A stretch of 64,000 nucleotides of DNA, from positions 1-64,000 of the forward strand of contig NZ_CP026949.1 in NCBI RefSeq assembly GCF_003065425.1, read 5' to 3'. How positions within the stretch are numbered: the stretch's first letter is position 1; each line of letters begins with the position of its first letter. A program made the position numbers and the translations under genes. This document shows positions 1-64,000 of this stretch, piece after piece. Source of the stretch: Mycetocola zhujimingii (GTDB lineage Bacteria > Actinomycetota > Actinomycetes > Actinomycetales > Microbacteriaceae). The notes below the pieces were generated by a model. It was given only the letters and a program-made list of their open reading frames with translations. It did not search any database and was not told where the DNA came from.

Positions 1-1431
1 ATGTCAAACGAGCAAGAGTCCATCACGCAAACGTGGCAGACCGTGCTCGATGTACTTGCTACAGACGAGCGAATCACGCCCCCACTCCACGGGTTCCTCA
101 ACCTGGTCGTCCCCAAGGGCATCATGGCGGGGACCTTCTACCTGGAAGTTCCCAACGAGTTCACTGCCGGTCAGCTCAACATGCGGATGCGGGCACCGCT
201 CCTCAATGCCATCGGCACTCTGCAGGAAACTCACGGCGCATCGACATTCGCGGTTGTCGTGAACCCCGAGATCATCGACGAAGAGTACGAACCTCTTCCC
301 CAGGCGCCCGTGCAGCAGCAACAGCCGAATTACCTGCCGAGTCCCAACGCTCCGGCCATGCACGACACGGCTCTTCCCGCACGACAGAACGACACCCGGC
401 TGAACTCGAAGTACTCATTCGACAACTTCGTGATCGGCCAGTCCAACAGGTTCTCCCACGCCGCCGCCGTCGCTGTCGCTGAAGCTCCGGCCAAGGCATA
501 CAACCCGCTCTTCATTTATGGCGACTCGGGGCTCGGTAAAACTCACCTCCTCCACGCCATCGGTCACTACGCGATGAGCCTGTACCCGGGAATCCGCGTT
601 CGCTACGTATCGAGCGAGGAATTCACCAACGACTTCATCAACTCGATCGCCAACAACAGGGGTTCCGTCTTTCAGTCGCGCTACCGCGACATCGACATCC
701 TGCTGATCGACGACATTCAGTTCCTCCAGGGCAAGGCAGAAACCCAGGAAGCGTTCTTCCACACCTTCAATACCCTGCACGACCACAACAAACAGGTCGC
801 CATCACGAGCGACCTTCCTCCGAAGGCACTCACCGGGTTCGAAGACCGGATGCGCTCGCGCTTCGAGTGGGGTCTCATCACCGACGTCCAGGTTCCCGAC
901 CTCGAGACACGTATCGCCATCCTTCGAAAGAAGGCGCAAAGCGAGAAGCTTCAGATTCCGGACGAGGTACTCGAATTCATCGCGTCCAAAGTCTCGTCCA
1001 ACATCCGTGAGCTCGAAGGAACCCTGATTCGGGTGACGGCATTTGCGAGCCTGAACCGCACACCTGTCGACATGAACCTCGTGCAGACGGTTCTCAAGGA
1101 CCTGATCACCCTCGACGATGACAACGTCATCTCGCCGGTGGACATCATCAACATCGTCGCCGCATACTTCAAGCTCAGCGTCGACGACCTGTATGGCTCC
1201 AGTCGGTCACAAGCCATTGCGACGTCAAGGCAGATCGCCATGTACCTGTGTCGCGAGTTGACGAATCTCTCCCTTCCGAAGATCGGCCAGCTCTTCGGTA
1301 ACCGCGATCACACCACCGTGATGTACGCGAATAAGAAGATTTCCGACCTCATGCAGGAACGTCGATCGATTTACAACCAGGTCACAGAACTGACCAGCCG
1401 CATCAAACAGGGACACCGCTTCAACCGTTAA
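1..1431 (+). CDS. dnaA: Chromosomal replication initiator protein DnaA
   Basis: DnaA binds DnaA boxes at oriC as an ATP-bound oligomer and melts the origin. The 476-residue protein has the full family layout: N-terminal helicase-loading domain I (about 1-90), a Pro/Gln-rich linker (about 95-135), an AAA+ domain with Walker A GDSGLGKT at 174-181 and Walker B LLIDD at 234-238, and a C-terminal DNA-binding helix-turn-helix with the DHTTV signature at 436-440. The ATG is base 1 of the window, so its promoter lies outside. The following gene-free stretch with DnaA boxes is the origin. Length and motifs are normal. Confidence 0.98.
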   Translation: MSNEQESITQTWQTVLDVLATDERITPPLHGFLNLVVPKGIMAGTFYLEVPNEFTAGQLNMRMRAPLLNAIGTLQETHGASTFAVVVNPEIIDEEYEPLPQAPVQQQQPNYLPSPNAPAMHDTALPARQNDTRLNSKYSFDNFVIGQSNRFSHAAAVAVAEAPAKAYNPLFIYGDSGLGKTHLLHAIGHYAMSLYPGIRVRYVSSEEFTNDFINSIANNRGSVFQSRYRDIDILLIDDIQFLQGKAETQEAFFHTFNTLHDHNKQVAITSDLPPKALTGFEDRMRSRFEWGLITDVQVPDLETRIAILRKKAQSEKLQIPDEVLEFIASKVSSNIRELEGTLIRVTAFASLNRTPVDMNLVQTVLKDLITLDDDNVISPVDIINIVAAYFKLSVDDLYGSSRSQAIATSRQIAMYLCRELTNLSLPKIGQLFGNRDHTTVMYANKKISDLMQERRSIYNQVTELTSRIKQGHRFNR

Positions 1432-1787
1432 AGCGGTGCTCAGGCACGGTTAAAGTCCACAGGATGCCGCAGTCTTACACAGTGTGGATAACCCTGTGGA
1501 AGAAAATCGGATAACTCGCCTGAGCCTGTGAGTGAAGCCGCTCTTAATGTGCACAACCGGCCTGCATGCCAGTAATGGCAAGGATCTCTCTCCGACCCAA
1601 CTCCACAACGCGCCAACAAGTAACAACCGTGTGGTTCCCTTTCATTTACTCGCATCGAGAAAGTTATCCACAGTTTCCACAACGGTTAAGACCATTAAAG
1701 AATTCTTAAACTTTTAATCCGCCAATAACCTTTTGGCGAGACGGGCCTCGCCCCAACGAGGGTGTGACGTGCTCTCTCAGACCCGGC
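1432..1787. other. Putative chromosomal origin (oriC), dnaA-dnaN intergenic region
   Basis: This gene-free stretch between dnaA and dnaN holds perfect DnaA boxes at 1483-1491 (TGTGGATAA, reverse) and 1664-1672 (TTATCCACA, forward). Weaker matches occur near 1455-1462, 1495-1503 and 1673-1681. Directly after the second perfect box lies a marked AT-rich run (about 1684-1728, with AATTC and several TTAA/TTTAA steps) in otherwise GC-rich DNA, a good candidate for the unwinding element. Location, boxes and AT-rich run together support the call. More of the origin may lie upstream of dnaA, outside the window. Confidence 0.88.
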
Positions 1788-1793
1788 TAACAT
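1788..1793 (+). promoter_or_regulatory. Candidate -10 element of the dnaN promoter
   Basis: TAACAT at 1788-1793 fits the actinobacterial TANNNT -10 and would start transcription near 1800, leaving a leader of about 34 bases. The upstream in-frame ATG at 1792 overlaps this element, which argues against it as the dnaN start. Confidence 0.5.
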
Positions 1794-1833
1794 GGTGATC
1801 CACTCGTACCTTGAAATGACAGGGGATCCCACC

Positions 1834-2982
1834 GTGCGGTTCAGCGTCAATCGCGATGTCTTCAGCGAAGCGGTTTCGTTCGCCGTGAAGCTTCTGCCCC
1901 AACGAACCACCCTGCCCATCCTCAGCGGTGTGCTCATCGAAGCGACCGACTCAGGACTTGTGCTTTCGAGCTTCGACTACGAGGTTTCGGCCCAGACCGA
2001 GATCAATGCCCAGGTTGATGAGCCAGGAACGGTTCTGGTCTCCGGCCGGCTGCTCGCCGACATCGCGAGCCGGCTTCCCAACGCACCGGTGGTGTTTTCG
2101 ACAAACGAGAACCGCATCGTCGTCAGCTGTGGTTCCGCCAACTTCACGCTCCTCTCCATGCCGGTCGAGGAATATCCGAGCATTCCTCAGATCAGCGGGC
2201 AAACCGGCCTGGTTCCTGGTGAAGACTTCGCCGCAGCGGTGGCCCAGGTTGCTGTCGCTGCCTCACGGGACGACGTCACGCCGGTCATTACCGGAGTCCA
2301 GCTGCAGGTCACCGACAATCGCCTCGGCCTGGTCGCCACAGACCGCTATCGCGTCGCGGTCCGTGAAATCGACTGGGACAACGGAGAAAACACGAACCCA
2401 GAAGGCCTCACCGCACTGGTTCCCGCGAAAACTCTGCAGGAGGTCGGCAAGACCTTCGGCCACTCAGCAACGATTTCTGTGTCGTTCACGGCCAAAGACG
2501 ACCGAGAACTGATCGCGTTCACCGCCGACAACAAGACCGTGACGTCACTTCTGATCAAGGGATCCTTTCCCCCGGTCCGGCGCCTTTTCCCCGACAACAC
2601 CGATAACTACGCCGTGATCAACACCGGCGAACTGATCGAAGCCGTTCGCCGGGTCTCCCTGGTTCTCGAACGTGAGGCAGCACTTCGGTTCACCTTCACG
2701 ATCGATGGACTCACGATGGAGGCGGTGGGCTCCGAACACGCCCAGGCATCCGAATCACTCGACGCCCTGCTCACCGGCGACGACATCGTGCTCAGCCTCA
2801 AGCCGCAGTTCCTCATCGACGGGCTTACCGCCGTTCGCAGCGAATTCGTGCGCTTCTCGTTTACGAAGAGCGAGAACACGAACAAGCCGGGCCCGATGCT
2901 CATCACGAGCCAGTCCTCCAAGGATCAGCCGGGCGCCGACAGCTTCAAATACCTCCTCCAGCCCAACCTCCTCCTGCGGTAA
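1834..2982 (+). CDS. dnaN: DNA polymerase III sliding clamp, beta subunit
   Basis: The clamp dimer encircles DNA and tethers DNA polymerase III and other partners. With the GTG start at 1834 the protein is 382 residues, the usual size, and begins with the conserved RFSVNRDVFSEAV segment; three clamp domains follow (about 1-120, 125-250, 255-382). The GTG is preceded by AGGGGA at a good Shine-Dalgarno distance. An in-frame ATG at 1792 would add 14 unconserved residues and sits inside a likely -10 box, so it is rejected. The position directly after the origin is standard. Confidence 0.96.
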   Translation: MRFSVNRDVFSEAVSFAVKLLPQRTTLPILSGVLIEATDSGLVLSSFDYEVSAQTEINAQVDEPGTVLVSGRLLADIASRLPNAPVVFSTNENRIVVSCGSANFTLLSMPVEEYPSIPQISGQTGLVPGEDFAAAVAQVAVAASRDDVTPVITGVQLQVTDNRLGLVATDRYRVAVREIDWDNGENTNPEGLTALVPAKTLQEVGKTFGHSATISVSFTAKDDRELIAFTADNKTVTSLLIKGSFPPVRRLFPDNTDNYAVINTGELIEAVRRVSLVLEREAALRFTFTIDGLTMEAVGSEHAQASESLDALLTGDDIVLSLKPQFLIDGLTAVRSEFVRFSFTKSENTNKPGPMLITSQSSKDQPGADSFKYLLQPNLLLR

Positions 2983-3044
2983 CAACCGGCGACGGGATAC
3001 CGTCGCGCCTGGGCGACACACAGAGCCTCACGAAAGGGCTGACC

Positions 3045-3935
3045 ATGCACATCGGTCTCATCGGACTCGGCAAAATGGGCGGCAACATGCGCACGCGGTT
3101 GCGCGCCGCCGGCGTCGAAGTAACAGGTTTCGACCGAAACCCGGATGTCACTGACGTTGCGACGGTCGAGGAGCTGGTCGCTGCACTGCCGGCACCGCGC
3201 ACGGTATGGGTCATGGTTCCCGCCGGGAAAATCACTGACGACGTCGTCGGCGAACTGAACAACCTGCTGAGCGAGGGTGACCTGGTGATCGACGGCGGAA
3301 ACAGCCGTTTCACCGAAGACTTCAAGCACGCGGAACTTCTCGCCGGCAACGGGATCGATTACATCGACGCCGGTGTATCCGGTGGAGTATGGGGCCTCGA
3401 AAACGGTTATGGCCTGATGGTCGGCGGATCCGCGGCCCAGGTGGAACGGGTGATGCCCGTCTTCGACGCGCTTCGTCCAGAAGGTCCCCGCGAAGAAGGC
3501 TTCGTTCACGTCGGAGAAGTTGGTGCCGGCCACTACGCCAAGATGGTCCACAACGGCATCGAGTACGCCCTCATGCAGGCATACGCCGAGGGATTCGAGC
3601 TGCTCGAGAAGCGTGAGGACATCATCCGCGATGTTCCGGGCACGTTCAAGGCATGGCAGCGTGGCACGGTCGTCCGGTCCTGGTTGCTTGAACTCCTCGT
3701 CCGAGCGCTCGACGAGGACGACGATCTCTCCGAAATCGAGGGCTACGTCGAGGATTCGGGCGAGGGTCGCTGGACCATCGAAGAAGCGCTGGCCAACGCC
3801 GTTCCTGTTCCCACAATCTCGGCATCCATCTTCGCTCGCTTCGTGTCGAGGCAGGACGATTCGCCAGCCATGAAGGCGGTAGCTGCGCTCCGCAACCAGT
3901 TCGGCGGCCACACCGTAAAGAAGAGCGACGAATAG
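3045..3935 (+). CDS. gnd: 6-phosphogluconate dehydrogenase (decarboxylating), short form
   Basis: It oxidatively decarboxylates 6-phosphogluconate to ribulose 5-phosphate in the pentose phosphate pathway. The N-terminal Rossmann motif GLGKMGGN is at about 7-14, the substrate-binding segment DGGNSRF near 85-91, and the catalytic Lys166 and Asn170 lie in AKMVHNGIEY. At 296 residues it is the short tetrameric type, often NAD-preferring, rather than the 470-residue type. A GAAAGGG ribosome site precedes the ATG. Its place between dnaN and recF is a conserved actinobacterial arrangement with no obvious functional link to replication. Confidence 0.93.
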   Translation: MHIGLIGLGKMGGNMRTRLRAAGVEVTGFDRNPDVTDVATVEELVAALPAPRTVWVMVPAGKITDDVVGELNNLLSEGDLVIDGGNSRFTEDFKHAELLAGNGIDYIDAGVSGGVWGLENGYGLMVGGSAAQVERVMPVFDALRPEGPREEGFVHVGEVGAGHYAKMVHNGIEYALMQAYAEGFELLEKREDIIRDVPGTFKAWQRGTVVRSWLLELLVRALDEDDDLSEIEGYVEDSGEGRWTIEEALANAVPVPTISASIFARFVSRQDDSPAMKAVAALRNQFGGHTVKKSDE

Positions 3936-3967
3936 TCGCGTCGGTGGTTCACAGGTAGCCTGTCTCA

Positions 3968-5164
3968 GTGATCGTTACCCACCTCAACCTCAGTGAATAC
4001 CGCAACTACGCGGTAGCTGATGTGGCGTTCGCGCCGGGGGCGAACCTCTTTGTCGGCCGTAACGGCCAGGGCAAGACAAACCTGGTTGAGGCTCTCGGGT
4101 ATCTCTCGACACTCGGATCGCACCGGGTATCCAACGATCAGGCCTTGATTCGGGCGGGTGCCGATGCCGCGGTGATCAGGGCTCGCCTGCAGCACAATGG
4201 CCGTGATCTGCTCGCGGAGGTACAGATCAATCGCAGCGGCGCCAACCGCGCGCAGGTAAATCGGAGCCAAATCAAGCCACGGGAACTGCCCCGTTACTTT
4301 TCGAGTGTGCTCTTCGCTCCGGAGGACCTCGGGATCGTGCGCGGAGACCCGTCGGCCAGGCGACGGTTCATCGATCAACTGCTCGTCCTGCACACCCCCA
4401 GGCTCGCCGGGGTGATGAGCGATTACGAGCGCACACTCAAGCAGCGCAACTCGCTGCTCAAATCGGCTCGATCGTCGGGACTGAAAGCGAACCAGCTGAC
4501 AACCCTCGAAATCTGGGACGACCGGCTCGTGGTCTTCGGCTCTGAAATCATCGACGAACGGGTGCGGCTGGTCGAGGCCCTCTCCCAGCCGATCAGGGAT
4601 GCGTATGCCTCGGTTGTCGGCGATGACCACGGCCCGTCGCTGACCCCACTTCTCTCGATCAACGGTGTCGATGCCGAGGAAACCGGCGCCGCACCCACCG
4701 AAACCCGAGCTGAGCCTGGTGGCCTGTCCACGGCAGACCTCTTCCGCTCTGCCCTCGCCGCCCGGAGGAAAAGTGAGGTCGAGCGCGGTCTTACGCTGGT
4801 CGGCCCACACCGGGATGACATTCTCTTCGAGCTCAATTCACTCCCGGTTAAGGGTTATGCCAGCCACGGCGAATCCTGGTCGTTCGCTCTCGCGCTGAAG
4901 CTGGCATCCGCCGAACTGCTCCGTCGTGACTCGAGCCTCGGCGATCCGGTTCTCATCCTCGACGATGTGTTCGCCGAACTCGACTCACACCGGCGTGCCC
5001 GTCTCGCCTCGGCGGTCTCGACGTTCGAGCAGGTCCTCATCACCGCCGCCGTTCTCGACGATGTACCCGCCGAGCTCGCTGCCCACACCGTTCACATCGA
5101 AGCCGGACGGATCCTTGACAGTTCCGCTGTCGGTGCGATTGAGAGCGAGCGCGACAGTGTCTGA
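3968..5164 (+). CDS. recF: DNA replication and repair protein RecF
   Basis: RecF is an SMC/ABC-like ATPase that loads RecA at gaps through RecOR. Walker A GRNGQGKT is at 30-37, and the signature and Walker B (VLILDDVFAELD) lie near 310-330. The 398-residue length is normal. The start is GTG at 3968; TAGCCT at 3956-3961 ends six bases before it, the spacing expected of a leaderless transcript. The 3' end overlaps the next gene by 8 bases, so the two are probably translationally coupled. Confidence 0.95.
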   Translation: MIVTHLNLSEYRNYAVADVAFAPGANLFVGRNGQGKTNLVEALGYLSTLGSHRVSNDQALIRAGADAAVIRARLQHNGRDLLAEVQINRSGANRAQVNRSQIKPRELPRYFSSVLFAPEDLGIVRGDPSARRRFIDQLLVLHTPRLAGVMSDYERTLKQRNSLLKSARSSGLKANQLTTLEIWDDRLVVFGSEIIDERVRLVEALSQPIRDAYASVVGDDHGPSLTPLLSINGVDAEETGAAPTETRAEPGGLSTADLFRSALAARRKSEVERGLTLVGPHRDDILFELNSLPVKGYASHGESWSFALALKLASAELLRRDSSLGDPVLILDDVFAELDSHRRARLASAVSTFEQVLITAAVLDDVPAELAAHTVHIEAGRILDSSAVGAIESERDSV

Positions 5165-5663
5165 TCTGACGCCAGGTTCCGACAAGGGGGCCGAAGCTGC
5201 CCGGGTTTATGTGAGGTTCAAAGAGCTGTTCGGCGGGCACAAGCACTACGCCCGCTCGAAGCGAAAGAGCCGAACGGATGCCGCTGAGAGCGTTCCGTTC
5301 GGCGCCGGCCGCGATCCAAAGGGGCTCGGCGACATCGTTGGGGCGCTCACCAGCCAGCTCGGCTGGGACTCGCCCCTCGCGCAGTCGGAACTCGTCGCCA
5401 ACTGGACCTCGCTCGCCGGAGAAGAAACAGCCAATCACTCCACCCCCGTCGGAATCGACAACGGTGTCCTGACCGTGCAGTGCGAGTCGACCGCGTGGGC
5501 TACCCAGTTGCGGATCATGCGGGTGGAGATCATGACGCACATCGCCGTGCGCTACCCGCAAGCCGGTATCGAGAGCATCCGTTTTCTTGGCCCCAACGTT
5601 CCAAGCTTCAAACGCGGCCCCAGATCGGTTCAGGGGCGTGGCGTACGCGATACCTACGGTTAG
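5157..5663 (+). CDS. DUF721 / DciA-like protein
   Basis: This 168-residue protein has the DUF721 fold in its second half (about 55-150: GLGDIVGALTSQLGW, then the WTSLAGEETANHSTP and LRIMR segments). Members include DciA, the helicase-loading partner found in most bacteria lacking DnaC, which suits a position between recF and gyrB. The GTG at 5157 is chosen because it overlaps the recF stop by 8 bases; longer readings in this frame run inside recF and are out-of-frame products. A helicase-loader role is inferred from the family. Confidence 0.85.
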   Translation: MSDLTPGSDKGAEAARVYVRFKELFGGHKHYARSKRKSRTDAAESVPFGAGRDPKGLGDIVGALTSQLGWDSPLAQSELVANWTSLAGEETANHSTPVGIDNGVLTVQCESTAWATQLRIMRVEIMTHIAVRYPQAGIESIRFLGPNVPSFKRGPRSVQGRGVRDTYG

Positions 5664-5779
5664 GCAGTCAAATCAGGTGGACTGGCTGATAAAAGTGGCT
5701 CAGACAGGCGATTCTGCCCCGAACCACTGTTCTTCTTGATAGAATGACATGTCGAGTAAGAACACGGTTTGGAGCCTAA

Positions 5780-7792
<2,013 letters not shown>

Positions 7793-7863
7793 TCGGGCCA
7801 CGCCCGAGAAGCATCCGACGCCGGATGAGCCGAGAAACGCCGACTGACAAGTAGAGAAGACTT

Positions 7864-10452
7864 ATGGCAGACGAAACCAACAACAGCGACGAGACTGCTG
7901 CGGAGACCACGGCCGCTGTTGTACCCATCGATCACGGTGTGCACGGTCGCATCGACCAGGTCGACCTTCAGCTCGAGATGCAGCGCTCATACCTCGACTA
8001 CGCCATGAGCGTCATCGTCGGTCGCGCGCTTCCCGAGGTCCGCGACGGCATGAAGCCCGTGCACCGCCGCGTGATCTACGCGATGTACGACGGTGGATAC
8101 CGGCCCGACAAGGCATTCTCGAAGTGCGCCCGCGTCGTCGGAGACGTGATGGGTCAGTTCCACCCCCACGGTGACTCGGCCATCTACGACGCCCTGGTAC
8201 GACTCGTTCAACCGTGGAGCCTGCGTTACCCGCTCGCACTCGGCCAGGGAAACTTCGGATCTCCCGGTAACGACGGTGCTGCTGCTCCGCGATACACCGA
8301 AACCAAGATGGCCCCGCTCGCCATGGAGATGGTTCGGGACATCGACGAAGACACCGTCAATTTCCAGGACAACTACGACGGTCGCACGCAGGAGCCGGCG
8401 GTTCTGCCCGCTCGATTCCCCAACCTCCTGGTCAACGGATCAGTCGGTATCGCCGTCGGTATGGCCACGAACATTCCGCCGCACAACCTCCGCGAGGTTT
8501 CGGCCGGTGCACTGTGGCACCTCGCCAACCCCGAGGCATCCCGCGAAGAGCTCCTCGAAGCGCTCATGCAGCGCATCAAGGGTCCTGACTTCCCGACCGG
8601 TGCCCAGATTCTCGGCACCAAGGGCATTCACGACGCATACAGCACAGGTCGCGGCTCCATCACGATGCGCGCCGTCGTCAGTGTCGAGGAGATCCAGGGA
8701 CGCACCTGCCTCGTCGTCACCGAACTGCCGTACCAGGTCAACCCGGATAACCTGGCGATCAAGATCGCCGACATGGTTAAGGACGGCAAGATCTCGGGTA
8801 TCGCGGACATCCGCGACGAGACTTCCGGCCGCACCGGCCAGCGCCTCGTCATCGTGCTCAAGCGCGACGCCGTCGCCAAGGTCGTGCTCAATAACCTCTA
8901 CAAGCACACGCAGCTTCAGGAGAACTTCGGCGCCAACATGCTGGCGATCGTTGACGGCATCCCGCGCACCCTCGCCATCGATGGCTTCATCACCGCATGG
9001 ACCGCGCACCAGATCGACGTCATCGTGCGCCGGACCAAGCACCGCCTGGCCAAGGCCGAAGAGCGCGCGCACATCCTGCGTGGGTACCTCAAGGCACTCG
9101 ACGCCCTCGACGAGGTCATCGCTCTCATCCGCCGGTCGAAGACGGTCGAGGATGCCCGCGACGGACTGATGGGCCTGCTCGACATCGACGAACTCCAGGC
9201 GCGCGCGATCCTCGACATGCAGCTGCGTCGACTCGCCGCCCTCGAGCGCCAGAAGATCATCGACGAGCACGACGAGATCGAGCTCCAGATCACCGAGTTC
9301 AAGGCGATCCTGGCCGACCCCGAGCGCCAGCGCAGCATCGTCAGCGAAGAGCTGACCGAGATCGTCGACAAGTACGGCGACGACCGCCGCACAGAGATCA
9401 TGTTCGGCTACGACGGCGACATGAGCATCGAAGACCTCATCCCCGAAGAAGAGATGGTCATTTCCGTCACCCGCGGCGGCTACATCAAGCGCACGCGGAG
9501 CGACAACTACCGCCAGCAGCACCGTGGCGGCAAGGGTGTCAAGGGCGCACAGCTGCGTGCGGATGACGTCGTCGACCACTTCTTTGTCACAACGACGCAC
9601 CACTGGCTCCTGTTCTTCACGAACAAGGGCCGCGTGTACCGCGCGAAGGCCTACGAGGTGCAGGAGGCCGGCCGTGACGCCAAGGGCCAGCACGTCGCCA
9701 ACCTGCTCGCGATGCAGCCTGACGAAGAGATCGCTGAGATTCTCGACATCCGGGACTACGAAGCAGCGAAGTACCTCGTCCTGGCCACCCGAAACGGTCT
9801 CGTCAAAAAGACGGCGCTGAGCGAGTACGACACCAACCGCACCGGCGGCATCATCGCCATCAACCTGCGCGAGGGTGACGAACTCGTCGACGCTCTTCTC
9901 GTCGAAGACGACAGCGATATCTTCCTGGTCTCCCGCCGCGGCATGTCGATTCGCTTTACGGCGAGCGACGAGGCGTTGCGGCCGATGGGTCGATCGACAT
10001 CCGGTGTCATCGGAATGCACTTCCGCGACGATGACGAATTGCTGTCAGCATCGGTTCTTCCTTCGGATCCGGACTCGGATGCCTTCGTTTTCATCGCGAC
10101 GGAGGGTGGCTACGCCAAGCGCACAGCGATCGAGCAGTACCGACTGCAAAACCGCGGTGGACTCGGCATCAAGGTCGCCAAGTACAACGAAGATCGTGGC
10201 CATCTGGCCGGCGCTTTGATCGTCGGCGAGGATGACGAGGTCCTTGTGGTTCTCGCGAGCGGCAAGGTGGTAAGGTCTGCGGTGGCCGAAGTTCCGGCCA
10301 AGGGCAGGGACACGATGGGTGTCGTATTTGCACGATTCGCAGACGACGACCGCATCATCGCCCTGGCCAGGAACAGTGACCGTAATCTTGTCGCCGAGGT
10401 GGATGCGGAATCCGCACCAGCAACCGAGGGCGAGTCGGAGCAGAAAGAGTAA
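7864..10452 (+). CDS. gyrA: DNA gyrase subunit A
   Basis: GyrA carries the DNA cleavage-religation site and the DNA-wrapping domain. The catalytic tyrosine is Tyr144 in APRYTETKM, and six C-terminal beta-pinwheel blades follow from about residue 520. The quinolone-determining loop [10 protein letters not shown] has Ser105 and Asp109, the residues usual in quinolone-susceptible enzymes. There is no intein. A short acidic, Thr/Ala-rich N-terminal extension precedes the conserved core, as in other actinobacteria. The stop is 2 bases before the next ATG, so coexpression is likely. Confidence 0.97.
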
Positions 10453-10454
10453 GC

Positions 10455-10859
10455 ATGAGTAGCGTTGCCGAGAAACTCGCGAAGAAGTCGACGAAACGCA
10501 CCACGACGAAGCAGGTGCGACTGAAGCTCGTCTATGTCGACTTCTGGTCGGCGGTCAAACTGTCGTTCCTCGTCGCGATTGCCCTGGCAATTATCACCAT
10601 CGTGCTTTTCTTCCTGGTGTACACGGTTCTCGACACCACGGGAATCTTCGCGAACATCAACGGACTGTACAAGGACGTTGCCGGTGTTGGTGATGACCTC
10701 ACGGCCATCTTCAACCTCGGCCGGGTGATGGGCTTCGCGGTTGTCGTTGCGATCCTCGACCTGATCGTCGTGACGGCCCTCGGAGCGCTCTGCGCAGCGC
10801 TGTACAACCTCAGTGTGAAGATCACCGGCGGCCTTCTCGTCGGCTTCACCAACAACTAA
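10455..10859 (+). CDS. DUF3566 transmembrane protein
   Basis: This 134-residue membrane protein has a basic N-terminus rich in Lys/Thr (1-25), a conserved LVYVDFWSAVKLSFL segment, and two hydrophobic helices (about 34-56 and 92-120) separated by an IFANINGLYKDVAG-type loop. This is the DUF3566 pattern found almost invariably after gyrA in actinobacteria. Its function is not established. It follows gyrA by two bases with AAAGAG as ribosome site and should be part of the gyrase operon. Confidence 0.88.
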   Translation: MSSVAEKLAKKSTKRTTTKQVRLKLVYVDFWSAVKLSFLVAIALAIITIVLFFLVYTVLDTTGIFANINGLYKDVAGVGDDLTAIFNLGRVMGFAVVVAILDLIVVTALGALCAALYNLSVKITGGLLVGFTNN

Positions 10860-10934
10860 ACGTCCAGAATCGGGTGGCAAGCCGCTCGATTATAGAAATC
10901 GGCAGATCTCGGGTAGTCTCGAACCTGCCCAAAC

Positions 10935-11008
10935 GGGGATATAGCTCAGGCGGTTAGAGCGCTTCGCTGATAACGAAGAGGTCCCAGGTTCAAGTCCTGG
11001 TATCCCCA
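10935..11008 (+). tRNA. tRNA-Ile (GAT anticodon)
   Basis: A complete 74-base cloverleaf: acceptor arms GGGGATA and TATCCCC (10935-10941, 11001-11007), D-arm TAGCTCAGGCGGTTAGAGC, anticodon stem CTTCG/CGAAG with GAT at 10969-10971, T-arm with GTTCAAG, discriminator A at 11008. CCA is not encoded. The Ile-Ala pair after gyrA is typical of actinobacteria. Confidence 0.96.
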
Positions 11009-11043
11009 CTCGGGAGACAATTTTCACAAGTTTCTCCCTAATC

Positions 11044-11116
11044 GGGGCCTTAGCTCAATTGGTAGAGCGCCTGCTTTGCAAGCAGGAGGTCAGGGGTTCG
11101 ATTCCCCTAGGCTCCA
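11044..11116 (+). tRNA. tRNA-Ala (TGC anticodon)
   Basis: A complete 73-base cloverleaf: acceptor arms GGGGCCT and AGGCTCC with one G-T pair, D-arm TTAGCTCAATTGGTAGAGC, anticodon stem CCTGC/GCAGG with TGC at 11077-11079, T-arm with GTTCGAT, discriminator A at 11116. It lies 35 bases after tRNA-Ile and is probably in the same transcript. Confidence 0.96.
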
Positions 11117-11130
11117 CAACAAAATACGAA

Positions 11131-11165
11131 AAATGCCCCGGCCACGTGCCGGGGCATTTCTGTTT
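11131..11165 (+). terminator. Rho-independent terminator after the tRNA pair
   Basis: A 12-base perfect stem (AAATGCCCCGGC pairing with GCCGGGGCATTT) around a short ACGT-type loop is followed by TTTCTGTTT. It ends the gyrA-tRNA region transcript. Confidence 0.85.
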
Positions 11166-11570
11166 CATCGGCGCGTGCCATCAGCTCTTGAGCGCGCAGG
11201 ATGCCCCGTCCGGTTGCGTGGACGTTGCTTCATCGGCTGCGTGGGCTCAAAGGGTTGTTCCATCGGCGGAACTCTCGCCGTTTGCGTCCGTGCGGTGCGG
11301 GGTAACGGCGAGTGACCATTTATGTCCGAGCGGCGCGATGGGCGCGGGAGTCACCGGGAGTCACCGGGCTGGCTGTCGTGACGCCGCGCGGGCCCTGACG
11401 GCCTCTCTCGCCGCCCGCAGCAGCGCAGCGACGGCTCCATTGGTCTCGCCCATTCGACGCCCTGAGCCGCGCACAGGGCCGCCTCGCTGTTATCCCCTCC
11501 CGGCGGCTCGAATTAAGCTTCGAAACCCGCGTGAATCGACCAATCGCGGAGCCGAATTACGGGCGTGTAG
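11166..11570. other. Gene-free stretch, no recognised gene
   Basis: About 400 bases without a convincing reading frame; the only long frame here starts inside tRNA-Ala and is not credible. Three loosely repeated CATCGGC-type steps (about 11166, 11231, 11271) and a short tandem of GGGAGTCACC (about 11348-11368) are visible. Composition becomes more AT-rich toward the right end, where the DnaA-box cluster begins. Confidence 0.6.
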
Positions 11571-11660
11571 TTATCCACAAGACTTTCCACACCTGTGGAT
11601 AGATCCGCAGATCGCTCGCGATTAAGCACCTGTGAGTTATTCACAATTAATCTGTGGAAA
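11571..11660. repeat. DnaA-box cluster outside the origin
   Basis: A perfect TTATCCACA box lies at 11571-11579. One-mismatch boxes lie at 11594-11602 (TGTGGATAG, reverse) and 11637-11645 (TTATTCACA), and a two-mismatch box is near 11653-11661. The sequence between them is AT-rich for this genome. This resembles a DnaA-titrating or regulatory site; its function is not shown by the sequence. Confidence 0.6.
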
Positions 11661-11737
11661 TTCGAAGATCGACTCCTCCCCGCGCTGGGGCCTGTCGAGC
11701 AACGGATCCGCGCAGGCACGGTGTGTACATTGGGGCC

Positions 11738-12187
11738 ATGGACATCCGGGTAGCGGCCTATGGCGTAATCATCCGAGGGGAGCACATTCTCCTGGCGCAC
11801 TGGAATGCCTCGGGGCGCAGCGGGTGGACCCTGCCCGGTGGCGGTATCGACCCCGGCGAGGATCCTGCGGATGCCGCGGTTCGCGAAATCCGAGAGGAGA
11901 CCGGGTATACCGCTGAACTCGATCGACTCCTCGGCGTGAACTCACTCCTCGTCCCGGCAGCGCAGCGTTCTGACCCGTCGGCGGGGGTGCCCCTCCACGC
12001 GCTCCGGGTGGTGTACACGGCACACGTCACTGGTGGAGAGCTCACCAACGAGATCGGCGGCTCCACCGACCGGGCGGACTGGTTCCCGCTCGCGAGCCTG
12101 GGCGAGCTGGATACCGTCGGCCTTGTGGACGTCGCGCTTGAGATGCTTCAACAGCCGCAGACCGGAGCAGCGGCCGACCTGAGCTAG
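11738..12187 (+). CDS. NUDIX hydrolase
   Basis: This 149-residue protein hydrolyses a nucleoside-diphosphate-linked substrate, not predictable from sequence. The Nudix box runs from GGGIDPGEDPADAAVREIREE (about 39-60), with the REIREE metal-binding glutamates. The ATG at 11738 is preferred over an in-frame start at 11654: TACATT at 11726-11731 lies six bases upstream, fitting a leaderless promoter, and the upstream residues do not belong to the fold. The stop overlaps by 4 bases the end of the convergent gene. Confidence 0.86.
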   Translation: MDIRVAAYGVIIRGEHILLAHWNASGRSGWTLPGGGIDPGEDPADAAVREIREETGYTAELDRLLGVNSLLVPAAQRSDPSAGVPLHALRVVYTAHVTGGELTNEIGGSTDRADWFPLASLGELDTVGLVDVALEMLQQPQTGAAADLS

Positions 12188-12615
12188 TCGGTCGGCTCGA
12201 TGACGAGCTCGTCGTCATCCTCCTCGGCCGGTTCGAACCGGCGCCCGCTAATGGATTCCGGGGTGACCTCGACGACAGCATCCCTCCGGCCACGGATGAA
12301 GGGGTCGCGAAGCTGAGGGGAAATCCTCGCGAGCTCATCCGGCTCGTCGTCGAGCCTCCGGGCGCGCCCGTGCACGATCACGCTCCAGGCCGAACCTTCA
12401 CCAATTTCATCGGCTTCGAAGAGCACGGCGGCGTTGACCGTGAGGGCGGCAAGTTTGTCGCCGGGAATGGTGCGGAAGTAAATCGAGCCGTCAACCACGG
12501 TGTGTGACACCGGATGAATGCTGGCCACGCTCCCAACCGCTGTCACGATCCTGCCCACCAGCGCGTCAGCCACCAGTTGCATTGATTGCTCTTCGGTCAG
12601 TTCCGTGGTCGGCAT
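12184..12615 (-). CDS. Pyridoxamine 5'-phosphate oxidase-type FMN-binding protein
   Basis: A 143-residue single split-barrel protein of the PNPOx-like/flavin-reductase superfamily: SIHPVSHTVVDGSIYFRT, then GDKLAALTVNAAVLFEADEI and WSVIVHGRARRLDDE are the usual strands. Many members bind FMN or F420 and act as small oxidoreductases, but the substrate is unknown. It ends in an acidic tail. ATG 12615 has an AAAGGAG ribosome site; the upstream in-frame ATG at 12660 lacks one. It converges on the NUDIX gene with a 4-base overlap. Confidence 0.78.
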   Translation of the reverse strand: MPTTELTEEQSMQLVADALVGRIVTAVGSVASIHPVSHTVVDGSIYFRTIPGDKLAALTVNAAVLFEADEIGEGSAWSVIVHGRARRLDDEPDELARISPQLRDPFIRGRRDAVVEVTPESISGRRFEPAEEDDDELVIEPTD

Positions 12616-12689
12616 GGTGGCTCCTTTGGTGAACTCGGCGTGGGCGTCATTGTGACCCATGCGTCGTTGATGCGACAGGGGTTAACGCA

Positions 12690-12721
12690 ACAATGGCCGG
12701 CCCCGAAGGACCGGCCATTGT
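12690..12721 (-). terminator. Hairpin terminator of the 12733-13263 gene
   Basis: Perfect 10-base arms CAATGGCCGG and CCGGCCATTG around a 10-base loop, 12 bases beyond the reverse-strand stop. A short T-containing run (TTGCGTTAAC) follows on the reverse strand. Confidence 0.65.
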
Positions 12722-12732
12722 TGTCGAAGACG

Positions 12733-13263
12733 TTAGAGGTTGGGCAGAGCCGGCTCTTCGTCGGCGACCCAGAGTTCATCGTCCGCACGGAATGTCTGCC
12801 AGACGGCGTATGCGACACCCGCAGCGGCCAGAACGCCAACACCAACGGCGATGACGTTGCCGGCGCTCGTTGACTTCTTCTTCGGAGCAGGCGTCGTGGC
12901 CTTCTGCAGCCGCTCCAGTGCGGAGCGGACGCGAGTGTCCTTCGCAATGTCGCTGATCGACAGGACAGAACCAACAACCCCGCCGATTGCCGGGAGGACT
13001 GCCTTGTCCAGGCCGTGCTTTGCGGTATCGACGATTCCGCGTGATGCGGCGTATCCGCGGTCGACGACAGGCTGAACGCGGTGCTCGTATGTGCTCACCA
13101 CGGTCGGTACTACCTGCTCACGACCATATGCAGCCAGTTGCCTCGACGCTTCGCGGGCGACGTGGTTGGCGTGGTCAAGGATCTCCTGCTGTGAGCGCCA
13201 CAGTTCGTTGGCGTCCCCCTTGAGCCGCTTGAGTTCCTTCTTACGCTTGCGTGACAGGCTCAC
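12733..13263 (-). CDS. Conserved hypothetical protein with one C-terminal membrane helix
   Basis: I do not recognise a characterised family. The 176-residue protein starts with a strongly basic segment (SRKRKKELKRLKGD) and an amphipathic helical region (about 20-130) with apolipoprotein-like heptads. A Lys/Pro/Thr linker follows, then one hydrophobic helix (about 140-160, AVGVGVLAAAGVAYAVW) and an acidic tail. GTG at 13263 is chosen because GGAGGT lies 5 bases upstream; an ATG at 13374 would give unconserved residues and overlap the divergent cyclophilin gene. Proteins like this are sometimes labelled DNA helicase by error; nothing here supports that. Confidence 0.7.
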   Translation of the reverse strand: MSLSRKRKKELKRLKGDANELWRSQQEILDHANHVAREASRQLAAYGREQVVPTVVSTYEHRVQPVVDRGYAASRGIVDTAKHGLDKAVLPAIGGVVGSVLSISDIAKDTRVRSALERLQKATTPAPKKKSTSAGNVIAVGVGVLAAAGVAYAVWQTFRADDELWVADEEPALPNL

Positions 13264-13367
13264 CGCTGACCTCCATTTATCTCGTTCGTACGCGACAGGA
13301 CTCCATCTTGCCACCGAATGGCCTGAACGCCACCTGACAGGCTCAGTGGATGTGTAAGAATTGGGGC

Positions 13368-13910
13368 ATGTCAAAGCACACCGCTGTCGCCACCCTTCAC
13401 ACCAACTACGGAGATATCAAGGTCAACCTCTTCGGTGACCACGCCCCCAAGACGGTTAAGAACTTTGTTGGCCTCGCGACCGGTGAGATTGACTGGACCG
13501 ACGAAAAGACCGGCGAATCCAAGAAGGGCACCCCGCTCTACAACGGTGTGATCTTCCACCGGATCATCCCCGGATTCATGGTCCAGGGCGGCGACCCGCT
13601 CGGCAACGGAACCGGTGGCCCCGGCTACAAGTTCGACGATGAGATCAACCCGGAACTCAACTTCAACGAGCCGTACATGCTCGCCATGGCAAACGCAGGA
13701 ACCGTCGGTGGCAAGGGCACGAACGGTTCGCAGTTCTTCATCACCGTTGGCGCAACCAGCTGGCTCCAGGGTAAGCACACCATCTTCGGCGCAGTCGAGG
13801 ATGAGGCAAGCCGCAAGGTCGTCGACAAGCTCGCCGAGGTTCCGCGCGACGCTCGCGACCGTCCTCTCGACGACATCGTCATCGAGAGCATCACGGTCAC
13901 CGACGCCTAA
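13368..13910 (+). CDS. Cyclophilin-type peptidyl-prolyl cis-trans isomerase
   Basis: This 180-residue cytoplasmic cyclophilin catalyses prolyl isomerisation during folding. The active-site segments are all present: FHRIIPGFMVQGGDP (Arg and Phe/Met/Gln residues), MANAGTVGGKGTNGSQFFIT, and the W of SWLQGKHTIFG. There is no signal peptide, so it is the cytosolic type. The ATG at 13368 is preferred over one at 13350 because a TAAGAAT -10-like element ends six bases before it. The conserved actinobacterial neighbour is the rhomboid gene downstream. Confidence 0.93.
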   Translation: MSKHTAVATLHTNYGDIKVNLFGDHAPKTVKNFVGLATGEIDWTDEKTGESKKGTPLYNGVIFHRIIPGFMVQGGDPLGNGTGGPGYKFDDEINPELNFNEPYMLAMANAGTVGGKGTNGSQFFITVGATSWLQGKHTIFGAVEDEASRKVVDKLAEVPRDARDRPLDDIVIESITVTDA

Positions 13911-13934
13911 CACGCTGTCGGCTGCGGTCGCTCG

Positions 13935-14783
13935 ATGACCTCGAACTCCCCTCCCCCGGTTCAACGCAACAACTTTTGCTACCGGCATCCTGACCGCCAG
14001 AGCTTCGTGCTCTGCCAGCGGTGCGGACGAACCGTGTGTGGGGAGTGCCAGACGCCCGGTGCCGTCGGGGTCATCTGCCCCGAGTGCATGAATGAGCAGC
14101 GCAAGAGCACGCCTCGTACCCGAAACCGCGCCGCGTTCTTCCGCAGCTCGAACGACAAGCCGGTGGTGACATACGTCATCCTCGCGGTGACTGCGCTGGT
14201 GTTCCTCCTCCAGTTGATCCCTGGCCTCGGCATCACCGAACGGCTGCTGTACGCCGGCGTCTACTCGTCCCCCATGGCTTTCGAGCCGTGGCGGATGCTG
14301 ACGACGGCACTCGTGCATTCGCAGAACTTCATCCTGCATGTCGGTCTCAACATGTATTCGCTGTGGCTGTTCGGCCAGGCGCTCGAGCCCATGCTCGGTC
14401 GGGCACGCTTCCTGACGCTGTACCTGATCTCGGCGTTCGCTGGATCTCTCGGGGTGCTGTTCCTGTCGGTACCCAACCAGGCAGTCGTGGGAGCATCCGG
14501 TGCCATCTTCGGCCTGATGGGTGCGTTCCTTGTCATCCAGCGCAAGCTGGGCGGAAACATGAATGGTCTTCTGGTGCTGGTGGGTATCAACCTCGTCATC
14601 GGGTTCATACCGGGCACCAACGTTGCCTGGCAGGCTCACGTTGGCGGTCTTATCGGCGGCGCCCTGGTCGGTCTGATCTACGTCTCAACCCGCGGTGTGC
14701 GCCAAAAGGGGCTTCAGATCGCCCTCATCGTCGCACTTTCCGTGGTTCTTGTCGCACTCAGCCTCGTCCGTTTCGCGATCTGA
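13935..14783 (+). CDS. Rhomboid-family intramembrane serine protease
   Basis: This 282-residue membrane protease cleaves helices within the bilayer. An N-terminal zinc-ribbon/B-box-like segment with paired Cys residues (about 15-55: CYRHPD, CQRCGR, CGECQ, CPEC) precedes six or more membrane helices. Catalytic Ser188 sits in GASGAIFG and His235 in WQAHVGG, the expected dyad; the HVGLNMYSLW helix matches the family. The substrate is unknown. It lies 24 bases after the cyclophilin gene and is probably cotranscribed. Confidence 0.9.
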   Translation: MTSNSPPPVQRNNFCYRHPDRQSFVLCQRCGRTVCGECQTPGAVGVICPECMNEQRKSTPRTRNRAAFFRSSNDKPVVTYVILAVTALVFLLQLIPGLGITERLLYAGVYSSPMAFEPWRMLTTALVHSQNFILHVGLNMYSLWLFGQALEPMLGRARFLTLYLISAFAGSLGVLFLSVPNQAVVGASGAIFGLMGAFLVIQRKLGGNMNGLLVLVGINLVIGFIPGTNVAWQAHVGGLIGGALVGLIYVSTRGVRQKGLQIALIVALSVVLVALSLVRFAI

Positions 14784-14830
14784 CCGGCCCCTGCGCGGCG
14801 GGGAACCTTTACCGGGGTAGAATCATGCCT

Positions 14831-15076
14831 ATGGCACGCGAGAAGACGAAGAGCACCCAAACGCCCACGAGCGCGCAGCGATCCGGCGAGCAGGCCCCGA
14901 ACCCGGTCTGGTTCAAGCCGGTGATGTTCGGCTTCATGCTCGTCGGCCTCATCTGGATCATCGTGTTCTACGTCAGCCAGGGCGCGCTGCCGATCGCGGC
15001 TCTCGAGTCCTGGAACATCGTGGTCGGTTTCGGAATCGCGTTCATCGGCTTCCTGATGACCACGCGCTGGCGCTAA
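14831..15076 (+). CDS. crgA: Cell division protein CrgA
   Basis: CrgA is a small two-helix membrane protein that bridges FtsZ and peptidoglycan synthases in actinobacterial division. The 81-residue protein has a basic, polar N-terminus (MAREKTKS...), the conserved NPVWFKPVMFG entry to helix 1, a Gly/Leu-rich turn, and helix 2 ending TTRWR at the C-terminus. TAGAAT at 14818-14823 ends seven bases before ATG 14831, so I take this as a leaderless start; ATG 14825 directly abuts the -10 and is less likely. Confidence 0.9.
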   Translation: MAREKTKSTQTPTSAQRSGEQAPNPVWFKPVMFGFMLVGLIWIIVFYVSQGALPIAALESWNIVVGFGIAFIGFLMTTRWR

Positions 15077-15092
15077 CCAGCTTTTCCCACAG

Positions 15093-15134
15093 TCACCCGT
15101 TGCCCGGCGTCGCCGCCGCGCAACGGGTGATTTT
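15093..15134 (+). terminator. Terminator of crgA
   Basis: Arms TCACCCGTTG and CAACGGGTGA (15093-15102 and 15121-15130) pair perfectly and are followed by TTTT. Confidence 0.8.
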
Positions 15135-15172
15135 GCGTTAACGACCGAATGCAGAAAAATCCCGGGTCAAAG

Positions 15173-15238
15173 TTATTAACACCCTTATTAACACTGTGGA
15201 CAATTACACCGGTGTAATTATCCCCAGCCTGTGGATAA
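15173..15238. repeat. Direct repeats, 18-base palindrome and DnaA box upstream of the sortase gene
   Basis: TTATTAACAC occurs twice (15173-15182, 15185-15194). A perfect palindrome of nine-base arms AATTACACC/GGTGTAATT occupies 15202-15219. A perfect reverse DnaA box TGTGGATAA lies at 15230-15238, and TGTGGA also occurs just before the palindrome and again just after the box. The element fills the gap between the crgA terminator and the sortase promoter. Confidence 0.75.
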
Positions 15239-15304
15239 CTGTGTGGAGAACCCGGTGGAAAGCGACAGGGTGGCCTGTCACTTGCTGCGGATAGAATGGC
15301 CCGC

Positions 15305-16111
15305 ATGCCTTCGACCGCCCCAGCAGTGCCTGACACCGCGGCTGGCCGACGGTTGCGTGCGCCAGCGAAATCACCGCGGCCCCGATCACGGATCAGTATC
15401 GTGGGCGTGATCGGAGAACTCCTGATCACAGCCGGAGTTTTGGTCATGCTCTTCCTCGTCTGGCAACTGTGGCTGAACGACGCCATAGAGCGCGCGGCTC
15501 AAGACAGTGAGGCGGCGGAACTCAGCGAGCAGTGGGCGTCGAGCATGCCGACGACGGTGCCGAGTCCCGCAGAGAGTAATCCACAACCTGTGGATTACGG
15601 CGAGCCGCTTATCCTTCCGCAGCCGGGCGACGCCGAGACTTTCGCCATCATGCACGTTCCGCGATTCGGCCCGGATTACGCCGCCAAGATCGCGGGCGGT
15701 GTTTCCAAGGCGCGCACGCTCGATCCCCTGGGAATCGGGCATTATCCGGATACGCAGATGCCGGGTGAGGTCGGTAACTTCGCGATCGCCGGTCACCGCA
15801 ACACGCACGGCAAGCCGCTGAACTCCATCGGCTCGCTCCAGGTGGGTGACGCGATAGTCATCCAGGTGGAGGACGGCTGGTACACCTATCGGTATCGCAC
15901 CACGGAGTACGTGAAGCCATCGGGGGTCGGGGTCCTTGACCCGGTGCCGCAGTCCGATGGTGTTGTGGCCACCGATTCCATCATCACGCTGACGAGTTGC
16001 AACCCGGTCTTCTCGCAAGCCGAGCGGATTGTCGCCTACGGCGTGTTCGAATCCTGGACTCCTGTGTCGGCTGGTCCGCCGGCGGCACTCACCGAATCTC
16101 TGGAGGGCTGA
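15305..16111 (+). CDS. Class E sortase
   Basis: Sortases cleave a C-terminal LxxTG-type signal and attach the protein to the cell wall. This 268-residue protein has a basic N-terminus, one membrane helix (about 36-58), a Pro-rich linker and a sortase domain with His164 in AGHRNTHG, Cys232 in TLTSCNP and Arg241 in AERIVAYG, the complete catalytic triad; the sequence pattern is that of class E. TAGAAT at 15292-15297 overlaps an upstream ATG at 15296 and lies seven bases before ATG 15305, so the latter is the likely leaderless start. A candidate substrate is the GH20 protein at 36588. Confidence 0.9.
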   Translation: MPSTAPAVPDTAAGRRLRAPAKSPRPRSRISIVGVIGELLITAGVLVMLFLVWQLWLNDAIERAAQDSEAAELSEQWASSMPTTVPSPAESNPQPVDYGEPLILPQPGDAETFAIMHVPRFGPDYAAKIAGGVSKARTLDPLGIGHYPDTQMPGEVGNFAIAGHRNTHGKPLNSIGSLQVGDAIVIQVEDGWYTYRYRTTEYVKPSGVGVLDPVPQSDGVVATDSIITLTSCNPVFSQAERIVAYGVFESWTPVSAGPPAALTESLEG

Positions 16112-16113
16112 TC

Positions 16114-16272
16114 ATGTACGCCGCGCTCTGGCGCGCCCTTCCCGGACCGGTGTGGGTGCGCATTCTCATCATGATCATTCTGATCGCTGTAGTTTTGTAT
16201 GTGTTGGCGACGTGGGTGTTCCCCTGGGTGCAGAGCATCGTCGACACTCAGGAAGTAACCGTTGAAGAGTAG
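16114..16272 (+). CDS. Small single-pass membrane protein
   Basis: This 52-residue protein has one strong hydrophobic helix (about 15-38, VRILIMIILIAVVLYVLATWVF) and a short acidic tail. The ATG at 16114 lies two bases after the sortase stop with GGAGGG as ribosome site inside the sortase end. It is cotranscribed with sortase and the downstream amidotransferase (8-base gap). Function is unknown; position and size are conserved in related actinobacteria as far as I recall. Confidence 0.78.
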   Translation: MYAALWRALPGPVWVRILIMIILIAVVLYVLATWVFPWVQSIVDTQEVTVEE

Positions 16273-16280
16273 AGGCTGAC

Positions 16281-16928
16281 GTGACTCGTGTACTTGTGAT
16301 CGATAACTACGACAGCTTTGTCTACACATTGAACGGGTATCTCCTTCAGCTCGGTGCTGAAACCGACGTGATCCGTAACGATATGTTCCGACCGGAGGAT
16401 GCTGCAGCGCGCATCGCCGAATACGACGGCGTCCTGGTCTCACCCGGCCCAGGATCCCCCGCGGACGCGGGCGTTTCCATTCCGGTTGTGAAGGCCGCAC
16501 TCCGCGCGGGCACGCCATTGCTCGGCGTCTGCCTCGGCCATCAGGCGATCGCCGAAGCGTTCGGTGCCACCGTGACCAACGCAGACGAACTCATGCACGG
16601 CAAGACGTCGCTGATCGAGCACGACGACAGCGCCTTCTACGCCGGCGTGCCCCAGCCGTTCACTGCCACGCGCTACCACTCGCTCGCTGTCGTCAATGGC
16701 ACAGTGCCCGACGAACTCGTTGTCACCAGCCAGACCGGGGGCGGCGTGATCATGGGACTCAGGCATGCTGACGCCCCGATTTACGGCGTGCAGTTCCACC
16801 CCGAGAGCGTGCTCACACAGGGCGGGTACCTGATGCTCGGAAACTGGCTCGCCACGGCGGGCCTCCCGGAAGCGGCGGAGACAGCCAAGGGGCTGACTCC
16901 ACTCGTCCCGACGGAGTCAGCAGCCTGA
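16281..16928 (+). CDS. pabA: Aminodeoxychorismate/anthranilate synthase glutamine amidotransferase subunit
   Basis: This class I amidotransferase supplies ammonia from glutamine to a chorismate-using synthase. The 215-residue protein starts VLVIDNYDSFVYTLNGYL, has the oxyanion segment SPGPGSP, nucleophile Cys84 in GVCLGHQ, and the His173/Glu175 pair in QFHPESV. Start is GTG 16281 with AGAGG upstream. The partner large subunit is not in the window; near the origin in actinobacteria this copy is usually called pabA or trpG-like, and the folate versus tryptophan assignment is not settled by sequence. Confidence 0.9.
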   Translation: MTRVLVIDNYDSFVYTLNGYLLQLGAETDVIRNDMFRPEDAAARIAEYDGVLVSPGPGSPADAGVSIPVVKAALRAGTPLLGVCLGHQAIAEAFGATVTNADELMHGKTSLIEHDDSAFYAGVPQPFTATRYHSLAVVNGTVPDELVVTSQTGGGVIMGLRHADAPIYGVQFHPESVLTQGGYLMLGNWLATAGLPEAAETAKGLTPLVPTESAA

Positions 16929-17122
16929 TTCGAGGCCCAGAGTTCCGCGGTTTTCCGCGGTATTTGGTCGCGTGATACTCCCCTGCCCGCGGGGTGTCAA
17001 CCCCGGCCCTTAAGCTTGCCGTTCGCCGCCGCTGCCGTCAGGATTCTTGTCACACGACTCGAGACCCTCACGCCGCTTTTCACTCTGAACCGCGGCTCGG
17101 TCTCCTCCTAGGAGGAAGAATC

Positions 17123-17758
17123 ATGACACAAACCTCAACCGGTACAGACGACGCATCCACCACCGACCGGGTCCGCGAGGCCGGAGGCCACGTGGCTTCA
17201 ACTGCCGCTGACGGGGCTTCGAATGTGAAGCAGGAGGTCGGTACGCAGGCAAAGAACCTCGTTGGTGAAGTCCGCTCGCAGCTGACGACGCAGGTCTCCA
17301 CCCAGCAGGAGCGCGCCGCAGGCGGTATTCGGACGATGAGCGAGCAGCTCCGTTCGATGGCAGACTCCTCCGAGACCAGCGGAGTTGCAACGAGCCTCGT
17401 CTCACAGGCAGCCTCGCGCGCCGAAGGCGTCGCCGGATGGCTGGAGAGCCGTGACCCCGCCGGCCTGCTCGATGACGTCAAGAGCTTCGCTCGCCGTCGT
17501 CCAGGCGTATTCATCGCTGCCGCAGCTGGCGCGGGAATCGTCGTTGGTCGTCTCGCCAAGTCGCTTGCCGCCGGAAACGACGACTCGACCTCGACTTCGA
17601 GCTCAGCGACCACGGTAACGCCGCAGGCATCCACGCAGACGTTTGACGCTGCACCGCCCGCGACCGACCTGGGCTACGTGGCACCGCCCGCGTACAGCGA
17701 CACTCCCACGTACGCCGACACGGCGACCGAGTACGGCGATTCCGGTGACGTCCGATGA
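17123..17758 (+). CDS. Envelope/stress-associated hypothetical protein, first gene of a trio
   Basis: The 211-residue protein has a polar amphipathic N-terminal two-thirds (helical, apolipoprotein-like; 1-125), a short hydrophobic glycine/alanine segment (about 133-155, RRPGVFIAAAAGAGIVVGRLAKSL, typical of YqjD/ElaB-like anchors), and a Ser/Thr/Pro/Tyr-rich disordered tail. I know no function. A strong GGAGGAAG site precedes ATG 17123; the long upstream extension of the frame is rejected. Its stop overlaps the next gene as ATGA, so three genes form an operon. Confidence 0.75.
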   Translation: MTQTSTGTDDASTTDRVREAGGHVASTAADGASNVKQEVGTQAKNLVGEVRSQLTTQVSTQQERAAGGIRTMSEQLRSMADSSETSGVATSLVSQAASRAEGVAGWLESRDPAGLLDDVKSFARRRPGVFIAAAAGAGIVVGRLAKSLAAGNDDSTSTSSSATTVTPQASTQTFDAAPPATDLGYVAPPAYSDTPTYADTATEYGDSGDVR

Positions 17759-18168
17759 CCGATCCATACGTACCGGATCCGAACGGAAAGACTGAATCCC
17801 TCGGCCAGCTGCTTGGCGAGGTGTCGAAAGACATCTCGACTCTCTTCCGCCAGGAAGTGGAACTCGCGAAGGCAGAACTCTCCGATTCAGCCAAGAAGGC
17901 CGGAAAGGGTGCTGGAATGTTCGGCGGCGCAGGCGTCGCTGGATTCCTCGCCCTGATGTTCCTGTCCATTGCGCTGTGGTGGGGCCTTGGCTACCTGATG
18001 GGCAACGTCTGGTCGGCTCTGATTGTTGCGGTCATCTGGGGAATCGTTGCTGCGATTCTCGCGATGCGCGGCAAGAAGGAAGTCGAAGAGATCCAGGGTG
18101 CGCCCAAGACCGCAGAAACACTGAAAAAAGTGCCAGATGCATTCAAGACAAGTGAGGACCAGAGATGA
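17755..18168 (+). CDS. Phage-holin-3-like (Actinobacterial Holin-X) membrane protein
   Basis: The 137-residue protein has an amphipathic N-terminal helix (SLGQLLGEVSKDISTLFRQEVELAKAEL), a Gly/Ala-rich helix (about 55-80) and a second helix (about 84-103), then a charged C-terminus. This is the holin superfamily III / DUF1469 pattern. Despite the name such chromosomal copies are not lysis proteins. ATGA overlaps with both neighbours show tight translational coupling. Confidence 0.82.
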   Translation: MTDPYVPDPNGKTESLGQLLGEVSKDISTLFRQEVELAKAELSDSAKKAGKGAGMFGGAGVAGFLALMFLSIALWWGLGYLMGNVWSALIVAVIWGIVAAILAMRGKKEVEEIQGAPKTAETLKKVPDAFKTSEDQR

Positions 18169-18839
18169 CCAACGATCCCGAAGCAATCCGTCAGGACATT
18201 GAGGAAACACGCCGTGAGCTCGGCAACGACGTCGACGCGCTGGCCGACAAGGTAAGCCCGTCGAGCATTGCCCAGCGCCAGACCGAAAAGGTCAAGGGCT
18301 TTGGCCGCCGAGTCAGGGACAACGTCATGGGTGTCGCAGACAGTGCGGGCTCGCACCTGAGCGACGCAGCCTCACACGTCGGTGGCGCTGCATCCAACGC
18401 GGGCAGCATGCCATCCGCAGCCGTGAACAAGGCCAAGGGTAACCCTCTTGCCGTCGGCGTCATCGCCTTCGGTGCCGGCCTGCTCGCCGCGTCGCTGATC
18501 CCGGCGTCGAACGCTGAGAAGCAGCTTGCCCAGACCGCCAAGGACAAGGCCGCCCCCCTCGTTGACGACCTCAAGGAGACCGCTAAGGGTGTCGCCGAGG
18601 ACCTCAAGGAACCGGCAATGGATGCTGCCCAGTCCGTCAAGGGCGTGGCCACCGAGGCTGTTTCGAACGTCAAGGGCGACGCACAGTCGCAGACCGAGGA
18701 CATCCGCGGCGGGTCTGACGACTCGTCATCCGATGCACAGTCGGACACGGCGACGTACTCCGCCGAGGGTTACGTTTCGGCCGACGGCGGCGGAATGCCC
18801 ACGACGACTGACTACTCGCGCGACGACACGCTGCGATAG
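18165..18839 (+). CDS. DUF3618 protein
   Basis: The N-terminus (PEAIRQDIEETRRELGNDVDALADKVSP) is the DUF3618 signature. A basic segment, a short hydrophobic helix (about 95-113, AVGVIAFGAGLLAASLIPA) and a long Ala/Lys/Asp-rich amphipathic stretch with an acidic Ser/Asp tail follow. With the two preceding genes it forms the widespread holin-X/DUF3618 cassette thought to act at the membrane; function is not established. The downstream terminator closes the operon. Confidence 0.85.
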   Translation: MTNDPEAIRQDIEETRRELGNDVDALADKVSPSSIAQRQTEKVKGFGRRVRDNVMGVADSAGSHLSDAASHVGGAASNAGSMPSAAVNKAKGNPLAVGVIAFGAGLLAASLIPASNAEKQLAQTAKDKAAPLVDDLKETAKGVAEDLKEPAMDAAQSVKGVATEAVSNVKGDAQSQTEDIRGGSDDSSSDAQSDTATYSAEGYVSADGGGMPTTTDYSRDDTLR

Positions 18840-18854
18840 AACCGTCTGACACAG

Positions 18855-18896
18855 AAGCGGTGGCTGGGACTCAGGTCCCGGCCACCGCTTTCATTT
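18855..18896 (+). terminator. Terminator of the DUF3618 operon
   Basis: Arms starting AAGCGGTGGC and ending GCCACCGCTT, extended by TGGGAC/GTCCCG around a TCAG-type loop, are followed by TCATTT. Strong, long stem. Confidence 0.85.
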
Positions 18897-18959
18897 GCCA
18901 TGACATCCGCTCGCGTGGCCGTCTGGTGACGGTAACCCGGACGGACGACGGCGGGAGAG

Positions 18960-20666
18960 CTAACCGGTAGTGGTACCTGTGCAGTAGGTCAGCTGGATTG
19001 TCGACTGCTGAGCGACATCGCCGGGTGCCAGTGACTGGTTCGTGACCGGATTGCCGGGCTCCGCGGGACAGGTGGGGTCTGGCACCGGCTCAACGGTGAG
19101 ACCAACCGTCGGATCCTCCATGAGGTCGGTCGCAACACTGAGGCTCTGTCCCCGAACGTCCTGAATGGTTACGAGACCGCTTGAAACGATGAGGTTCACC
19201 GTCGAGCCAGGGGCAACTTGCGATCCAGAGGCGGGGTCGGTGCCGATGACCGTTCCCTCCGACAAGTCCGGCGAGTTTTCGCGGCTGATGGCGCCCGTGG
19301 TCAGGCCGGCAGCGACCAGGTCCGCCTGGGCCTGTTCGGTCGTCTTGTTGGCGACTTCGGGCACGCCGACCGTTGGCGCACCGGTCGAGACCACAACCCG
19401 GACGACGGTCTTCGGGGGAACCCGGCTGTCAGTCCCCGGGTCCGTTCGGATGACGGTTCCCGCTTCGACCTCGGAGTTCAACTCGTTGACGACGCTCGCG
19501 ACGAGGTCGAGTTCTTGCAGTGTGTCGACCGCGCTTTGCTCGCTGACGCCGACGAGATCCGGAACCGTGCGGGATGCCGCGGGCGGCGGTTCCACCTGAC
19601 TCAACGTCATCACCCAGATCATGACGGCGGCGAGGACAACGACGATGGACGCGATTCCAGCCCAGATCCACACCACGGGTGGGCGGCGCTGGGTGCGGGT
19701 CACTGAATCGTCACTCGTCAGTTGGCGGAGAGCCTGTTCTGTACTGGACGCCACGTTCGGCGCCTGGCCGAAGAGAGCCGTTGCCACGTCCTCGTTGTCT
19801 CGCTGGGTGGGGATCTTGCCCCGGCCGGCGAGCTCGACGGCATCACGGAATTCCGCGGCGGTCTGGTAACGCTCGAAACGATCCTTCTTGAGCGCCCGCA
19901 TGACGACGTAATCGAGAGCCGGTGAAACCTTGGGGTTCACGCTCGATGGCTTTACCGGGGTTTCGCTCACGTGCTGGTATGCGACGGCCACCGCGGTGTC
20001 CCCACGGAACGGGGCGCGGCCGGTGAGCATTTCGAAGAGAACGACGCCGGTTGAGTACAGGTCGGTGCGGGCGTCGACGGTTTCGCCCTTTGCCTGCTCC
20101 GGTGAGAAGTATGAGGCGGTGCCGAGGATGGCCGTTGTCTGCGCGACGGTAGAGGACGAGTCGCTGACGGCACGGGCGATCCCGAAGTCCATCACCTTGA
20201 CCTTGCCCTCTGGGGTGATCATGATGTTGCCAGGTTTGATGTCGCGGTGCACCACGCCCGCCCGGTGCGAGTACTCGAGAGCGGTGAGGATGCCTTCGGC
20301 GATCGCTACCGCTCGCGCGGAGTCGAGTGGGCCGTCGGCGATGACGGTTTTGAGTGTTTCGCCCTGGACGTACTCCATGACGATGAAGGGCTCGCGGGTG
20401 ATGCGGCCATCGTGCCTGACGGTCTCTTCACCGGCGTCAAACACCCGGACAATCGTCGGGTGGGCCATGCGTGACGCGGCCTGTGCTTCCTGCCGGAATC
20501 GGGTCCTGAACGCGGGATCAGTGGCGAGGTCAGCCTTGAGTATTTTGATCGCGACGGTGCGGCCGAGCTTGGTGTCGGTGCCACGGTAGACGTTGGCCAT
20601 TCCACCGCGTCCGATAAGGTCGCCGACGAGATAGCGCCCCGCGAGCAGGCGTTGTTCGTCAGCCAC
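18960..20666 (-). CDS. pknB: Ser/Thr protein kinase with PASTA domains, PknB type
   Basis: This membrane kinase couples peptidoglycan-fragment sensing to growth and division. The 568-residue protein has a cytoplasmic kinase domain (about 12-275; glycine loop GRGGMANVY 19-27, Lys41, HRDIKPGN, DFGIA), a juxtamembrane segment with likely autophosphorylation Thr residues, one membrane helix (about 332-356), and three extracellular PASTA repeats with a C-terminal tail containing two Cys residues. It is the last gene of the reverse-strand operon after pknA-like kinase (59-base gap). Confidence 0.95.
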   Translation of the reverse strand: MADEQRLLAGRYLVGDLIGRGGMANVYRGTDTKLGRTVAIKILKADLATDPAFRTRFRQEAQAASRMAHPTIVRVFDAGEETVRHDGRITREPFIVMEYVQGETLKTVIADGPLDSARAVAIAEGILTALEYSHRAGVVHRDIKPGNIMITPEGKVKVMDFGIARAVSDSSSTVAQTTAILGTASYFSPEQAKGETVDARTDLYSTGVVLFEMLTGRAPFRGDTAVAVAYQHVSETPVKPSSVNPKVSPALDYVVMRALKKDRFERYQTAAEFRDAVELAGRGKIPTQRDNEDVATALFGQAPNVASSTEQALRQLTSDDSVTRTQRRPPVVWIWAGIASIVVVLAAVMIWVMTLSQVEPPPAASRTVPDLVGVSEQSAVDTLQELDLVASVVNELNSEVEAGTVIRTDPGTDSRVPPKTVVRVVVSTGAPTVGVPEVANKTTEQAQADLVAAGLTTGAISRENSPDLSEGTVIGTDPASGSQVAPGSTVNLIVSSGLVTIQDVRGQSLSVATDLMEDPTVGLTVEPVPDPTCPAEPGNPVTNQSLAPGDVAQQSTIQLTYCTGTTTG

Positions 20667-20725
20667 TCATGAACTCCTTCAGCAATCGCAAGTCAGTCGG
20701 GTACATCCTAGTCGCTGGCAGATGT

Positions 20726-22456
20726 TCAACCGACCGGAGTGTTCTCGACCTCTGTCGGGGCCTGAATGGGCGCTGTTGCCGTCGGGGACTGGCCGGTTTC
20801 CTGCTGCCCGCAGTGTGCGCTGTAGCTCACGCTGAACGTACCGGGCGCGGTGCCGACGGTCACTCGCGCGGTGTTCGACGAAACCTCGCCACCGGCGGCC
20901 TGGGACGTACCACCCTCCACCGTAATGCGGTATCCGAGAAGCGATGAACCAGCCGGGCACCGGGTGAAGGCGGCCCAGTTGACCGTGACTTCTGCTCCTG
21001 CCGTGAGCGCTGTGCAGCTTGTATCGACGCAGGCAGGGCCGGACAGCGTCGGCGTTGCGGTCGGCGTGGGAATCTCCGCCATCGGGCTGTACACGGTGAC
21101 CTTGACGACGCGGCCCTTTTCGAGGTTGCCCTCCGGGTTGATCGCGTAGACGGTGCCGACGTCGTCCTGCGAGCTCGCGGCATTGCCGTCAACACGCTCG
21201 GATGCCAGTCCAAGCGACCTGAGCCTGGCTGCGGCTTCGTCGTAGGTCAAGCCGACGAAGTCCGCCTGGCTTACGGCGATGAGGCTTTGCGTGGGCTCCG
21301 GTGTTGGCTTTTCCTCGGTCGGTGCGGTGGTTTCGACCGGGGCGCTCGTGGTGGTCTCGACCGGCGGCGGGGTTTCGTCCTGGTTGACCAGTGCGATAAC
21401 CGTTCCGGTCAGAATGATGGCGAGAATCGCGATCAGGGCAATCAGGGGCCAGGTCCAGCGGCTGCGCTTCTTCTTTTCAGAGGTGGGCACCTCGGCCGTG
21501 GTCGTCGGGACGTCTGTGCCCGCTGCCGCCGTGGTTCCGAGGAGCGCGGTTTCGGCATCAGAGCCGAGAAGCATCGTTGCCGCCGTCGGTGTCGAATCGC
21601 CCGCGATCGCGGGAACCGCGACGGTCGCAGCGGATACATTGCCCTGGCGGAGCGACTGGGCTGCACGTGCGACGTGCGCCGCGGATGCCGGTCGGTCAGC
21701 CGGGTTCTTCGCGATCATCGACAGCACGAAGTTGCGGACCGGTTCCGAAACGGTCACCGGCAGGGGTGGTGGAGTCTCGTTGATCTGCGCCATCGCGATC
21801 GCGACCTGCGATTCACCGGTGAACGGGCGTTTTCCGGCGAGGCACTCGTATGCGACGATGCCGAGCGAGTAGATGTCGGTTGTCGGCGACGCCGCGTGGC
21901 CAGACGCCTGTTCCGGCGACAGGTACTGGACGGTGCCCATCACCTGTCCGGTCGCGGTCAGCGGTACCTGGTCGGCAATGCGGGCGATGCCGAAGTCGGT
22001 GATCTTGACCCGGCCATCAGGCGTAATAAGAAGGTTGCCCGGTTTGATGTCACGGTGGACGAGACCGGCCGCGTGTGCGGCCTGGAGTGCCGCCGCGGTT
22101 TGCGCGACGATGTCGAGGACCTTGTCGGTCGACAGAACGTGTTCCCGCTCGAGCATTGTGGAGAGCGCTTCGCCCGGAACGAGTTCCATGACGAGGAACG
22201 CGCTGCCGTCTTCCTCGCCGTAGTCAAAGACGTTAGCGATTCCCTCGTGGTTCACGAGTGCTGCGTGACGCGCCTCCGTGCGGAAACGCTCGAGGAAGTT
22301 CGGATCCCCGAGGTATTCGTCCTTGAGGATCTTGATGGCGACGCTTCGGCCGATAACCAGGTCCGTGGCGTTCCACACTTCACCCATGCCACCGATGGCA
22401 ATGCGGGATTCGAGCTCGTAGCGCCCCCCGAAGGTGACCCCAGCTGTGGGTCTCAT
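20726..22456 (-). CDS. pknA: Ser/Thr protein kinase, PknA-like
   Basis: The 576-residue protein has a kinase domain (about 13-275; loop AIGGMGEV, Lys42, HRDIKPGNLLI, DFGIARI). The first glycine of the usual GxGxxG loop is Ala. A membrane helix (about 350-375) follows, then a Thr/Pro/Glu linker and one recognisable PASTA-like repeat plus a beta-rich C-terminal region with four Cys residues. ATG 22456 overlaps the pbpA stop as ATGA; a longer upstream reading lies within pbpA and is rejected. Position between pbpA and pknB matches pknA of other actinobacteria, though an extracellular PASTA part is unlike mycobacterial PknA. Confidence 0.9.
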   Translation of the reverse strand: MRPTAGVTFGGRYELESRIAIGGMGEVWNATDLVIGRSVAIKILKDEYLGDPNFLERFRTEARHAALVNHEGIANVFDYGEEDGSAFLVMELVPGEALSTMLEREHVLSTDKVLDIVAQTAAALQAAHAAGLVHRDIKPGNLLITPDGRVKITDFGIARIADQVPLTATGQVMGTVQYLSPEQASGHAASPTTDIYSLGIVAYECLAGKRPFTGESQVAIAMAQINETPPPLPVTVSEPVRNFVLSMIAKNPADRPASAAHVARAAQSLRQGNVSAATVAVPAIAGDSTPTAATMLLGSDAETALLGTTAAAGTDVPTTTAEVPTSEKKKRSRWTWPLIALIAILAIILTGTVIALVNQDETPPPVETTTSAPVETTAPTEEKPTPEPTQSLIAVSQADFVGLTYDEAAARLRSLGLASERVDGNAASSQDDVGTVYAINPEGNLEKGRVVKVTVYSPMAEIPTPTATPTLSGPACVDTSCTALTAGAEVTVNWAAFTRCPAGSSLLGYRITVEGGTSQAAGGEVSSNTARVTVGTAPGTFSVSYSAHCGQQETGQSPTATAPIQAPTEVENTPVG

Positions 22457-23907
22457 TTGTTCAGCACCGCCTCTATGACTTTCTTGGCTATGGGAGCGGC
22501 CACGATGTTCCCGGAGCTGTGATGCCCCAGGTTGCCGTCGTTTTCGACCACGACCGCGACTGCTACTTCCGGGTTTTCCGCTGGCGCGAAGCCGGTGAAC
22601 CAGAGTGAATATGGTTCGCCTGTGCCGTTCTGCGCTGTTCCAGTCTTCCCAGCCACATCGACCCCCTCTATTCTTGCACCGTTGGATTGCCCATCTGAGA
22701 CAGCACTGATCATCATGTCGGTCAGCTGGACGCAACTCTCCTCATCGAGAGTCTCGCTCATGAGCTCAGGTTCGAAGCTTTGCAGAACTTCGAGGTTTCT
22801 CCCGGTAACCCGGTCGATCAGGTTCGGCGCCATGAGGTCGCCGTCGTTGCCGATGGCCGCGGATGTCATCGCCATCTGCAGCGGGGTTGCACGGACCTCG
22901 TACTGCCCAAAACCTGTCAGGCCAGTCTGGGCATCATCGAGGTCGGACGGGTACGAACTCTTACCAGAGGGGAACGGCAGGAGGATTTCAGAGTTGAAAC
23001 CAAACTTCTCCGCCTGCTCGCGAATCGCGTCGTCGCCGAGTTCAATGGCGAGTTCGGCCATCGGGACATTGCAACTCTGACGGAGGGCTTCCTTGAGGGT
23101 CACAGTCTCGCCAGGTCCACACGCGGCACGTGTCCAGTTGAAGACCTCTGACGTGCTGCCGGGCAGCTGGAAGCTCACCGGGTTGGGGAATTCGCTCTCG
23201 GGGGTGTACTTCCCGCTCTCGAGCGCGGCCGCCGCGACAATCACCTTGAACGAGGAGCCGGGAGGATTCATGTCTCCGCTCGTTGCACGGTTGGTGAGTG
23301 GCTTGAGCGGGTCATCCTCCAGCGCAGCGTATGCGTCGACAACGGCCTTCGAGTCGTGGCTGGCAAGGACGTTCGGGTCGTACGTGGGGGAGGAGACCAT
23401 GGCGAGGATCCGCCCGGTTGCCGGTTCGATCGCGACAACGCCGCCCTGCCGGTCGCCGAGGGCGTCGAACGCGGCCTGCTGGACGACGGGATCGATGGTC
23501 ACTTCAACGGCGGCACCCTTGGGGGCCTGACCGGCCACGATCCGATTGATGGTGTCGAGGAACTGGGTATTCGACGTTCCCGAGAGGTAGTCATTCATGT
23601 ACTGCTCGATGCCGGCTGACCCCTGGGTTGGGTTGTAGTAGCCGGTCACCGGCGCGTAAAGCTCGCCCTGCGGGTACTCACGCTGGAAGGCGTACTGATC
23701 GCCGGTCGGCACCGACTGTGCGATGACGGTTCCCCCGGCGAGGATCGGCCCGCGTTCGGTGTCGTAGCTGTCGTACAGGGCGCGCGTGTTCCTCGGGTCA
23801 AGGCGGAGGGCATCCGCCTGCACCACCTGGATGAAGGTGGTTGAGACAAAGAGTGCGGCGAACATCGCGAGCACCACGAAGCTCACTCGTTTGAGTTCTC
23901 GATTCAT
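22453..23907 (-). CDS. pbpA: Peptidoglycan transpeptidase, penicillin-binding protein PbpA
   Basis: This class B penicillin-binding protein crosslinks peptidoglycan together with its SEDS partner upstream. The 484-residue protein has an N-terminal membrane anchor (about 8-28), a dimerisation domain, and a transpeptidase domain with SSFK near 217 (acyl-enzyme serine), SCN near 278 and KTGT near 420. It overlaps the RodA/FtsW-like gene and the following kinase gene by 4 bases each, so the three are translationally coupled. Confidence 0.95.
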   Translation of the reverse strand: MNRELKRVSFVVLAMFAALFVSTTFIQVVQADALRLDPRNTRALYDSYDTERGPILAGGTVIAQSVPTGDQYAFQREYPQGELYAPVTGYYNPTQGSAGIEQYMNDYLSGTSNTQFLDTINRIVAGQAPKGAAVEVTIDPVVQQAAFDALGDRQGGVVAIEPATGRILAMVSSPTYDPNVLASHDSKAVVDAYAALEDDPLKPLTNRATSGDMNPPGSSFKVIVAAAALESGKYTPESEFPNPVSFQLPGSTSEVFNWTRAACGPGETVTLKEALRQSCNVPMAELAIELGDDAIREQAEKFGFNSEILLPFPSGKSSYPSDLDDAQTGLTGFGQYEVRATPLQMAMTSAAIGNDGDLMAPNLIDRVTGRNLEVLQSFEPELMSETLDEESCVQLTDMMISAVSDGQSNGARIEGVDVAGKTGTAQNGTGEPYSLWFTGFAPAENPEVAVAVVVENDGNLGHHSSGNIVAAPIAKKVIEAVLNK

Positions 23908-25325
23908 GTTGACACCTCCGATGCCGGTCCGGTCCGAACGCTGTCGCTCACCCTGAGCAGCAGGGCGACGATGATCCAGTTCGCGACGAGAGACGATCCG
24001 CCCGCCGCGAGGAAGGGTGTGGTGAGGCCGGTGAGCGGGATGACGCGGGTGACGCCGCCGACCATGATGAACACCTGAAGGGCCACGGTGAAGGCGAGGC
24101 CGATGGCGAGCAGCTTGCCGAAGTCGTCCTGGCCTGCGAACCCGATCCGGATGCCGCGAGACACGAACAGGAGATACAGGCCCAGGATCGCGAACAGTCC
24201 GGCGAGGCCGAGTTCCTCACCGAGGCTCGCGATGATGTAGTCGCTCTGCGACAGCGGCGTGAGTTGTGGCCGGCCCTGGCCGAGTCCCGTACCGATGAGA
24301 CCGCCTTGAGCGAGACCGAAGATGCCCTGCACCAGCTGGTAGCTGCCCCCGTTGGCGTCGTAGACCTGCGGGCTGAAGGCATCCAGCCAGTTCTGGAATC
24401 GGCCCTGAACGTAGGTCAGCGTCCGCGACGCGAAGAACGCTCCTCCGCCAAACAGGCCGATGCCGATGAGAATCCAGCTCAGGCGGCCCGTGGAGATGTA
24501 GAGCATCACGGTGAACAGACCGAAGTACAGGAGCGCGGTTCCCATGTCGTGCTGGAACACGATGATGAGCATCGACAGAGCCCACACGACAAGAATCGGC
24601 CCGAGGTCGCGGAGGCGGGGGAAGCGGATGCCCAGGATCTTCTTGCCGACCATGGAGAGACTGTCGCGGGTGCGCACCAGATAGCCGGCGAAGAATATGG
24701 CGAGGGCGATCTTCGCGATTTCGCCGGGCTGGAAGCTGCCGAAGCCGCCGAGACTGATCCACACCCGCGCACCGCTGACCTCGCGGCCCAGACCGGGAAC
24801 CAGGGGCAGGAGCAGAAGAACGAAGGCGAGTGCCCCGAACAGGTAGGTGTAACGGAACAGCACGCGGTAATTGCGGATGACCAGGGTCACGACAATGGCG
24901 GCGATGATCGCGACGGCCGACCAGGTGATCTGCCTCGTCGACGCGGCCTCCCAGCCCGCGAGATTCTTCGCGAGGTCGATCCGGTAGATCATCGCGATAC
25001 CGAGGCCGTTGAGCACGGTGACAATCGGCAGGAGTAGCGGGTCGGCCTTGGGTGCCACGTAGCGGAGGCAGATGTGCAGGCCGATGACGAGCACCGAGAG
25101 TCCCGCACCGAGGTAGAGAAGCTCGAGGTCGATGACACCGATTGCGCCGAGCTGCACGAGCAGGATGGCGACGGAGTTGATGACGCACGCGAAGAGCAGA
25201 AGAGCGAGCTCGCGGTTACGGAGTTTCTGGGGCAGGTGGAGCTTGCGCATGGTGCGCAGCACACTGGTGTCCGGGCGCAGCGCCGAATCGGCGCCAGGCT
25301 TCGTCAGATTCGAGGTGTTGGCCAT
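23904..25325 (-). CDS. rodA: SEDS peptidoglycan glycosyltransferase, RodA/FtsW family
   Basis: SEDS proteins polymerise lipid II in the membrane. The 473-residue protein has about twelve hydrophobic helices, the conserved WAVIAAI/QPGEIAKIAL region, the GLFGIALGGLIGTGLGQGRPQLTPLSQSDYI-type stretch with the catalytic-loop features, and the C-terminal GLTTPFLAAGGSS motif. The adjacent class B transpeptidase is the expected partner. It overlaps the phosphatase stop by one base. RodA versus FtsW is assigned from operon context (fhaA-fhaB-pstP-rodA-pbpA-pknA-pknB). Confidence 0.94.
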   Translation of the reverse strand: MANTSNLTKPGADSALRPDTSVLRTMRKLHLPQKLRNRELALLLFACVINSVAILLVQLGAIGVIDLELLYLGAGLSVLVIGLHICLRYVAPKADPLLLPIVTVLNGLGIAMIYRIDLAKNLAGWEAASTRQITWSAVAIIAAIVVTLVIRNYRVLFRYTYLFGALAFVLLLLPLVPGLGREVSGARVWISLGGFGSFQPGEIAKIALAIFFAGYLVRTRDSLSMVGKKILGIRFPRLRDLGPILVVWALSMLIIVFQHDMGTALLYFGLFTVMLYISTGRLSWILIGIGLFGGGAFFASRTLTYVQGRFQNWLDAFSPQVYDANGGSYQLVQGIFGLAQGGLIGTGLGQGRPQLTPLSQSDYIIASLGEELGLAGLFAILGLYLLFVSRGIRIGFAGQDDFGKLLAIGLAFTVALQVFIMVGGVTRVIPLTGLTTPFLAAGGSSLVANWIIVALLLRVSDSVRTGPASEVST

Positions 25326-26584
25326 CAGCCACCGTCCTCATCTTTGGAGGTCGTCGTCCGCAGTCGCGACACGATCTCTTCCGCTTCCTCCAGTGACGCG
25401 GCGCTGAGGGTCTGCTCCACTTGCTGCCGGTCATACGTCGAGAGAAGGGACAGCGGGATGCCGGTGTCCTTGTGCTCGTGCGAAAGGCTGAACGGGCCGA
25501 TGTCCTGCTGGATCCCCTGGTAGATGACCACCGTGTTGTCGTCGGCTCCAACGAAGTAGCGCGACTGGGTCCACGCGTAGCCGAGGAGGGCGGCGAGCAC
25601 GATGGCGAGTCCGAGAGCGATGGTCCCGACGAGCCAGGTGAGGCGACGTCGCCGTGCCCGGCGGGCATCCTCCTCGATGAGCTCGTCGAGGTAATCCTCG
25701 GATGCTGGTTCGAAGTGGCTCGATGCGAGCGGGTTGGCGCGTGCCGCGTGAAGCCGAAGCGAGGGAAGCAGGCCGGTTCGTTTCGGCGCTTCGTTCTGGA
25801 AGGCGAGGGGGCGGGAGGCAGACCCGACGATGACCGGGGTCTGGGCGTTCGCGGATCGTTCGACACCGACGTCGTAGATGACCACCGTGACGTTGTCGGG
25901 TGCCCCGCCGTCGAGAGCCTTGCGGACCAGCTGTTCGCCGACCTGTCGCGCGGGCAGCTCCTGGGCGAGGGTGGCTTCGATTGCGTCCTTGTCCACGACG
26001 CCGGAGAGACCATCGGAACACAGCATCCAGCGGTCGCCGGGGTGGGTGCCCATGATCATCGTGTCGATCTCGGGGTTGGAGTCGACGTCGCCGAGCACCC
26101 GCATGAGCACGGAGCGGCGCGGATGCACCATGGCTTCTTCCTCGGTGATGCGCCCGGAGTCAACGAGGCGCTGCACGAAGGTGTGGTCTGTGGTGATCTG
26201 GCTCAGTTCGCCATCGCGGAGGAGGTAGATGCGGGAGTCGCCGATGTGGGCAATCGCGATTTCGTCACCGACAGCGACGATGGCATCCACCGTTGTGCCC
26301 ATTCCGGCGAGTTCCGGATGCTCGAACACGGCGTCGGCAAGCTCGTTGTTCGCCGAAATGATCGCCGATTGCAGTGCCGCTTCGGCGTCCTGCGCGCTGG
26401 TGTAATCGGCATCCGCTTCGATGATGCGTTGAAGGGCGATCGCGGATGCGACGTCACCGCCCGCGTGGCCGCCCATTCCGTCGGCGACGACAAACAGGTG
26501 CTTACCGGCGTAGCCGGAGTCCTGGTTGTTCGACCTGATCTTCCCGACGTGGGAGATGGCCGCGGAGTCGCCCGCTTTCGTCAT
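25325..26584 (-). CDS. PP2C-family Ser/Thr phosphatase (PstP type)
   Basis: It reverses phosphorylation by the two kinases of the operon. The 419-residue protein has a cytoplasmic PP2C domain (about 8-235) with the metal-binding motifs RSNNQDS, VVADGMGGHAGGD, GDSRIYL and CSDGLSG, a juxtamembrane region, one membrane helix (about 305-330), and an extracellular C-terminal domain. It starts three bases after the stop of fhaB and overlaps rodA by one base. Confidence 0.95.
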   Translation of the reverse strand: MTKAGDSAAISHVGKIRSNNQDSGYAGKHLFVVADGMGGHAGGDVASAIALQRIIEADADYTSAQDAEAALQSAIISANNELADAVFEHPELAGMGTTVDAIVAVGDEIAIAHIGDSRIYLLRDGELSQITTDHTFVQRLVDSGRITEEEAMVHPRRSVLMRVLGDVDSNPEIDTMIMGTHPGDRWMLCSDGLSGVVDKDAIEATLAQELPARQVGEQLVRKALDGGAPDNVTVVIYDVGVERSANAQTPVIVGSASRPLAFQNEAPKRTGLLPSLRLHAARANPLASSHFEPASEDYLDELIEEDARRARRRRLTWLVGTIALGLAIVLAALLGYAWTQSRYFVGADDNTVVIYQGIQQDIGPFSLSHEHKDTGIPLSLLSTYDRQQVEQTLSAASLEEAEEIVSRLRTTTSKDEDGG

Positions 26585-26587
26585 CGT

Positions 26588-27136
26588 CTACCGCCGCAGT
26601 TCGAAACTGGTCGCGCCGACCTTGATCGGGGTGCCGAGAGTGATCTGCGTCGGTGCACTGATGCGCTTGCCGCCGAGGAATGTGCCGTTGGTTGAATCCA
26701 GGTCCTGGATCATCCAGTCTTCATTCCAGAGCAGGAGTTTGGCGTGGTGGGTTGAGGTGTAGTCATCGCGGATCACGAGCCCGGAGTCCGGCGCACGACC
26801 GATGGTGAGCGGATCGCGGCCAAGGGAGACTTCGAGTCCCTCCTTGGGGCCGGCGGTGATCACGAGTCGGCTGACGTTGTGGATCGTCGCCTTCTCGTTC
26901 TTGCGAGGCTGGGGAGGCAGCGAGGGTGGTGCCGTCGCAGCCCGTGGCGGAACGACCGGAGCGCGAGGCGCGGAGTTCTGTACCGGAGCGGGGGATGCGC
27001 CTGCTGCTGCCGCGGGGGTCTTGCGCGGCGTCTGGCCGAAGAGATCGGAGCGCAGCGCGTAGACGATGGCAAAGACGAAGAGCCACAGCAGCACAAGGAA
27101 GCCGATCCGAAGGACCAGCAGAGTGAGTTCACTCAC
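26588..27136 (-). CDS. fhaB: FHA-domain protein FhaB (FipA-like)
   Basis: FHA domains bind phosphothreonine, here presumably on the operon kinases or division proteins. The 182-residue protein has an N-terminal membrane helix (about 3-25), a Pro/Ala-rich linker and a C-terminal FHA domain (about 95-175; GRAPDSGL, DYTSTHHAKL, DLDSTNGTFLGG). GTG 27136 is chosen because it overlaps the fhaA stop as GTGA; the frame open further upstream lies within fhaA. Confidence 0.93.
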   Translation of the reverse strand: MSELTLLVLRIGFLVLLWLFVFAIVYALRSDLFGQTPRKTPAAAAGASPAPVQNSAPRAPVVPPRAATAPPSLPPQPRKNEKATIHNVSRLVITAGPKEGLEVSLGRDPLTIGRAPDSGLVIRDDYTSTHHAKLLLWNEDWMIQDLDSTNGTFLGGKRISAPTQITLGTPIKVGATSFELRR

Positions 27137-27879
27137 CGCGCAGGCCCCCAAAATCCGTCGCCGGCGTCGTAAGCCCGCGTTGAATCTTCGGGTTCCATCG
27201 CTGAATTTCGGGTCGTTGCCTGTGCCAACACTCGGAACACAATACGCGTTCGACCGATCTGTACGACCGAGTCGGGCTCGAGCACGGCCTGGCTGAAGGC
27301 CTGGCCGTTGAGGGTCGAGCCGTTCGTCGAGCCAAGGTCACGGGCCTGTGCGCGCTCGCCGTCCCAGAGGATTTCGACGTGCTTGCGGCTCGTCCCCGCG
27401 TCATCGATCGTGATGTCGGCATCGCTTCCGCGCCCAATGATTGTGCGGCTTTTCTCGATCGGGTAACGCTTGCCACCGATATCGAGGACCGGTGTCCACG
27501 ACACCTGGCCTTTGACGTTGACCGAGTCGACCTGGAGCATCCCGTCGCTGAGTGATGAATCAGCCGTCAAACGGATGCTGACGCCACCGGCAAATTGATA
27601 GCCCTGGTTTTTCGCGTGCTTCTGGACGAGGCTCGTGAGTTCGTCGATGAGAGCGGGCCCGATTCCGGTCATCCGCTCGTAGTCGGACGGTGACATGCTC
27701 ACGACGAACTGGTTGGGCGCGAGGATGCGCTCACGGCTTACGACGGCCGCCTTGGTGTCGAGTTCGCGCTTGAGAGCGGACGTGATCTCGACCGGCTGAA
27801 GCCCCGAACGGAAGGTCTTGGCGAACGCACCGTTTACGGCACGTTCGAGACCTTTCTCGAAGTTGTCCAGAATGCCCAC
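27133..27879 (-). CDS. fhaA: FHA-domain protein FhaA
   Basis: The 248-residue protein has an N-terminal DUF3662 domain (about 1-115, starting MGILDNFEKGLERAVNG) and a C-terminal FHA domain (about 150-225; GRGSDADITIDD, TSRKHVE, DLGSTNGS). In mycobacteria FhaA binds the phosphorylated MviN/MurJ pathway proteins. Start is GTG 27879 with GGGAGA as ribosome site. It is the first gene of the reverse-strand seven-gene operon; the linker between domains is much shorter than in mycobacterial FhaA. Confidence 0.93.
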   Translation of the reverse strand: MGILDNFEKGLERAVNGAFAKTFRSGLQPVEITSALKRELDTKAAVVSRERILAPNQFVVSMSPSDYERMTGIGPALIDELTSLVQKHAKNQGYQFAGGVSIRLTADSSLSDGMLQVDSVNVKGQVSWTPVLDIGGKRYPIEKSRTIIGRGSDADITIDDAGTSRKHVEILWDGERAQARDLGSTNGSTLNGQAFSQAVLEPDSVVQIGRTRIVFRVLAQATTRNSAMEPEDSTRAYDAGDGFWGPAR

Positions 27880-28084
27880 AGGTCTCCCGATCGCGTCAAA
27901 TAGCTATGCACATGTTAGTGGTCGGGGCTGAGAGTGGCACCGGAACGGGTGTCACGGCGGCATCCGCTGGCACATGCGCGTCGATTACAGTACCGTTTGC
28001 TCGCCGTGCGCGAGGCCTCGAATGGAGTTCGTGCGCGTGCCATGCTAATCTCGCTGAGTTGACATGCGTGCATGTCGCAACACT

Positions 28085-28168
28085 GCGCGAGTGGCGGAAT
28101 TGGCAGACGCGCTGGCTTCAGGTGCCAGTGCTCGAAAGGGCGTGGGGGTTCAAGTCCCCCCTCGCGCA
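28085..28168 (+). tRNA. tRNA-Leu (CAG anticodon)
   Basis: A complete 84-base class II tRNA: acceptor arms GCGCGAG and CTCGCGC, anticodon stem CTGGC/GCCAG with CAG at 28119-28121, a long variable arm (TGCTCGAAAGGGCGT), T-arm with GGTTCAAGTCC, discriminator A at 28168. CCA is not encoded. Confidence 0.95.
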
Positions 28169-28185
28169 CAGTGAGTTTGATCGGC

Positions 28186-28217
28186 AAAAGGCCACCGGAT
28201 CCCGGTGGCCTTTTTCG
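28186..28217 (+). terminator. Terminator of tRNA-Leu
   Basis: AAAAGGCCACCGG pairs with CCGGTGGCCTTTT around a three-base loop, followed by T-rich sequence. Confidence 0.85.
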
Positions 28218-28243
28218 TTTCTGCCGGGGGTTTCCGGGAGTGT

Positions 28244-28334
28244 CGTTGCTCGGACAGAAATGGCTGGAGTGACCGCTGCTCGGTCGGAAACGGCTGGGAT
28301 TTCTCGAGAAGTGCGACCCTTTGTGTCGTCGCAG
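28244..28334 (+). repeat. 91-base intergenic repeat, copy A
   Basis: This 91-base unit matches 29497-29587 without gaps, 75 of 91 bases identical by hand count. It has an internal 30-base period (GCTCGG...GAAA...GG, twice) and ends in a TTCTCGAGAA palindrome followed by GACCCTTT. The two copies flank one membrane-protein gene in the same orientation. Confidence 0.8.
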
Positions 28335-28449
28335 GGCACGGCTCGCCCGCCCGCCCGCTCCCACACTGTGGCGTTTCGCTAGTCTTCAGTCCAAGAGCGA
28401 CGGCGCTGGTGCTACCGCGGCGCGAGCTCCTCATCAAGGGAGTGGGCCA

Positions 28450-29460
28450 ATGAACCGTCGAGGAACGCGCGCTGCACTGACGATGGTCGTCGCATCCGCC
28501 GGCCTGCTCCTTGCCCTGTGCACCCCCGTAGGCGTCGGCCTGCTCGTGGCGCTCAACCTGGACGACGCACCCGACGGGGTGCATTGGCTGGCGATATTTG
28601 GGGCCGCAACGCTCGGCCTCGCCCCGGTTCTCGCCGGCACCGTTGTCGCGAGCTGGAACGTGGATCCCCGAACGGCTCGTGGCCGGACCTGGTTTGTGCG
28701 GTTCGTACTCGGGGTCGCTGTGGTGGAAGTGGCAAGCGCTGCAGCCGTTGTCGTTGTCGCCGCAGCGGGCGCCCTGCCGGTGTGGGTTGCTGCCCTCGCG
28801 ATCCTGAGTTCCGTCCTCTTTGCGGGTCTGGGTATCTGGCTCGGCGAGACGATCCGTCGTCGGATCGCTCAGACTGAACCCGAAGAACTGACGCAGGGGG
28901 ACCTCGCTCCCGCCAGCCTTCGTCGCAAGTGGCGCCGAATCCTGCTCTCCTTCATCGTTGCCCTCGCGGTGAGTCTTGTCGGCGTTCTGCTTCTTGACGA
29001 CTTGTCAGGCGACTCGACCCTGCTGGGTGTCGTCGCGCTCGCGGTGGCCATCGCGGCCATTGTCTCAAGCGGCGTGTGCCTTGGCATTTACCTGCCGCTG
29101 GTTCGGCGCGTGCCTCCCCTCTTCTCGAATGACGTGGAGCGGCAGAAGAAGATCGTCGGCGTGGTGTGGAAGGGTCAGAGTATTGAGCTCGACCCCGCCG
29201 AGACCGAGGTGGCCATCAGATACGCCGGCATGGTCGTGAGCTTCCTGCCGTTTCAGGCGGCCCAGAGCGTGCTCCTGTTTATCGGCCTAAGCGCGCTGCG
29301 TGTTGCCTCTCTTGCATCCGGGAACACTGGATTTCTCGGCTTCGACGTGATTTTTCTCGGGGCCATCGCCATCGTGCTGCTTGCGTCGGTCCCGTTCTGG
29401 GTCATCCGCTTCCGCCGGGTGCGCGGTTACCTCGACGACCGGTCCGCTCTGGAGCGGTGA
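28450..29460 (+). CDS. Multi-pass membrane protein of unknown function
   Basis: I do not recognise the family. The 336-residue protein has about eight hydrophobic helices in pairs (roughly 10-35, 45-68, 75-98, 102-122, 160-178, 190-215, 262-282, 298-322), with short charged loops and no signal for a soluble domain. ATG 28450 has AAGGGAG nine bases upstream; the frame open further 5' is non-coding and overlaps the repeat. It is a single-gene unit between two copies of the same 91-base intergenic repeat. Confidence 0.72.
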   Translation: MNRRGTRAALTMVVASAGLLLALCTPVGVGLLVALNLDDAPDGVHWLAIFGAATLGLAPVLAGTVVASWNVDPRTARGRTWFVRFVLGVAVVEVASAAAVVVVAAAGALPVWVAALAILSSVLFAGLGIWLGETIRRRIAQTEPEELTQGDLAPASLRRKWRRILLSFIVALAVSLVGVLLLDDLSGDSTLLGVVALAVAIAAIVSSGVCLGIYLPLVRRVPPLFSNDVERQKKIVGVVWKGQSIELDPAETEVAIRYAGMVVSFLPFQAAQSVLLFIGLSALRVASLASGNTGFLGFDVIFLGAIAIVLLASVPFWVIRFRRVRGYLDDRSALER

Positions 29461-29496
29461 GTGTGCCGACCCGCGCGTTGCGCCCCAGGGTGCCCT

Positions 29497-29587
29497 CGTT
29501 GCTCGGCCAGAGATGGTCGGAGGCACCGTTGCTCGGCCAGAAACGGCGGGAGTTTCTCGAGAAGTTTGACCCTTTTTGGCGTCGCAG
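29497..29587 (+). repeat. 91-base intergenic repeat, copy B
   Basis: Direct copy of 28244-28334 with 16 substitutions and no gaps. The TTCTCGAGAA palindrome and flanking GAAGT/GACCCTTT are conserved. Neither copy lies in a plausible coding frame. Confidence 0.8.
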
Positions 29588-29630
29588 GCAATGCCGCTGC
29601 GCTGTGAGGGCACCCCGAGCCACTCGCACA

Positions 29631-29669
29631 GCAGGGGGCGGCCGCGACGTGATCGCGACCACCCCCTGC
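29631..29669 (-). terminator. Hairpin after the exporter operon
   Basis: A 16-base stem (GCAGGGGGCGGCCGCG against CGCGACCACCCCCTGC, two G-T pairs) lies 15 bases beyond the reverse-strand permease stop. Confidence 0.65.
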
Positions 29670-29683
29670 GGCGACCGACCGGG

Positions 29684-30529
29684 TCAGCGCACCGACTTGC
29701 GCTCGTAGATCGTCATCGACCAGACGTACCCGACGACCGCGATGACGACGCACCACCCGATCGCCAGTGCTGGGTTCCAGCCGAGCGGAGTACCGAGCAG
29801 CAGACCCCGCACCGTCTCAATGAACGGCGTGAACGGCTGGTACTCGGCAAACCACTGCAGCCCGGCCGGCATTGACTCGGTCGGAACGAAGCCGCTTCCG
29901 AGCATCGGCAGGATGGTCAGGATGAGTGGCAGATTGCTCGCCGTCTCGACCGACTTGGCCTGCATCCCCATCGCCACTCCGAGCCAGCAGAGTGAATAGG
30001 AGATGAGGACGATCAGGCCTGCGACGGCCAGCCATTCGACGGGTCCCGCCGTCGGCCGGAACCCGATCAGCACAGCGACCCCGAGCACGAGCGCAACGGC
30101 AATCATGGCCTGGATGGTGTTGCCGAGCACGTGCCCGGCGAGCACAGCCGACCGGGAGATCGCCATGGTGCGGAATCGTGCCGTGATTCCCTCAATCATG
30201 TCCATCGAGACGGTGATGGCGGCTCCCGTCGTTGCTCCGCTGATCGTGATCAGCAGGATGCCAGGCACGACGTAGGCGGTGTATGCCTCGCGAGCGGCAG
30301 CGGGGTCGGCACCGGGCAGGCCGGCTCCGAGAGTGCCGCCGAACACGAACACCACGAGCAGCAGTGCAATGACCGGCCCGAGGATCGTGAATAGAGACAG
30401 GCCCGGGTAGCGAACCATGTGCAGCAGGTTGCGCCGCAGCATCGTCACCGAATCGGCGATGATGTGCGATTGGCGGCGGATGCCAGTGGCGGGGCCCGTG
30501 GCCGGGCGCTGTGCGGTGACTGTGGTCAT
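29684..30529 (-). CDS. ABC-2 type exporter permease, DrrB-like
   Basis: The 281-residue permease has six membrane helices and the ABC2 motif region (SGATTGAAITVSMDMIEGITARFRTMAISRSAVLAGHVLGN), characteristic of DrrB-type drug or lipid exporters. ATG 30529 overlaps the stop of the ATPase gene as ATGA, so the two form one transporter. The cargo is not predictable; with the DUF4097 gene upstream an envelope-defence role is plausible. Confidence 0.9.
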   Translation of the reverse strand: MTTVTAQRPATGPATGIRRQSHIIADSVTMLRRNLLHMVRYPGLSLFTILGPVIALLLVVFVFGGTLGAGLPGADPAAAREAYTAYVVPGILLITISGATTGAAITVSMDMIEGITARFRTMAISRSAVLAGHVLGNTIQAMIAVALVLGVAVLIGFRPTAGPVEWLAVAGLIVLISYSLCWLGVAMGMQAKSVETASNLPLILTILPMLGSGFVPTESMPAGLQWFAEYQPFTPFIETVRGLLLGTPLGWNPALAIGWCVVIAVVGYVWSMTIYERKSVR

Positions 30530-31512
30530 GAGACCGTTCCTTTCGACGTGGCCCGGCTGGCTTGTTCCCTCTTCCCGGTCAGGGCGAAGAACACGTCATC
30601 GAGGTCAGGGGTGGTGATACTGAGGTCGTCAACGTCGACGTGAGCCGCATCGAGGCGGTCCAGGATGGTTCGCAAGGTTCGTATGCCGCCCGTACTCGGC
30701 ACACTCAGAGCCAGGGCTGCGTCGTCGCGTTCCGCTCCCGCGAATATGCCGGAAGCGGCATCCAGTGCTTCGACATCCGCGAATCGAAGCTGGACGTGCC
30801 CGCCGGGGACGAGGCGCTTGAGTTCCTCGGGGGTTCCATCGGCGACGATCCGGCCGCCGTCGAGTACGGCGACCCGGTGTGCCAGCTCGTCGGCCTCATC
30901 GAGGTACTGGGTGGTGAGCAGTACCGTCGTGCCCTCGGTTACCAGCCCTCTGACGATGTCCCACATGGTGTGGCGGCTGCGGGGATCGAGGCCGGTCGTT
31001 GGTTCGTCGAGGAAGATCACGCTCGGCGTTGAGACCAGGGTCATGGCGAGGTCAAGCCGCCGCCGCATCCCTCCCGAGTAGGTGGCGAGAGGCTTGCGCG
31101 CCGCCTCGACCAGATCGAACTGCTCGAGCAGCTCGGCCACCCGGGCTTTTGAGCGTGTTGGGCCAAGGTGGCGCAGGCGGGCCATCAGCAGGAGGTTCTC
31201 CTCGCCGGTGAGCAACCCGTCGACCGCGGAGAACTGCCCGGTCAGGCCGATCGAGGCACGGACGCCGTCCTGCTGGCGAACGATGTCGAATCCGTTGACG
31301 GATGCCGAGCCTCCGTCTGGCCTGATGAGAGTCGACAGGATGTGTACTGCCGTTGTCTTGCCAGCCCCGTTTGGGCCGAGCAGTGCGGTGACGGTCCCCG
31401 CCTGAACGGAGAGGCTGACGTCGTCGAGGACGACTTTGTCGCCGTAGGACTTTCGGAGTCCGGTGACATGGATAGCTGGCGTGTTCCCTGCGGTGTTCCT
31501 TGCGTTCTTCAT
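30526..31512 (-). CDS. ABC exporter ATP-binding protein, DrrA-like
   Basis: The 328-residue ATPase has Walker A GPNGAGKTT (about 47-55), Q-loop, signature YSGGMRRRLD, Walker B VIFLDEPTTGLD, H-loop, and the DrrA-family C-terminal extension (about 235-328). Start ATG 31512 has AAGGGA upstream. It lies 29 bases after the DUF4097 gene and overlaps the permease by 4 bases. DrrA relatives export anthracyclines, but most chromosomal copies have unknown substrates. Confidence 0.92.
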   Translation of the reverse strand: MKNARNTAGNTPAIHVTGLRKSYGDKVVLDDVSLSVQAGTVTALLGPNGAGKTTAVHILSTLIRPDGGSASVNGFDIVRQQDGVRASIGLTGQFSAVDGLLTGEENLLLMARLRHLGPTRSKARVAELLEQFDLVEAARKPLATYSGGMRRRLDLAMTLVSTPSVIFLDEPTTGLDPRSRHTMWDIVRGLVTEGTTVLLTTQYLDEADELAHRVAVLDGGRIVADGTPEELKRLVPGGHVQLRFADVEALDAASGIFAGAERDDAALALSVPSTGGIRTLRTILDRLDAAHVDVDDLSITTPDLDDVFFALTGKREQASRATSKGTVS

Positions 31513-31541
31513 TGGGATGTTCCCTTCGAATCAGCCCGGCT

Positions 31542-32387
31542 TCATCGGGCGCGTTGGATGGTGATGTTGCCGAACTGGGTCCGCGCGCGCACCGCGACGG
31601 TTTGTTCGGATGTGTCTGGTGCGGCGTCACTGTCGAGATCGCTGCGCACGCGTCCGTCCCTTGACGACGCATCAAGCCAGGCGGGGATGCCGTCACGGAC
31701 GCCGATGGAGATCTGGCCGAATCCGCTCTCGACCTGGATCGAGCCACTGGAGACCTCGCGCAGTTCGATAGCGCCGTACGCGGTCTTCGCGGTCACCGAC
31801 CCCAGGGCCCTCTCGATCTCGAGGTCACCGTACGAGAGCTTCGCCTCGAGTTCACCGCCGGATTCAGCGACCCTGATATTGCCGTGGGACGATTTGAGCA
31901 ACGCGTCGCCGGTCACGGTGCGGACGCGGATCTGGCCGTGATCTGCGGTGATTTCGGCGCCGCCGTCGACGGTTCCCACCGTCGTATTGCCGTGTCCGGC
32001 GCGCAGCCACAGGTCACCCGTCTGCTCCAGGTCGACGGCGCCCGTCGATGCTTTGACCCGGGTGGCGCCGAGGCGGCCCCGTGAGTTCAGGTTGCCGACC
32101 GAGATGTCGGCGGTGAGCCGTGAGCCCGCCGGCAGCTCGACGATCAGGTCGATGGACTCGGTCGGCCCGATGAAGCTGAGCCTGGGCTTCGGTCCGGTCA
32201 CCGTCAGGCGTTGCCCGTCGAAGTCGATCTTCGTCTCCTCGGCGCCCCGGCGGTCAACGGCTTTGGCGGGGTTCGTCGGGGACGCCGTCACGACGGTGTC
32301 TTCGCGGTCGCTTGCGACGACGGTGATTTCGCCGACCGGCAGCTTGATGGCGAGGTCTATGGTGTGTGGTGTGGCGAATCTGGGCAT
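31542..32387 (-). CDS. DUF4097 beta-strand repeat protein
   Basis: This 281-residue protein is a run of short beta strands with regularly spaced Gly/Asn/Asp turns (LSYGDLEIERA, TAYGAIELREV, SGFGQISIGVRDG), the right-handed beta-helix pattern of DUF4097. It has no signal peptide or membrane helix. Such proteins often sit beside membrane-stress regulators and ABC exporters. AGGGAGG precedes ATG 32387. It is the second gene of an operon starting with a ribbon-helix-helix regulator. Confidence 0.85.
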   Translation of the reverse strand: MPRFATPHTIDLAIKLPVGEITVVASDREDTVVTASPTNPAKAVDRRGAEETKIDFDGQRLTVTGPKPRLSFIGPTESIDLIVELPAGSRLTADISVGNLNSRGRLGATRVKASTGAVDLEQTGDLWLRAGHGNTTVGTVDGGAEITADHGQIRVRTVTGDALLKSSHGNIRVAESGGELEAKLSYGDLEIERALGSVTAKTAYGAIELREVSSGSIQVESGFGQISIGVRDGIPAWLDASSRDGRVRSDLDSDAAPDTSEQTVAVRARTQFGNITIQRAR

Positions 32388-32428
32388 GCGTGCGCCTCCC
32401 TTTCTCTGGGCGTGCTTGTCGGGCCCCG

Positions 32429-32436
32429 TGGTGTCA
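32429..32436. promoter_or_regulatory. TGGTGTCA half-site between the RHH and DUF4097 genes
   Basis: An exact copy of the eight-base site repeated upstream of the RHH gene, here 42 bases before the DUF4097 start and within CCGTGGTGTCACGG. It may allow internal control of the operon. Confidence 0.5.
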
Positions 32437-32465
32437 CGGGGATCAAATGTGGTGAGCCGGGCCGG

Positions 32466-32954
32466 TTACCGCGCCCAGCCGGCGAAGTTGTCGCCGGTGC
32501 GCAGCGTTCGCTGTGCGTTTCGTCGTTGTTTGGGGGCAAGGGCGGCGGCAACCGCGCGGACCAGCCAGGTATTGACCGACAGACCGTCGGCCGCTGCCGC
32601 CTCGTCTACCCGAGCCTTGAGAGCGTCCGGCAGGCGAAGAGTGGTGCGGGAGGTGCTTGTGTCATCGAGATCGACCGCCGCGAGTACGCGATCGTCGGTC
32701 TCGGGCTCCGGTGTTGGTTGCGTGACGACGAACTCGACGTCGCGCCCGCGCAGGCGCAGATCAACCGATCCGGGGGCGAGATCGCGGGTGATCTCGCCGA
32801 CGGCGGCAGAGAGTGCCTCGAGGAGCACGAGCCGCGTCGCTGAGTCCAGGCCAGCGGCAAGCCGCTCGGCCACGGCGCGGGTGTCTTCCGCACCGTTCGC
32901 GGCGGCATCCACCAGCTGGCGTTGGAGGTCAGTGACGTAGGGCCCAAGTTCCAT
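32466..32954 (-). CDS. Ribbon-helix-helix (HicB/Arc-type) regulatory protein
   Basis: The 162-residue protein has an N-terminal region with acidic and hydrophobic strands (about 1-85) and a C-terminal ribbon-helix-helix domain (about 95-140: RTTLRLPDALKARVDEAAAADGLSVNTWLVRAV), where the short strand contacts DNA. It resembles proteins annotated as HicB-family antitoxins, but no HicA toxin is adjacent. The domain order and operon with DUF4097 and an exporter suggest a transcriptional regulator. ATG 32954 begins just after an inverted repeat of TGACACCA, its likely own operator. Confidence 0.75.
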   Translation of the reverse strand: MELGPYVTDLQRQLVDAAANGAEDTRAVAERLAAGLDSATRLVLLEALSAAVGEITRDLAPGSVDLRLRGRDVEFVVTQPTPEPETDDRVLAAVDLDDTSTSRTTLRLPDALKARVDEAAAADGLSVNTWLVRAVAAALAPKQRRNAQRTLRTGDNFAGWAR

Positions 32955-32964
32955 GGCGTCAGTC

Positions 32965-33005
32965 TGACACCACGATGGTGTCACGTCAAGGGAAAAATGG
33001 TGTCA
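32965..33005. promoter_or_regulatory. Probable operator of the RHH regulator
   Basis: TGACACCA and TGGTGTCA form a perfect eight-base inverted repeat around CGA (32965-32983), and a third TGGTGTCA follows at 32998-33005. The cluster starts 11 bases upstream of the RHH start codon and lies in the gap to the divergent tetR gene, so it could control both. Ribbon-helix-helix proteins typically bind such arrays of short half-sites cooperatively. Confidence 0.65.
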
Positions 33006-33071
33006 CGGCGAGAATTGGCTGGGGCAATGCGATCCGGGACCCCACACCGCTCGCACGTGGATAATGTCCCC

Positions 33072-33647
33072 ATGCCCAAGATCACCGCCCCGACCGTTGT
33101 GGAACACCGTATCCATCAGCGTCGTGCTCTCCTCGATGCCGCCGAGGCGATCATCGGTGACGAGGGTATCGCGGGCGTCACTCCGCGTTCGGTCGGAGAG
33201 CGGGCGGGGCTGTCTCGCTCCAGCTTCTACGAGTACTTCCCCTCGAGAGACGATCTCCTCGCCGCGATCGCCGTCCAGGCGTTCGATGAGTGGGTCGCTG
33301 AGCTCGAGACCGCCACCGCGGCGGTGCCAGCCGGTGCCGACCGCCTTCATGCCTACGTCGAGGCCACAATGCGGATGACGGCAGACGGCAAGCACTCCCT
33401 CGCGACGGGGCTTCGCGACGCCGATCTCTCACCGAAGAGCCGCGACGCCATCATGGCGATGCACGACATACTGCTTGCGCCGCTCCGTACCCTGCTCGAG
33501 GAGATGCAGATTCCGGATGCCGCGACGACAGCCATGCTCGTTCAGGGCATGATCAACTCCGGCGTTCAGCTGGTCGGCCACGGTGTTCCGGCTCAGGAGG
33601 TCACCACCGCCATCAACACGATGCTCGATTCCGGTATTCGCGCCTGA
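33072..33647 (+). CDS. TetR-family transcriptional regulator
   Basis: The 191-residue protein has an N-terminal helix-turn-helix (about 14-60: AAEAIIGDEGIAGVTPRSVGERAGLSRSSFYEYFPSRDDLLAAI) and a helical ligand domain. ATG 33072 is chosen over longer readings because GATAAT ends six bases before it, a leaderless promoter. It is divergent from the RHH operon and 81 bases upstream of a small membrane-protein gene whose promoter is covered by a large palindrome; that gene is its most likely target. Confidence 0.88.
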   Translation: MPKITAPTVVEHRIHQRRALLDAAEAIIGDEGIAGVTPRSVGERAGLSRSSFYEYFPSRDDLLAAIAVQAFDEWVAELETATAAVPAGADRLHAYVEATMRMTADGKHSLATGLRDADLSPKSRDAIMAMHDILLAPLRTLLEEMQIPDAATTAMLVQGMINSGVQLVGHGVPAQEVTTAINTMLDSGIRA

Positions 33648-33697
33648 CGACGGCCTCCGCCACAGTTCGACCGACGCCCGCGCTCGCCGGATTCGTC

Positions 33698-33718
33698 TTA
33701 TCGACACAGTGTCGATAA
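33698..33718. promoter_or_regulatory. 21-base palindromic operator over a promoter
   Basis: Ten-base arms TTATCGACAC and GTGTCGATAA around a single A. The right arm overlaps TAACAT (33716-33721), a -10 element seven bases before the ATG at 33729. Size and position fit a TetR-family operator. Confidence 0.7.
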
Positions 33719-33728
33719 CATCGGGACC

Positions 33729-34091
33729 ATGGAGATTCTGAAGAACGTCATACTCGCATTCCACATCATCGGCGTAGCCAGCCTGCTCGGCGGTGTTCTG
33801 GTGCAGATCTCTCAGATCAAGCTCGGCAAGACGCGCATCATCCCGGCCATCATGCACGGCGCCTGGCTGCTGCTCGTTACCGGTGTTCTCCTGGTCGGAC
33901 TCCAGTACCCGCTCGGACACGAGGTCAACAACCTCAAGATCACCGTCAAACTCGTTGTGCTCATCGCCATCTTCGTGATCGCCTTCATGAACAAAAAGCG
34001 CGACGTGCTTGCCAGCTGGGTCATCCCCGCACTCGGCGGCCTGGCCGTCGCCAACATCCTTATCGCGACGGTCTGGAAGCAATACAACTAA
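33729..34091 (+). CDS. Small four-helix membrane protein
   Basis: I know no characterised relative. The 120-residue protein has four hydrophobic helices (about 5-27, 38-60, 68-88, 95-114) with conserved-looking LAFHIIGVASLLGGVL and HGAWLLLVTGVLLVGLQYPLGH segments; paired His residues in helices 1 and 2 could bind a cofactor, but this is a guess. The transcript is probably leaderless (TAACAT -10). It lies downstream of tetR behind the palindrome and ahead of a terminator, so it is a single-gene unit. Confidence 0.75.
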   Translation: MEILKNVILAFHIIGVASLLGGVLVQISQIKLGKTRIIPAIMHGAWLLLVTGVLLVGLQYPLGHEVNNLKITVKLVVLIAIFVIAFMNKKRDVLASWVIPALGGLAVANILIATVWKQYN

Positions 34092-34106
34092 GACCGCTCA
34101 CCAACG

Positions 34107-34140
34107 AAGCGCCGGCCGGATCAACACCCGGTCGGCGCTT
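34107..34140. terminator. Bidirectional terminator
   Basis: AAGCGCCGGCCGG pairs with CCGGTCGGCGCTT (one G-T pair) around an ATCAACAC-type loop, between the convergent membrane-protein gene and the CstR operon; T runs lie on both sides. Confidence 0.75.
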
Positions 34141-34159
34141 CGTGCATTCGGGATGGAGG

Positions 34160-34453
34160 TCAGGCGAGCGTCAGGAAGAGCTTCTCCAGCTCGTCGACCG
34201 TCATCGGGTCGCTCTTCTCACCCGTGCCACTGACGCAATCCTTCATCGCTGATGACACGATGGTGAAGCCTGCACGGTCGAGAGCCTTTGAGACTGCGGC
34301 GAGCTGGATGACGACGTCACGGCACTCGGACCCGGACTCGACGGCAGCGATGACCGATGACAGCTGTCCCTGCGCGCGCTTGAGCCGGTTCAGCACCTTT
34401 TTCTGGCTGTCAGCGGCAGTTTCGGCGGGAACGGGTGCGGTGGGTGTCGACAT
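34160..34453 (-). CDS. CsoR-family repressor, CstR-like persulfide sensor
   Basis: CsoR/CstR repressors are all-helical tetramers that leave DNA when metal or sulfane sulfur reacts with two cysteines. The 97-residue protein has the LNRLKRAQGQL DNA-binding helix and Cys44 and Cys73 at the spacing of the family. The copper-ligand histidine four residues before the second cysteine is Ala69, so a Cys-His-Cys copper site is absent and the pattern matches CstR. It follows the CoA-disulfide reductase-rhodanese gene by 7 bases. It should repress its own operon through the site at 36380-36395. Confidence 0.85.
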   Translation of the reverse strand: MSTPTAPVPAETAADSQKKVLNRLKRAQGQLSSVIAAVESGSECRDVVIQLAAVSKALDRAGFTIVSSAMKDCVSGTGEKSDPMTVDELEKLFLTLA

Positions 34454-34460
34454 GGTGTCC

Positions 34461-36140
34461 TTACGCGAATGGGGTAGCGGGAGGTGTGCGGTGTGCGCCG
34501 GTCTTTGGCGACGTGGATGCCGTTCCGGCCAGCCAGGTGCGGTAGCCGCCATCGAGGTTACGTACGTCGTGGCCGAGCTGACTGAGGAGCCGCGATGCGG
34601 TGTGCCCGCGCTGCCCGACCTGGCAGTGGACGATGATCGGAGCATCCGGCAGTTCAGCAGCGCGTTCACGGATCTCGTCGAGGGGCAGGTTGATCGCCCC
34701 GGGGATGCCGCCCCGGTCGAATTCGCCCGCGGAGCGAACGTCGATCAGGGTCGCTCCGGCCGAAACCGCGTCATCCAGTTCGTGCCACTGGACACTGCGG
34801 GTGGCCCCCGTTGCGAGGTTGTCGGCGACGTAGCCCGCCATGTTGACGGCATCCTTCGCCGAGCCGAACTGGGGCGCGTACGCGAGTTCCAGCCGCGACA
34901 GCTGGGACGCTGTCAGGCCGCCGGCCATCGCCGTGGCGATGACGTCGATTCGCTTGTCGACGCCGGACCCACCGACGATCTGGGCGCCGAGGATGGCATC
35001 CGTTTCAGCGTCGACGAGGAGCTTCATCGACATTTGTTCGGCGCCGGGATAGTAGCCAGCGTGCGATGACGGATGCGTGTGGATGACGCGGTGCGGCCGG
35101 CCTGCGGCGAGCAGTCGGGTCTCGCTCCAGCCGATCATCGCGATGGTGAGGCCGAAGAGTCCGACGATCGATGCGCCGAACGCGGGAACGCTCGGTTCGG
35201 CGACGCCCGCGATGGCATCTGCGGCGGTCCTGCCGTGGCGGTTGGCGAGGCCTGCCATCGTCACGAGCGTTGCGCCATGGTCGATGCCATCAGTTTTCTC
35301 GACGGCGTCGCCGACCGCGTAGATCGAGGGGTCGCTCGTGCGCTGGAATTCATCGACGACGATGCCGCCGCTGGCCCCGATGGCAATGCCGGCGTCGCGA
35401 GCGAGGGATGAGTCGGGTCGCACGCCCCGCGCGTCGATGATGAGGTCGGCGGCGACGGCGGTTCCGTCGTCGAGGTGCACCATGCCGGCGCGGATATCGG
35501 TGACCGTGGTGTGAACGCGCAGGTCGACACCGTGGTCGCGGAGGGCGTCGATGACTGGGGCGGCCATCTCAGGATCGAGGGGGGACAGCGGACGGGGTCC
35601 GCGCTGGACGAGGGTCACGGCGAGTCCTCTGGCGACGAGGTTCTCGACGGCTTCGAGCCCGATGAATCCGGCGCCCATGATGACAGCGCGCGCGCTGTCG
35701 CCGGCCTCATCGAGAACCGTGGTGATGGCATCCACATCATCGATGGTTCGCAGTGTGTGGACCGGGATGTCGTTTCCGGGGAGAGTGCCGGTCACCGTTG
35801 CGCCCGCAGCGAGGATCAGTACGTCGTACGGCTCCGTATGGGTGACACCGTCGCGGACGCCTGTGACCTCAACGGTTCTGGATTCGCGATCGATCCGCGT
35901 GACTTCCTGGAGTACCCGTGCGTCGAGGCGAAAACGCGCGGCGAGTGAGGCGGGAGTCTGGAGGAGGAGGCTCTCGCGATCCTCGATGATCCCACCGACG
36001 TAGTACGGCAGCCCGCAGTTGGCGAACGAGACGTAAGGCCCGCGCTCAAACACGACGATCTCCGCGCTCTCATCGAGACGGCGCAGGCGGGTTGCAGCGG
36101 ACATCCCGCCCGCGACACCTCCGACGATGACAATCTTCAT
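34461..36140 (-). CDS. CoA-disulfide reductase fused to rhodanese (CoADR-RHD)
   Basis: These enzymes reduce CoA or glutathione (per/poly)sulfides with NAD(P)H and FAD. The 559-residue protein has an FAD site (VIVGGVAGGMSAATRLRR, 4-21), the single redox Cys42 in SFANCGLPYYVGG, an NAD domain (GAGFIGLEAVENLV, about 155-168), a dimerisation domain, and a C-terminal rhodanese domain (about 455-545) with Cys506 in HCQVGQRGH. ATG 36140 is chosen because the FAD motif starts at residue 4; upstream extension is unconserved. It lies between the small Cys protein and the CstR-like repressor in one operon. Confidence 0.92.
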   Translation of the reverse strand: MKIVIVGGVAGGMSAATRLRRLDESAEIVVFERGPYVSFANCGLPYYVGGIIEDRESLLLQTPASLAARFRLDARVLQEVTRIDRESRTVEVTGVRDGVTHTEPYDVLILAAGATVTGTLPGNDIPVHTLRTIDDVDAITTVLDEAGDSARAVIMGAGFIGLEAVENLVARGLAVTLVQRGPRPLSPLDPEMAAPVIDALRDHGVDLRVHTTVTDIRAGMVHLDDGTAVAADLIIDARGVRPDSSLARDAGIAIGASGGIVVDEFQRTSDPSIYAVGDAVEKTDGIDHGATLVTMAGLANRHGRTAADAIAGVAEPSVPAFGASIVGLFGLTIAMIGWSETRLLAAGRPHRVIHTHPSSHAGYYPGAEQMSMKLLVDAETDAILGAQIVGGSGVDKRIDVIATAMAGGLTASQLSRLELAYAPQFGSAKDAVNMAGYVADNLATGATRSVQWHELDDAVSAGATLIDVRSAGEFDRGGIPGAINLPLDEIRERAAELPDAPIIVHCQVGQRGHTASRLLSQLGHDVRNLDGGYRTWLAGTASTSPKTGAHRTPPATPFA

Positions 36141-36156
36141 AACGGTCCCGCTCCGC

Positions 36157-36321
36157 TTAGCGGCCGAAAAGGCGTGCGAAGAACCCGCCTGAGCTCGGCG
36201 TGTTCTCGTGACCCTGGCATCGGTCAGCGCGTGGCACGCCAACCATGACCGCATCGACGTGCTGACCGCAGCCCGCCCATGTCGTCTTTCCGCAGGTCTT
36301 GCAGGTCACAGCTCGGCACAT
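36157..36321 (-). CDS. Small cysteine-rich zinc-ribbon-like protein
   Basis: The 54-residue protein has CxxC (CKTCGK), a third Cys in WAGCGQHVD and CQGH near residue 41, enough Cys/His for one metal site or for persulfide handling. Related small proteins are widespread in actinobacteria with no known role. ATG 36321 has AGGGAGA at ribosome-site distance; an ATG at 36351 lies closer to the operator and is less likely. It is the first gene of the persulfide operon, ending 16 bases before the reductase. Confidence 0.75.
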   Translation of the reverse strand: MCRAVTCKTCGKTTWAGCGQHVDAVMVGVPRADRCQGHENTPSSGGFFARLFGR

Positions 36322-36379
36322 CGTTTGGATTCTCCCTCGGTATTCGGGCACCCGGCGGGGTACCTGAACCCAACGTAAG

Positions 36380-36395
36380 ATACCCCAGGGGGTAT
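36380..36395. promoter_or_regulatory. CsoR/CstR-type operator
   Basis: ATACCCC and GGGGTAT, seven-base arms around AG, match the inverted repeat bound by CsoR/CstR proteins. It lies 59 bases upstream of the first gene of the persulfide operon, in its promoter region. Confidence 0.8.
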
Positions 36396-36587
36396 ACCAA
36401 ATCCGTGTTTGAACTCTGATTACTTTGACAGGGAACGGCTGGACTGATCGCGGCCTGAGTCGCTGATGAGGGCTCGAGGAGCCCGTTTCGAGCAGTTCGG
36501 TGAAGCGTATTTTGTCGGATGGTTGACGGAAAATTTCGGCCCTAATAGCTTGGCCACAATCCGCCCACTCAATGAGGAGTTCCCCGC

Positions 36588-38894
36588 ATGCGCAGAAGAT
36601 CTCGATACATCGGTGCCGCCGTCAGCGCTGCCGCACTCGTCCTGGGTGTGGTGCCTCTCGGGGCTGCCGCAGCGGCTCCCGACACGCTGGTGGGTGCCGG
36701 GCTGGAGTCTGATCTGCCGCTCATCCCGCAGCCTGTGTCCGTCGAGCGCACGGAAGGTACCTTCACGCTCGACGAGGGGGTGCGGATCGAAGCGATCGGA
36801 GACGCGGTCCCGGCGGCAGAGTACCTGGCAGAGATCCTGCGTCCATCGACGGGGTTCGAGGTGCCGGTGGTTGCCGATGCTGAGGGATCGATGATTTCGA
36901 TTGAGGTGGCACCGGGCAACGCGCCCGCGGGCCACGAGGCGGAGGGCTACCAGCTTGACGTCACGGCAGACGGTGTCGGGATTGCTGCCGACACCGCGGA
37001 GGGTGCCCTCAACGGCGTCCAGACTCTCCGCCAGTTGTTGCCGGGGTGGGTCGAGTCCGACACCACTCTGCGCACCTCCTGGACGGTTCCCTTCGTCTCG
37101 ATCGAGGACTACCCGCGTTTCGGCTACCGGGGCCTGATGGTGGACACAGCGCGGAGTTTCTATTCTGTCGATGACGTCAAACGTCTCATCGACAGTGCGG
37201 CGCCACTGAAGATCAATAGGCTTCACATCCATCTCACCGACGACCAGGGCTGGCGAATCGCGATGGACACGCCCGCGGATAACCCCTCAGGGATCGATTA
37301 CGGCCTCCTCACCGAGGTGAGTGGCGCCACGGCGATGACGTACAACCGCGACGGCCAGCTCATGGGCACCGAGCTCGGGCACACGGGGTTCTACACCAAG
37401 GCCGACTACATTCAGATCGTCGAGTATGCCGGCCGCAACGGCATGGTCGTGGTTCCGGAGATCGACATGCCGAGCCACACGAACGCAGCCCTTCACGCCA
37501 TTCCGCAACTCAACTCGGCTGGTTCCAACCCGAAACCCGCCCCGGGAGAGCTCACCGTGCCCGCTCAGGGCACGGGCGACGTCGGCATCTCGACCTTCGA
37601 CGCCGACAACCCGCACACCTACACCTTCATCACGGAGGTACTGGTGCAGCTCGCCGAGCTCACGCCGGGGCAATACCTGCACATCGGTGGGGACGAGGCG
37701 CACGTGACGAGCCGCGAGGATTACGCGGCCATGGTCGACTTCGCGACGGCGGAGGTCGCGAAACTCGGCAAGACCGTCGTCGGCTGGAACGAGTATGCCG
37801 ATACCGCCCTCCCCGAGAACGACGCCGTCGTGCAGTTGTGGATGGGCGACGGAGCCTCTACCCGTGAGGCGGTGGACACGCGCGGTGCGCAAGTGATCAT
37901 GTCGCCGGCGGAAAAGGCCTACATGCCGCAGAAGCAGGACGCCCGTCAGCCGGTTGGCGGAACCTGGGCCTGCCCGGGGCCATGCACCATCGAGAACGCC
38001 TACGACTGGAATCCAGCGACCTACGTCGCCGGGATCGGTGAGGAGGATGTCCTCGGCGTCGAGGCCGCCTTCTGGGGCGAGTTCATTCGCGGTGTCGACC
38101 AGGCGCAGTTCTATACGTTCCCGAGGCTGCTCGCGACGGCCGAGGCCGGCTGGACTCCGGAGGCTGAGAAGGACGAGGCGAGCTTCCTCGACCGGGTCGC
38201 CGCTCATGGGCCACGGATGACAGTGCAGGGAATCAACTTCTTCCCGACCGCAACGGTGGACTGGGCAGTGTCGGCGGCGCAGACGGACTCGGCGTCAACG
38301 TTCGCCACTCAGGCGGTGGATGTGATCGAAGGAGAACTCGGTCAACCCGTGCAGATCGGCTGGAACGTGGCCGCCCCTGACACCACGAGCGCCGATGTAG
38401 CCGCGTTACTGCGCTGGGATGACGGGCAGGCCACCGAGGTCGTGTTGACCTCGACCGGAGTGACGGACATTGCAGCCATGACGATCAACCCGCTCTACAC
38501 CGGCACCACGTCACGTTCGTTCGCCGAGGCGGGCACATACACCGGAACACTTGAGGTGTCGGTGGGTGGAGCGCTTGCGGCATCCGAACCGGTCACCGTG
38601 ACCGTTGCCGCGGCGCCCGGTGTTCCAGCCGAGCCCGGTGTTCCTGCCGAGGCCGGTGTCCCGAGCGAGCCGGGCGTTCCGGTTGAGCCTGGGGTCGGCG
38701 AAGGTTTGGGCGACGCGTCCGGAAGCGGAGAAGTCTCCGGGGGTCGAGCGTCGGGAACATCCGATTCGCTTGGCCGCACGGGCGGCGGTGAGATCTGGCC
38801 AAGCCTCGCACTCGGAGTCGGTGCGCTTGCCATCGGCGCACTCGGATTGGTTCTGGTACAAACCGGGCGACGTCGCCGGGGCGCAGCAGACTAG
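36588..38894 (+). CDS. Secreted beta-N-acetylhexosaminidase, GH20, cell-wall anchored
   Basis: GH20 enzymes release terminal N-acetylhexosamine by substrate-assisted catalysis. The 768-residue protein has a signal peptide (1-about 32, ending AAAAAPD), a GH20b domain (about 45-175), and a GH20 barrel (about 178-520) with catalytic Asp369-Glu370 in HIGGDEAHV. Two beta-rich regions follow, then four PGVPxEPGV repeats and a sorting signal: LGRTG at 728-732, a hydrophobic helix and RRRRGAAD. GAGGAG precedes the ATG. LGRTG is a variant of LAxTG used by class E sortases. Confidence 0.93.
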   Translation: MRRRSRYIGAAVSAAALVLGVVPLGAAAAAPDTLVGAGLESDLPLIPQPVSVERTEGTFTLDEGVRIEAIGDAVPAAEYLAEILRPSTGFEVPVVADAEGSMISIEVAPGNAPAGHEAEGYQLDVTADGVGIAADTAEGALNGVQTLRQLLPGWVESDTTLRTSWTVPFVSIEDYPRFGYRGLMVDTARSFYSVDDVKRLIDSAAPLKINRLHIHLTDDQGWRIAMDTPADNPSGIDYGLLTEVSGATAMTYNRDGQLMGTELGHTGFYTKADYIQIVEYAGRNGMVVVPEIDMPSHTNAALHAIPQLNSAGSNPKPAPGELTVPAQGTGDVGISTFDADNPHTYTFITEVLVQLAELTPGQYLHIGGDEAHVTSREDYAAMVDFATAEVAKLGKTVVGWNEYADTALPENDAVVQLWMGDGASTREAVDTRGAQVIMSPAEKAYMPQKQDARQPVGGTWACPGPCTIENAYDWNPATYVAGIGEEDVLGVEAAFWGEFIRGVDQAQFYTFPRLLATAEAGWTPEAEKDEASFLDRVAAHGPRMTVQGINFFPTATVDWAVSAAQTDSASTFATQAVDVIEGELGQPVQIGWNVAAPDTTSADVAALLRWDDGQATEVVLTSTGVTDIAAMTINPLYTGTTSRSFAEAGTYTGTLEVSVGGALAASEPVTVTVAAAPGVPAEPGVPAEAGVPSEPGVPVEPGVGEGLGDASGSGEVSGGRASGTSDSLGRTGGGEIWPSLALGVGALAIGALGLVLVQTGRRRRGAAD

Positions 38895-38904
38895 TCGCGC
38901 CGGG

Positions 38905-39924
38905 TCACGGCTTCGGTGGGGCTGTGGACGCACGCACGATGAGTTCCGGGTGCAACCTTTCGGTTGCACCCGGTTCGCGCTTTTCGATCATGTCGATGAC
39001 CCGCGTCGCTGTGGCGCGACCGACCTGTTCGAATGGCTGCCGAACCGTGGTGAGCGCGGGTGCAGCGTATGCCGCGAGGGCTATGTCGTCGACGCTGGCT
39101 ACGGAGATCTCGTCAGGCACGATGCGGCCCGCTTCGTGCAGTGCCCGAATCACACCGAAGGCCATCTCATCGCTGGAGACAAACACCGCTGTCGCGTCGG
39201 GGATCGCTGCGAGGGTTCGGCCTGCCCGGTAGCCGGACTCGGGCGACCAGTCGGCGGGAATAACCGGGGGTGGGGTAATGCCGTGTTCTTCGAGGACGGC
39301 TTCCCACTCCTCGCGGCGAGCCTTTGATTCCTGCCAGAACTCGTCTCCGGAGACGTGCCAGACCGAACGGTGGCCGAGCTCGAGCAGGTATTCCGTGGCC
39401 ATGCGGGCTATGGCTCGCTGATCGACGAGCGCATCGATCCCAGTGCTGTCTGACTGGCGATGACCGACGGTTGGCGTGCGCTCGGTGCGCGCTCCCAGGG
39501 CTTCGGCGAGGTAGCCGACCGGGGCGAGAAAGACGATCCCTTCGGAGCCCTGGCGCTCCAGCCGCTCGAATGCCTCCACGAAGGCGGCCGGCGCTGAGTG
39601 TTGTGGAACGCTCGCGGTGGTCACGGTGTACCCGGACTCCGCAGCGACGGCTTCGACGCCGAGCAGGATCGCGCTCGTCGAGTAGCGCCCGGACGAGACG
39701 AGGATGACCCCGAGGGTGCGGGTCCGACCTGAGGCGAGAGACGCGGCGGCCGCGTGGAGTCGGTAGCCGACGGCGTCGACAGCGGTCATCACGCGGCGGG
39801 CCGTTTCGGGCCGCACATTCGAATTACCGGAGATCACGCGGGAGACGGTCTGTGCAGAGACCCCGGCCGCGCGCGCGACATCGACCTGACTTGGCGACCG
39901 ATCCTCCGGTGAACGACGTGGCAT
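38905..39924 (-). CDS. LacI-family transcriptional repressor
   Basis: The 339-residue protein has an N-terminal LacI helix-turn-helix (about 12-35: VDVARAAGVSAQTVSRVISG, then the hinge with RPETARRVMTAVDAVGYRLHAAA) and a periplasmic-binding-like ligand domain. ATG 39924 is chosen over 39933 because TACGAT, seven bases upstream, is a leaderless -10 that overlaps the upstream ATG. It is divergent from the GH35 gene with operators between them, and the same operator occurs before the ABC transporter genes, so a galactoside-type inducer is likely. Confidence 0.9.
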   Translation of the reverse strand: MPRRSPEDRSPSQVDVARAAGVSAQTVSRVISGNSNVRPETARRVMTAVDAVGYRLHAAAASLASGRTRTLGVILVSSGRYSTSAILLGVEAVAAESGYTVTTASVPQHSAPAAFVEAFERLERQGSEGIVFLAPVGYLAEALGARTERTPTVGHRQSDSTGIDALVDQRAIARMATEYLLELGHRSVWHVSGDEFWQESKARREEWEAVLEEHGITPPPVIPADWSPESGYRAGRTLAAIPDATAVFVSSDEMAFGVIRALHEAGRIVPDEISVASVDDIALAAYAAPALTTVRQPFEQVGRATATRVIDMIEKREPGATERLHPELIVRASTAPPKP

Positions 39925-39936
39925 GCCCACCATCGT

Positions 39937-39950
39937 AGTGAGCGTTCACT
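39937..39950. promoter_or_regulatory. Inverted repeat over the lacI promoter
   Basis: AGTGAGCGTTCACT is a near-perfect inverted repeat with a central CG, as in LacI-type operators, just upstream of TACGAT. It differs in sequence from the 39992 site, so the binding protein is uncertain. Confidence 0.4.
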
Positions 39951-39991
39951 CCGCCCGTACCCGCCGACCGGCTGGTCGCGGTAATCACGGT

Positions 39992-40009
39992 AATGTTAAC
40001 GCAAACATT
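39992..40009. promoter_or_regulatory. LacI-family operator upstream of GH35
   Basis: AATGTTAACGCAAACATT, an 18-base inverted repeat with a central CG. Its reverse complement matches 45310-45327 at 16 of 18 positions. It lies 42 bases before the GH35 start. Confidence 0.8.
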
Positions 40010-40051
40010 CTTTGGGGGCGATCCTGCCCGCGATCGGAGGACTGACCGTAC

Positions 40052-41818
40052 ATGAGTGCGACCATCACCCGGGACGTCACCGTCTCGCCAGCTGCCCTCA
40101 CGTACAGCGACGACGTCCTCCTGAGGAACGGGCGGCCGCACCGGATGCTCTCCGGCTCGGTCCACTACTTCCGGGTGCACCCAGACCAGTGGGAGGACCG
40201 GCTGCGGCGCCTGGCCGCCATGGGCGCCAACACGGTCGACACCTACATTCCGTGGAACTTCCACGAGCAGGTGGAGGGTGAGCCCGATTTCGACGGGTGG
40301 CGCGACATCGAGGGATACATTCGACTCGCGGCAGAGATCGGTCTCGACGTCTACGTGCGTCCAAGCCCGTACATCTGCGCCGAATGGTCAAACGGGGGCC
40401 TGCCGACCTGGCTTACCGGGCGCACGCTCGCCGTCCGGACCAGCGACCCCGAGTTCCTGCGGTCGGTGGATTCCTGGTACGAGCACCTCCTGCCGCGACT
40501 GGCACCGCTCCAGGCGGCACACGGTGGGCCGATCGTGGCTTTCCAGATTGAAAACGAATACGGATCATTCGGATCGGATCGCGAATACCTCGAGCACCTG
40601 CGCGACGTCGTACGGGCGCACGGCATCGTTGAACTTCTCACAACGGCCGATGGAACAACCGCCGACATGGTCAGGAACGGTTCCATCGACGGCGTGATGC
40701 CGACGTTCACGTTCGGCACGGGTGTACCGGCGGCGCAGAGCCTGCTGCCTGAGGCGACCCCACTCCTCTGCAGCGAGCTGTGGGGCGGCTGGTTCGACCA
40801 CTGGGGAGAGCGGCACCACGTGCGAGAGGCATCAAGCACGGCAGCAACCGTCGACGAACTCCTGGCTGCGGGCGGATCCGTCAGCCTGTATATGGCCCAC
40901 GGCGGCACGAACTTTGGCCTGTGGAGTGGCGCCAACTGGGACGGCGTGCTCCAGCCGACCGTCACCAGTTATGACTCAGACGCACCGATCGCCGAGGACG
41001 GGCGACTCACCGCGAAATTCGAGGCGCTCCGGACGTCGTTCGCTCCATTCCACGATGGTCCGCTCCCTGAGCCCCCCGCCGAACCACGCTTCCAGCCAGC
41101 GGAATCGCTGCCGCTTGTGCCGGAGGCATCCCTCATGGCCGTCGTGCGCTCGGTGTCGGCCGGTCCGGTCCAACCTCGCCCACTGACGTTCGAGGACCTC
41201 GGCGTCGCTGACGGCCTTGTGGCCTACGAGAGCACTGTGCACCTCCCAGGGGAGACGGTCCTCGCGATCGATGGCCTGCACGATCGGGCCGTTGTCTTCC
41301 TCGACGGTGAACGCATCGCCGTTCTCGAGCGTGACGGCGAAACGAGCGTGCCTCTCGACGGACCCGCACGGTCGGCGGTGCTCACCATCGTCGTTGAGAG
41401 CCTCGGTCGCATCAACTACGGAGCAAAGCTGGGCGAACGCAAGGGCATCCTGGGGGGAGTTCTCGTCGGTGGACGACTGATCCACGGGTGGACCCACCGC
41501 GTACTTCCGCTCGACGGCGTCGTGGTCGGCGGCGCAGCAGGCGCTGACGGGTTCGCGAGCGCCGAACTCGAGCTGGAGGAGGCCGCGGATGCCTGGCTCG
41601 CCTTCCCCGGTGGTGTTCGGGGCATGGTCTGGGTGAATGGATTCCTCATCGGGCGCTATTCGGCGGTCGGGCCCCAGGAGACGCTCTACGCGCCTGCGCC
41701 GCTGTGGCGCGAAGGACACAACGAAGTCCGCGTCCTCGACTTGGACCGGCTTGGGACCGCGGTAGAAGTTCGGGACCGCGCGTCGCTCGGTGAGGTCGAA
41801 GAGTTCATCGGCTCGTAA
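40052..41818 (+). CDS. Beta-galactosidase, GH35
   Basis: GH35 enzymes cleave terminal beta-galactose with retention. The 588-residue protein has the family barrel (about 20-340) with acid/base Glu169 in QIENEYGS and nucleophile Glu242 in CSELWGGWFD, the GSVHYFRVHPDQWEDRL substrate segment, and C-terminal beta domains. There is no signal peptide, so it acts inside the cell on imported galactosides. It is under the 39992 operator and converges on the sugar ABC transporter genes. Confidence 0.92.
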   Translation: MSATITRDVTVSPAALTYSDDVLLRNGRPHRMLSGSVHYFRVHPDQWEDRLRRLAAMGANTVDTYIPWNFHEQVEGEPDFDGWRDIEGYIRLAAEIGLDVYVRPSPYICAEWSNGGLPTWLTGRTLAVRTSDPEFLRSVDSWYEHLLPRLAPLQAAHGGPIVAFQIENEYGSFGSDREYLEHLRDVVRAHGIVELLTTADGTTADMVRNGSIDGVMPTFTFGTGVPAAQSLLPEATPLLCSELWGGWFDHWGERHHVREASSTAATVDELLAAGGSVSLYMAHGGTNFGLWSGANWDGVLQPTVTSYDSDAPIAEDGRLTAKFEALRTSFAPFHDGPLPEPPAEPRFQPAESLPLVPEASLMAVVRSVSAGPVQPRPLTFEDLGVADGLVAYESTVHLPGETVLAIDGLHDRAVVFLDGERIAVLERDGETSVPLDGPARSAVLTIVVESLGRINYGAKLGERKGILGGVLVGGRLIHGWTHRVLPLDGVVVGGAAGADGFASAELELEEAADAWLAFPGGVRGMVWVNGFLIGRYSAVGPQETLYAPAPLWREGHNEVRVLDLDRLGTAVEVRDRASLGEVEEFIGS

Positions 41819-41876
41819 CGGTCGGCGGTTGCTGAACGGAACTCTTCCAGGCAGCAATGCGTCAGACACAACGAAT

Positions 41877-41910
41877 GAGGCCCCGCGGCGCAACGCCGCG
41901 GGGCCTCTTT
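41877..41910. terminator. Bidirectional terminator between GH35 and ABC operon
   Basis: GAGGCCCCGCGGC pairs with GCCGCGGGGCCTC around GCAAC, with T-rich sequence on the right; it sits between convergent genes. Confidence 0.85.
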
Positions 41911-41922
41911 CGATTGGTCGGG

Positions 41923-42825
41923 TCAGCCCTTCACCGCTCCGGCGGCGAGTCCGGACTGGAAGAACCGCTGCAGGCTGAAGAAGAGCAGGATGAGCGGAAT
42001 GACCCCGAGCAGGGCGCCGAGCATGACGGCACCCTTGTCCGGCGCAAAATAACTCACCATCCCGAACAGCCCGAGCGTCACAGGCTTGAGTTCCTGCGAT
42101 GACACCATCAGGAGCGGCAGCAGGAAGTTGTTCCACGTGGCCACGAAGACGAACAGGAAGATGGTCACCATCGCCGGTCCGAGAAGCCGCAGGACAATGG
42201 TGAAGAAGATGCGCGCTTCACCCGCCCCGTCGATGCGAGCGGCCTCAAGCAACTCGGAGGGAACCGAGGACTCCGCGTAGACCATCGCCAGGAAGACGCC
42301 GAACGGCGAGACCGCTGACGGGATGATGATCGCCCAGGCCGTATTGACGAGGCCGAGCGCCTGGAACTCGAGATACAGGGGCACGGTCAGCAGGGCGACG
42401 GGCAGGAGTAGCCCTCCCATGATGAAGCCGACCGCCACCCGCTTGCCGGGGAAATCGAACTTGGCGATGGCGTATCCAGCCATGACAGCGAACAGGGTTC
42501 CGATGAGGCCGGCAGACAACGAATAGAAGACCGAGTTGCCCACCCACTGCCAGAACATGCCCTGGGTCCAGCTCATCAGGCTTTCGTAGTTCGTGACGAG
42601 ATTCCAGTCGGCGAACCAGAACCCGAACGTCGACGACAGGTCGCGGTTGTTCTTCGTTGCGGCGAACATCACCCACACGACGGGTGCAACGAAATACAGG
42701 CTCGCGAGGAGGAGGGCGCCGATCCCGGCTACCCGGGCGATCGGCCCCGGCAGTACGGACTTCGGCGGGAGATCGGCGACGGGTGCGGCCCGGCGAGGTT
42801 TCGGGGTGGTGATGAGGGCGCTCAC
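41923..42825 (-). CDS. Sugar ABC transporter permease, MalG type
   Basis: The 300-residue inner-membrane permease has six helices and the EAA loop (EAARIDGAGEARIFFTIVLRLLGPAM), typical of CUT1 sugar importers. ATG 42825 overlaps the partner permease stop by 4 bases (start GTG/ATG region at 42822-42825). No ATPase gene is nearby, as is usual for CUT1 systems that share MsiK-type ATPase. Confidence 0.92.
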   Translation of the reverse strand: MSALITTPKPRRAAPVADLPPKSVLPGPIARVAGIGALLLASLYFVAPVVWVMFAATKNNRDLSSTFGFWFADWNLVTNYESLMSWTQGMFWQWVGNSVFYSLSAGLIGTLFAVMAGYAIAKFDFPGKRVAVGFIMGGLLLPVALLTVPLYLEFQALGLVNTAWAIIIPSAVSPFGVFLAMVYAESSVPSELLEAARIDGAGEARIFFTIVLRLLGPAMVTIFLFVFVATWNNFLLPLLMVSSQELKPVTLGLFGMVSYFAPDKGAVMLGALLGVIPLILLFFSLQRFFQSGLAAGAVKG

Positions 42826-43814
42826 GCGCTTGCTCCCTTCCGACGCTGCAGCAGCGCGTAGACGATGGCGAGTGCTCCGGCGATCGCGGCCATCAGCAGC
42901 GAGTATGCCGAGGCAGGGCCGGTTCCCGACGGCGAGATCGCGCCCATCATCGAGTTGTATGTGAGCATCATCGGCGTGTATGCCTTACCCATCCAGGGGT
43001 TGGCTGCCTCCATGACGACCGGTTCGTTGAACAGCTGCACGGTGCCGATGATCGAGAGAAGCACGGCGAGGAGCGCGGCCGAGCGGACGAGCGGAACCTT
43101 GATCTTCATCGCGATCTGCCAGCCGCTTGCGCCATCGAGGCGTGCTGCCTCGTAGAGTTCACGCGGCACGGTCTGGAGCGCGGCGAGGAAGATGAGCATG
43201 TTGTAGCCCGTGTACGTCCAGGTGGTCATGTTTGACATCGAGAGCAGGACGGTGCCTGGGCCCATCAGGTCAGTTCCCTCGGGCAACAACTGCATGAAGG
43301 GGGAGACCTCAGGGGTGTAGAGGTAGAGCCACATCATGGCGGCGATAACCCCGGGGATCGCGTATGGCAGGAAGAAGGCCAGGCGGAAGACGGTGGGCCG
43401 ACGCACGATGAAGGAGTCGAGGAGGAGCGCGAGGCCGAGCGCCGCGACGATCATCACGGGAATCTGGAAGAGCGCGTAGAGCGTCACCCTTCCCATTCCC
43501 AGCCAGAAGACCTCGCTCCCCAATGCGAGGGCGAAGTTATCGAATCCGACGAAAGTGTCGACGACTTCACCGCCGCCGTACAGGCCGTCGCCGCCCGGTT
43601 TCTGCGAGAAGAGCGCCGAGCGGATCGACACTCCGATCGGGACGAGGAAGACGACGACGAAAAGAACAGCGAATGGTGCCATGAACAGCCAGCCGGTCAT
43701 GGCCTGCGAGCCGAGACGGCGTTTGCGTTTCACCGTGGTCGGCCGCGGAGCGGTGGCGGCGGGTTTCCGGTCGGGTGGAGAGCTGTCCGGAACGGCGCGG
43801 GTGGTCATGGTCAT
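42822..43814 (-). CDS. Sugar ABC transporter permease, MalF type
   Basis: The 330-residue permease has a basic N-terminus (residues 1-45), six helices and the EAA loop (YEAARLDGASGWQIAMKIKVPLVRSA). It lies between the substrate-binding protein and the MalG-type permease. A hairpin separates it from the former. Confidence 0.92.
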   Translation of the reverse strand: MTMTTRAVPDSSPPDRKPAATAPRPTTVKRKRRLGSQAMTGWLFMAPFAVLFVVVFLVPIGVSIRSALFSQKPGGDGLYGGGEVVDTFVGFDNFALALGSEVFWLGMGRVTLYALFQIPVMIVAALGLALLLDSFIVRRPTVFRLAFFLPYAIPGVIAAMMWLYLYTPEVSPFMQLLPEGTDLMGPGTVLLSMSNMTTWTYTGYNMLIFLAALQTVPRELYEAARLDGASGWQIAMKIKVPLVRSAALLAVLLSIIGTVQLFNEPVVMEAANPWMGKAYTPMMLTYNSMMGAISPSGTGPASAYSLLMAAIAGALAIVYALLQRRKGASA

Positions 43815-43842
43815 CAGCTGTGGTCTCCTTCAACCAGGAACG

Positions 43843-43875
43843 GCCGGCGGACCACATGATGTGTGGTCCGCCGGC
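43843..43875 (-). promoter_or_regulatory. Intra-operon hairpin after the binding-protein gene
   Basis: Perfect 14-base arms GCCGGCGGACCACA and TGTGGTCCGCCGGC around a five-base loop, between the binding-protein and first permease genes. Such hairpins stabilise or attenuate the transcript so that the binding protein exceeds the permeases. Confidence 0.75.
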
Positions 43876-43899
43876 GCGGTGTTTATTCTGTCGTTACCG

Positions 43900-45213
43900 T
43901 CACTTGGCGGTCGGCAGCCCGAGGTCTTCGAGGGTCTCGAGTGCTGTGGTCTTCGCTGTCGTGAAGATGTCAGCGACTGTCGCAGATCCACCCGCGACGT
44001 TCGAGGCTGTCTCGTTCATCTTGGTCAGCGAGGCGAAGCCCGGTGCGTAGACGAATTCGGGGTTCAGGTTCGCGGACGCCGTTGCCAGTTCCGCGAGAAC
44101 ATCCTGTCCACCGAACTGGCGGAGCATCTTCTCACTCGTCTCGGGTGTGCCGTTGGCCGCGATGACGAGGCCCTGTGAAGCGAGGTCATCGGTCTGCGTG
44201 TTGAACCACGCGTTGAATTCCATAGCTTCCTCGGGGTGCTCGCAGCCCTTCATGACGGCGACGCCCGAGCCGCCGTCGGGGCCGGTGACCTCTCCTGCGC
44301 CGAAGTCGGGGAGCTGCGCAACGCGCCACTGGCCTTCAGCGGGAGTTCCGTCGAGCGAGTCGAGCAGGAAGCCTGCTTCCCACGCTGCTCCGACGTGGCC
44401 GATGAGTGATCCGTCGTTCAGGGCCTGGGTGAAGCCTTCGCCCCAGCGCTCGGTCACGAGGGTCTGGTCGTTGTCGATGAGGCCCTGCCAGAATGCGGCG
44501 ACCTTCTGGCTTCCGGGGCCTTCCGAGTCGACTGTCCAGCCCTCATCCGTCGAACCGAACCAGACATCGCCCGCCGCTGCGGACTGGGCGGACAGCCAGG
44601 ACAGTGCTTCGTCAGGAGTGAAAGCGGCAGCGAACTTGCCTGCACCCGCTGCGGTAGCGGCCTGGGCGCCGAGCTCGTCGAGCGTCGTGGGAACGGTGAG
44701 GCCGAGCTCGGTGAATGCCGTCTCGTTGTAGTAGTACACGAGGGGGCCGGTGTCCTGCGGGAGCCCGACTACCGCGTCGCCGACGGTCATCATCGCGTAC
44801 GCGCCGGCAGAGAAGTCGTCGGCGTACTTGTCAGCTTCCTCCGCAACGTCTTCGACGAGGCCCTTGACGAACATCTGCGGCACTTCGGAGTAGCCGACCT
44901 GGGCGAGGCAGCTGACGTTGCCGGCTTTAACATCGGTCTCGAGCTTCAGAATCATGTCGGTGGCTGCGCCGTCGAACTTCGTCGCTTTCACCTGGATGTC
45001 GGGGTTCTTCTCGTTCCACCGGTCGACGATCTCATTGACCGGGGTCATTCCTTCGCCATCGGGCAGGCGGTGAAGGTATTCGATCTTGACGGGCCCGTCA
45101 GACCCGGCCGATGTGTTCGACCCCTCGGTGCTGCAGGCCGCAAGCCCGAAGGCGGAAATCGCCGCCACAGCCGTGACGGCTGTGAAACGCGCGAAGCGAG
45201 TCCTGGGTGTCAT
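43900..45213 (-). CDS. Sugar ABC transporter solute-binding lipoprotein
   Basis: The 437-residue protein has a lipoprotein signal peptide with lipobox LAAC (Cys27) and a CUT1-type extracellular solute-binding fold (family 1 pattern: VNEIVDRWNEKNPDIQVKATKFDG, ALSWLSAQSAAAGD). ATG 45213 has GAGGAG upstream; a start at 45306 would add residues before the signal peptide. It is the first gene of the importer operon and has a LacI-type operator upstream. Galactoside cargo is inferred from the shared operator. Confidence 0.9.
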   Translation of the reverse strand: MTPRTRFARFTAVTAVAAISAFGLAACSTEGSNTSAGSDGPVKIEYLHRLPDGEGMTPVNEIVDRWNEKNPDIQVKATKFDGAATDMILKLETDVKAGNVSCLAQVGYSEVPQMFVKGLVEDVAEEADKYADDFSAGAYAMMTVGDAVVGLPQDTGPLVYYYNETAFTELGLTVPTTLDELGAQAATAAGAGKFAAAFTPDEALSWLSAQSAAAGDVWFGSTDEGWTVDSEGPGSQKVAAFWQGLIDNDQTLVTERWGEGFTQALNDGSLIGHVGAAWEAGFLLDSLDGTPAEGQWRVAQLPDFGAGEVTGPDGGSGVAVMKGCEHPEEAMEFNAWFNTQTDDLASQGLVIAANGTPETSEKMLRQFGGQDVLAELATASANLNPEFVYAPGFASLTKMNETASNVAGGSATVADIFTTAKTTALETLEDLGLPTAK

Positions 45214-45309
45214 CTGTCGCTCCTCTTTGAGAGATACCGCCCCGGATGGCGGGACGGATCGAATGCTGGCCCCAAGCGTTTCGTGCGTCGCCTCGCTGCC
45301 GAGCAAATG

Positions 45310-45327
45310 AATGTTTGCGCTAACACT
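45310..45327. promoter_or_regulatory. LacI-family operator upstream of the ABC importer
   Basis: AATGTTTGCGCTAACACT matches the reverse complement of the site at 39992-40009 at 16 of 18 positions and shares its central CG. It lies about 97 bases before the binding-protein start. Confidence 0.8.
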
Positions 45328-45567
45328 ACCGCGCGTATGCAGAAAATCAAAGAAGAGTGAATGACATTTGCTCAGGAAAGATAGCGCAACCAGCTGGGAT
45401 TCAGCGCTCCTGTTGACCTGCTTCCGAGTGCCCGCGCTCGGCGGGGCTGTTGCGGAAACTGGTACCGATGAGGGCGAGCTGTCAGTGCCAGTTGATGTTC
45501 GACAGGGTGCGGGTGACGACGATCGGTTCGCCGCACCCAGTCAACAGCACGCGGCTGCTCGAGCGGC
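45328..45567. other. Intergenic, no gene seen
   Basis: The rest of the gap between the ABC importer promoter and the end of the UvrA-like gene. I see no reading frame with coding character and no clear hairpin. Confidence 0.6.
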
Positions 45568-47930
<2,363 letters not shown>

Positions 47931-47931
<1 letters not shown>

Positions 47932-48341
47932 TAGCGAAGCTCCTGCAGGCGAATCAGGTTGCCAGCGGGGTCACGGAACGCGCAGTCACGGATGCCGTAC
48001 GGCTGGTCGGTCGGTTCCTGGACGATTTCGGCGCCGCGAGCCTCGAGAGCCGCGAAGGTGTCGTCCAGGTCCGTGGTGGCGAGGTTCACGCCGAAGTAGC
48101 TGCCCTTGGCAATGAGATCGAGAATCGTCCGGCGTTCATCTTCGGTGAAGTCCGGAGATGCGATCGGCGGCATCAGGACGATCGAGGTGTCCGGCTGGTT
48201 CGGCGGTCCGACAGTGATCCAGCGCATGTCTTCATAGCCGACGTCGTTGCGAACCTCGAAGCCGAGGACGTCACGATAGAAGGCGAGCGAGGCGTCAGGG
48301 TCAGTCTGGGGAAGGAATGATTGGTGGATTGTGATGTTCAT
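47931..48341 (-). CDS. VOC-family (glyoxalase/bleomycin-resistance-like) protein
   Basis: The 136-residue protein has the two paired beta-alpha-beta-beta-beta modules of the VOC fold (INITIHQSFLPQTDPDASLAFYRDVLGFEV start; FGVNLATTDLDDTFAALEARGAEIV second half). The reaction is not predictable. ATG 48341 is chosen as the fold starts at residue 1; the long upstream extension reads out of the regulator gene. It is between the AraC regulator (5-base gap) and class II UvrA genes. Confidence 0.85.
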
Positions 48342-48346
48342 GATCG

Positions 48347-48796
48347 TCACGCTAGCTCCGGCTGTCGTGGCCGTGCTTCTCGATTCCTGACCGGTCTCGT
48401 CACCTGTTTGGCCACACACGGTGCCAGGCCGGCCGATGGGTGGATGGGCTCGCGCCGATAGACACTCGGAGGAACCCCCACCAGTTCGGTGAATCGGGTG
48501 CTGAATGTGCCGAGCGAGGAGCATCCGACGCTGAAGCACACCTCGGTGACGCTCAGGTCACTGTTACGCAGCAGCGCCATGGCCCGTTCGATGCGACGGG
48601 TCATGAGATACGAGTACGGGGAGACGCCATAGGCGAGTCGGAACTGCCGGCTCAGGTGCCCGGCCGAGAGGTGCGCACCCCTCGCGAGCCCCTCGACATC
48701 GAGCGGCTTCGCGTACTCACGATCGATCCGGTCCCGCACACGACGCAGAATTGCGAGGTCGGCGATGCGCTGGTTCTCGGCGGCACTGCTGGTCAC
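48347..48796 (-). CDS. AraC-family transcriptional regulator
   Basis: The 149-residue protein is almost only the DNA-binding domain: two helix-turn-helix motifs (about 28-125: LARGAHLSAGHLSRQFRLAYGVSPYSYL and VTEVCFSVGCSSLGTFSTRFTELVGVPPSVYR). Short AraC proteins like this often pair with a VOC gene. GTG 48796 is chosen over 48949 since the upstream residues are low-complexity. It is the first gene of the araC-VOC-uvrA operon. Confidence 0.87.
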   Translation of the reverse strand: MTSSAAENQRIADLAILRRVRDRIDREYAKPLDVEGLARGAHLSAGHLSRQFRLAYGVSPYSYLMTRRIERAMALLRNSDLSVTEVCFSVGCSSLGTFSTRFTELVGVPPSVYRREPIHPSAGLAPCVAKQVTRPVRNREARPRQPELA

Positions 48797-48879
48797 ACGC
48801 CCGATCGTGCCACGTCCGATTCGGCTTGTCCAGCGCCCCGGTGTGCGAGCGCGGCGCTGGGCAGTGGTCCGCCCCGGAC

Positions 48880-49698
48880 CTAGCCGGAGGCCCGCATTCC
48901 GGGCTCGAGCGCCCGCGTCTTTCCTGCCGCGCGATACCACTGGAGGCACAGGATCACGATGAGTGCGGCATCCGCAACGTCACCGCCGTAATACATCAGC
49001 ACGCTGCCCGACTGGGCTTCGGCGAGAGAAACCCCGGCAGGCGGATGCGCGTACAGATACTTGGAGAGGATGCCGTGACCGGCGAGGGCGGCCACCAGGA
49101 CGACAGCCCGTAACGGGTAGCCCGCCCGGTGGGGGTTCGGGTCGACGCCGATGAGTGACGCGACCAGGAGATAGCCGGCGATGACGAAGTGCGCCGTGAC
49201 CAGGAGGTGGAAGAACGAGCTCGATTGCATCAGCTCGTACAACTGCGTTGTGTAGAGCAGCCAGAGACTGCCGACGTTGATCACGGCTGCCGTCACCGGG
49301 TGCACGAGGAACCGGGCCGGGCGGCTCCGGAGCAGCCGCGACAGGCGGCGCGCCTGTCGAACATCGAGGGCACGCAACGCGAGGGTCACCGGGGCGGCAA
49401 CGACGAGAAAGATCGGTGCGACCATGCCGGCGAGGAGGTGGCCAAGCATGTGGGCGGTGAAGCTCTCGTGTCCGGCGGTTGCGAGCGGTCCGATCATGGA
49501 GACCGTGACGACGAGAAGCCCCACAACCCAGCACGCCGTGCGCCAGAGCGGCCAGCTCCGACCCTGACCACGTGCAGCGCGGAGGCCGCCGAGATACAGC
49601 GCCGCCGCGGCCACCATGACGAGAGCAACGGCGTAGTCAAGAGCCGCGATGCCTGGTTCGCCGTGACCGTGGATTGTCACGTCGAGATGCATGGTCAC
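48880..49698 (-). CDS. ctaG: Cytochrome c oxidase assembly protein CtaG (caa3 type)
   Basis: The 272-residue membrane protein has about seven helices and family histidines (TAHMLGHLLAGMVAP, TAHFVIAGYLL, GHGILSKYLY), matching caa3_CtaG, needed for CuA/oxidase maturation. GTG 49698 overlaps the stop of the DUF2243 gene (GTGA); ATG 49692 is an alternative. Oxidase genes themselves are not in the window. Confidence 0.88.
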   Translation of the reverse strand: MTMHLDVTIHGHGEPGIAALDYAVALVMVAAAALYLGGLRAARGQGRSWPLWRTACWVVGLLVVTVSMIGPLATAGHESFTAHMLGHLLAGMVAPIFLVVAAPVTLALRALDVRQARRLSRLLRSRPARFLVHPVTAAVINVGSLWLLYTTQLYELMQSSSFFHLLVTAHFVIAGYLLVASLIGVDPNPHRAGYPLRAVVLVAALAGHGILSKYLYAHPPAGVSLAEAQSGSVLMYYGGDVADAALIVILCLQWYRAAGKTRALEPGMRASG

Positions 49699-50192
49699 GT
49701 CGAGCGAGCTGCCCCGCGCCTGGTCATGACGAGAAGCACGATCCCGGCGACGAGCATCAGGATCGCGGTGCCGTTCCAGACCAGGTCATAGACGAAGACG
49801 TCGGGGACGTATCGGATCTGGTGGATGCCGAACAGCTTGTGCTGAACCGTGCCGTCGTACAACTGGAATGCACCGGCGCCGACGAGGATGCCACCCCACC
49901 ACCGCCGTGGCCAGAGCGCATTCCGGCGCCTGAGGTCGGCGAAGAGGAAGAGCCCGGCAATCGTGGCGAACCAGCTGATGGCGTGGAAGATGCCGTCGGA
50001 GACGAGGCCGACGTCCGGTGTGCCGAGATCGTAAAAATGGTGCCAGTGAAGCAACTGGTGGAACACGGCCTCGTCGATGAAGGCAACGATCCCCACACCG
50101 AAAAGAACACCGGACCAGGCGTTCTGCGCCGAGCGGGCCGCACGGGCGTCACGGGCGTCAGTCGTGTTCACTGTTGCCGGGGCGGATGCCAT
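49695..50192 (-). CDS. DUF2243 membrane protein
   Basis: The 165-residue protein has four helices and the DUF2243 pattern (GVGIVAFIDEAVFHQLLHWHHFYD, GIFHAISW, DGTVQHKLFGIHQIRY) with many conserved His residues that could bind metal. It is coupled to CtaG by a 4-base overlap; the pair occurs repeatedly in actinobacteria and suggests a copper or oxidase-related role, not proven. ATG 50192 has AAGGAT upstream. Confidence 0.87.
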   Translation of the reverse strand: MASAPATVNTTDARDARAARSAQNAWSGVLFGVGIVAFIDEAVFHQLLHWHHFYDLGTPDVGLVSDGIFHAISWFATIAGLFLFADLRRRNALWPRRWWGGILVGAGAFQLYDGTVQHKLFGIHQIRYVPDVFVYDLVWNGTAILMLVAGIVLLVMTRRGAARST

Positions 50193-50323
50193 GGAAATCC
50201 TTCTGGTCAGGTGTGGAGCTTCCACCCTCGCTCGCTGCGGACGGAAAAGAAAGACGTTCCCATCCGGCCGGACATCTGTTAGCGCGTGCGAGACATCCGT
50301 CGCGTGTTCGAGCCGGGTGTCGC

Positions 50324-51055
50324 TCAGTAGACGAATCTGAGGGCGAGTGCACAGGCAATGGACTGCGACTCGATCTCGGCGTAGTCCAGCACCTCGCCGG
50401 TCGACACTTCCTCGCGGGCACCGAACAGTTCGGCGGCGCGGTGTGCAACCAGCGCCGCGTCGACGTCACCGGTGATGTCCACGGCGTTGATGCTGAGGTT
50501 CATGCCGTACTCATTGGTGGCCTGGCGACTGGTCCTGGTGATCACCGACACGACCTCGCGGTCGAGGCTCGCCTTGAGCGAGATGTCGGAACCGCGCGCG
50601 AGCACGAGTACCTGCGCGGGCTGGGCAAGGAGAGGGAGGAGCGTGTGGAGAGTCGCTGAGAGTGTCGACGCGAATTCCTTGCGGGCCCGGCGATCGCCGA
50701 GTCCAGCCGTATCGACGGTGAGAACCACTCCCGTTGCCTCATTCTCATGGAGCGACGCGGCGCAGGCAGAAATCTCTCGGGCTCGGATGGTGTCGACGCC
50801 GTGCTCAGAGAGTTCGGACACGATGGCCTCGAACGCGCCGCCCTCGTCGCCGAGCACCATGACGCGCGGTGTTGCCTCGGCGTATGACGAGCCGGTCCGG
50901 GCACGAGCGGGGGCTTCGATGTCCACGCGGAACGCTTCCCAGTCGACGGCCGGTGAATCGGAGTCGTCTCCGCTGGACCCGTCGCGAGCGATGGTTGCTG
51001 ACCTGACTTTCCCGAACACGAGGGTCGAGCTTACACACAGAGCGCCGGATTCCAT
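50324..51055 (-). CDS. SDR-like protein lacking catalytic residues
   Basis: I see no named family. The 243-residue protein has a Rossmann-like layout (VMVLGDEGGAFEAIVSELSEHG, then VVLTVDTAGL) and a C-terminal part like an SDR (NEYGMNLSINAVDITGDVDAA followed by AAELFGAREEVSTGEVL). It lacks the TGxxxGxG loop and the YxxxK dyad is not visible, so it may be a non-catalytic partner of the SDR encoded upstream. ATG 51055 has GGGAGC upstream. A terminator hairpin separates it from the SDR gene. Confidence 0.6.
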   Translation of the reverse strand: MESGALCVSSTLVFGKVRSATIARDGSSGDDSDSPAVDWEAFRVDIEAPARARTGSSYAEATPRVMVLGDEGGAFEAIVSELSEHGVDTIRAREISACAASLHENEATGVVLTVDTAGLGDRRARKEFASTLSATLHTLLPLLAQPAQVLVLARGSDISLKASLDREVVSVITRTSRQATNEYGMNLSINAVDITGDVDAALVAHRAAELFGAREEVSTGEVLDYAEIESQSIACALALRFVY

Positions 51056-51084
51056 ACGCGGCTCCCATCGGAAGCTCAGGAACA

Positions 51085-51116
51085 GCAACGGCCCGCGGTT
51101 TCCCGCGGGCCGTTGC
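51085..51116 (-). terminator. Terminator of the SDR gene
   Basis: Perfect 14-base arms GCAACGGCCCGCGG and CCGCGGGCCGTTGC around a four-base loop, between the SDR gene and the next reverse-strand gene. Confidence 0.75.
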
Positions 51117-51132
51117 TCAGATGACGCTGTGC

Positions 51133-52203
51133 TTACGCGGCGGACCAGCCACCGTCGCTCGCGAGGATGACACCGTTGACGTTCACGCCGTCATCACTGA
51201 GAAGGAAGGTGATGGACGCCGCGAGAGCGTCGCTCTCGACGGCATCCGGCATGACCGCCATTCCCGCACGGACGCGCTGCGCGCCGAGCTCTGACGCGAA
51301 TGTCGCCTGGATGTTCGTGATCGTCGGCCCGGGGGCGACAGCGTTGACCCGCACGCCACTCGGTCCGTACATGAACGCACTGCTCTTGGTGAGGCCGACA
51401 ACCGCGTGCTTCGACGCCGTGTATGCGGCGCCGGCAGCCGAGCCGCGAAGGCCGGCCTCTGACGCAACGTTGACGATCGAGCCGTACTCGCGAGCGAGCA
51501 TGAACGGCGCAACGGCCCGCATGAGCTTCATCGTTCCGTCGACGTTGATCGCGAAAACGCGCTTCCAGATCGAGTCCGAGATCTCGTGCACCGGCGTCAT
51601 GTCGTCCATGATGCCCGCAACGTTGGCGAGGGCGTCGATGGTTCCGCCGGCTGCCTCGATGATCGATGCGATCGCAGCATCGTCGGTGATGTCAGCAACG
51701 ACGGGCACGATCTCTGCATCGGGCAGTTCGGCGACGAGCTCGTCCAGGCGCTCGCTGGAGATATCGACAGCGATGACGCGTCCGCCCTCGCGGGCAACGC
51801 GCGACGCGGTTGCGCGTCCGATGCCGGAACCGGCGCCGGTCACGATGACGGTCTTTCCGGTGAAGCGACCGGTGCTGATGCGCTCGACCCACTGCGGGCG
51901 CTCAACCGGTGCTGCTGCCGGCGTGTCTGAGTCGGCTGCCGGTGCGGCATCCGTTCCCGGTGCGGACTGGGGGGCGTCGCCGGCGGCGGCGCGCTCGACG
52001 AGCGCATCGAGCATCTCCTGCGTGAAGGAGCCCTTGCTCAACGTCACGAGGCGCTTGATGGCGAGGCGGCGGACCGGGCGCATGACCTCGGGGGTCTGTC
52101 CTCCCTGGGCGAGCATGTCGCGGAGGATGGCGCCGCCGACGGGGTGATCGATCCAGGTGCCGATCGCGGAGTCGGCGGTGAGGGGAGTGGCCGTGTTTGT
52201 CAT
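51133..52203 (-). CDS. Short-chain dehydrogenase with an extra N-terminal domain
   Basis: The 356-residue protein has a classical SDR domain (about 112-356): cofactor motif TGAGSGIG (122-129), Asn220, Ser248, and Tyr261/Lys265 in YTASK. Residues 1-75 form a helical domain (IGTWIDHPVGGAILRDML, VMRPVRRLAIKRLVTL) like the small C-terminal segment of some GH3 glycosidases, then an Ala/Pro/Asp linker (76-103). The extra domain is unusual for SDRs. It is divergent from a TetR gene, whose operator lies between. Confidence 0.85.
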   Translation of the reverse strand: MTNTATPLTADSAIGTWIDHPVGGAILRDMLAQGGQTPEVMRPVRRLAIKRLVTLSKGSFTQEMLDALVERAAAGDAPQSAPGTDAAPAADSDTPAAAPVERPQWVERISTGRFTGKTVIVTGAGSGIGRATASRVAREGGRVIAVDISSERLDELVAELPDAEIVPVVADITDDAAIASIIEAAGGTIDALANVAGIMDDMTPVHEISDSIWKRVFAINVDGTMKLMRAVAPFMLAREYGSIVNVASEAGLRGSAAGAAYTASKHAVVGLTKSSAFMYGPSGVRVNAVAPGPTITNIQATFASELGAQRVRAGMAVMPDAVESDALAASITFLLSDDGVNVNGVILASDGGWSAA

Positions 52204-52228
52204 GTGCTTCTTCCTGTCGGAGGTACAT

Positions 52229-52248
52229 ACCGGACAACTGTGTCCGGT
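52229..52248. promoter_or_regulatory. TetR operator between divergent SDR and tetR
   Basis: Perfect eight-base arms ACCGGACA and TGTCCGGT around ACTG, lying just upstream of the tetR -10 TAGGCT (52251-52256) and 25 bases before the SDR start. Confidence 0.78.
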
Positions 52249-52262
52249 TGTAGGCTACACCC

Positions 52263-52820
52263 GTGCCACCCACAGCAAAAGCGAACCGCGGACCCAGCGC
52301 AGGGCCGGAAAACCGGCGCGCGCTGATCGCAGCTGCCCGCGAGGTTTTCGCGACCGACGGCCTCTCGGCGCCGCTCAGCGCCGTCGCTCGCCGGGCCGGT
52401 GTCGGCCAGGGCACCCTGTACCGGCACTTCCCCGAGCGGATGGACCTCGCTGTTGCCGTCTTCGACGAGAACCTCACCGAACTCGAGGCGTTTGTCGACA
52501 ACCCGGACTCGACGCTCGATGCCCTGCTCAACCTGGTCATCGAGCAGGCCGTCGTGTCGACGGCGTTCATCGACCTGATCTGGGCGAACTCACACGACGC
52601 GCGAGTGCTTCACCTGGGCGATCGGCTCCGGAGCATGGTTGAGCGAGAGCTCACCCGCGAGAAGGCGGCGGGGCGGATCGGAGCCCACGTCGACCCAGAG
52701 GACGTGCTGCTGGCTGTGTCGATGCTCGCGGGAGTTCTCGCCCGAACGGATGCCGACGACCGGCCGGCCGCCGGGCGCCGCGCCGTGACCCTGTTTACGC
52801 TGGCGTTCTCCCCGCGCTGA
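52263..52820 (+). CDS. TetR-family regulator of the adjacent SDR
   Basis: The 185-residue protein has an N-terminal helix-turn-helix (about 20-60: AAAREVFATDGLSAPLSAVARRAGVGQGTLYRHFPERMDLAVAV) and a helical ligand domain. GTG 52263 has TAGGCT ending six bases before it, a leaderless promoter. The inverted repeat at 52229-52248 should serve both this gene and the SDR. Its 3' end overlaps the convergent LLM gene by 26 bases. Confidence 0.9.
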   Translation: MPPTAKANRGPSAGPENRRALIAAAREVFATDGLSAPLSAVARRAGVGQGTLYRHFPERMDLAVAVFDENLTELEAFVDNPDSTLDALLNLVIEQAVVSTAFIDLIWANSHDARVLHLGDRLRSMVERELTREKAAGRIGAHVDPEDVLLAVSMLAGVLARTDADDRPAAGRRAVTLFTLAFSPR

Positions 52821-53721
52821 CCCCGCGAGCAGAGCGCTCCCGCGCGACGTTCTCGCGGACGCCCGCTGCCACCTCGGCGAAGAGTTCTGTGGTGCGCGCG
52901 TCGTCAGTGACCAGGATGAAGCCCGAGGTCCCGTACTCAAGGGCGATGCCGGTGAGCTGGTCGATCCATTGGTTTGCCGGTCCGACGAGCAGTCCCTGTC
53001 CAGCGGCAGTGAACCGTCCCGCGACGTTGAGCAGCCGGCGAATGTCTCGCGGGTCCCGCCCTGCACGGGTCGCGCCGTCATCGATGTGGGCATTCATCGC
53101 TGTGAGATCGCGCGGCCCGCCTGGCAGGTAAGCGAGGGAGGGCATCCAGCCGTCGGCGGCGCGGCCCGTCATGCGGAGAATCCTCGGTTTGAGCGCGCCG
53201 ACCCAGATGCCGATGTCGTGGGCGGGCTTCGGGCCCCGCTTGGCGCCGTCGACGCGGTGGAAGGAACCGTCGACGACCAGCCGACCGGGAGCATCCGCCG
53301 CCCAGATTCCGCGGATGATCTCGATCGCCTCTTCGAGAGCCTCGATCGACTCGCCCGGGGTGAGGCGCGTGCCACCCATCGCGACGATGGGGTCCCAGAA
53401 GCCGCCGGCGCCGATGCCGAGCTCGACGCGGCCGCCGCTGAGCAGATCGAGACTCGCGGCGCTGCGAGCGAGCACCGCTGGCTGGCGAAGCGGCAGGTTG
53501 AGCACGTTGGCGCTCAGCGAAATGTTCTCGGTCCTGGCCGCGGCGTATGACATCAGGGTCCAGGTGTCGAGGAAACCCGGCTGATACGGATGATCCTGGA
53601 AGGTCGCGAGGTCGAGGCCGGCGCGATCGGATACCACCGCCATCTCCACGGCGTGCATCGGCGGGTTGTTCGTGGGCGTGATGAACGTGCCAAAGAGCAG
53701 GTCGTGTCCATAGTCGGTCAT
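52795..53721 (-). CDS. LLM-class flavin-dependent oxidoreductase
   Basis: This 308-residue protein has the bacterial-luciferase-like TIM-barrel pattern: GTFITPTNNPP start, LSANVLNLPLRQPAVLARSAASLDLLSGGRVELGIGAGG, and IWVGALKPRILRMTGRAADGWMPS near the flavin site. Cofactor (FMN or F420) and substrate are not predictable. It overlaps the stop of the fusion gene by 4 bases, so they form one transcript, and its own 3' end overlaps tetR. It is a paralogue of the N-terminal domain of the fusion. Confidence 0.88.
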   Translation of the reverse strand: MTDYGHDLLFGTFITPTNNPPMHAVEMAVVSDRAGLDLATFQDHPYQPGFLDTWTLMSYAAARTENISLSANVLNLPLRQPAVLARSAASLDLLSGGRVELGIGAGGFWDPIVAMGGTRLTPGESIEALEEAIEIIRGIWAADAPGRLVVDGSFHRVDGAKRGPKPAHDIGIWVGALKPRILRMTGRAADGWMPSLAYLPGGPRDLTAMNAHIDDGATRAGRDPRDIRRLLNVAGRFTAAGQGLLVGPANQWIDQLTGIALEYGTSGFILVTDDARTTELFAEVAAGVRENVARERSARGVSAGRTPA

Positions 53722-56033
53722 GAGGTCGCCTCCGTGAGGGTCGCGTTACTGGGCGTCGGCGAGGTCGCCGCGGTGATGGGGAAGTTGTCCCGGAAGACGT
53801 GGTTCGGGTCGAAGCGTGCCTTGAGCTCACGAAGCCGGGTGAGCGTCTTCGGCGGGAACGCGTCGGCCAGCCGCTCGGGCCTCGTGTCGGTCTCGAAGCT
53901 CAGGTAGATGCCGTCGAAGAACGGGTACAGGGCCTCCCAGGCGGCATCGAGCCGCTGCCGGTTCGAGCCGAACGCGACAACCGAGAAGTTGGCGTTCCGG
54001 TGTGCGTACGCCGTGGCATCCGGATGGACGTCGGAAATCGCACCGCCGACCGCGCGGATCTGGAAGAAATAGACGATCCCGCTGGAGATGAGACGTGCCG
54101 CTTCGGCGGCAAACTCGGGGGTGATCTTCTCGAGCAGGCCGGTGCGTGTCACGGGCTGGCCCTGGCCGCCGTTGGACTCACCCTGCGCGTTGGCCATCAC
54201 CGCCGCGTATGACGTCAGTTGAACGGACTGGCTGTAGAGCGGGGAGATGTTCGCGAAGGGCTGGAGCCGCTCGACGATGGTGCCGGGGTCACTGGAGTCG
54301 ACCATCGCCATGATCTGGGCGACCGCGGGCTGGCCGGAGCGGGGAGGGCCCATGATCAAAAAGCTCGTGGTGTCACGGGGTGCCGTCTCGCTCAGGTGGC
54401 CCCAGGTCTCGAGGAAGCCGGCGGTGTCTGTCGCATCGAGCCCCAGTTGCGCCCAGCCGACGTCTCCGACCTCGTCCACCTCGAACTCGAAGGCGGTCAC
54501 GATGCCGAAGCTCGCCCCCGCGCCGCGGATGGCCCAGAACAGGTCCGCGTTCTCGGTGTCGCTCGCGCGGACGAGCGAGCCGTCCGCGAGCACCATCTCC
54601 ACTGAGCGGAGGTGGTCGATGGTGAGCCCGTGCTCACGTCCGAGGAACCCGACACCGCCAGCAGTGGCCAGCCCGCCGACGCCGACGCCGCCGTAGTCAC
54701 CCGAGCTCAGCGCCCAGCCGTACGGGGCCAGCACTGCGGCGATATCCATCCAGCGCGCGCCCGGCTCGATGCGGACCCGCCGTGTTTGTTCATCGATGAC
54801 GTCGATGCGGTTCATGTTCGAGAGGTTGATCACGATGCCGCCGTCGTTGGTCGACCTGCCGCTGATGCCGTGGCCTCCGCTCCGGATCGACAGCGGGAGT
54901 TCGGGGTGTTCGCGGGCGAACTCGAGGGCCGCGGCGACCTCTGCCGGGGTGTGAACCGGCAGGACGAGCCCGGGGGAGCCACCGCGCAGGTAGGTCGACT
55001 TCACCTTGGCATAGCCGAAGTCACCCGGCTCGATGGCGGCGTCGGCAAGAAGAGGCGGGACAGCGTCATAACGGATGCCCTCACGCCGTTTCGCGATCGC
55101 CGCCGACCTGCGGACGCGTGCGGTACGGGCAGGCTGGGGCAGCGCCGAGGTCACGGCCTCGCGCAGGGCGGGGACGACCTCGCTCGCGAATCGCTGCAGC
55201 ACTGCGTCGTCATCCGACGCCAGGAGAATGCCGCTTGCACCCTGGTCGATCACCAGGGGAAGCAGGTCGTTTACCCAGTCCGAGGCGGCTCCGGAGAGGA
55301 AGCTGTTTCTGGTGTTTGAGAATGTTCCGCGGATCGTCACGAGCCTCCGCACCTCGCGCGGATCGCGACCTGCGGCGCTCGCCGTCTCGTCGAGGAGCCG
55401 GTTGCGTGCCGCAAAGCTGGCGAATCCCGAGCCGCCGATCTCGGTGAGCCAGCCGTCTGCTTTCTCTGCCGCGAGTCGCACCAGCTGTGGGGTCCCGCCG
55501 TGGATCAGGATCGGTACGTCGTGCGCTGGCGCGGGGCCGGGCTGCGCACCGTTGACCCGGAAGACGTCCCCCGTGTACCGAACAGTGCCGCGCTCGCCGA
55601 CAGCCCACATGCGCCGGATGATGTCCAGTGTCTCCTCGGCGACCTCTGCGCTCTCCGCCGACTCGGCGGCATCCGCTGTGCTCTCGGCGCCGAGCGCAAC
55701 CGTGACTCTGCCGCCCGACAGAAGGTCGAGGCTTGCGGCAGCCCGCGCGGCAACGGCCGGAAAGCCGGAGGGGTCGACGGCGAGCTGCGCGAGGAGGCCG
55801 ATCCGGTCCGTGGTCCCGGCGATCCAGGCGAGGAGTGTCGCGTGATCGAGCCCCGCGGTCGTGGGTGACGAATCGTCGGGCGCGGAATCGTCCGACGCGG
55901 AATCATCGAACGCAAGGAGGTCGAATCCGAGGCGTTCCGCGAGCAGGGCTCGGTCGAGGACCGAGTCAGGCTCCGTACTCCCGGTTGCGAGAGCGACGCC
56001 GAAGATAAGGGGGTGGCCGTAATTCATGCTCAT
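53718..56033 (-). CDS. Fusion of LLM flavin oxidoreductase and berberine-bridge-type FAD oxidase
   Basis: One uninterrupted 771-residue frame joins two enzymes. Residues about 1-310 are LLM-class (FGVALATG start, LAVDPSGFPAVAARAAASLDLLSGGRVTVALG, GGTPQLVRLAAEKADGWLTE). A basic linker follows, then a PCMH-type FAD domain and BBE tail (about 345-771) with SGGHGISG, whose His is the usual covalent FAD residue, and GGLATAGGVGFLGREHG. The Cys used for a second covalent bond appears replaced by Tyr (SSGDYGGVG). The start among close ATGs (56027, 56033) is uncertain. A separate LLM gene follows and an HxlR gene is divergent. Confidence 0.88.
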   Translation of the reverse strand: MSMNYGHPLIFGVALATGSTEPDSVLDRALLAERLGFDLLAFDDSASDDSAPDDSSPTTAGLDHATLLAWIAGTTDRIGLLAQLAVDPSGFPAVAARAAASLDLLSGGRVTVALGAESTADAAESAESAEVAEETLDIIRRMWAVGERGTVRYTGDVFRVNGAQPGPAPAHDVPILIHGGTPQLVRLAAEKADGWLTEIGGSGFASFAARNRLLDETASAAGRDPREVRRLVTIRGTFSNTRNSFLSGAASDWVNDLLPLVIDQGASGILLASDDDAVLQRFASEVVPALREAVTSALPQPARTARVRRSAAIAKRREGIRYDAVPPLLADAAIEPGDFGYAKVKSTYLRGGSPGLVLPVHTPAEVAAALEFAREHPELPLSIRSGGHGISGRSTNDGGIVINLSNMNRIDVIDEQTRRVRIEPGARWMDIAAVLAPYGWALSSGDYGGVGVGGLATAGGVGFLGREHGLTIDHLRSVEMVLADGSLVRASDTENADLFWAIRGAGASFGIVTAFEFEVDEVGDVGWAQLGLDATDTAGFLETWGHLSETAPRDTTSFLIMGPPRSGQPAVAQIMAMVDSSDPGTIVERLQPFANISPLYSQSVQLTSYAAVMANAQGESNGGQGQPVTRTGLLEKITPEFAAEAARLISSGIVYFFQIRAVGGAISDVHPDATAYAHRNANFSVVAFGSNRQRLDAAWEALYPFFDGIYLSFETDTRPERLADAFPPKTLTRLRELKARFDPNHVFRDNFPITAATSPTPSNATLTEATS

Positions 56034-56066
56034 ACTCTGACGGACCATGGACATCGCCACCAACAC

Positions 56067-56093
56067 GAGGTAAGCTACTTACCTCAAGTAAGT
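56067..56093. promoter_or_regulatory. HxlR-type operator
   Basis: Two overlapping inverted repeats: GAGGTAAG/CTTACCTC around CTA (56067-56085) and ACTTAC/GTAAGT around CTCAA (56077-56093). They fill the gap between the divergent hxlR and fusion genes. Confidence 0.78.
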
Positions 56094-56100
56094 GGGGATC

Positions 56101-56457
56101 ATGCGCGCAACGAATTTTGAACACATCAATGACGACGAGTGCCGACAGTTTCAGGATGCCGTCGAACTCGCCGGACGCAAATGGAACGCCGCGATCCTGC
56201 TCGCCGGTGCGCGCGGAGCGCGGCGCTTCTCGGAGTACCGCGAGAGCATCGATAGCATCTCAGACCGGCTGCTCTCGGCGCGCCTTCGCGAACTCGAACT
56301 CGAGGGCCTGATCGAGCGGGACGTTACTCCGACCACGCCAGTGATGATCAGTTACACCCCGACGGAGGATGGTCGCAGGCTCATCACCCTGATGCATCCC
56401 CTGGTGCTCTGGGGGAGAAACCGGGCAGTGAAAACCCCGAGCGCGCTGAGCGCGTGA
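56101..56457 (+). CDS. HxlR-family transcriptional regulator
   Basis: The 118-residue protein is a single winged-helix HxlR domain (QDAVELAGRKWNAAILLAG, RRFSEYRESIDSISDRLLSARLRELELEGLI, SYTPTEDGRRL). One Cys near the N-terminus (NDDECRQF) is the usual redox-sensing position of the family. ATG 56101 has GGGGA upstream. Its promoter carries the paired repeats at 56067-56093; the divergent oxidoreductase fusion is the likely target. Confidence 0.9.
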   Translation: MRATNFEHINDDECRQFQDAVELAGRKWNAAILLAGARGARRFSEYRESIDSISDRLLSARLRELELEGLIERDVTPTTPVMISYTPTEDGRRLITLMHPLVLWGRNRAVKTPSALSA

Positions 56458-56569
56458 TCGTCCGGGTTCGTCAATTCGACAGGTCCCGGCAGGTGCGGGT
56501 GGGCTGTTCCGCGGCCCGAGTTTCGCTTGCCGGGGAATAGCGCGGGGAACCACAGCGTTATCGCTCTGA

Positions 56570-57685
56570 ATGACTTCGAATACCCCACAGCCCGATCCCT
56601 CTGACCGCACCACCACCGAAGGACGCAACGCGCTCGTGGTGGGCGCGACCGGAATCGGAGGGTCCGCACTGGTCGATCTGCTCACGCAACAGGGGTGGCC
56701 GGTCACGGCGCTTTCACGGCGACCCGGCGCTGAGCGTGAGGGTGTCCGTCCGCTTTCCGCCGATCTTCGCTCGGCCGAGGACCTCGCTCGCGTACTGGCC
56801 GATGAGCGACCGACTCACGTCTTCTTCACCGCCTGGTCCCGGCAGGCGACCGAGGAAGAGAACATCGCCGTCAACGGCGGAATGGTTCGCGATCTGCTCG
56901 CGGCGCTGTCTCACGCGCCGCTCGAGCATGTCGCCCTCGTCACCGGTCTCAAGCACTACCTCGGCCCGTTCGAGGCGTACGGACAGGGGAACATGCCCGA
57001 CACTCCGTTCCACGAGGAAGAGGCGCGACTCGACGCCCCGAACTTCTACTACGCGCAGGAAGACGAACTCTTTGCCGCGGCTGAGCGAGACGACTTCACC
57101 TGGTCGGTGCACCGCTCTCACACGGTCATTGGCCACGCCGTCGGCAACGCTATGAACATGGGGCTTACCCTCGCGGTCTACGCGTCAATTTGTCGCGAAC
57201 TCGGCACCCCGTTCGTGTTCCCTGGTTCGCTCACGCAGTGGAACGGCCTCACCGACATGACGGATGCCACGGTGCTCGCCGAGCAGATGCTCTGGGCGTC
57301 GACGTCGCCCGCGGGGCGCAATGAACCCTTCAACGTCGTCAACGGTGATGTCTTCCGCTGGCGCTGGATGTGGACGCGCCTCGCCGAGTACTTCGGTGTC
57401 GAGCCCGTTGGCCCCGTCGCGGAGCCCAACCCGCTCGAGCAGCAGATGGTGGACGCTCAGGACGTCTGGCAGCGGATCGTGGAGAAGAACGGGCTCGTCG
57501 AGTCCGACCTCGGCCGCATCGCCTCCTGGTGGCACACCGACGCCGACCTGGGCCGCGAGATCGAGGTCGTCACCGACATCAGCAAGTCACGGCTGGCCGG
57601 CTTCACCGTGCACCACCGCACTGTCGACTCGTTCACCGCGCTCTTCGACCGCTACCGGGCCGACCGGCTCATCCCGGGGGCGTAA
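56570..57685 (+). CDS. PRISE-family (progesterone 5-beta-reductase/iridoid-synthase-like) SDR
   Basis: These atypical SDRs reduce activated C=C bonds with NADPH. The 371-residue protein has the cofactor motif GATGIGG (25-31), TGLKHY with Lys128, and NFYYAQED with Tyr161, the residues matching the PRISE catalytic Lys and Tyr. The C-terminal part has the WRWMW...YFGVEPVG substrate-domain pattern. It is a single-gene unit downstream of hxlR (112-base gap), closed by a terminator. The substrate is likely an enone or aldehyde. Confidence 0.88.
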   Translation: MTSNTPQPDPSDRTTTEGRNALVVGATGIGGSALVDLLTQQGWPVTALSRRPGAEREGVRPLSADLRSAEDLARVLADERPTHVFFTAWSRQATEEENIAVNGGMVRDLLAALSHAPLEHVALVTGLKHYLGPFEAYGQGNMPDTPFHEEEARLDAPNFYYAQEDELFAAAERDDFTWSVHRSHTVIGHAVGNAMNMGLTLAVYASICRELGTPFVFPGSLTQWNGLTDMTDATVLAEQMLWASTSPAGRNEPFNVVNGDVFRWRWMWTRLAEYFGVEPVGPVAEPNPLEQQMVDAQDVWQRIVEKNGLVESDLGRIASWWHTDADLGREIEVVTDISKSRLAGFTVHHRTVDSFTALFDRYRADRLIPGA

Positions 57686-57693
57686 GTCCCCGC

Positions 57694-57767
57694 CCCGGCT
57701 GGCCGGTAGCTCTCGGGCACTCCGGCCAGCCGGGCGAAACCTTTTCCCGTACGCGATTGCGTGCGGG
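57694..57767 (+). terminator. Two terminator hairpins after the PRISE gene
   Basis: CCCGGCTGGCCGG pairs with CCGGCCAGCCGGG (57694-57734), and CCCGTACGC with GCGTGCGGG (57746-57767, one G-T pair), between convergent genes. Confidence 0.75.
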
Positions 57768-57771
57768 AGCT

Positions 57772-58338
57772 TTAGCGTTTGGCGATCGCCTTGACGCCCC
57801 AGACGACGGCGCCCGCCGCGGCAATCCACGGACCGGCGACGAGGATCGGGTCGATCCACTGGTGGTTGAGGTCAACCCGCTTACGGCCGAAGCGCGATGA
57901 GATGCCGCCGCGGGTGAACTCGCTCAGCACGCCCGTCTCGGTGATCGGGTTGTCTGGACGCAGGGTCGCGAAGGAGCGCAGGTGGCTCTCGACGGCATCC
58001 ACCCGGTCTGCTCCAAGCAGGATCAACCAGTGCGCGGCACGACCCTCGCTGTATTTGGCGTAGGCGAAGCGGCGGAGCATGCCCGAGAGGCCGCGCAGCG
58101 GCGCCGATGTGCCGAAGACCGGGGTCAGGAACTTGTGCTCAATGGAGCGCTCGCGCGGGACTTTCTCTTCCTGGCGGTCGGGGAAGTCCCAGTGGGCGCC
58201 GGTCGCGCTCGGATCGAATCGCTCCCGCGGAACCGACGGGCGGTCCTTCGGGTCGAGGTCGGCACCCCAGCCGGGGATGCGGGCGCGGAGTTCGTCGCTC
58301 GATTCGGGAGGCGTCGGGTGCTCAGCTGTGTACGGCAT
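57772..58338 (-). CDS. Hypothetical protein paired with the alcohol dehydrogenase
   Basis: I know no named family. The 188-residue protein has a Pro/Asp/Arg-rich N-terminal half (residues 1-75), a conserved-looking middle (FLTPVFGTSAPLRGLSGMLRRFAYAKYSEGRAAHWLILLGADRVDAVE), and one membrane helix at the C-terminus (about 165-183, ILVAGPWIAAAGAVVWG). ATG 58338 has GAGAGGA upstream. It ends after the dehydrogenase in one operon (13-base gap). Both ideas of membrane anchoring and interaction are inferences. Confidence 0.72.
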   Translation of the reverse strand: MPYTAEHPTPPESSDELRARIPGWGADLDPKDRPSVPRERFDPSATGAHWDFPDRQEEKVPRERSIEHKFLTPVFGTSAPLRGLSGMLRRFAYAKYSEGRAAHWLILLGADRVDAVESHLRSFATLRPDNPITETGVLSEFTRGGISSRFGRKRVDLNHQWIDPILVAGPWIAAAGAVVWGVKAIAKR

Positions 58339-58351
58339 TCTGGTTTTCCTC

Positions 58352-59497
58352 TCAGGCGCCAGGAACGATGACGGGCTTGATGCAGTCATCGAGTTTCGCG
58401 GAGAACATGTGGTACCCCTCGGCGATGTGCTCGAGCGGGATGCGGTGGGTGACGATGTCGTTCGGCTTGAGGTATCCGTTCTGGATGTGCTCGAACAGGC
58501 GCGGCCACTGGCGCTTCGCAGGCGCCTGGTTCATGCGGAGCGTGAGCCCCTTGTTCATCGCATCGCCGAATTTCACGGCACTGAACATCGGGCCATATGC
58601 GCCCATGACCGAGACCGTACCGCCCTTGCGGACCGAGTCGATCGCCCAGTTCAGGGCGATGGGAGAGCCGCCCTGCAGCTTGAGTTTCGCTGCCGTCACG
58701 TGCTGGGTGAAGTTGCCATCGGCTTCGGCACCGACGGCGTCGATCACCACGTCTGCGCCGAGGAAGTCTGTCGCCTTCTTCATCTCAACCACGATGTCGT
58801 CGTACTCGGCGAAGTTGCGGGTCTCAGCGTGAGCAAAGGTGCGGGCCTTCTCGAGGCGGTACTCGAGGTGGTCGATCACGATTACCCGGCCGGCACCCAT
58901 GAGCCACGCAGACTTGGCGGCGAAGAGGCCGACGGGGCCCGCTCCGAAGACCGCGACGGTGTCGCCCTCGCTGATGTCGCCGAGCTGGGCACCGAAGTAT
59001 CCGGTCGCGAGCGCGTCGGTGCACATCAGGGCGTCTTCGTCCTCGAGCCAGTCCGGAATGACGGAAGGTCCGACATCCGCGAATGGCACCCGAACGTACT
59101 CGGACTGCCCGCCGTCGTACCCGCCACACGTGTGGGAGTAGCCGTAGATGCCGCCGACGGCCGTGGCGTTGGGGTTGACGTTGTGGCAGTTCGAGTAGAG
59201 GCCGCGCACACAGAAGTAGCAGGAGCCGCAGTACACATTGAACGGCACCATGACGCGGTCGCCGACCTTGAGGTTCTGGACTGAGGAGCCGACCTGCTCG
59301 ACGACGCCGATGAACTCGTGTCCGAAGGTCATCCCGACCCGTGTGTCCGGCATCATGCCGTGATACAGGTGCAGGTCGGAGCCGCAGATGGCCGCGAGAG
59401 TCACACGGATGATGGCGTCGTTCGGATGCTCGATCGGCGGCATCGCTTTTTCCTCAACCCGAACCTTGTATGGTCCGCGGTACACCATCGCTCGCAT
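58352..59497 (-). CDS. Zinc-dependent alcohol dehydrogenase (MDR family)
   Basis: The 381-residue medium-chain dehydrogenase has a catalytic-zinc site Cys38, His60 and Glu61, structural-zinc Cys90, Cys93, Cys96 and Cys104, and the NAD motif GAGPVGLFAAK (about 185-195). The pattern is that of glutathione-independent formaldehyde dehydrogenase-like enzymes. ATG 59497 with AGGAGAG is chosen; longer readings upstream are unconserved. The substrate is not settled. Confidence 0.9.
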   Translation of the reverse strand: MRAMVYRGPYKVRVEEKAMPPIEHPNDAIIRVTLAAICGSDLHLYHGMMPDTRVGMTFGHEFIGVVEQVGSSVQNLKVGDRVMVPFNVYCGSCYFCVRGLYSNCHNVNPNATAVGGIYGYSHTCGGYDGGQSEYVRVPFADVGPSVIPDWLEDEDALMCTDALATGYFGAQLGDISEGDTVAVFGAGPVGLFAAKSAWLMGAGRVIVIDHLEYRLEKARTFAHAETRNFAEYDDIVVEMKKATDFLGADVVIDAVGAEADGNFTQHVTAAKLKLQGGSPIALNWAIDSVRKGGTVSVMGAYGPMFSAVKFGDAMNKGLTLRMNQAPAKRQWPRLFEHIQNGYLKPNDIVTHRIPLEHIAEGYHMFSAKLDDCIKPVIVPGA

Positions 59498-59813
59498 CAG
59501 CTCTCCTGTCGTTCGTCGATGACAGCTAGGGTCACATCGCCCGGCCCGGATCGGCAGGGGGTTGAACTGCCCGGCGGAGGGGGATATAGGCGACAGCGCT
59601 CGGGCCGGGAACTCGGGCCGGCGAGCCGCGGCATCGTGCACCGGCGCCCATGGGCGCCCGGCCACACCCTCGGCACACGATGCCGCCGCGCGCCTCGTGC
59701 AGGAGATCGCACGGTTGACAGGATGCTTTCGCCGATTGTGTCCTGATAAGCGCGCGATCTCCTGTTAACCGTGCGGCCCGAGTCAGGCGCCCGCGCTCGC
59801 TAGGCTGAGAAAC
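59498..59813. other. Intergenic region with repeat element
   Basis: Gene-free stretch between the alcohol dehydrogenase start and the 59814 gene. Bases 59498-59695 show no recognised feature beyond the dehydrogenase ribosome site; 59700-59774 is a hairpin-forming repeat listed separately. Confidence 0.6.
59700..59774. repeat. Palindromic intergenic repeat, copy 1
   Basis: CAGGAGATCGCACGGTTGAC (59700-59719) and its continuation pair with a 25-base right arm (59740-59764) at 20 of 25 positions around a 15-base loop. From 59718 the sequence matches 60997-61053 closely, including ATCTCCTGTTAACCGTGC. Confidence 0.75.
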
Positions 59814-60275
59814 ATGACCCGATTCGGTCCCCTCGAAGCCCGCGGAAACACCCTCGTTCTCGGTGACGCAGGCGGTCATCACGCCGAACTGACGGCATCC
59901 GCTCTTGTGCTGCGTGAATTCCAGGAGGAGCCCGTCTCGATCGACTGGTCACGCGTCGAGCAGGTGACGCTCACTGTGCCAGAGACCCGATTCCGGCTGC
60001 CCGGTTTGGCAACCACCGTCGGGCTGGTGGTTCTCGGCTCCATGTCCGGCGACATGGGTGTCGGCACGGAAATCGACGACGGCACACTGCGCGTATCGGT
60101 TGCCGGCGCAGACCCCGTCGAAATGCCGATCACGCGACACCACGTCGGTGGCTACTGGGCGAAGAGCGTGCGGGCAGCGACCGCCCTGCTGAACCGGCTC
60201 GGCACCGACCCGGAAGCGCGCCAGCTGCTCACTAACCCCGAGAGGGTCGTTAGGCTCCTCGCGTCAGGACGATGA
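59814..60275 (+). CDS. Hypothetical protein
   Basis: I do not recognise this 153-residue protein. It has beta-rich N-terminal strands (FGPLEARGNTLVLGDAGG), a short hydrophobic stretch (about 63-80, LPGLATTVGLVVLGSM, too weak for a sure membrane helix) and a helical end. TAGGCT ends seven bases before the ATG, a leaderless pattern. It lies 3 bases before another unknown gene, so the two form an operon. Confidence 0.7.
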   Translation: MTRFGPLEARGNTLVLGDAGGHHAELTASALVLREFQEEPVSIDWSRVEQVTLTVPETRFRLPGLATTVGLVVLGSMSGDMGVGTEIDDGTLRVSVAGADPVEMPITRHHVGGYWAKSVRAATALLNRLGTDPEARQLLTNPERVVRLLASGR

Positions 60276-60278
60276 CGG

Positions 60279-60806
60279 ATGCCGTCCGCTGACAACGACG
60301 AAATCATCGCCGAGATCCGCGCGGTTCTCGATCGTGCCGTCGAGCGGTTGAGTGCGGCTGGGGCGCGCGACGAGGCGCTCGCCGAATGGGTGCCCGAGCA
60401 CCGGGTCCTGCTCATTCCGCGACCGCCGGTGTTGCGTTCGCTCGGGCGGGTCTGGCGGCTCGGGGTGTTTTTGCTCGGCGCCGACGGCACCCTCTACGAA
60501 ACCGGACTGACGACGCGAGCACTCGAGCCGGGTCGCCCGGCTTTCCAGTCGCAGTCGGCAGAGCAGCGCCGGGCGTACCGCGCCGCGGCATCCCGCGGTC
60601 GATTCGCCAACGGCGAGACGGTGAACTTCGACGCGGTCCCCGTCGTGCTCGACGCTGAGGTGCTGGCGAGTTCACCCGGCCGGCTGTTTCTTGAGGGAGG
60701 CCGGGCGCTGGTGCGCTGGAGCACTACCGGTGCGGATGCCGTGGACTTCGCGACGTACCTCGCTGACCGGGTCGAGTTGCTCGCTGAGCCGCCGGCCGGG
60801 GCCTGA
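60279..60806 (+). CDS. Hypothetical protein
   Basis: I do not recognise this 175-residue protein. It has a helical N-terminal third, a hydrophobic LIPRPPVLRSLGRVWRLGVFLLGADGTLYETG segment and a mixed C-terminus with no sure membrane helix or signal peptide. ATG 60279 lies 3 bases after the previous stop. Confidence 0.68.
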   Translation: MPSADNDEIIAEIRAVLDRAVERLSAAGARDEALAEWVPEHRVLLIPRPPVLRSLGRVWRLGVFLLGADGTLYETGLTTRALEPGRPAFQSQSAEQRRAYRAAASRGRFANGETVNFDAVPVVLDAEVLASSPGRLFLEGGRALVRWSTTGADAVDFATYLADRVELLAEPPAGA

Positions 60807-60974
60807 CGGTCGGGGGTCTGACGGTCGGGGTCTGACGGCTGAGGAGTCGCCGACCTGGGTTGCCAGACATCGCCCACCTGAGTTGCGCGAGATAAGGACA
60901 TCGGCCCGAGACAAGGACAAAAGCACCGGTTTCGTCCTTATCTGGGCGCTATTGCCTTCCCTCGGGTCGCACGA
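60807..60974. repeat. Gene-free stretch with tandem and inverted repeats
   Basis: GTCTGACGGTCGGG-type units repeat near 60803-60840; GACCTGGGTTGC (60852) and CACCTGAGTTGC (60875) form a direct pair; AGATAAGGAC (60890-60899) pairs with GTCCTTATCT (60934-60943). Confidence 0.65.
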
Positions 60975-61116
60975 TTATCAGAAGATGGTACGAGTTACAG
61001 GATGCTCTGGGGCAGTTTGGTCCTGATAACCGTGCGATCTCCTGTAACCGTGCACGACGGCATCCGCTCGCTCTACCGTGCGATCTCCTGTAGACCGCGT
61101 GCGACGGCATCCGCTC
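60975..61116. repeat. Palindromic intergenic repeat, copy 2, with tandem units
   Basis: 60997-61053 matches copy 1 at 59718-59774 with small indels. Two units of about 42 bases follow in tandem (61029-61069, 61075-61116), each ACCGTGCGATCTCCTGTA... ending CGACGGCATCCGCTC. GCACGATTATCAGA near 60969 can pair with TCCTGATAACCGTGC. Confidence 0.72.
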
Positions 61117-61135
61117 ATCGGCCGACACGCGGTGC

Positions 61136-61606
61136 TCAGCCGACCGCCCGCTTCACCAGCGCGGCGATCCGCGTCTCGTCCTCGGGCGTCAGCGATGTGA
61201 TCGCGAAAGCCGACGGCCACATGGTGCCGTCGTCGAGCGCCGCACTGTCGTTGAAGCCCAGCGTGGCGTAGCGGGTGTTGAATTTGTCGGCCGGCTGGAG
61301 GAAGCAGAGCACGTTTCCGCCCCTGGCCCAGGCGGGCATGCCATACCAGGTCTTCGGCAGGAGTTCCGGCGCGTTTTCGACGATGATCGCGTGCACCCGC
61401 TCGGCGATGGCGCGATCAGCGTCTGACATTTCGGCGATTTTGGCACGCAGTTCCGCCTCACCTTTTTCCCGTGCTTTGGCATCGCGTTCGTCGCGTCGCG
61501 CCTCGGCCTTGAGCTCACGCGCACGTTCCTTCATCGCCTCGCGCTCTTCGGCTGAGAATCCCTCGGTCTTCGTGCCCTCTGGCGCTGCCTTCTCGGTGTT
61601 GCTCAT
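61136..61606 (-). CDS. DUF1801-family protein
   Basis: The 156-residue protein has a long charged amphipathic helix (Glu/Arg/Lys-rich, about 15-65) and a DUF1801 domain (about 70-156: VHAIIVENAPELLPKTWYGMPAWARGGNVLCFLQPADKFNTRYATLGF). Relatives include YdhG-like putative iron chaperones; function is unproven. ATG 61606 has AAGGAA upstream; the in-frame extension to 61741 is unlikely. Confidence 0.82.
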   Translation of the reverse strand: MSNTEKAAPEGTKTEGFSAEEREAMKERARELKAEARRDERDAKAREKGEAELRAKIAEMSDADRAIAERVHAIIVENAPELLPKTWYGMPAWARGGNVLCFLQPADKFNTRYATLGFNDSAALDDGTMWPSAFAITSLTPEDETRIAALVKRAVG

Positions 61607-61772
61607 GTGCGGGTTCCTTCCCGGGTTGTGTGCCTGGCTCCATGCTAGGAACCGAGCGCGGCATCCGCTTCTCGAATTCTGATCGTTCACGCGGGTCGCA
61701 TAGGCTGGGCAAATCGCGCGCCGCACACTGCCGTCGGCCACTCACTCCCACATATCTCGATCGGCGACGCCT

Positions 61773-62993
61773 GTGTCCTCACCAACGACAGCACCGACTG
61801 ACAGCCCTGCCTTCCCCTGGATCGGGCTGCTGACCCTCGCCGGGGCGATTTTCGTGTCGGTGACGAGCGAGTTCCTGCCGACGGGCCTTCTGCCCGAGAT
61901 GGCCAGTGACCTCAACGTCGGCCTCTCGACGGCCGGGTTCCTCGTCACGGTGTTTGCGGGAACCGTCGTAATCGCGACAACTCCGCTCGCCGCCCTCACG
62001 AGGAGGTACTCTCGCAAGAGCCTCGTCGTCGTCGTGCTCCTCGTGCTCGCCCTCGGTAACGTGCTCGCCGCCCTCGCGCCGACCTACGAGATCCTCGTCG
62101 GCGCGCGCATCCTCGGTGGTCTCGCCCACGGGTTGTTCTGGGCGGTTGTCGCCGCGTACTCCGCCCACCTCGTCCCCCGGCACCAGCTCGGCAAGGCCGT
62201 CGCCATCACCGCCGGCGGCGGATCAGCTGCCTTCGTCCTCGGCGTCCCGGTGGGGACCGCACTCGGTCACTCGCTCGGCTGGCGGATGGCGTTCGGCATC
62301 ATCGCGGTGATCATCGTGATTCTCGCTCTGGCTGTAATCAAGTTCCTGCCACCGGTGAACCACCACGTCGTCGTCAAGACGGGCGAGATCCCGGTGCCGC
62401 TGCGCAAGGACCGCAGCATCCGCGGCATTGCACTGCTCTGCGCCGTCATCGTCATCATCATCACCGGGCAGAACATCTACTACACGTACATCGCGCCGTG
62501 GCTGATCGACGCTGCCGGGTTCCCTGAGACCTCCGTTGCTTTCCTGCTCTTCATCTTCGGTGGTGCGGGTGCGGTCGGTCTCGTCCTCGCCGGTTTTGCC
62601 TCTGACCGGTTCCCGAAACGGGGCTTCGCCGTTGCACTCATCGCGATCATGGCAGCGGTTCTCGTGCTCGCCCTGTGGTCGACGCACCCCGTCGTCGTCG
62701 TGGTGGCGTTCGTGGTCTGGGGTGTCGCTTTCGGCGGGATCCCCGCCATGCTTCAGACCCGGATGCTGCACACCGCCTCATTCCGCACGCGCGACCTTGC
62801 TGCGGCCCTGCAGACGACGGCGTTCAACATCGGTATCGGTGGAGGGGCGCTTCTCGGCGGGTTCCTGCTCGACACCAGGGGACTGCAATCACTTCCCATC
62901 GCCCACGTCATCTTCATCGCCGTCGGCTTCATTCTGCTCGTGGGAAGTGACGCCATGCGCGCTGCCCGCGCCCGTCGACCGCTCACCGTCTGA
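61773..62993 (+). CDS. MFS transporter, AraJ/DHA1-like
   Basis: The 406-residue protein has twelve membrane helices and the DHA1 motifs (FLPTGLLPEMASDL entry; LTRRYSRKSLVVVVLLVLALGN motif A; LVGARILGGLAHGLFWAVVAAYSAHLVP; LGVPVGTALGHSLGWRMAF motif C). It is probably a drug or sugar exporter. Start is GTG 61773. It lies 14 bases upstream of the YibE/F gene, so the two may share a transcript. Confidence 0.9.
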   Translation: MSSPTTAPTDSPAFPWIGLLTLAGAIFVSVTSEFLPTGLLPEMASDLNVGLSTAGFLVTVFAGTVVIATTPLAALTRRYSRKSLVVVVLLVLALGNVLAALAPTYEILVGARILGGLAHGLFWAVVAAYSAHLVPRHQLGKAVAITAGGGSAAFVLGVPVGTALGHSLGWRMAFGIIAVIIVILALAVIKFLPPVNHHVVVKTGEIPVPLRKDRSIRGIALLCAVIVIIITGQNIYYTYIAPWLIDAAGFPETSVAFLLFIFGGAGAVGLVLAGFASDRFPKRGFAVALIAIMAAVLVLALWSTHPVVVVVAFVVWGVAFGGIPAMLQTRMLHTASFRTRDLAAALQTTAFNIGIGGGALLGGFLLDTRGLQSLPIAHVIFIAVGFILLVGSDAMRAARARRPLTV

Positions 62994-63007
62994 AAACCGG
63001 AATTCAC

Positions 63008-64000
63008 GTGACTCACTCGCACTCGCATTCGTCCGCCGCGCCCACCTCGGACGCCATCGCCACCCGCCGCCGGGCCAATCGCCTCCTCGCCGCCATCCTG
63101 ATTCCGCTCACCCTCCTGACCATCCTCGGGATGGCGCTGCTCTGGCCGAGCGGATCGAGCGACGACGTCGAGGTCGGCAACCCTTACTCGGTAGCCGGAG
63201 GCACGGGTTTTTCAACGGGAACCGTGGAAAGCATGAGTGTCGCGCCCTGCCTGTATCCCTCGGCGAACGCACCGGAGGGACAGCAGTGCACCGTCGTCAG
63301 CCTCACCCCCGACAGCGGTGACGACGGCACCATTGATGTGGAAGTGCCGCCGGAGGTGGGCCGCGAGGTCGACCTGTCCGCCGGCGACCGCATCCGTTAC
63401 CTGGACCTGGGCGCGCGCGTTGACGACCCGGCAGCGCGCTATTCGTTCGTCGACTTCGTTCGCACAGTGCCGATGGCGCTCCTCGCGGCGGTTTACGCCC
63501 TCGTCGTGATCGTCGTTGCCCGGTGGCGCGGGTTCCGGGCGCTGCTCGGTTTGTTCGGCGCCTACCTCGTGGTGGCGAACTTCATCCTGCCCGGGCTCGT
63601 CGAGGGTAAACCACCGTTGCTGCTCGGCCTGGTCGGGTCGAGCCTCATCATGATCGCCGTGCTGTACTTCGCGCACGGGTTCTCGGCGCGGACATCGACG
63701 GCCCTGCTCGGCACGATCTTCGGGCTGGTGATCACCTCGCTTGTCGCGGCCTGGGCAACCGGGGCCGCGAACCTCACCGGGCTCAACGACGAGGCCGATT
63801 ACACGCTGTCGTACGCCGCAGACTCCATCTCGCTGTCCGGCATCCTGTTATGCGGGCTCATCATCTCCGGCCTGGGTGTGCTCAACGACGTGACGATTAC
63901 CCAGTCATCTGCGGTCTGGGAGATGCACGAGCTGGCGCCCGAGTCGAGTGCCAGGCGGCTCTTCGCCGGTGCGATGCGGGTGGGCCGTGACCACATCGCC
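63008..64000 (+). CDS. YibE/F-family membrane protein, cut by the window end
   Basis: The frame starts at GTG 63008 and stays open to the window end (331 codons, 3' truncated). A His-rich N-terminus precedes helix 1 (about 27-46), a beta-rich extracytoplasmic domain (about 55-150), then helices including RTVPMALLAAVYALVVIVVARWRGFRALLGLFGAYLVV and the family motif GLGVLNDVTITQ. YibE/F proteins are of unknown function, possibly transport. Four Cys/His-rich N-terminal residues (HSHSHS) could bind metal. Confidence 0.85.
   Translation, partial: MTHSHSHSSAAPTSDAIATRRRANRLLAAILIPLTLLTILGMALLWPSGSSDDVEVGNPYSVAGGTGFSTGTVESMSVAPCLYPSANAPEGQQCTVVSLTPDSGDDGTIDVEVPPEVGREVDLSAGDRIRYLDLGARVDDPAARYSFVDFVRTVPMALLAAVYALVVIVVARWRGFRALLGLFGAYLVVANFILPGLVEGKPPLLLGLVGSSLIMIAVLYFAHGFSARTSTALLGTIFGLVITSLVAAWATGAANLTGLNDEADYTLSYAADSISLSGILLCGLIISGLGVLNDVTITQSSAVWEMHELAPESSARRLFAGAMRVGRDHIA

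Follow-up and report, generated by a model that had tools for sequence, protein, structure and literature searches.

Introduction

LuxAB is the familiar alpha/beta pair of the LLM family, in which the inactive partner is an unfused chain, and helices 2 and 3 of bacterial luciferase form the LLM dimer interface. In the locus described here, the corresponding chain is joined to a covalent-FAD oxidase and in some genomes is reduced to a stub; we infer that it pairs. Other LLM enzymes, such as Mer and FGD1, are F420-dependent; in the present genome no cofD or cofH was detected, and the pocket motifs are missing from the fused copy. On the oxidase side, EncM, the FAD-dependent oxygenase of enterocin biosynthesis, has no LLM domain, and its O2-pocket residues V135, V136 and T139 are replaced here by Asp, Tyr and Val. 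To our knowledge, neither 6-hydroxy-D-nicotine oxidase nor the mitomycin radical oxidase McrA has an LLM domain or an HxlR-linked LLM gene. The regulator resembles the MarR/DUF24 proteins YodB, HypR and HxlR in its Pfam HxlR domain, its conserved N-terminal Cys and a palindromic operator between divergent genes, and differs from B. subtilis HxlR, as the available part of PMC7835342 describes it, in having no Lys two residues past the Cys.

This study addresses such a locus in the window, the whole 64,000-nucleotide stretch of Mycetocola zhujimingii DNA that was analysed. With moderate confidence, we favor a LuxAB-like pair of one active and one inactive LLM, the inactive partner being tethered to a covalent-FAD oxidase and the whole being under HxlR control. 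If true, this is another LLM enzyme turned into an inactive partner, as in LuxAB, and the locus represents a common two-flavoenzyme module, controlled in a redox-type manner, that has apparently not been studied.

The Fusion Gene and Its Distribution

The fusion gene is a single uninterrupted frame with a GTG start (Table 1); the conserved start probably lies at M14, an ATG (M14NYGH, position 56027). The product matches Pfam Bac_luciferase at residues 22-254, FAD_binding_4 at 367-502 and BBE at 741-764, which bears out the original prediction of one open frame joining an LLM domain and a FAD oxidase. A frameshift or assembly error, against which that prediction was to be checked, is rejected: codon-position GC is coding-like throughout the LLM/oxidase junction, and a second genome of Mycetocola carries the same fusion at 72% identity. 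A sequencing artefact is therefore an unlikely source of the frame.

Table 1. Features of the locus, in positions of the window
Feature	Position	Strand	Remarks
Fusion gene	53718..56066	-	782 aa; LLM barrel followed by EncM-like FAD oxidase; relatives with same architecture
Fused LLM domain, residues 18-304	55155..56015	-	(beta/alpha)8-like; cofactor-pocket motifs lost
EncM-like BBE/FAD_binding_4 oxidase domain, residues 327-768	53763..55088	-	
His399 codon	54870..54872	-	Equivalent of EncM H78 (FAD attachment), by alignment
GDYGGVGVGGL, residues 456-466	54669..54701	-	D457/Y458/V461 at EncM O2-pocket positions V135/V136/T139
Standalone LLM oxidoreductase, 308 aa	52795..53721	-	Pocket motifs intact; start overlaps fusion stop as ATGA
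HxlR/DUF24 regulator	56092..56457	+	Probably starts at ATG 56101; codon of conserved, sensing-type Cys at 56140-56142
Predicted HxlR-type operator, GTAAG-CTA-CTTAC-CTCAA-GTAAG	56070..56092		Two inverted repeats sharing one half-site: GTAAG-N3-CTTAC (56070-56082) and CTTAC-N5-GTAAG (56078-56092)

The layout had been presented as unusual and without a characterised example. A search for both domains in this order found it to be common instead: the fusion is present in 58 of 299 genomes of the family Microbacteriaceae, the window's genome counted, and also in Streptosporangiaceae, Cellulomonadaceae and Chloroflexota. The lack of a characterised example agrees with our literature searches, in which no paper describing the fusion enzyme was found and one search listed a flavoproteome paper (PMC9045290). 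The unfused gene order HxlR, LLM, FAD-oxidase occurs in a Streptomyces plasmid and in a Ktedonobacteria genome.

The Fused LLM Domain and Its Standalone Paralogue

The gene overlapping the fusion stop encodes a second LLM, as had been proposed. It scores 159.9 bits against PF00296 (cut-off 27.9), a fold search on its predicted structure gives further support for the LLM family, and its motifs are all present (DHPYQ, NVLNLPLR, GGFWD and AMGG). The ATGA overlap with the fusion recurs in 18 of 27 loci. The fused domain also scores above the PF00296 cut-off and is predicted to fold as a barrel with most strands retained. Aligned with the standalone LLM, it reads DSASD, QLAVDPSG and ESTAD at the pocket-motif positions, with MGG gapped, and does not carry the set that marks a competent pocket (DH, the N-V cis-peptide site, PLR, GGFWD and MGG), whose N-V site corresponds, in the alignment, to the Ser72-Val73 cis peptide of Rh-FGD1. 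The locus encodes two homologous LLM chains, one with the pocket motifs and one without. Judged by this alignment, the fused half no longer seems to possess an active site of its own. Because it is without pocket motifs, the suggested presence of two flavin chemistries in one protein is unlikely here; it is plausible in those relatives whose fused LLM is intact.

Among relatives, 76 fused domains were compared with respect to a neighboring LLM gene. The DH motif is kept in 50 of the 51 without an adjoining LLM gene in the locus stretch examined, which extends at least 5 kb on both sides in six of the 51 and ends 358 bases away in L042; in the sole exception (L079), an intact LLM lies about 1.2 kb upstream. 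Of the 25 fused domains with an LLM neighbor, 19 have none of the three pocket motifs left. Both counts include close relatives, one Herbidospora group making up 8 of the 25. The standalone LLMs keep DH throughout (27 of 27). Pocket loss is not obligatory, since the fused copy retains DH in 6 of the 25 loci despite the standalone LLM. Ten later loci comprised six wrecked fused domains, all with an intact LLM directly downstream, three intact ones without an LLM, and one that could not be scored. An independent-pairs test of partner against loss on the tree had too few pairs to reach significance. The LLM tree groups most degenerate domains, but its branches are long and the branching order was not used.

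A Proposed Docking Role for the Degenerate Domain

From these sequences, the fused LLM domain is probably a docking arm for the intact LLM from the next gene. In the proposed mechanism, an HxlR-controlled two-gene operon would yield one two-flavoenzyme assembly. The fusion protein would combine a catalytically dead LLM barrel with an oxidase of the EncM/6-hydroxynicotine-oxidase type that binds FAD covalently. The overlapping gene would supply a live LLM oxidoreductase, and the dead barrel would pair with the live one, as LuxB does with LuxA, so as to tether it to the oxidase. Both enzymes would share one small-molecule substrate, probably electrophilic or aromatic, sensed through the HxlR Cys.

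It is unlikely, though a serious alternative, that the fused remnant has no partner and serves passively, as a linker or an aid to folding, with the standalone LLM acting separately as a homodimer in the pathway that the oxidase belongs to. Such a role would suit a domain that evolves faster than the other parts of the protein, with dN exceeding that of the oxidase domain in each of 11 pairs, and that measures only about 165-195 aa in four genomes among those examined. However, dN/dS of the degenerate domains is 0.18-0.45, below 1 in all 11 pairs, and indicates purifying selection; helices 2 and 3, the best-kept parts, are present in all six extreme remnants; and the stub has not been deleted, even though a clean split of LLM and oxidase exists in nature (L105, L056). 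The pattern is broader in the 12 milder degenerate domains, where retention is not confined to an interface, as scattered residues beyond helix 3 are also kept. The interface of MsuD, described as the barrel core plus insertions, counts against assuming one formed by helices 2 and 3.

Improbable in our judgement is a fused LLM that is still catalytic through a re-built pocket, which would give one protein two flavin chemistries, as first proposed. The predicted barrel of the window's copy, the selection maintained on the domain and the intact fused pockets of relatives without a standalone LLM would all accord with it, but the equivalents of H44, N72, L78, R79, F108, W109, M115-G117, K178 and N232 are kept in at most two of 12 degenerate domains, deletions in these 12 differ lineage by lineage, and none of the loci examined had a degenerate fused domain without an intact LLM nearby.

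The docking reading may be carried further, in a form that we hold only tentatively: duplication of a fused TIM-barrel flavoenzyme was followed, in several lineages, by decay of the fused copy to a dimer-interface stub whose sole job is to recruit the live paralogue to the covalent-FAD oxidase, with a graded series from enzyme to docking module in living relatives. If true, the intact, partly decayed and nearly erased forms in related bacteria make the change from enzyme to binding module directly testable.

The Predicted Covalent-FAD Oxidase Domain

Alignment and fold prediction place the second domain in the VAO/BBE fold with an FAD-carrying His, and the covalent linkage is accordingly a predicted one. 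H399 is invariant in 23 aligned sequences, as is Tyr458, which by motif alignment occupies the probable Cys position (Cys166) of berberine bridge enzyme. The second, Cys link to FAD of a bicovalent enzyme is lacking at that position, in line with the earlier description of a covalent His without the Cys. It is very improbable that we are dealing with a genuine flavin-N5-oxygenase of the EncM type and that the system is a biosynthetic tailoring enzyme, as all three O2-pocket residues differ from those of EncM and are invariant in the 23 sequences, the EncM T139V variant gave oxidase activity (in the available part of PMC7662398), and no biosynthetic neighbors recur across genera. Oxidase rather than N5-oxygenase chemistry would be expected of the FAD domain.

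F420 or FMN as Cofactor

The F420 part of the initial label, an F420/FMN-type LLM, is unlikely, because a search of the organism's genome, which is rated 100% complete, found no match to cofD or cofH. Use of F420 in this organism is thus not supported and, salvage aside, the live LLM would use FMN. In the family as a whole, cofD is found in 49 of the 58 fusion-bearing genomes versus 82 of 241 others (Fisher p 2.5e-12, kinship ignored), and neither gene in 9 of the 58. Additionally, 13 of 15 further genomes have cofD over the cut-off.

The HxlR Regulator and Its Operator

The regulator gene is divergent from the fusion gene and its product is assigned to HxlR by Pfam (E 7.7e-21). Its promoter was said to hold two nested inverted repeats; both are real and conserved in relatives, and they overlap through a common half-site rather than being nested. 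Of 37 divergent regions, that of the window included, 14 hold exact CTTAC-N5-GTAAG, versus 0.0 expected in shuffles, and 35 hold it with at most two mismatches, versus 1.4 expected. The N-terminal Cys is kept in 39 of 39 sequences. The HxlR domain, this Cys and the palindromic operator together are, at sequence level, the marks of an electrophile sensor, and the Cys is consistent with the electrophile sensing suggested at the outset. The formaldehyde switch of B. subtilis HxlR is a Cys11-Lys13 pair, according to the available part of PMC7835342. Lys at Cys+2 is absent from all 39 sequences, so this Cys-Lys switch, and with it formaldehyde-type sensing, is rejected here.

Gene Neighborhood and Possible Substrate

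In 29 loci, no gene family besides regulators recurs beside the fusion across genera, which rejects a biosynthetic cluster and weakens the dedicated pathway first proposed. A phage link was also looked for, and no PHROG match was found. Four Herbiconiux-type loci among the 29 have further neighbors in common, and an SDR family appears in six at varied distances from the fusion. A quinone or aromatic substrate is a guess, helped by one Streptomyces locus in which a Flavodoxin_2 gene is next in line.

The Fusion Gene and Its Frame

The original prediction described a fusion of an LLM (luciferase-like) barrel and a FAD oxidase, a second LLM gene (LLM2) over its stop and a divergent HxlR gene, and this layout was confirmed by the 782-aa frame, its Pfam domains and the ATGA overlap.

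Features of the fusion locus and its neighbours in the window
Feature	Position	Strand	Score	Basis or remark
Fusion gene, 782 aa	53718-56066	minus		open frame and Pfam
Bac_luciferase	fusion residues 22-254		114 bits	Pfam
FAD_binding_4	fusion residues 367-502		109 bits	Pfam
BBE	fusion residues 741-764		23 bits	Pfam
Second LLM gene (LLM2)	52795-53721	minus		start within the fusion's stop, ATGA
HxlR gene	start GTG 56092 or, more likely, ATG 56101	divergent from fusion
SDR gene	51133-52203			beyond LLM2; counterpart at similar distance in Okibacterium locus L038
TetR gene	52263-52820			beyond LLM2; counterpart at similar distance in Okibacterium locus L038

A frameshift at the junction, the alternative set beside that prediction, is unlikely, because the codon-position GC is coding-like over the whole length (third-position GC 0.75-0.93 in ten segments) and the congener carries a fusion of the same layout with 72% identity. 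Judging by the start MxYGH, which is conserved in paralogues, the fusion probably starts at M14 (56027), not at the GTG.

A Probably Dead Fused Barrel and a Live Standalone LLM

The original interpretation is partly supported; its proposal that one protein combines two flavin chemistries probably fails here, since the fused domain of the window has DSASD, QLAVDPSG and ESTAD in place of the motifs DHPYQ, N-V...PLR and GGFWD of the standalone LLM pocket. The DH pair is a general LLM feature, present in four other aligned LLMs of this genome, and the intact fused LLMs of relatives score about 320-410 bits against the window's standalone LLM vs about 144-242 bits against its fused domain. Among 76 fused domains, DH is present in 50/51 without an LLM gene beside them in the available locus, the flank being 1.5 kb in most loci and at least 5 kb on both sides in 6 of the 51, and the sequence of one (L042) stopping 358 bases away. 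With an LLM gene beside them, 6/25 have DH and 19/25 have lost all three motifs, 8 of these 25 loci being one Herbidospora group. Standalone copies carry DH in 27/27, and the second and the third motif in 26/27 each. Duplicate loci (L003, L038, L053, L060) were left out of the count, as were L048, L056 and L057 as fused domains, with fewer than 200 residues ahead of the oxidase part. The sole DH-lost exception among the 51 (L079) has an intact LLM about 1.2 kb upstream in its wider locus (L093).

Ten further loci were fetched with the pattern already known and hence non-blind, nine of them picked for a partial or split fusion match. The N-terminal domain is a remnant with an intact LLM directly after it in 6/6 (L108, L109, L110, L111, L112, L115), the fused LLM is intact by its motifs at L113, L114 and L117, where a standalone copy was not seen, and L116, broken into frames, was left unscored. 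At L114 (genome G530) the score of the fused LLM is that of the standalone type (388 vs 168 bits), and its 896-aa frame contains a long linker; this may be a re-fusion. Judged by sequence, the assignment of a putatively dead fused and a live standalone LLM is strongly supported.

Residues Retained for a Possible Docking Role

Twelve degenerate domains, at most two from any genus, were compared in LLM2 numbering. Equivalents of H44, N72, L78, R79, F108, W109, M115-G117, K178 and N232 occur in at most 2/12, and the deletions vary by lineage. V83, A89, L91, D92, L94, G97 and R98, which lie within helix 3 or directly behind it, are kept in 12/12, and so are the scattered G163, P164, P166, G191, W192, R222 and P286. 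Six extreme remnants retain helices 2 (53-63) and 3 (81-95) wholly, with their top identity to LLM2 in helix 2 (0.44), helix 3 (0.47) and strand b6 (0.43); the GGFWD loop is absent, and the stretch from helix 4 through strand 5 is unaligned in the four shortest.

The alpha/beta interface of bacterial luciferase consists of helices 2 and 3. Most likely the two LLMs would pair, with the dead fused barrel docking the live LLM onto the covalent-FAD oxidase; such docking is moderately supported by the sequence evidence, and the substrate class hardly so. The usual view of luciferase, in the available part of PMC8301110, is that alpha holds the active site and beta stabilises it. The interface described for MsuD in the accessible text of PMC8234197 differs from that of helices 2 and 3. 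For Rh-FGD1, the portion available of PMC5352752 gives a compact dimer with about 2000 square angstroms buried. N72-V73 of LLM2 aligns with the cis peptide Ser72-Val73, close to the active site of Rh-FGD1.

The degenerate fused domain has a dN/dS of 0.18-0.45, below 1 in 11/11 pairs of relatives (6 of them within Herbidospora), and in all 11 its dN is higher than the oxidase domain's. Intact fused domains give 0.10-0.33 in six pairs. Window and congener, with dS near saturation, give 0.25 for the fused LLM, 0.11 for the oxidase and 0.13 for the standalone copy. Motif loss takes five changes on the oxidase tree, where an independent-pairs test had too few pairs for significance. A tree of the LLMs, with 86 rows after 21 close or redundant ones were omitted, places 19/20 standalone copies in one clade (SH-aLRT 96), which suggests that they would stem from one old duplication; the degenerate copies are placed unsurely because of their long branches.

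Cofactor of the LLM and Type of the Oxidase Domain

The window's genome, which is rated 100% complete, yielded neither cofD nor cofH, and FMN use by the LLM is the simpler reading for this organism. Against a simple FMN reading counts the frequency of cofD, which is present in 49/58 fusion-bearing family genomes vs 82/241 others and over the cut-off in 13/15 further genomes queried; 9/58 have neither cofD nor cofH. The window's organism could conceivably obtain F420 by salvage. The FO synthase model cofH lacks a strong match in 65/131 family genomes that carry cofD; many members of the family may thus assemble F420 without making FO themselves, or the gene may have been missed.

The closest solved relative of the oxidase domain is EncM (E 1e-51), followed by a FAD-binding oxidoreductase (9p1o), 6-hydroxy-D-nicotine oxidase and mitomycin radical oxidase, and fusion H399 aligns with EncM H78. 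The O2 pockets differ: EncM has V135, V136 and T139, and the fusion has D457, Y458 and V461, invariant in 23 aligned sequences. EncM gains oxidase activity with T139V (available text of PMC7662398), and it is so far the sole BBE-like enzyme using the N5-oxide, as far as the excerpt of PMC11375781 states. For these reasons the domain is expected to be an ordinary oxidase, and an N5-oxygenase is disfavoured. A standalone FAD oxidase paralogue with 36% identity to this domain lies just past the window's end (G000:C1:64539-65852), and the congener (G002) has a similar gene about 8 kb from its fusion.

Regulation, Neighbourhood and Distribution

All 39/39 HxlR orthologues, L023 included, have one N-terminal Cys, reported in this family as a sensor of electrophiles or oxidants; formaldehyde sensing requires a Lys two residues past it (both in the part available of PMC7835342), and this Lys is absent in the HxlR here. 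The operator GTAAG-N3-CTTAC-N5-GTAAG occurs without mismatch in 7/37 divergent regions and its right half in 14/37, both vs 0.0 in shuffles; with up to 2 mismatches the right half occurs in 35/37 vs 1.4. At nine other loci the neighbour, mostly divergent, is a MarR-type regulator.

In 29 loci the fusion has no neighbouring gene family that recurs from genus to genus other than regulators, bar synteny within a genus and an SDR family at scattered sites, and the locus thus looks like a self-contained module. The SDR and TetR genes look like genus-level neighbours, since their Okibacterium counterparts sit at about equal distances.

A search with the fusion as query finds the layout widespread. 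One near-full-length match occurs in 58/299 family genomes, the window's own included (29 genera), a lower bound as broken or very diverged copies turned up later; across the class, 57/394 sampled genomes matched at E <= 1e-100, some over the oxidase part alone. Relatives with the fusion include Okibacterium, Herbiconiux, Leifsonia, Herbidospora, Cellulomonas, Sanguibacter, Thermosporothrix and Ktedonospora. Literature searches, with most subscription journals outside their coverage, found no paper on an LLM-FAD oxidase fusion. On a contig labelled as a Bacteroidetes MAG (L048), the oxidase domain clusters with Chloroflexota copies on the tree, so mis-binning of the contig or transfer of the gene may have occurred.

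LLM and FAD oxidase also occur together where they are not fused. A Streptomyces sp. NBC_00316 plasmid (L105:7436-10795) has separate HxlR, LLM, FAD oxidase and Flavodoxin_2 reductase genes in a row, the LLM and oxidase genes overlapping by 4 bases, and a Ktedonobacteria genome carries HxlR, LLM and oxidase unfused.
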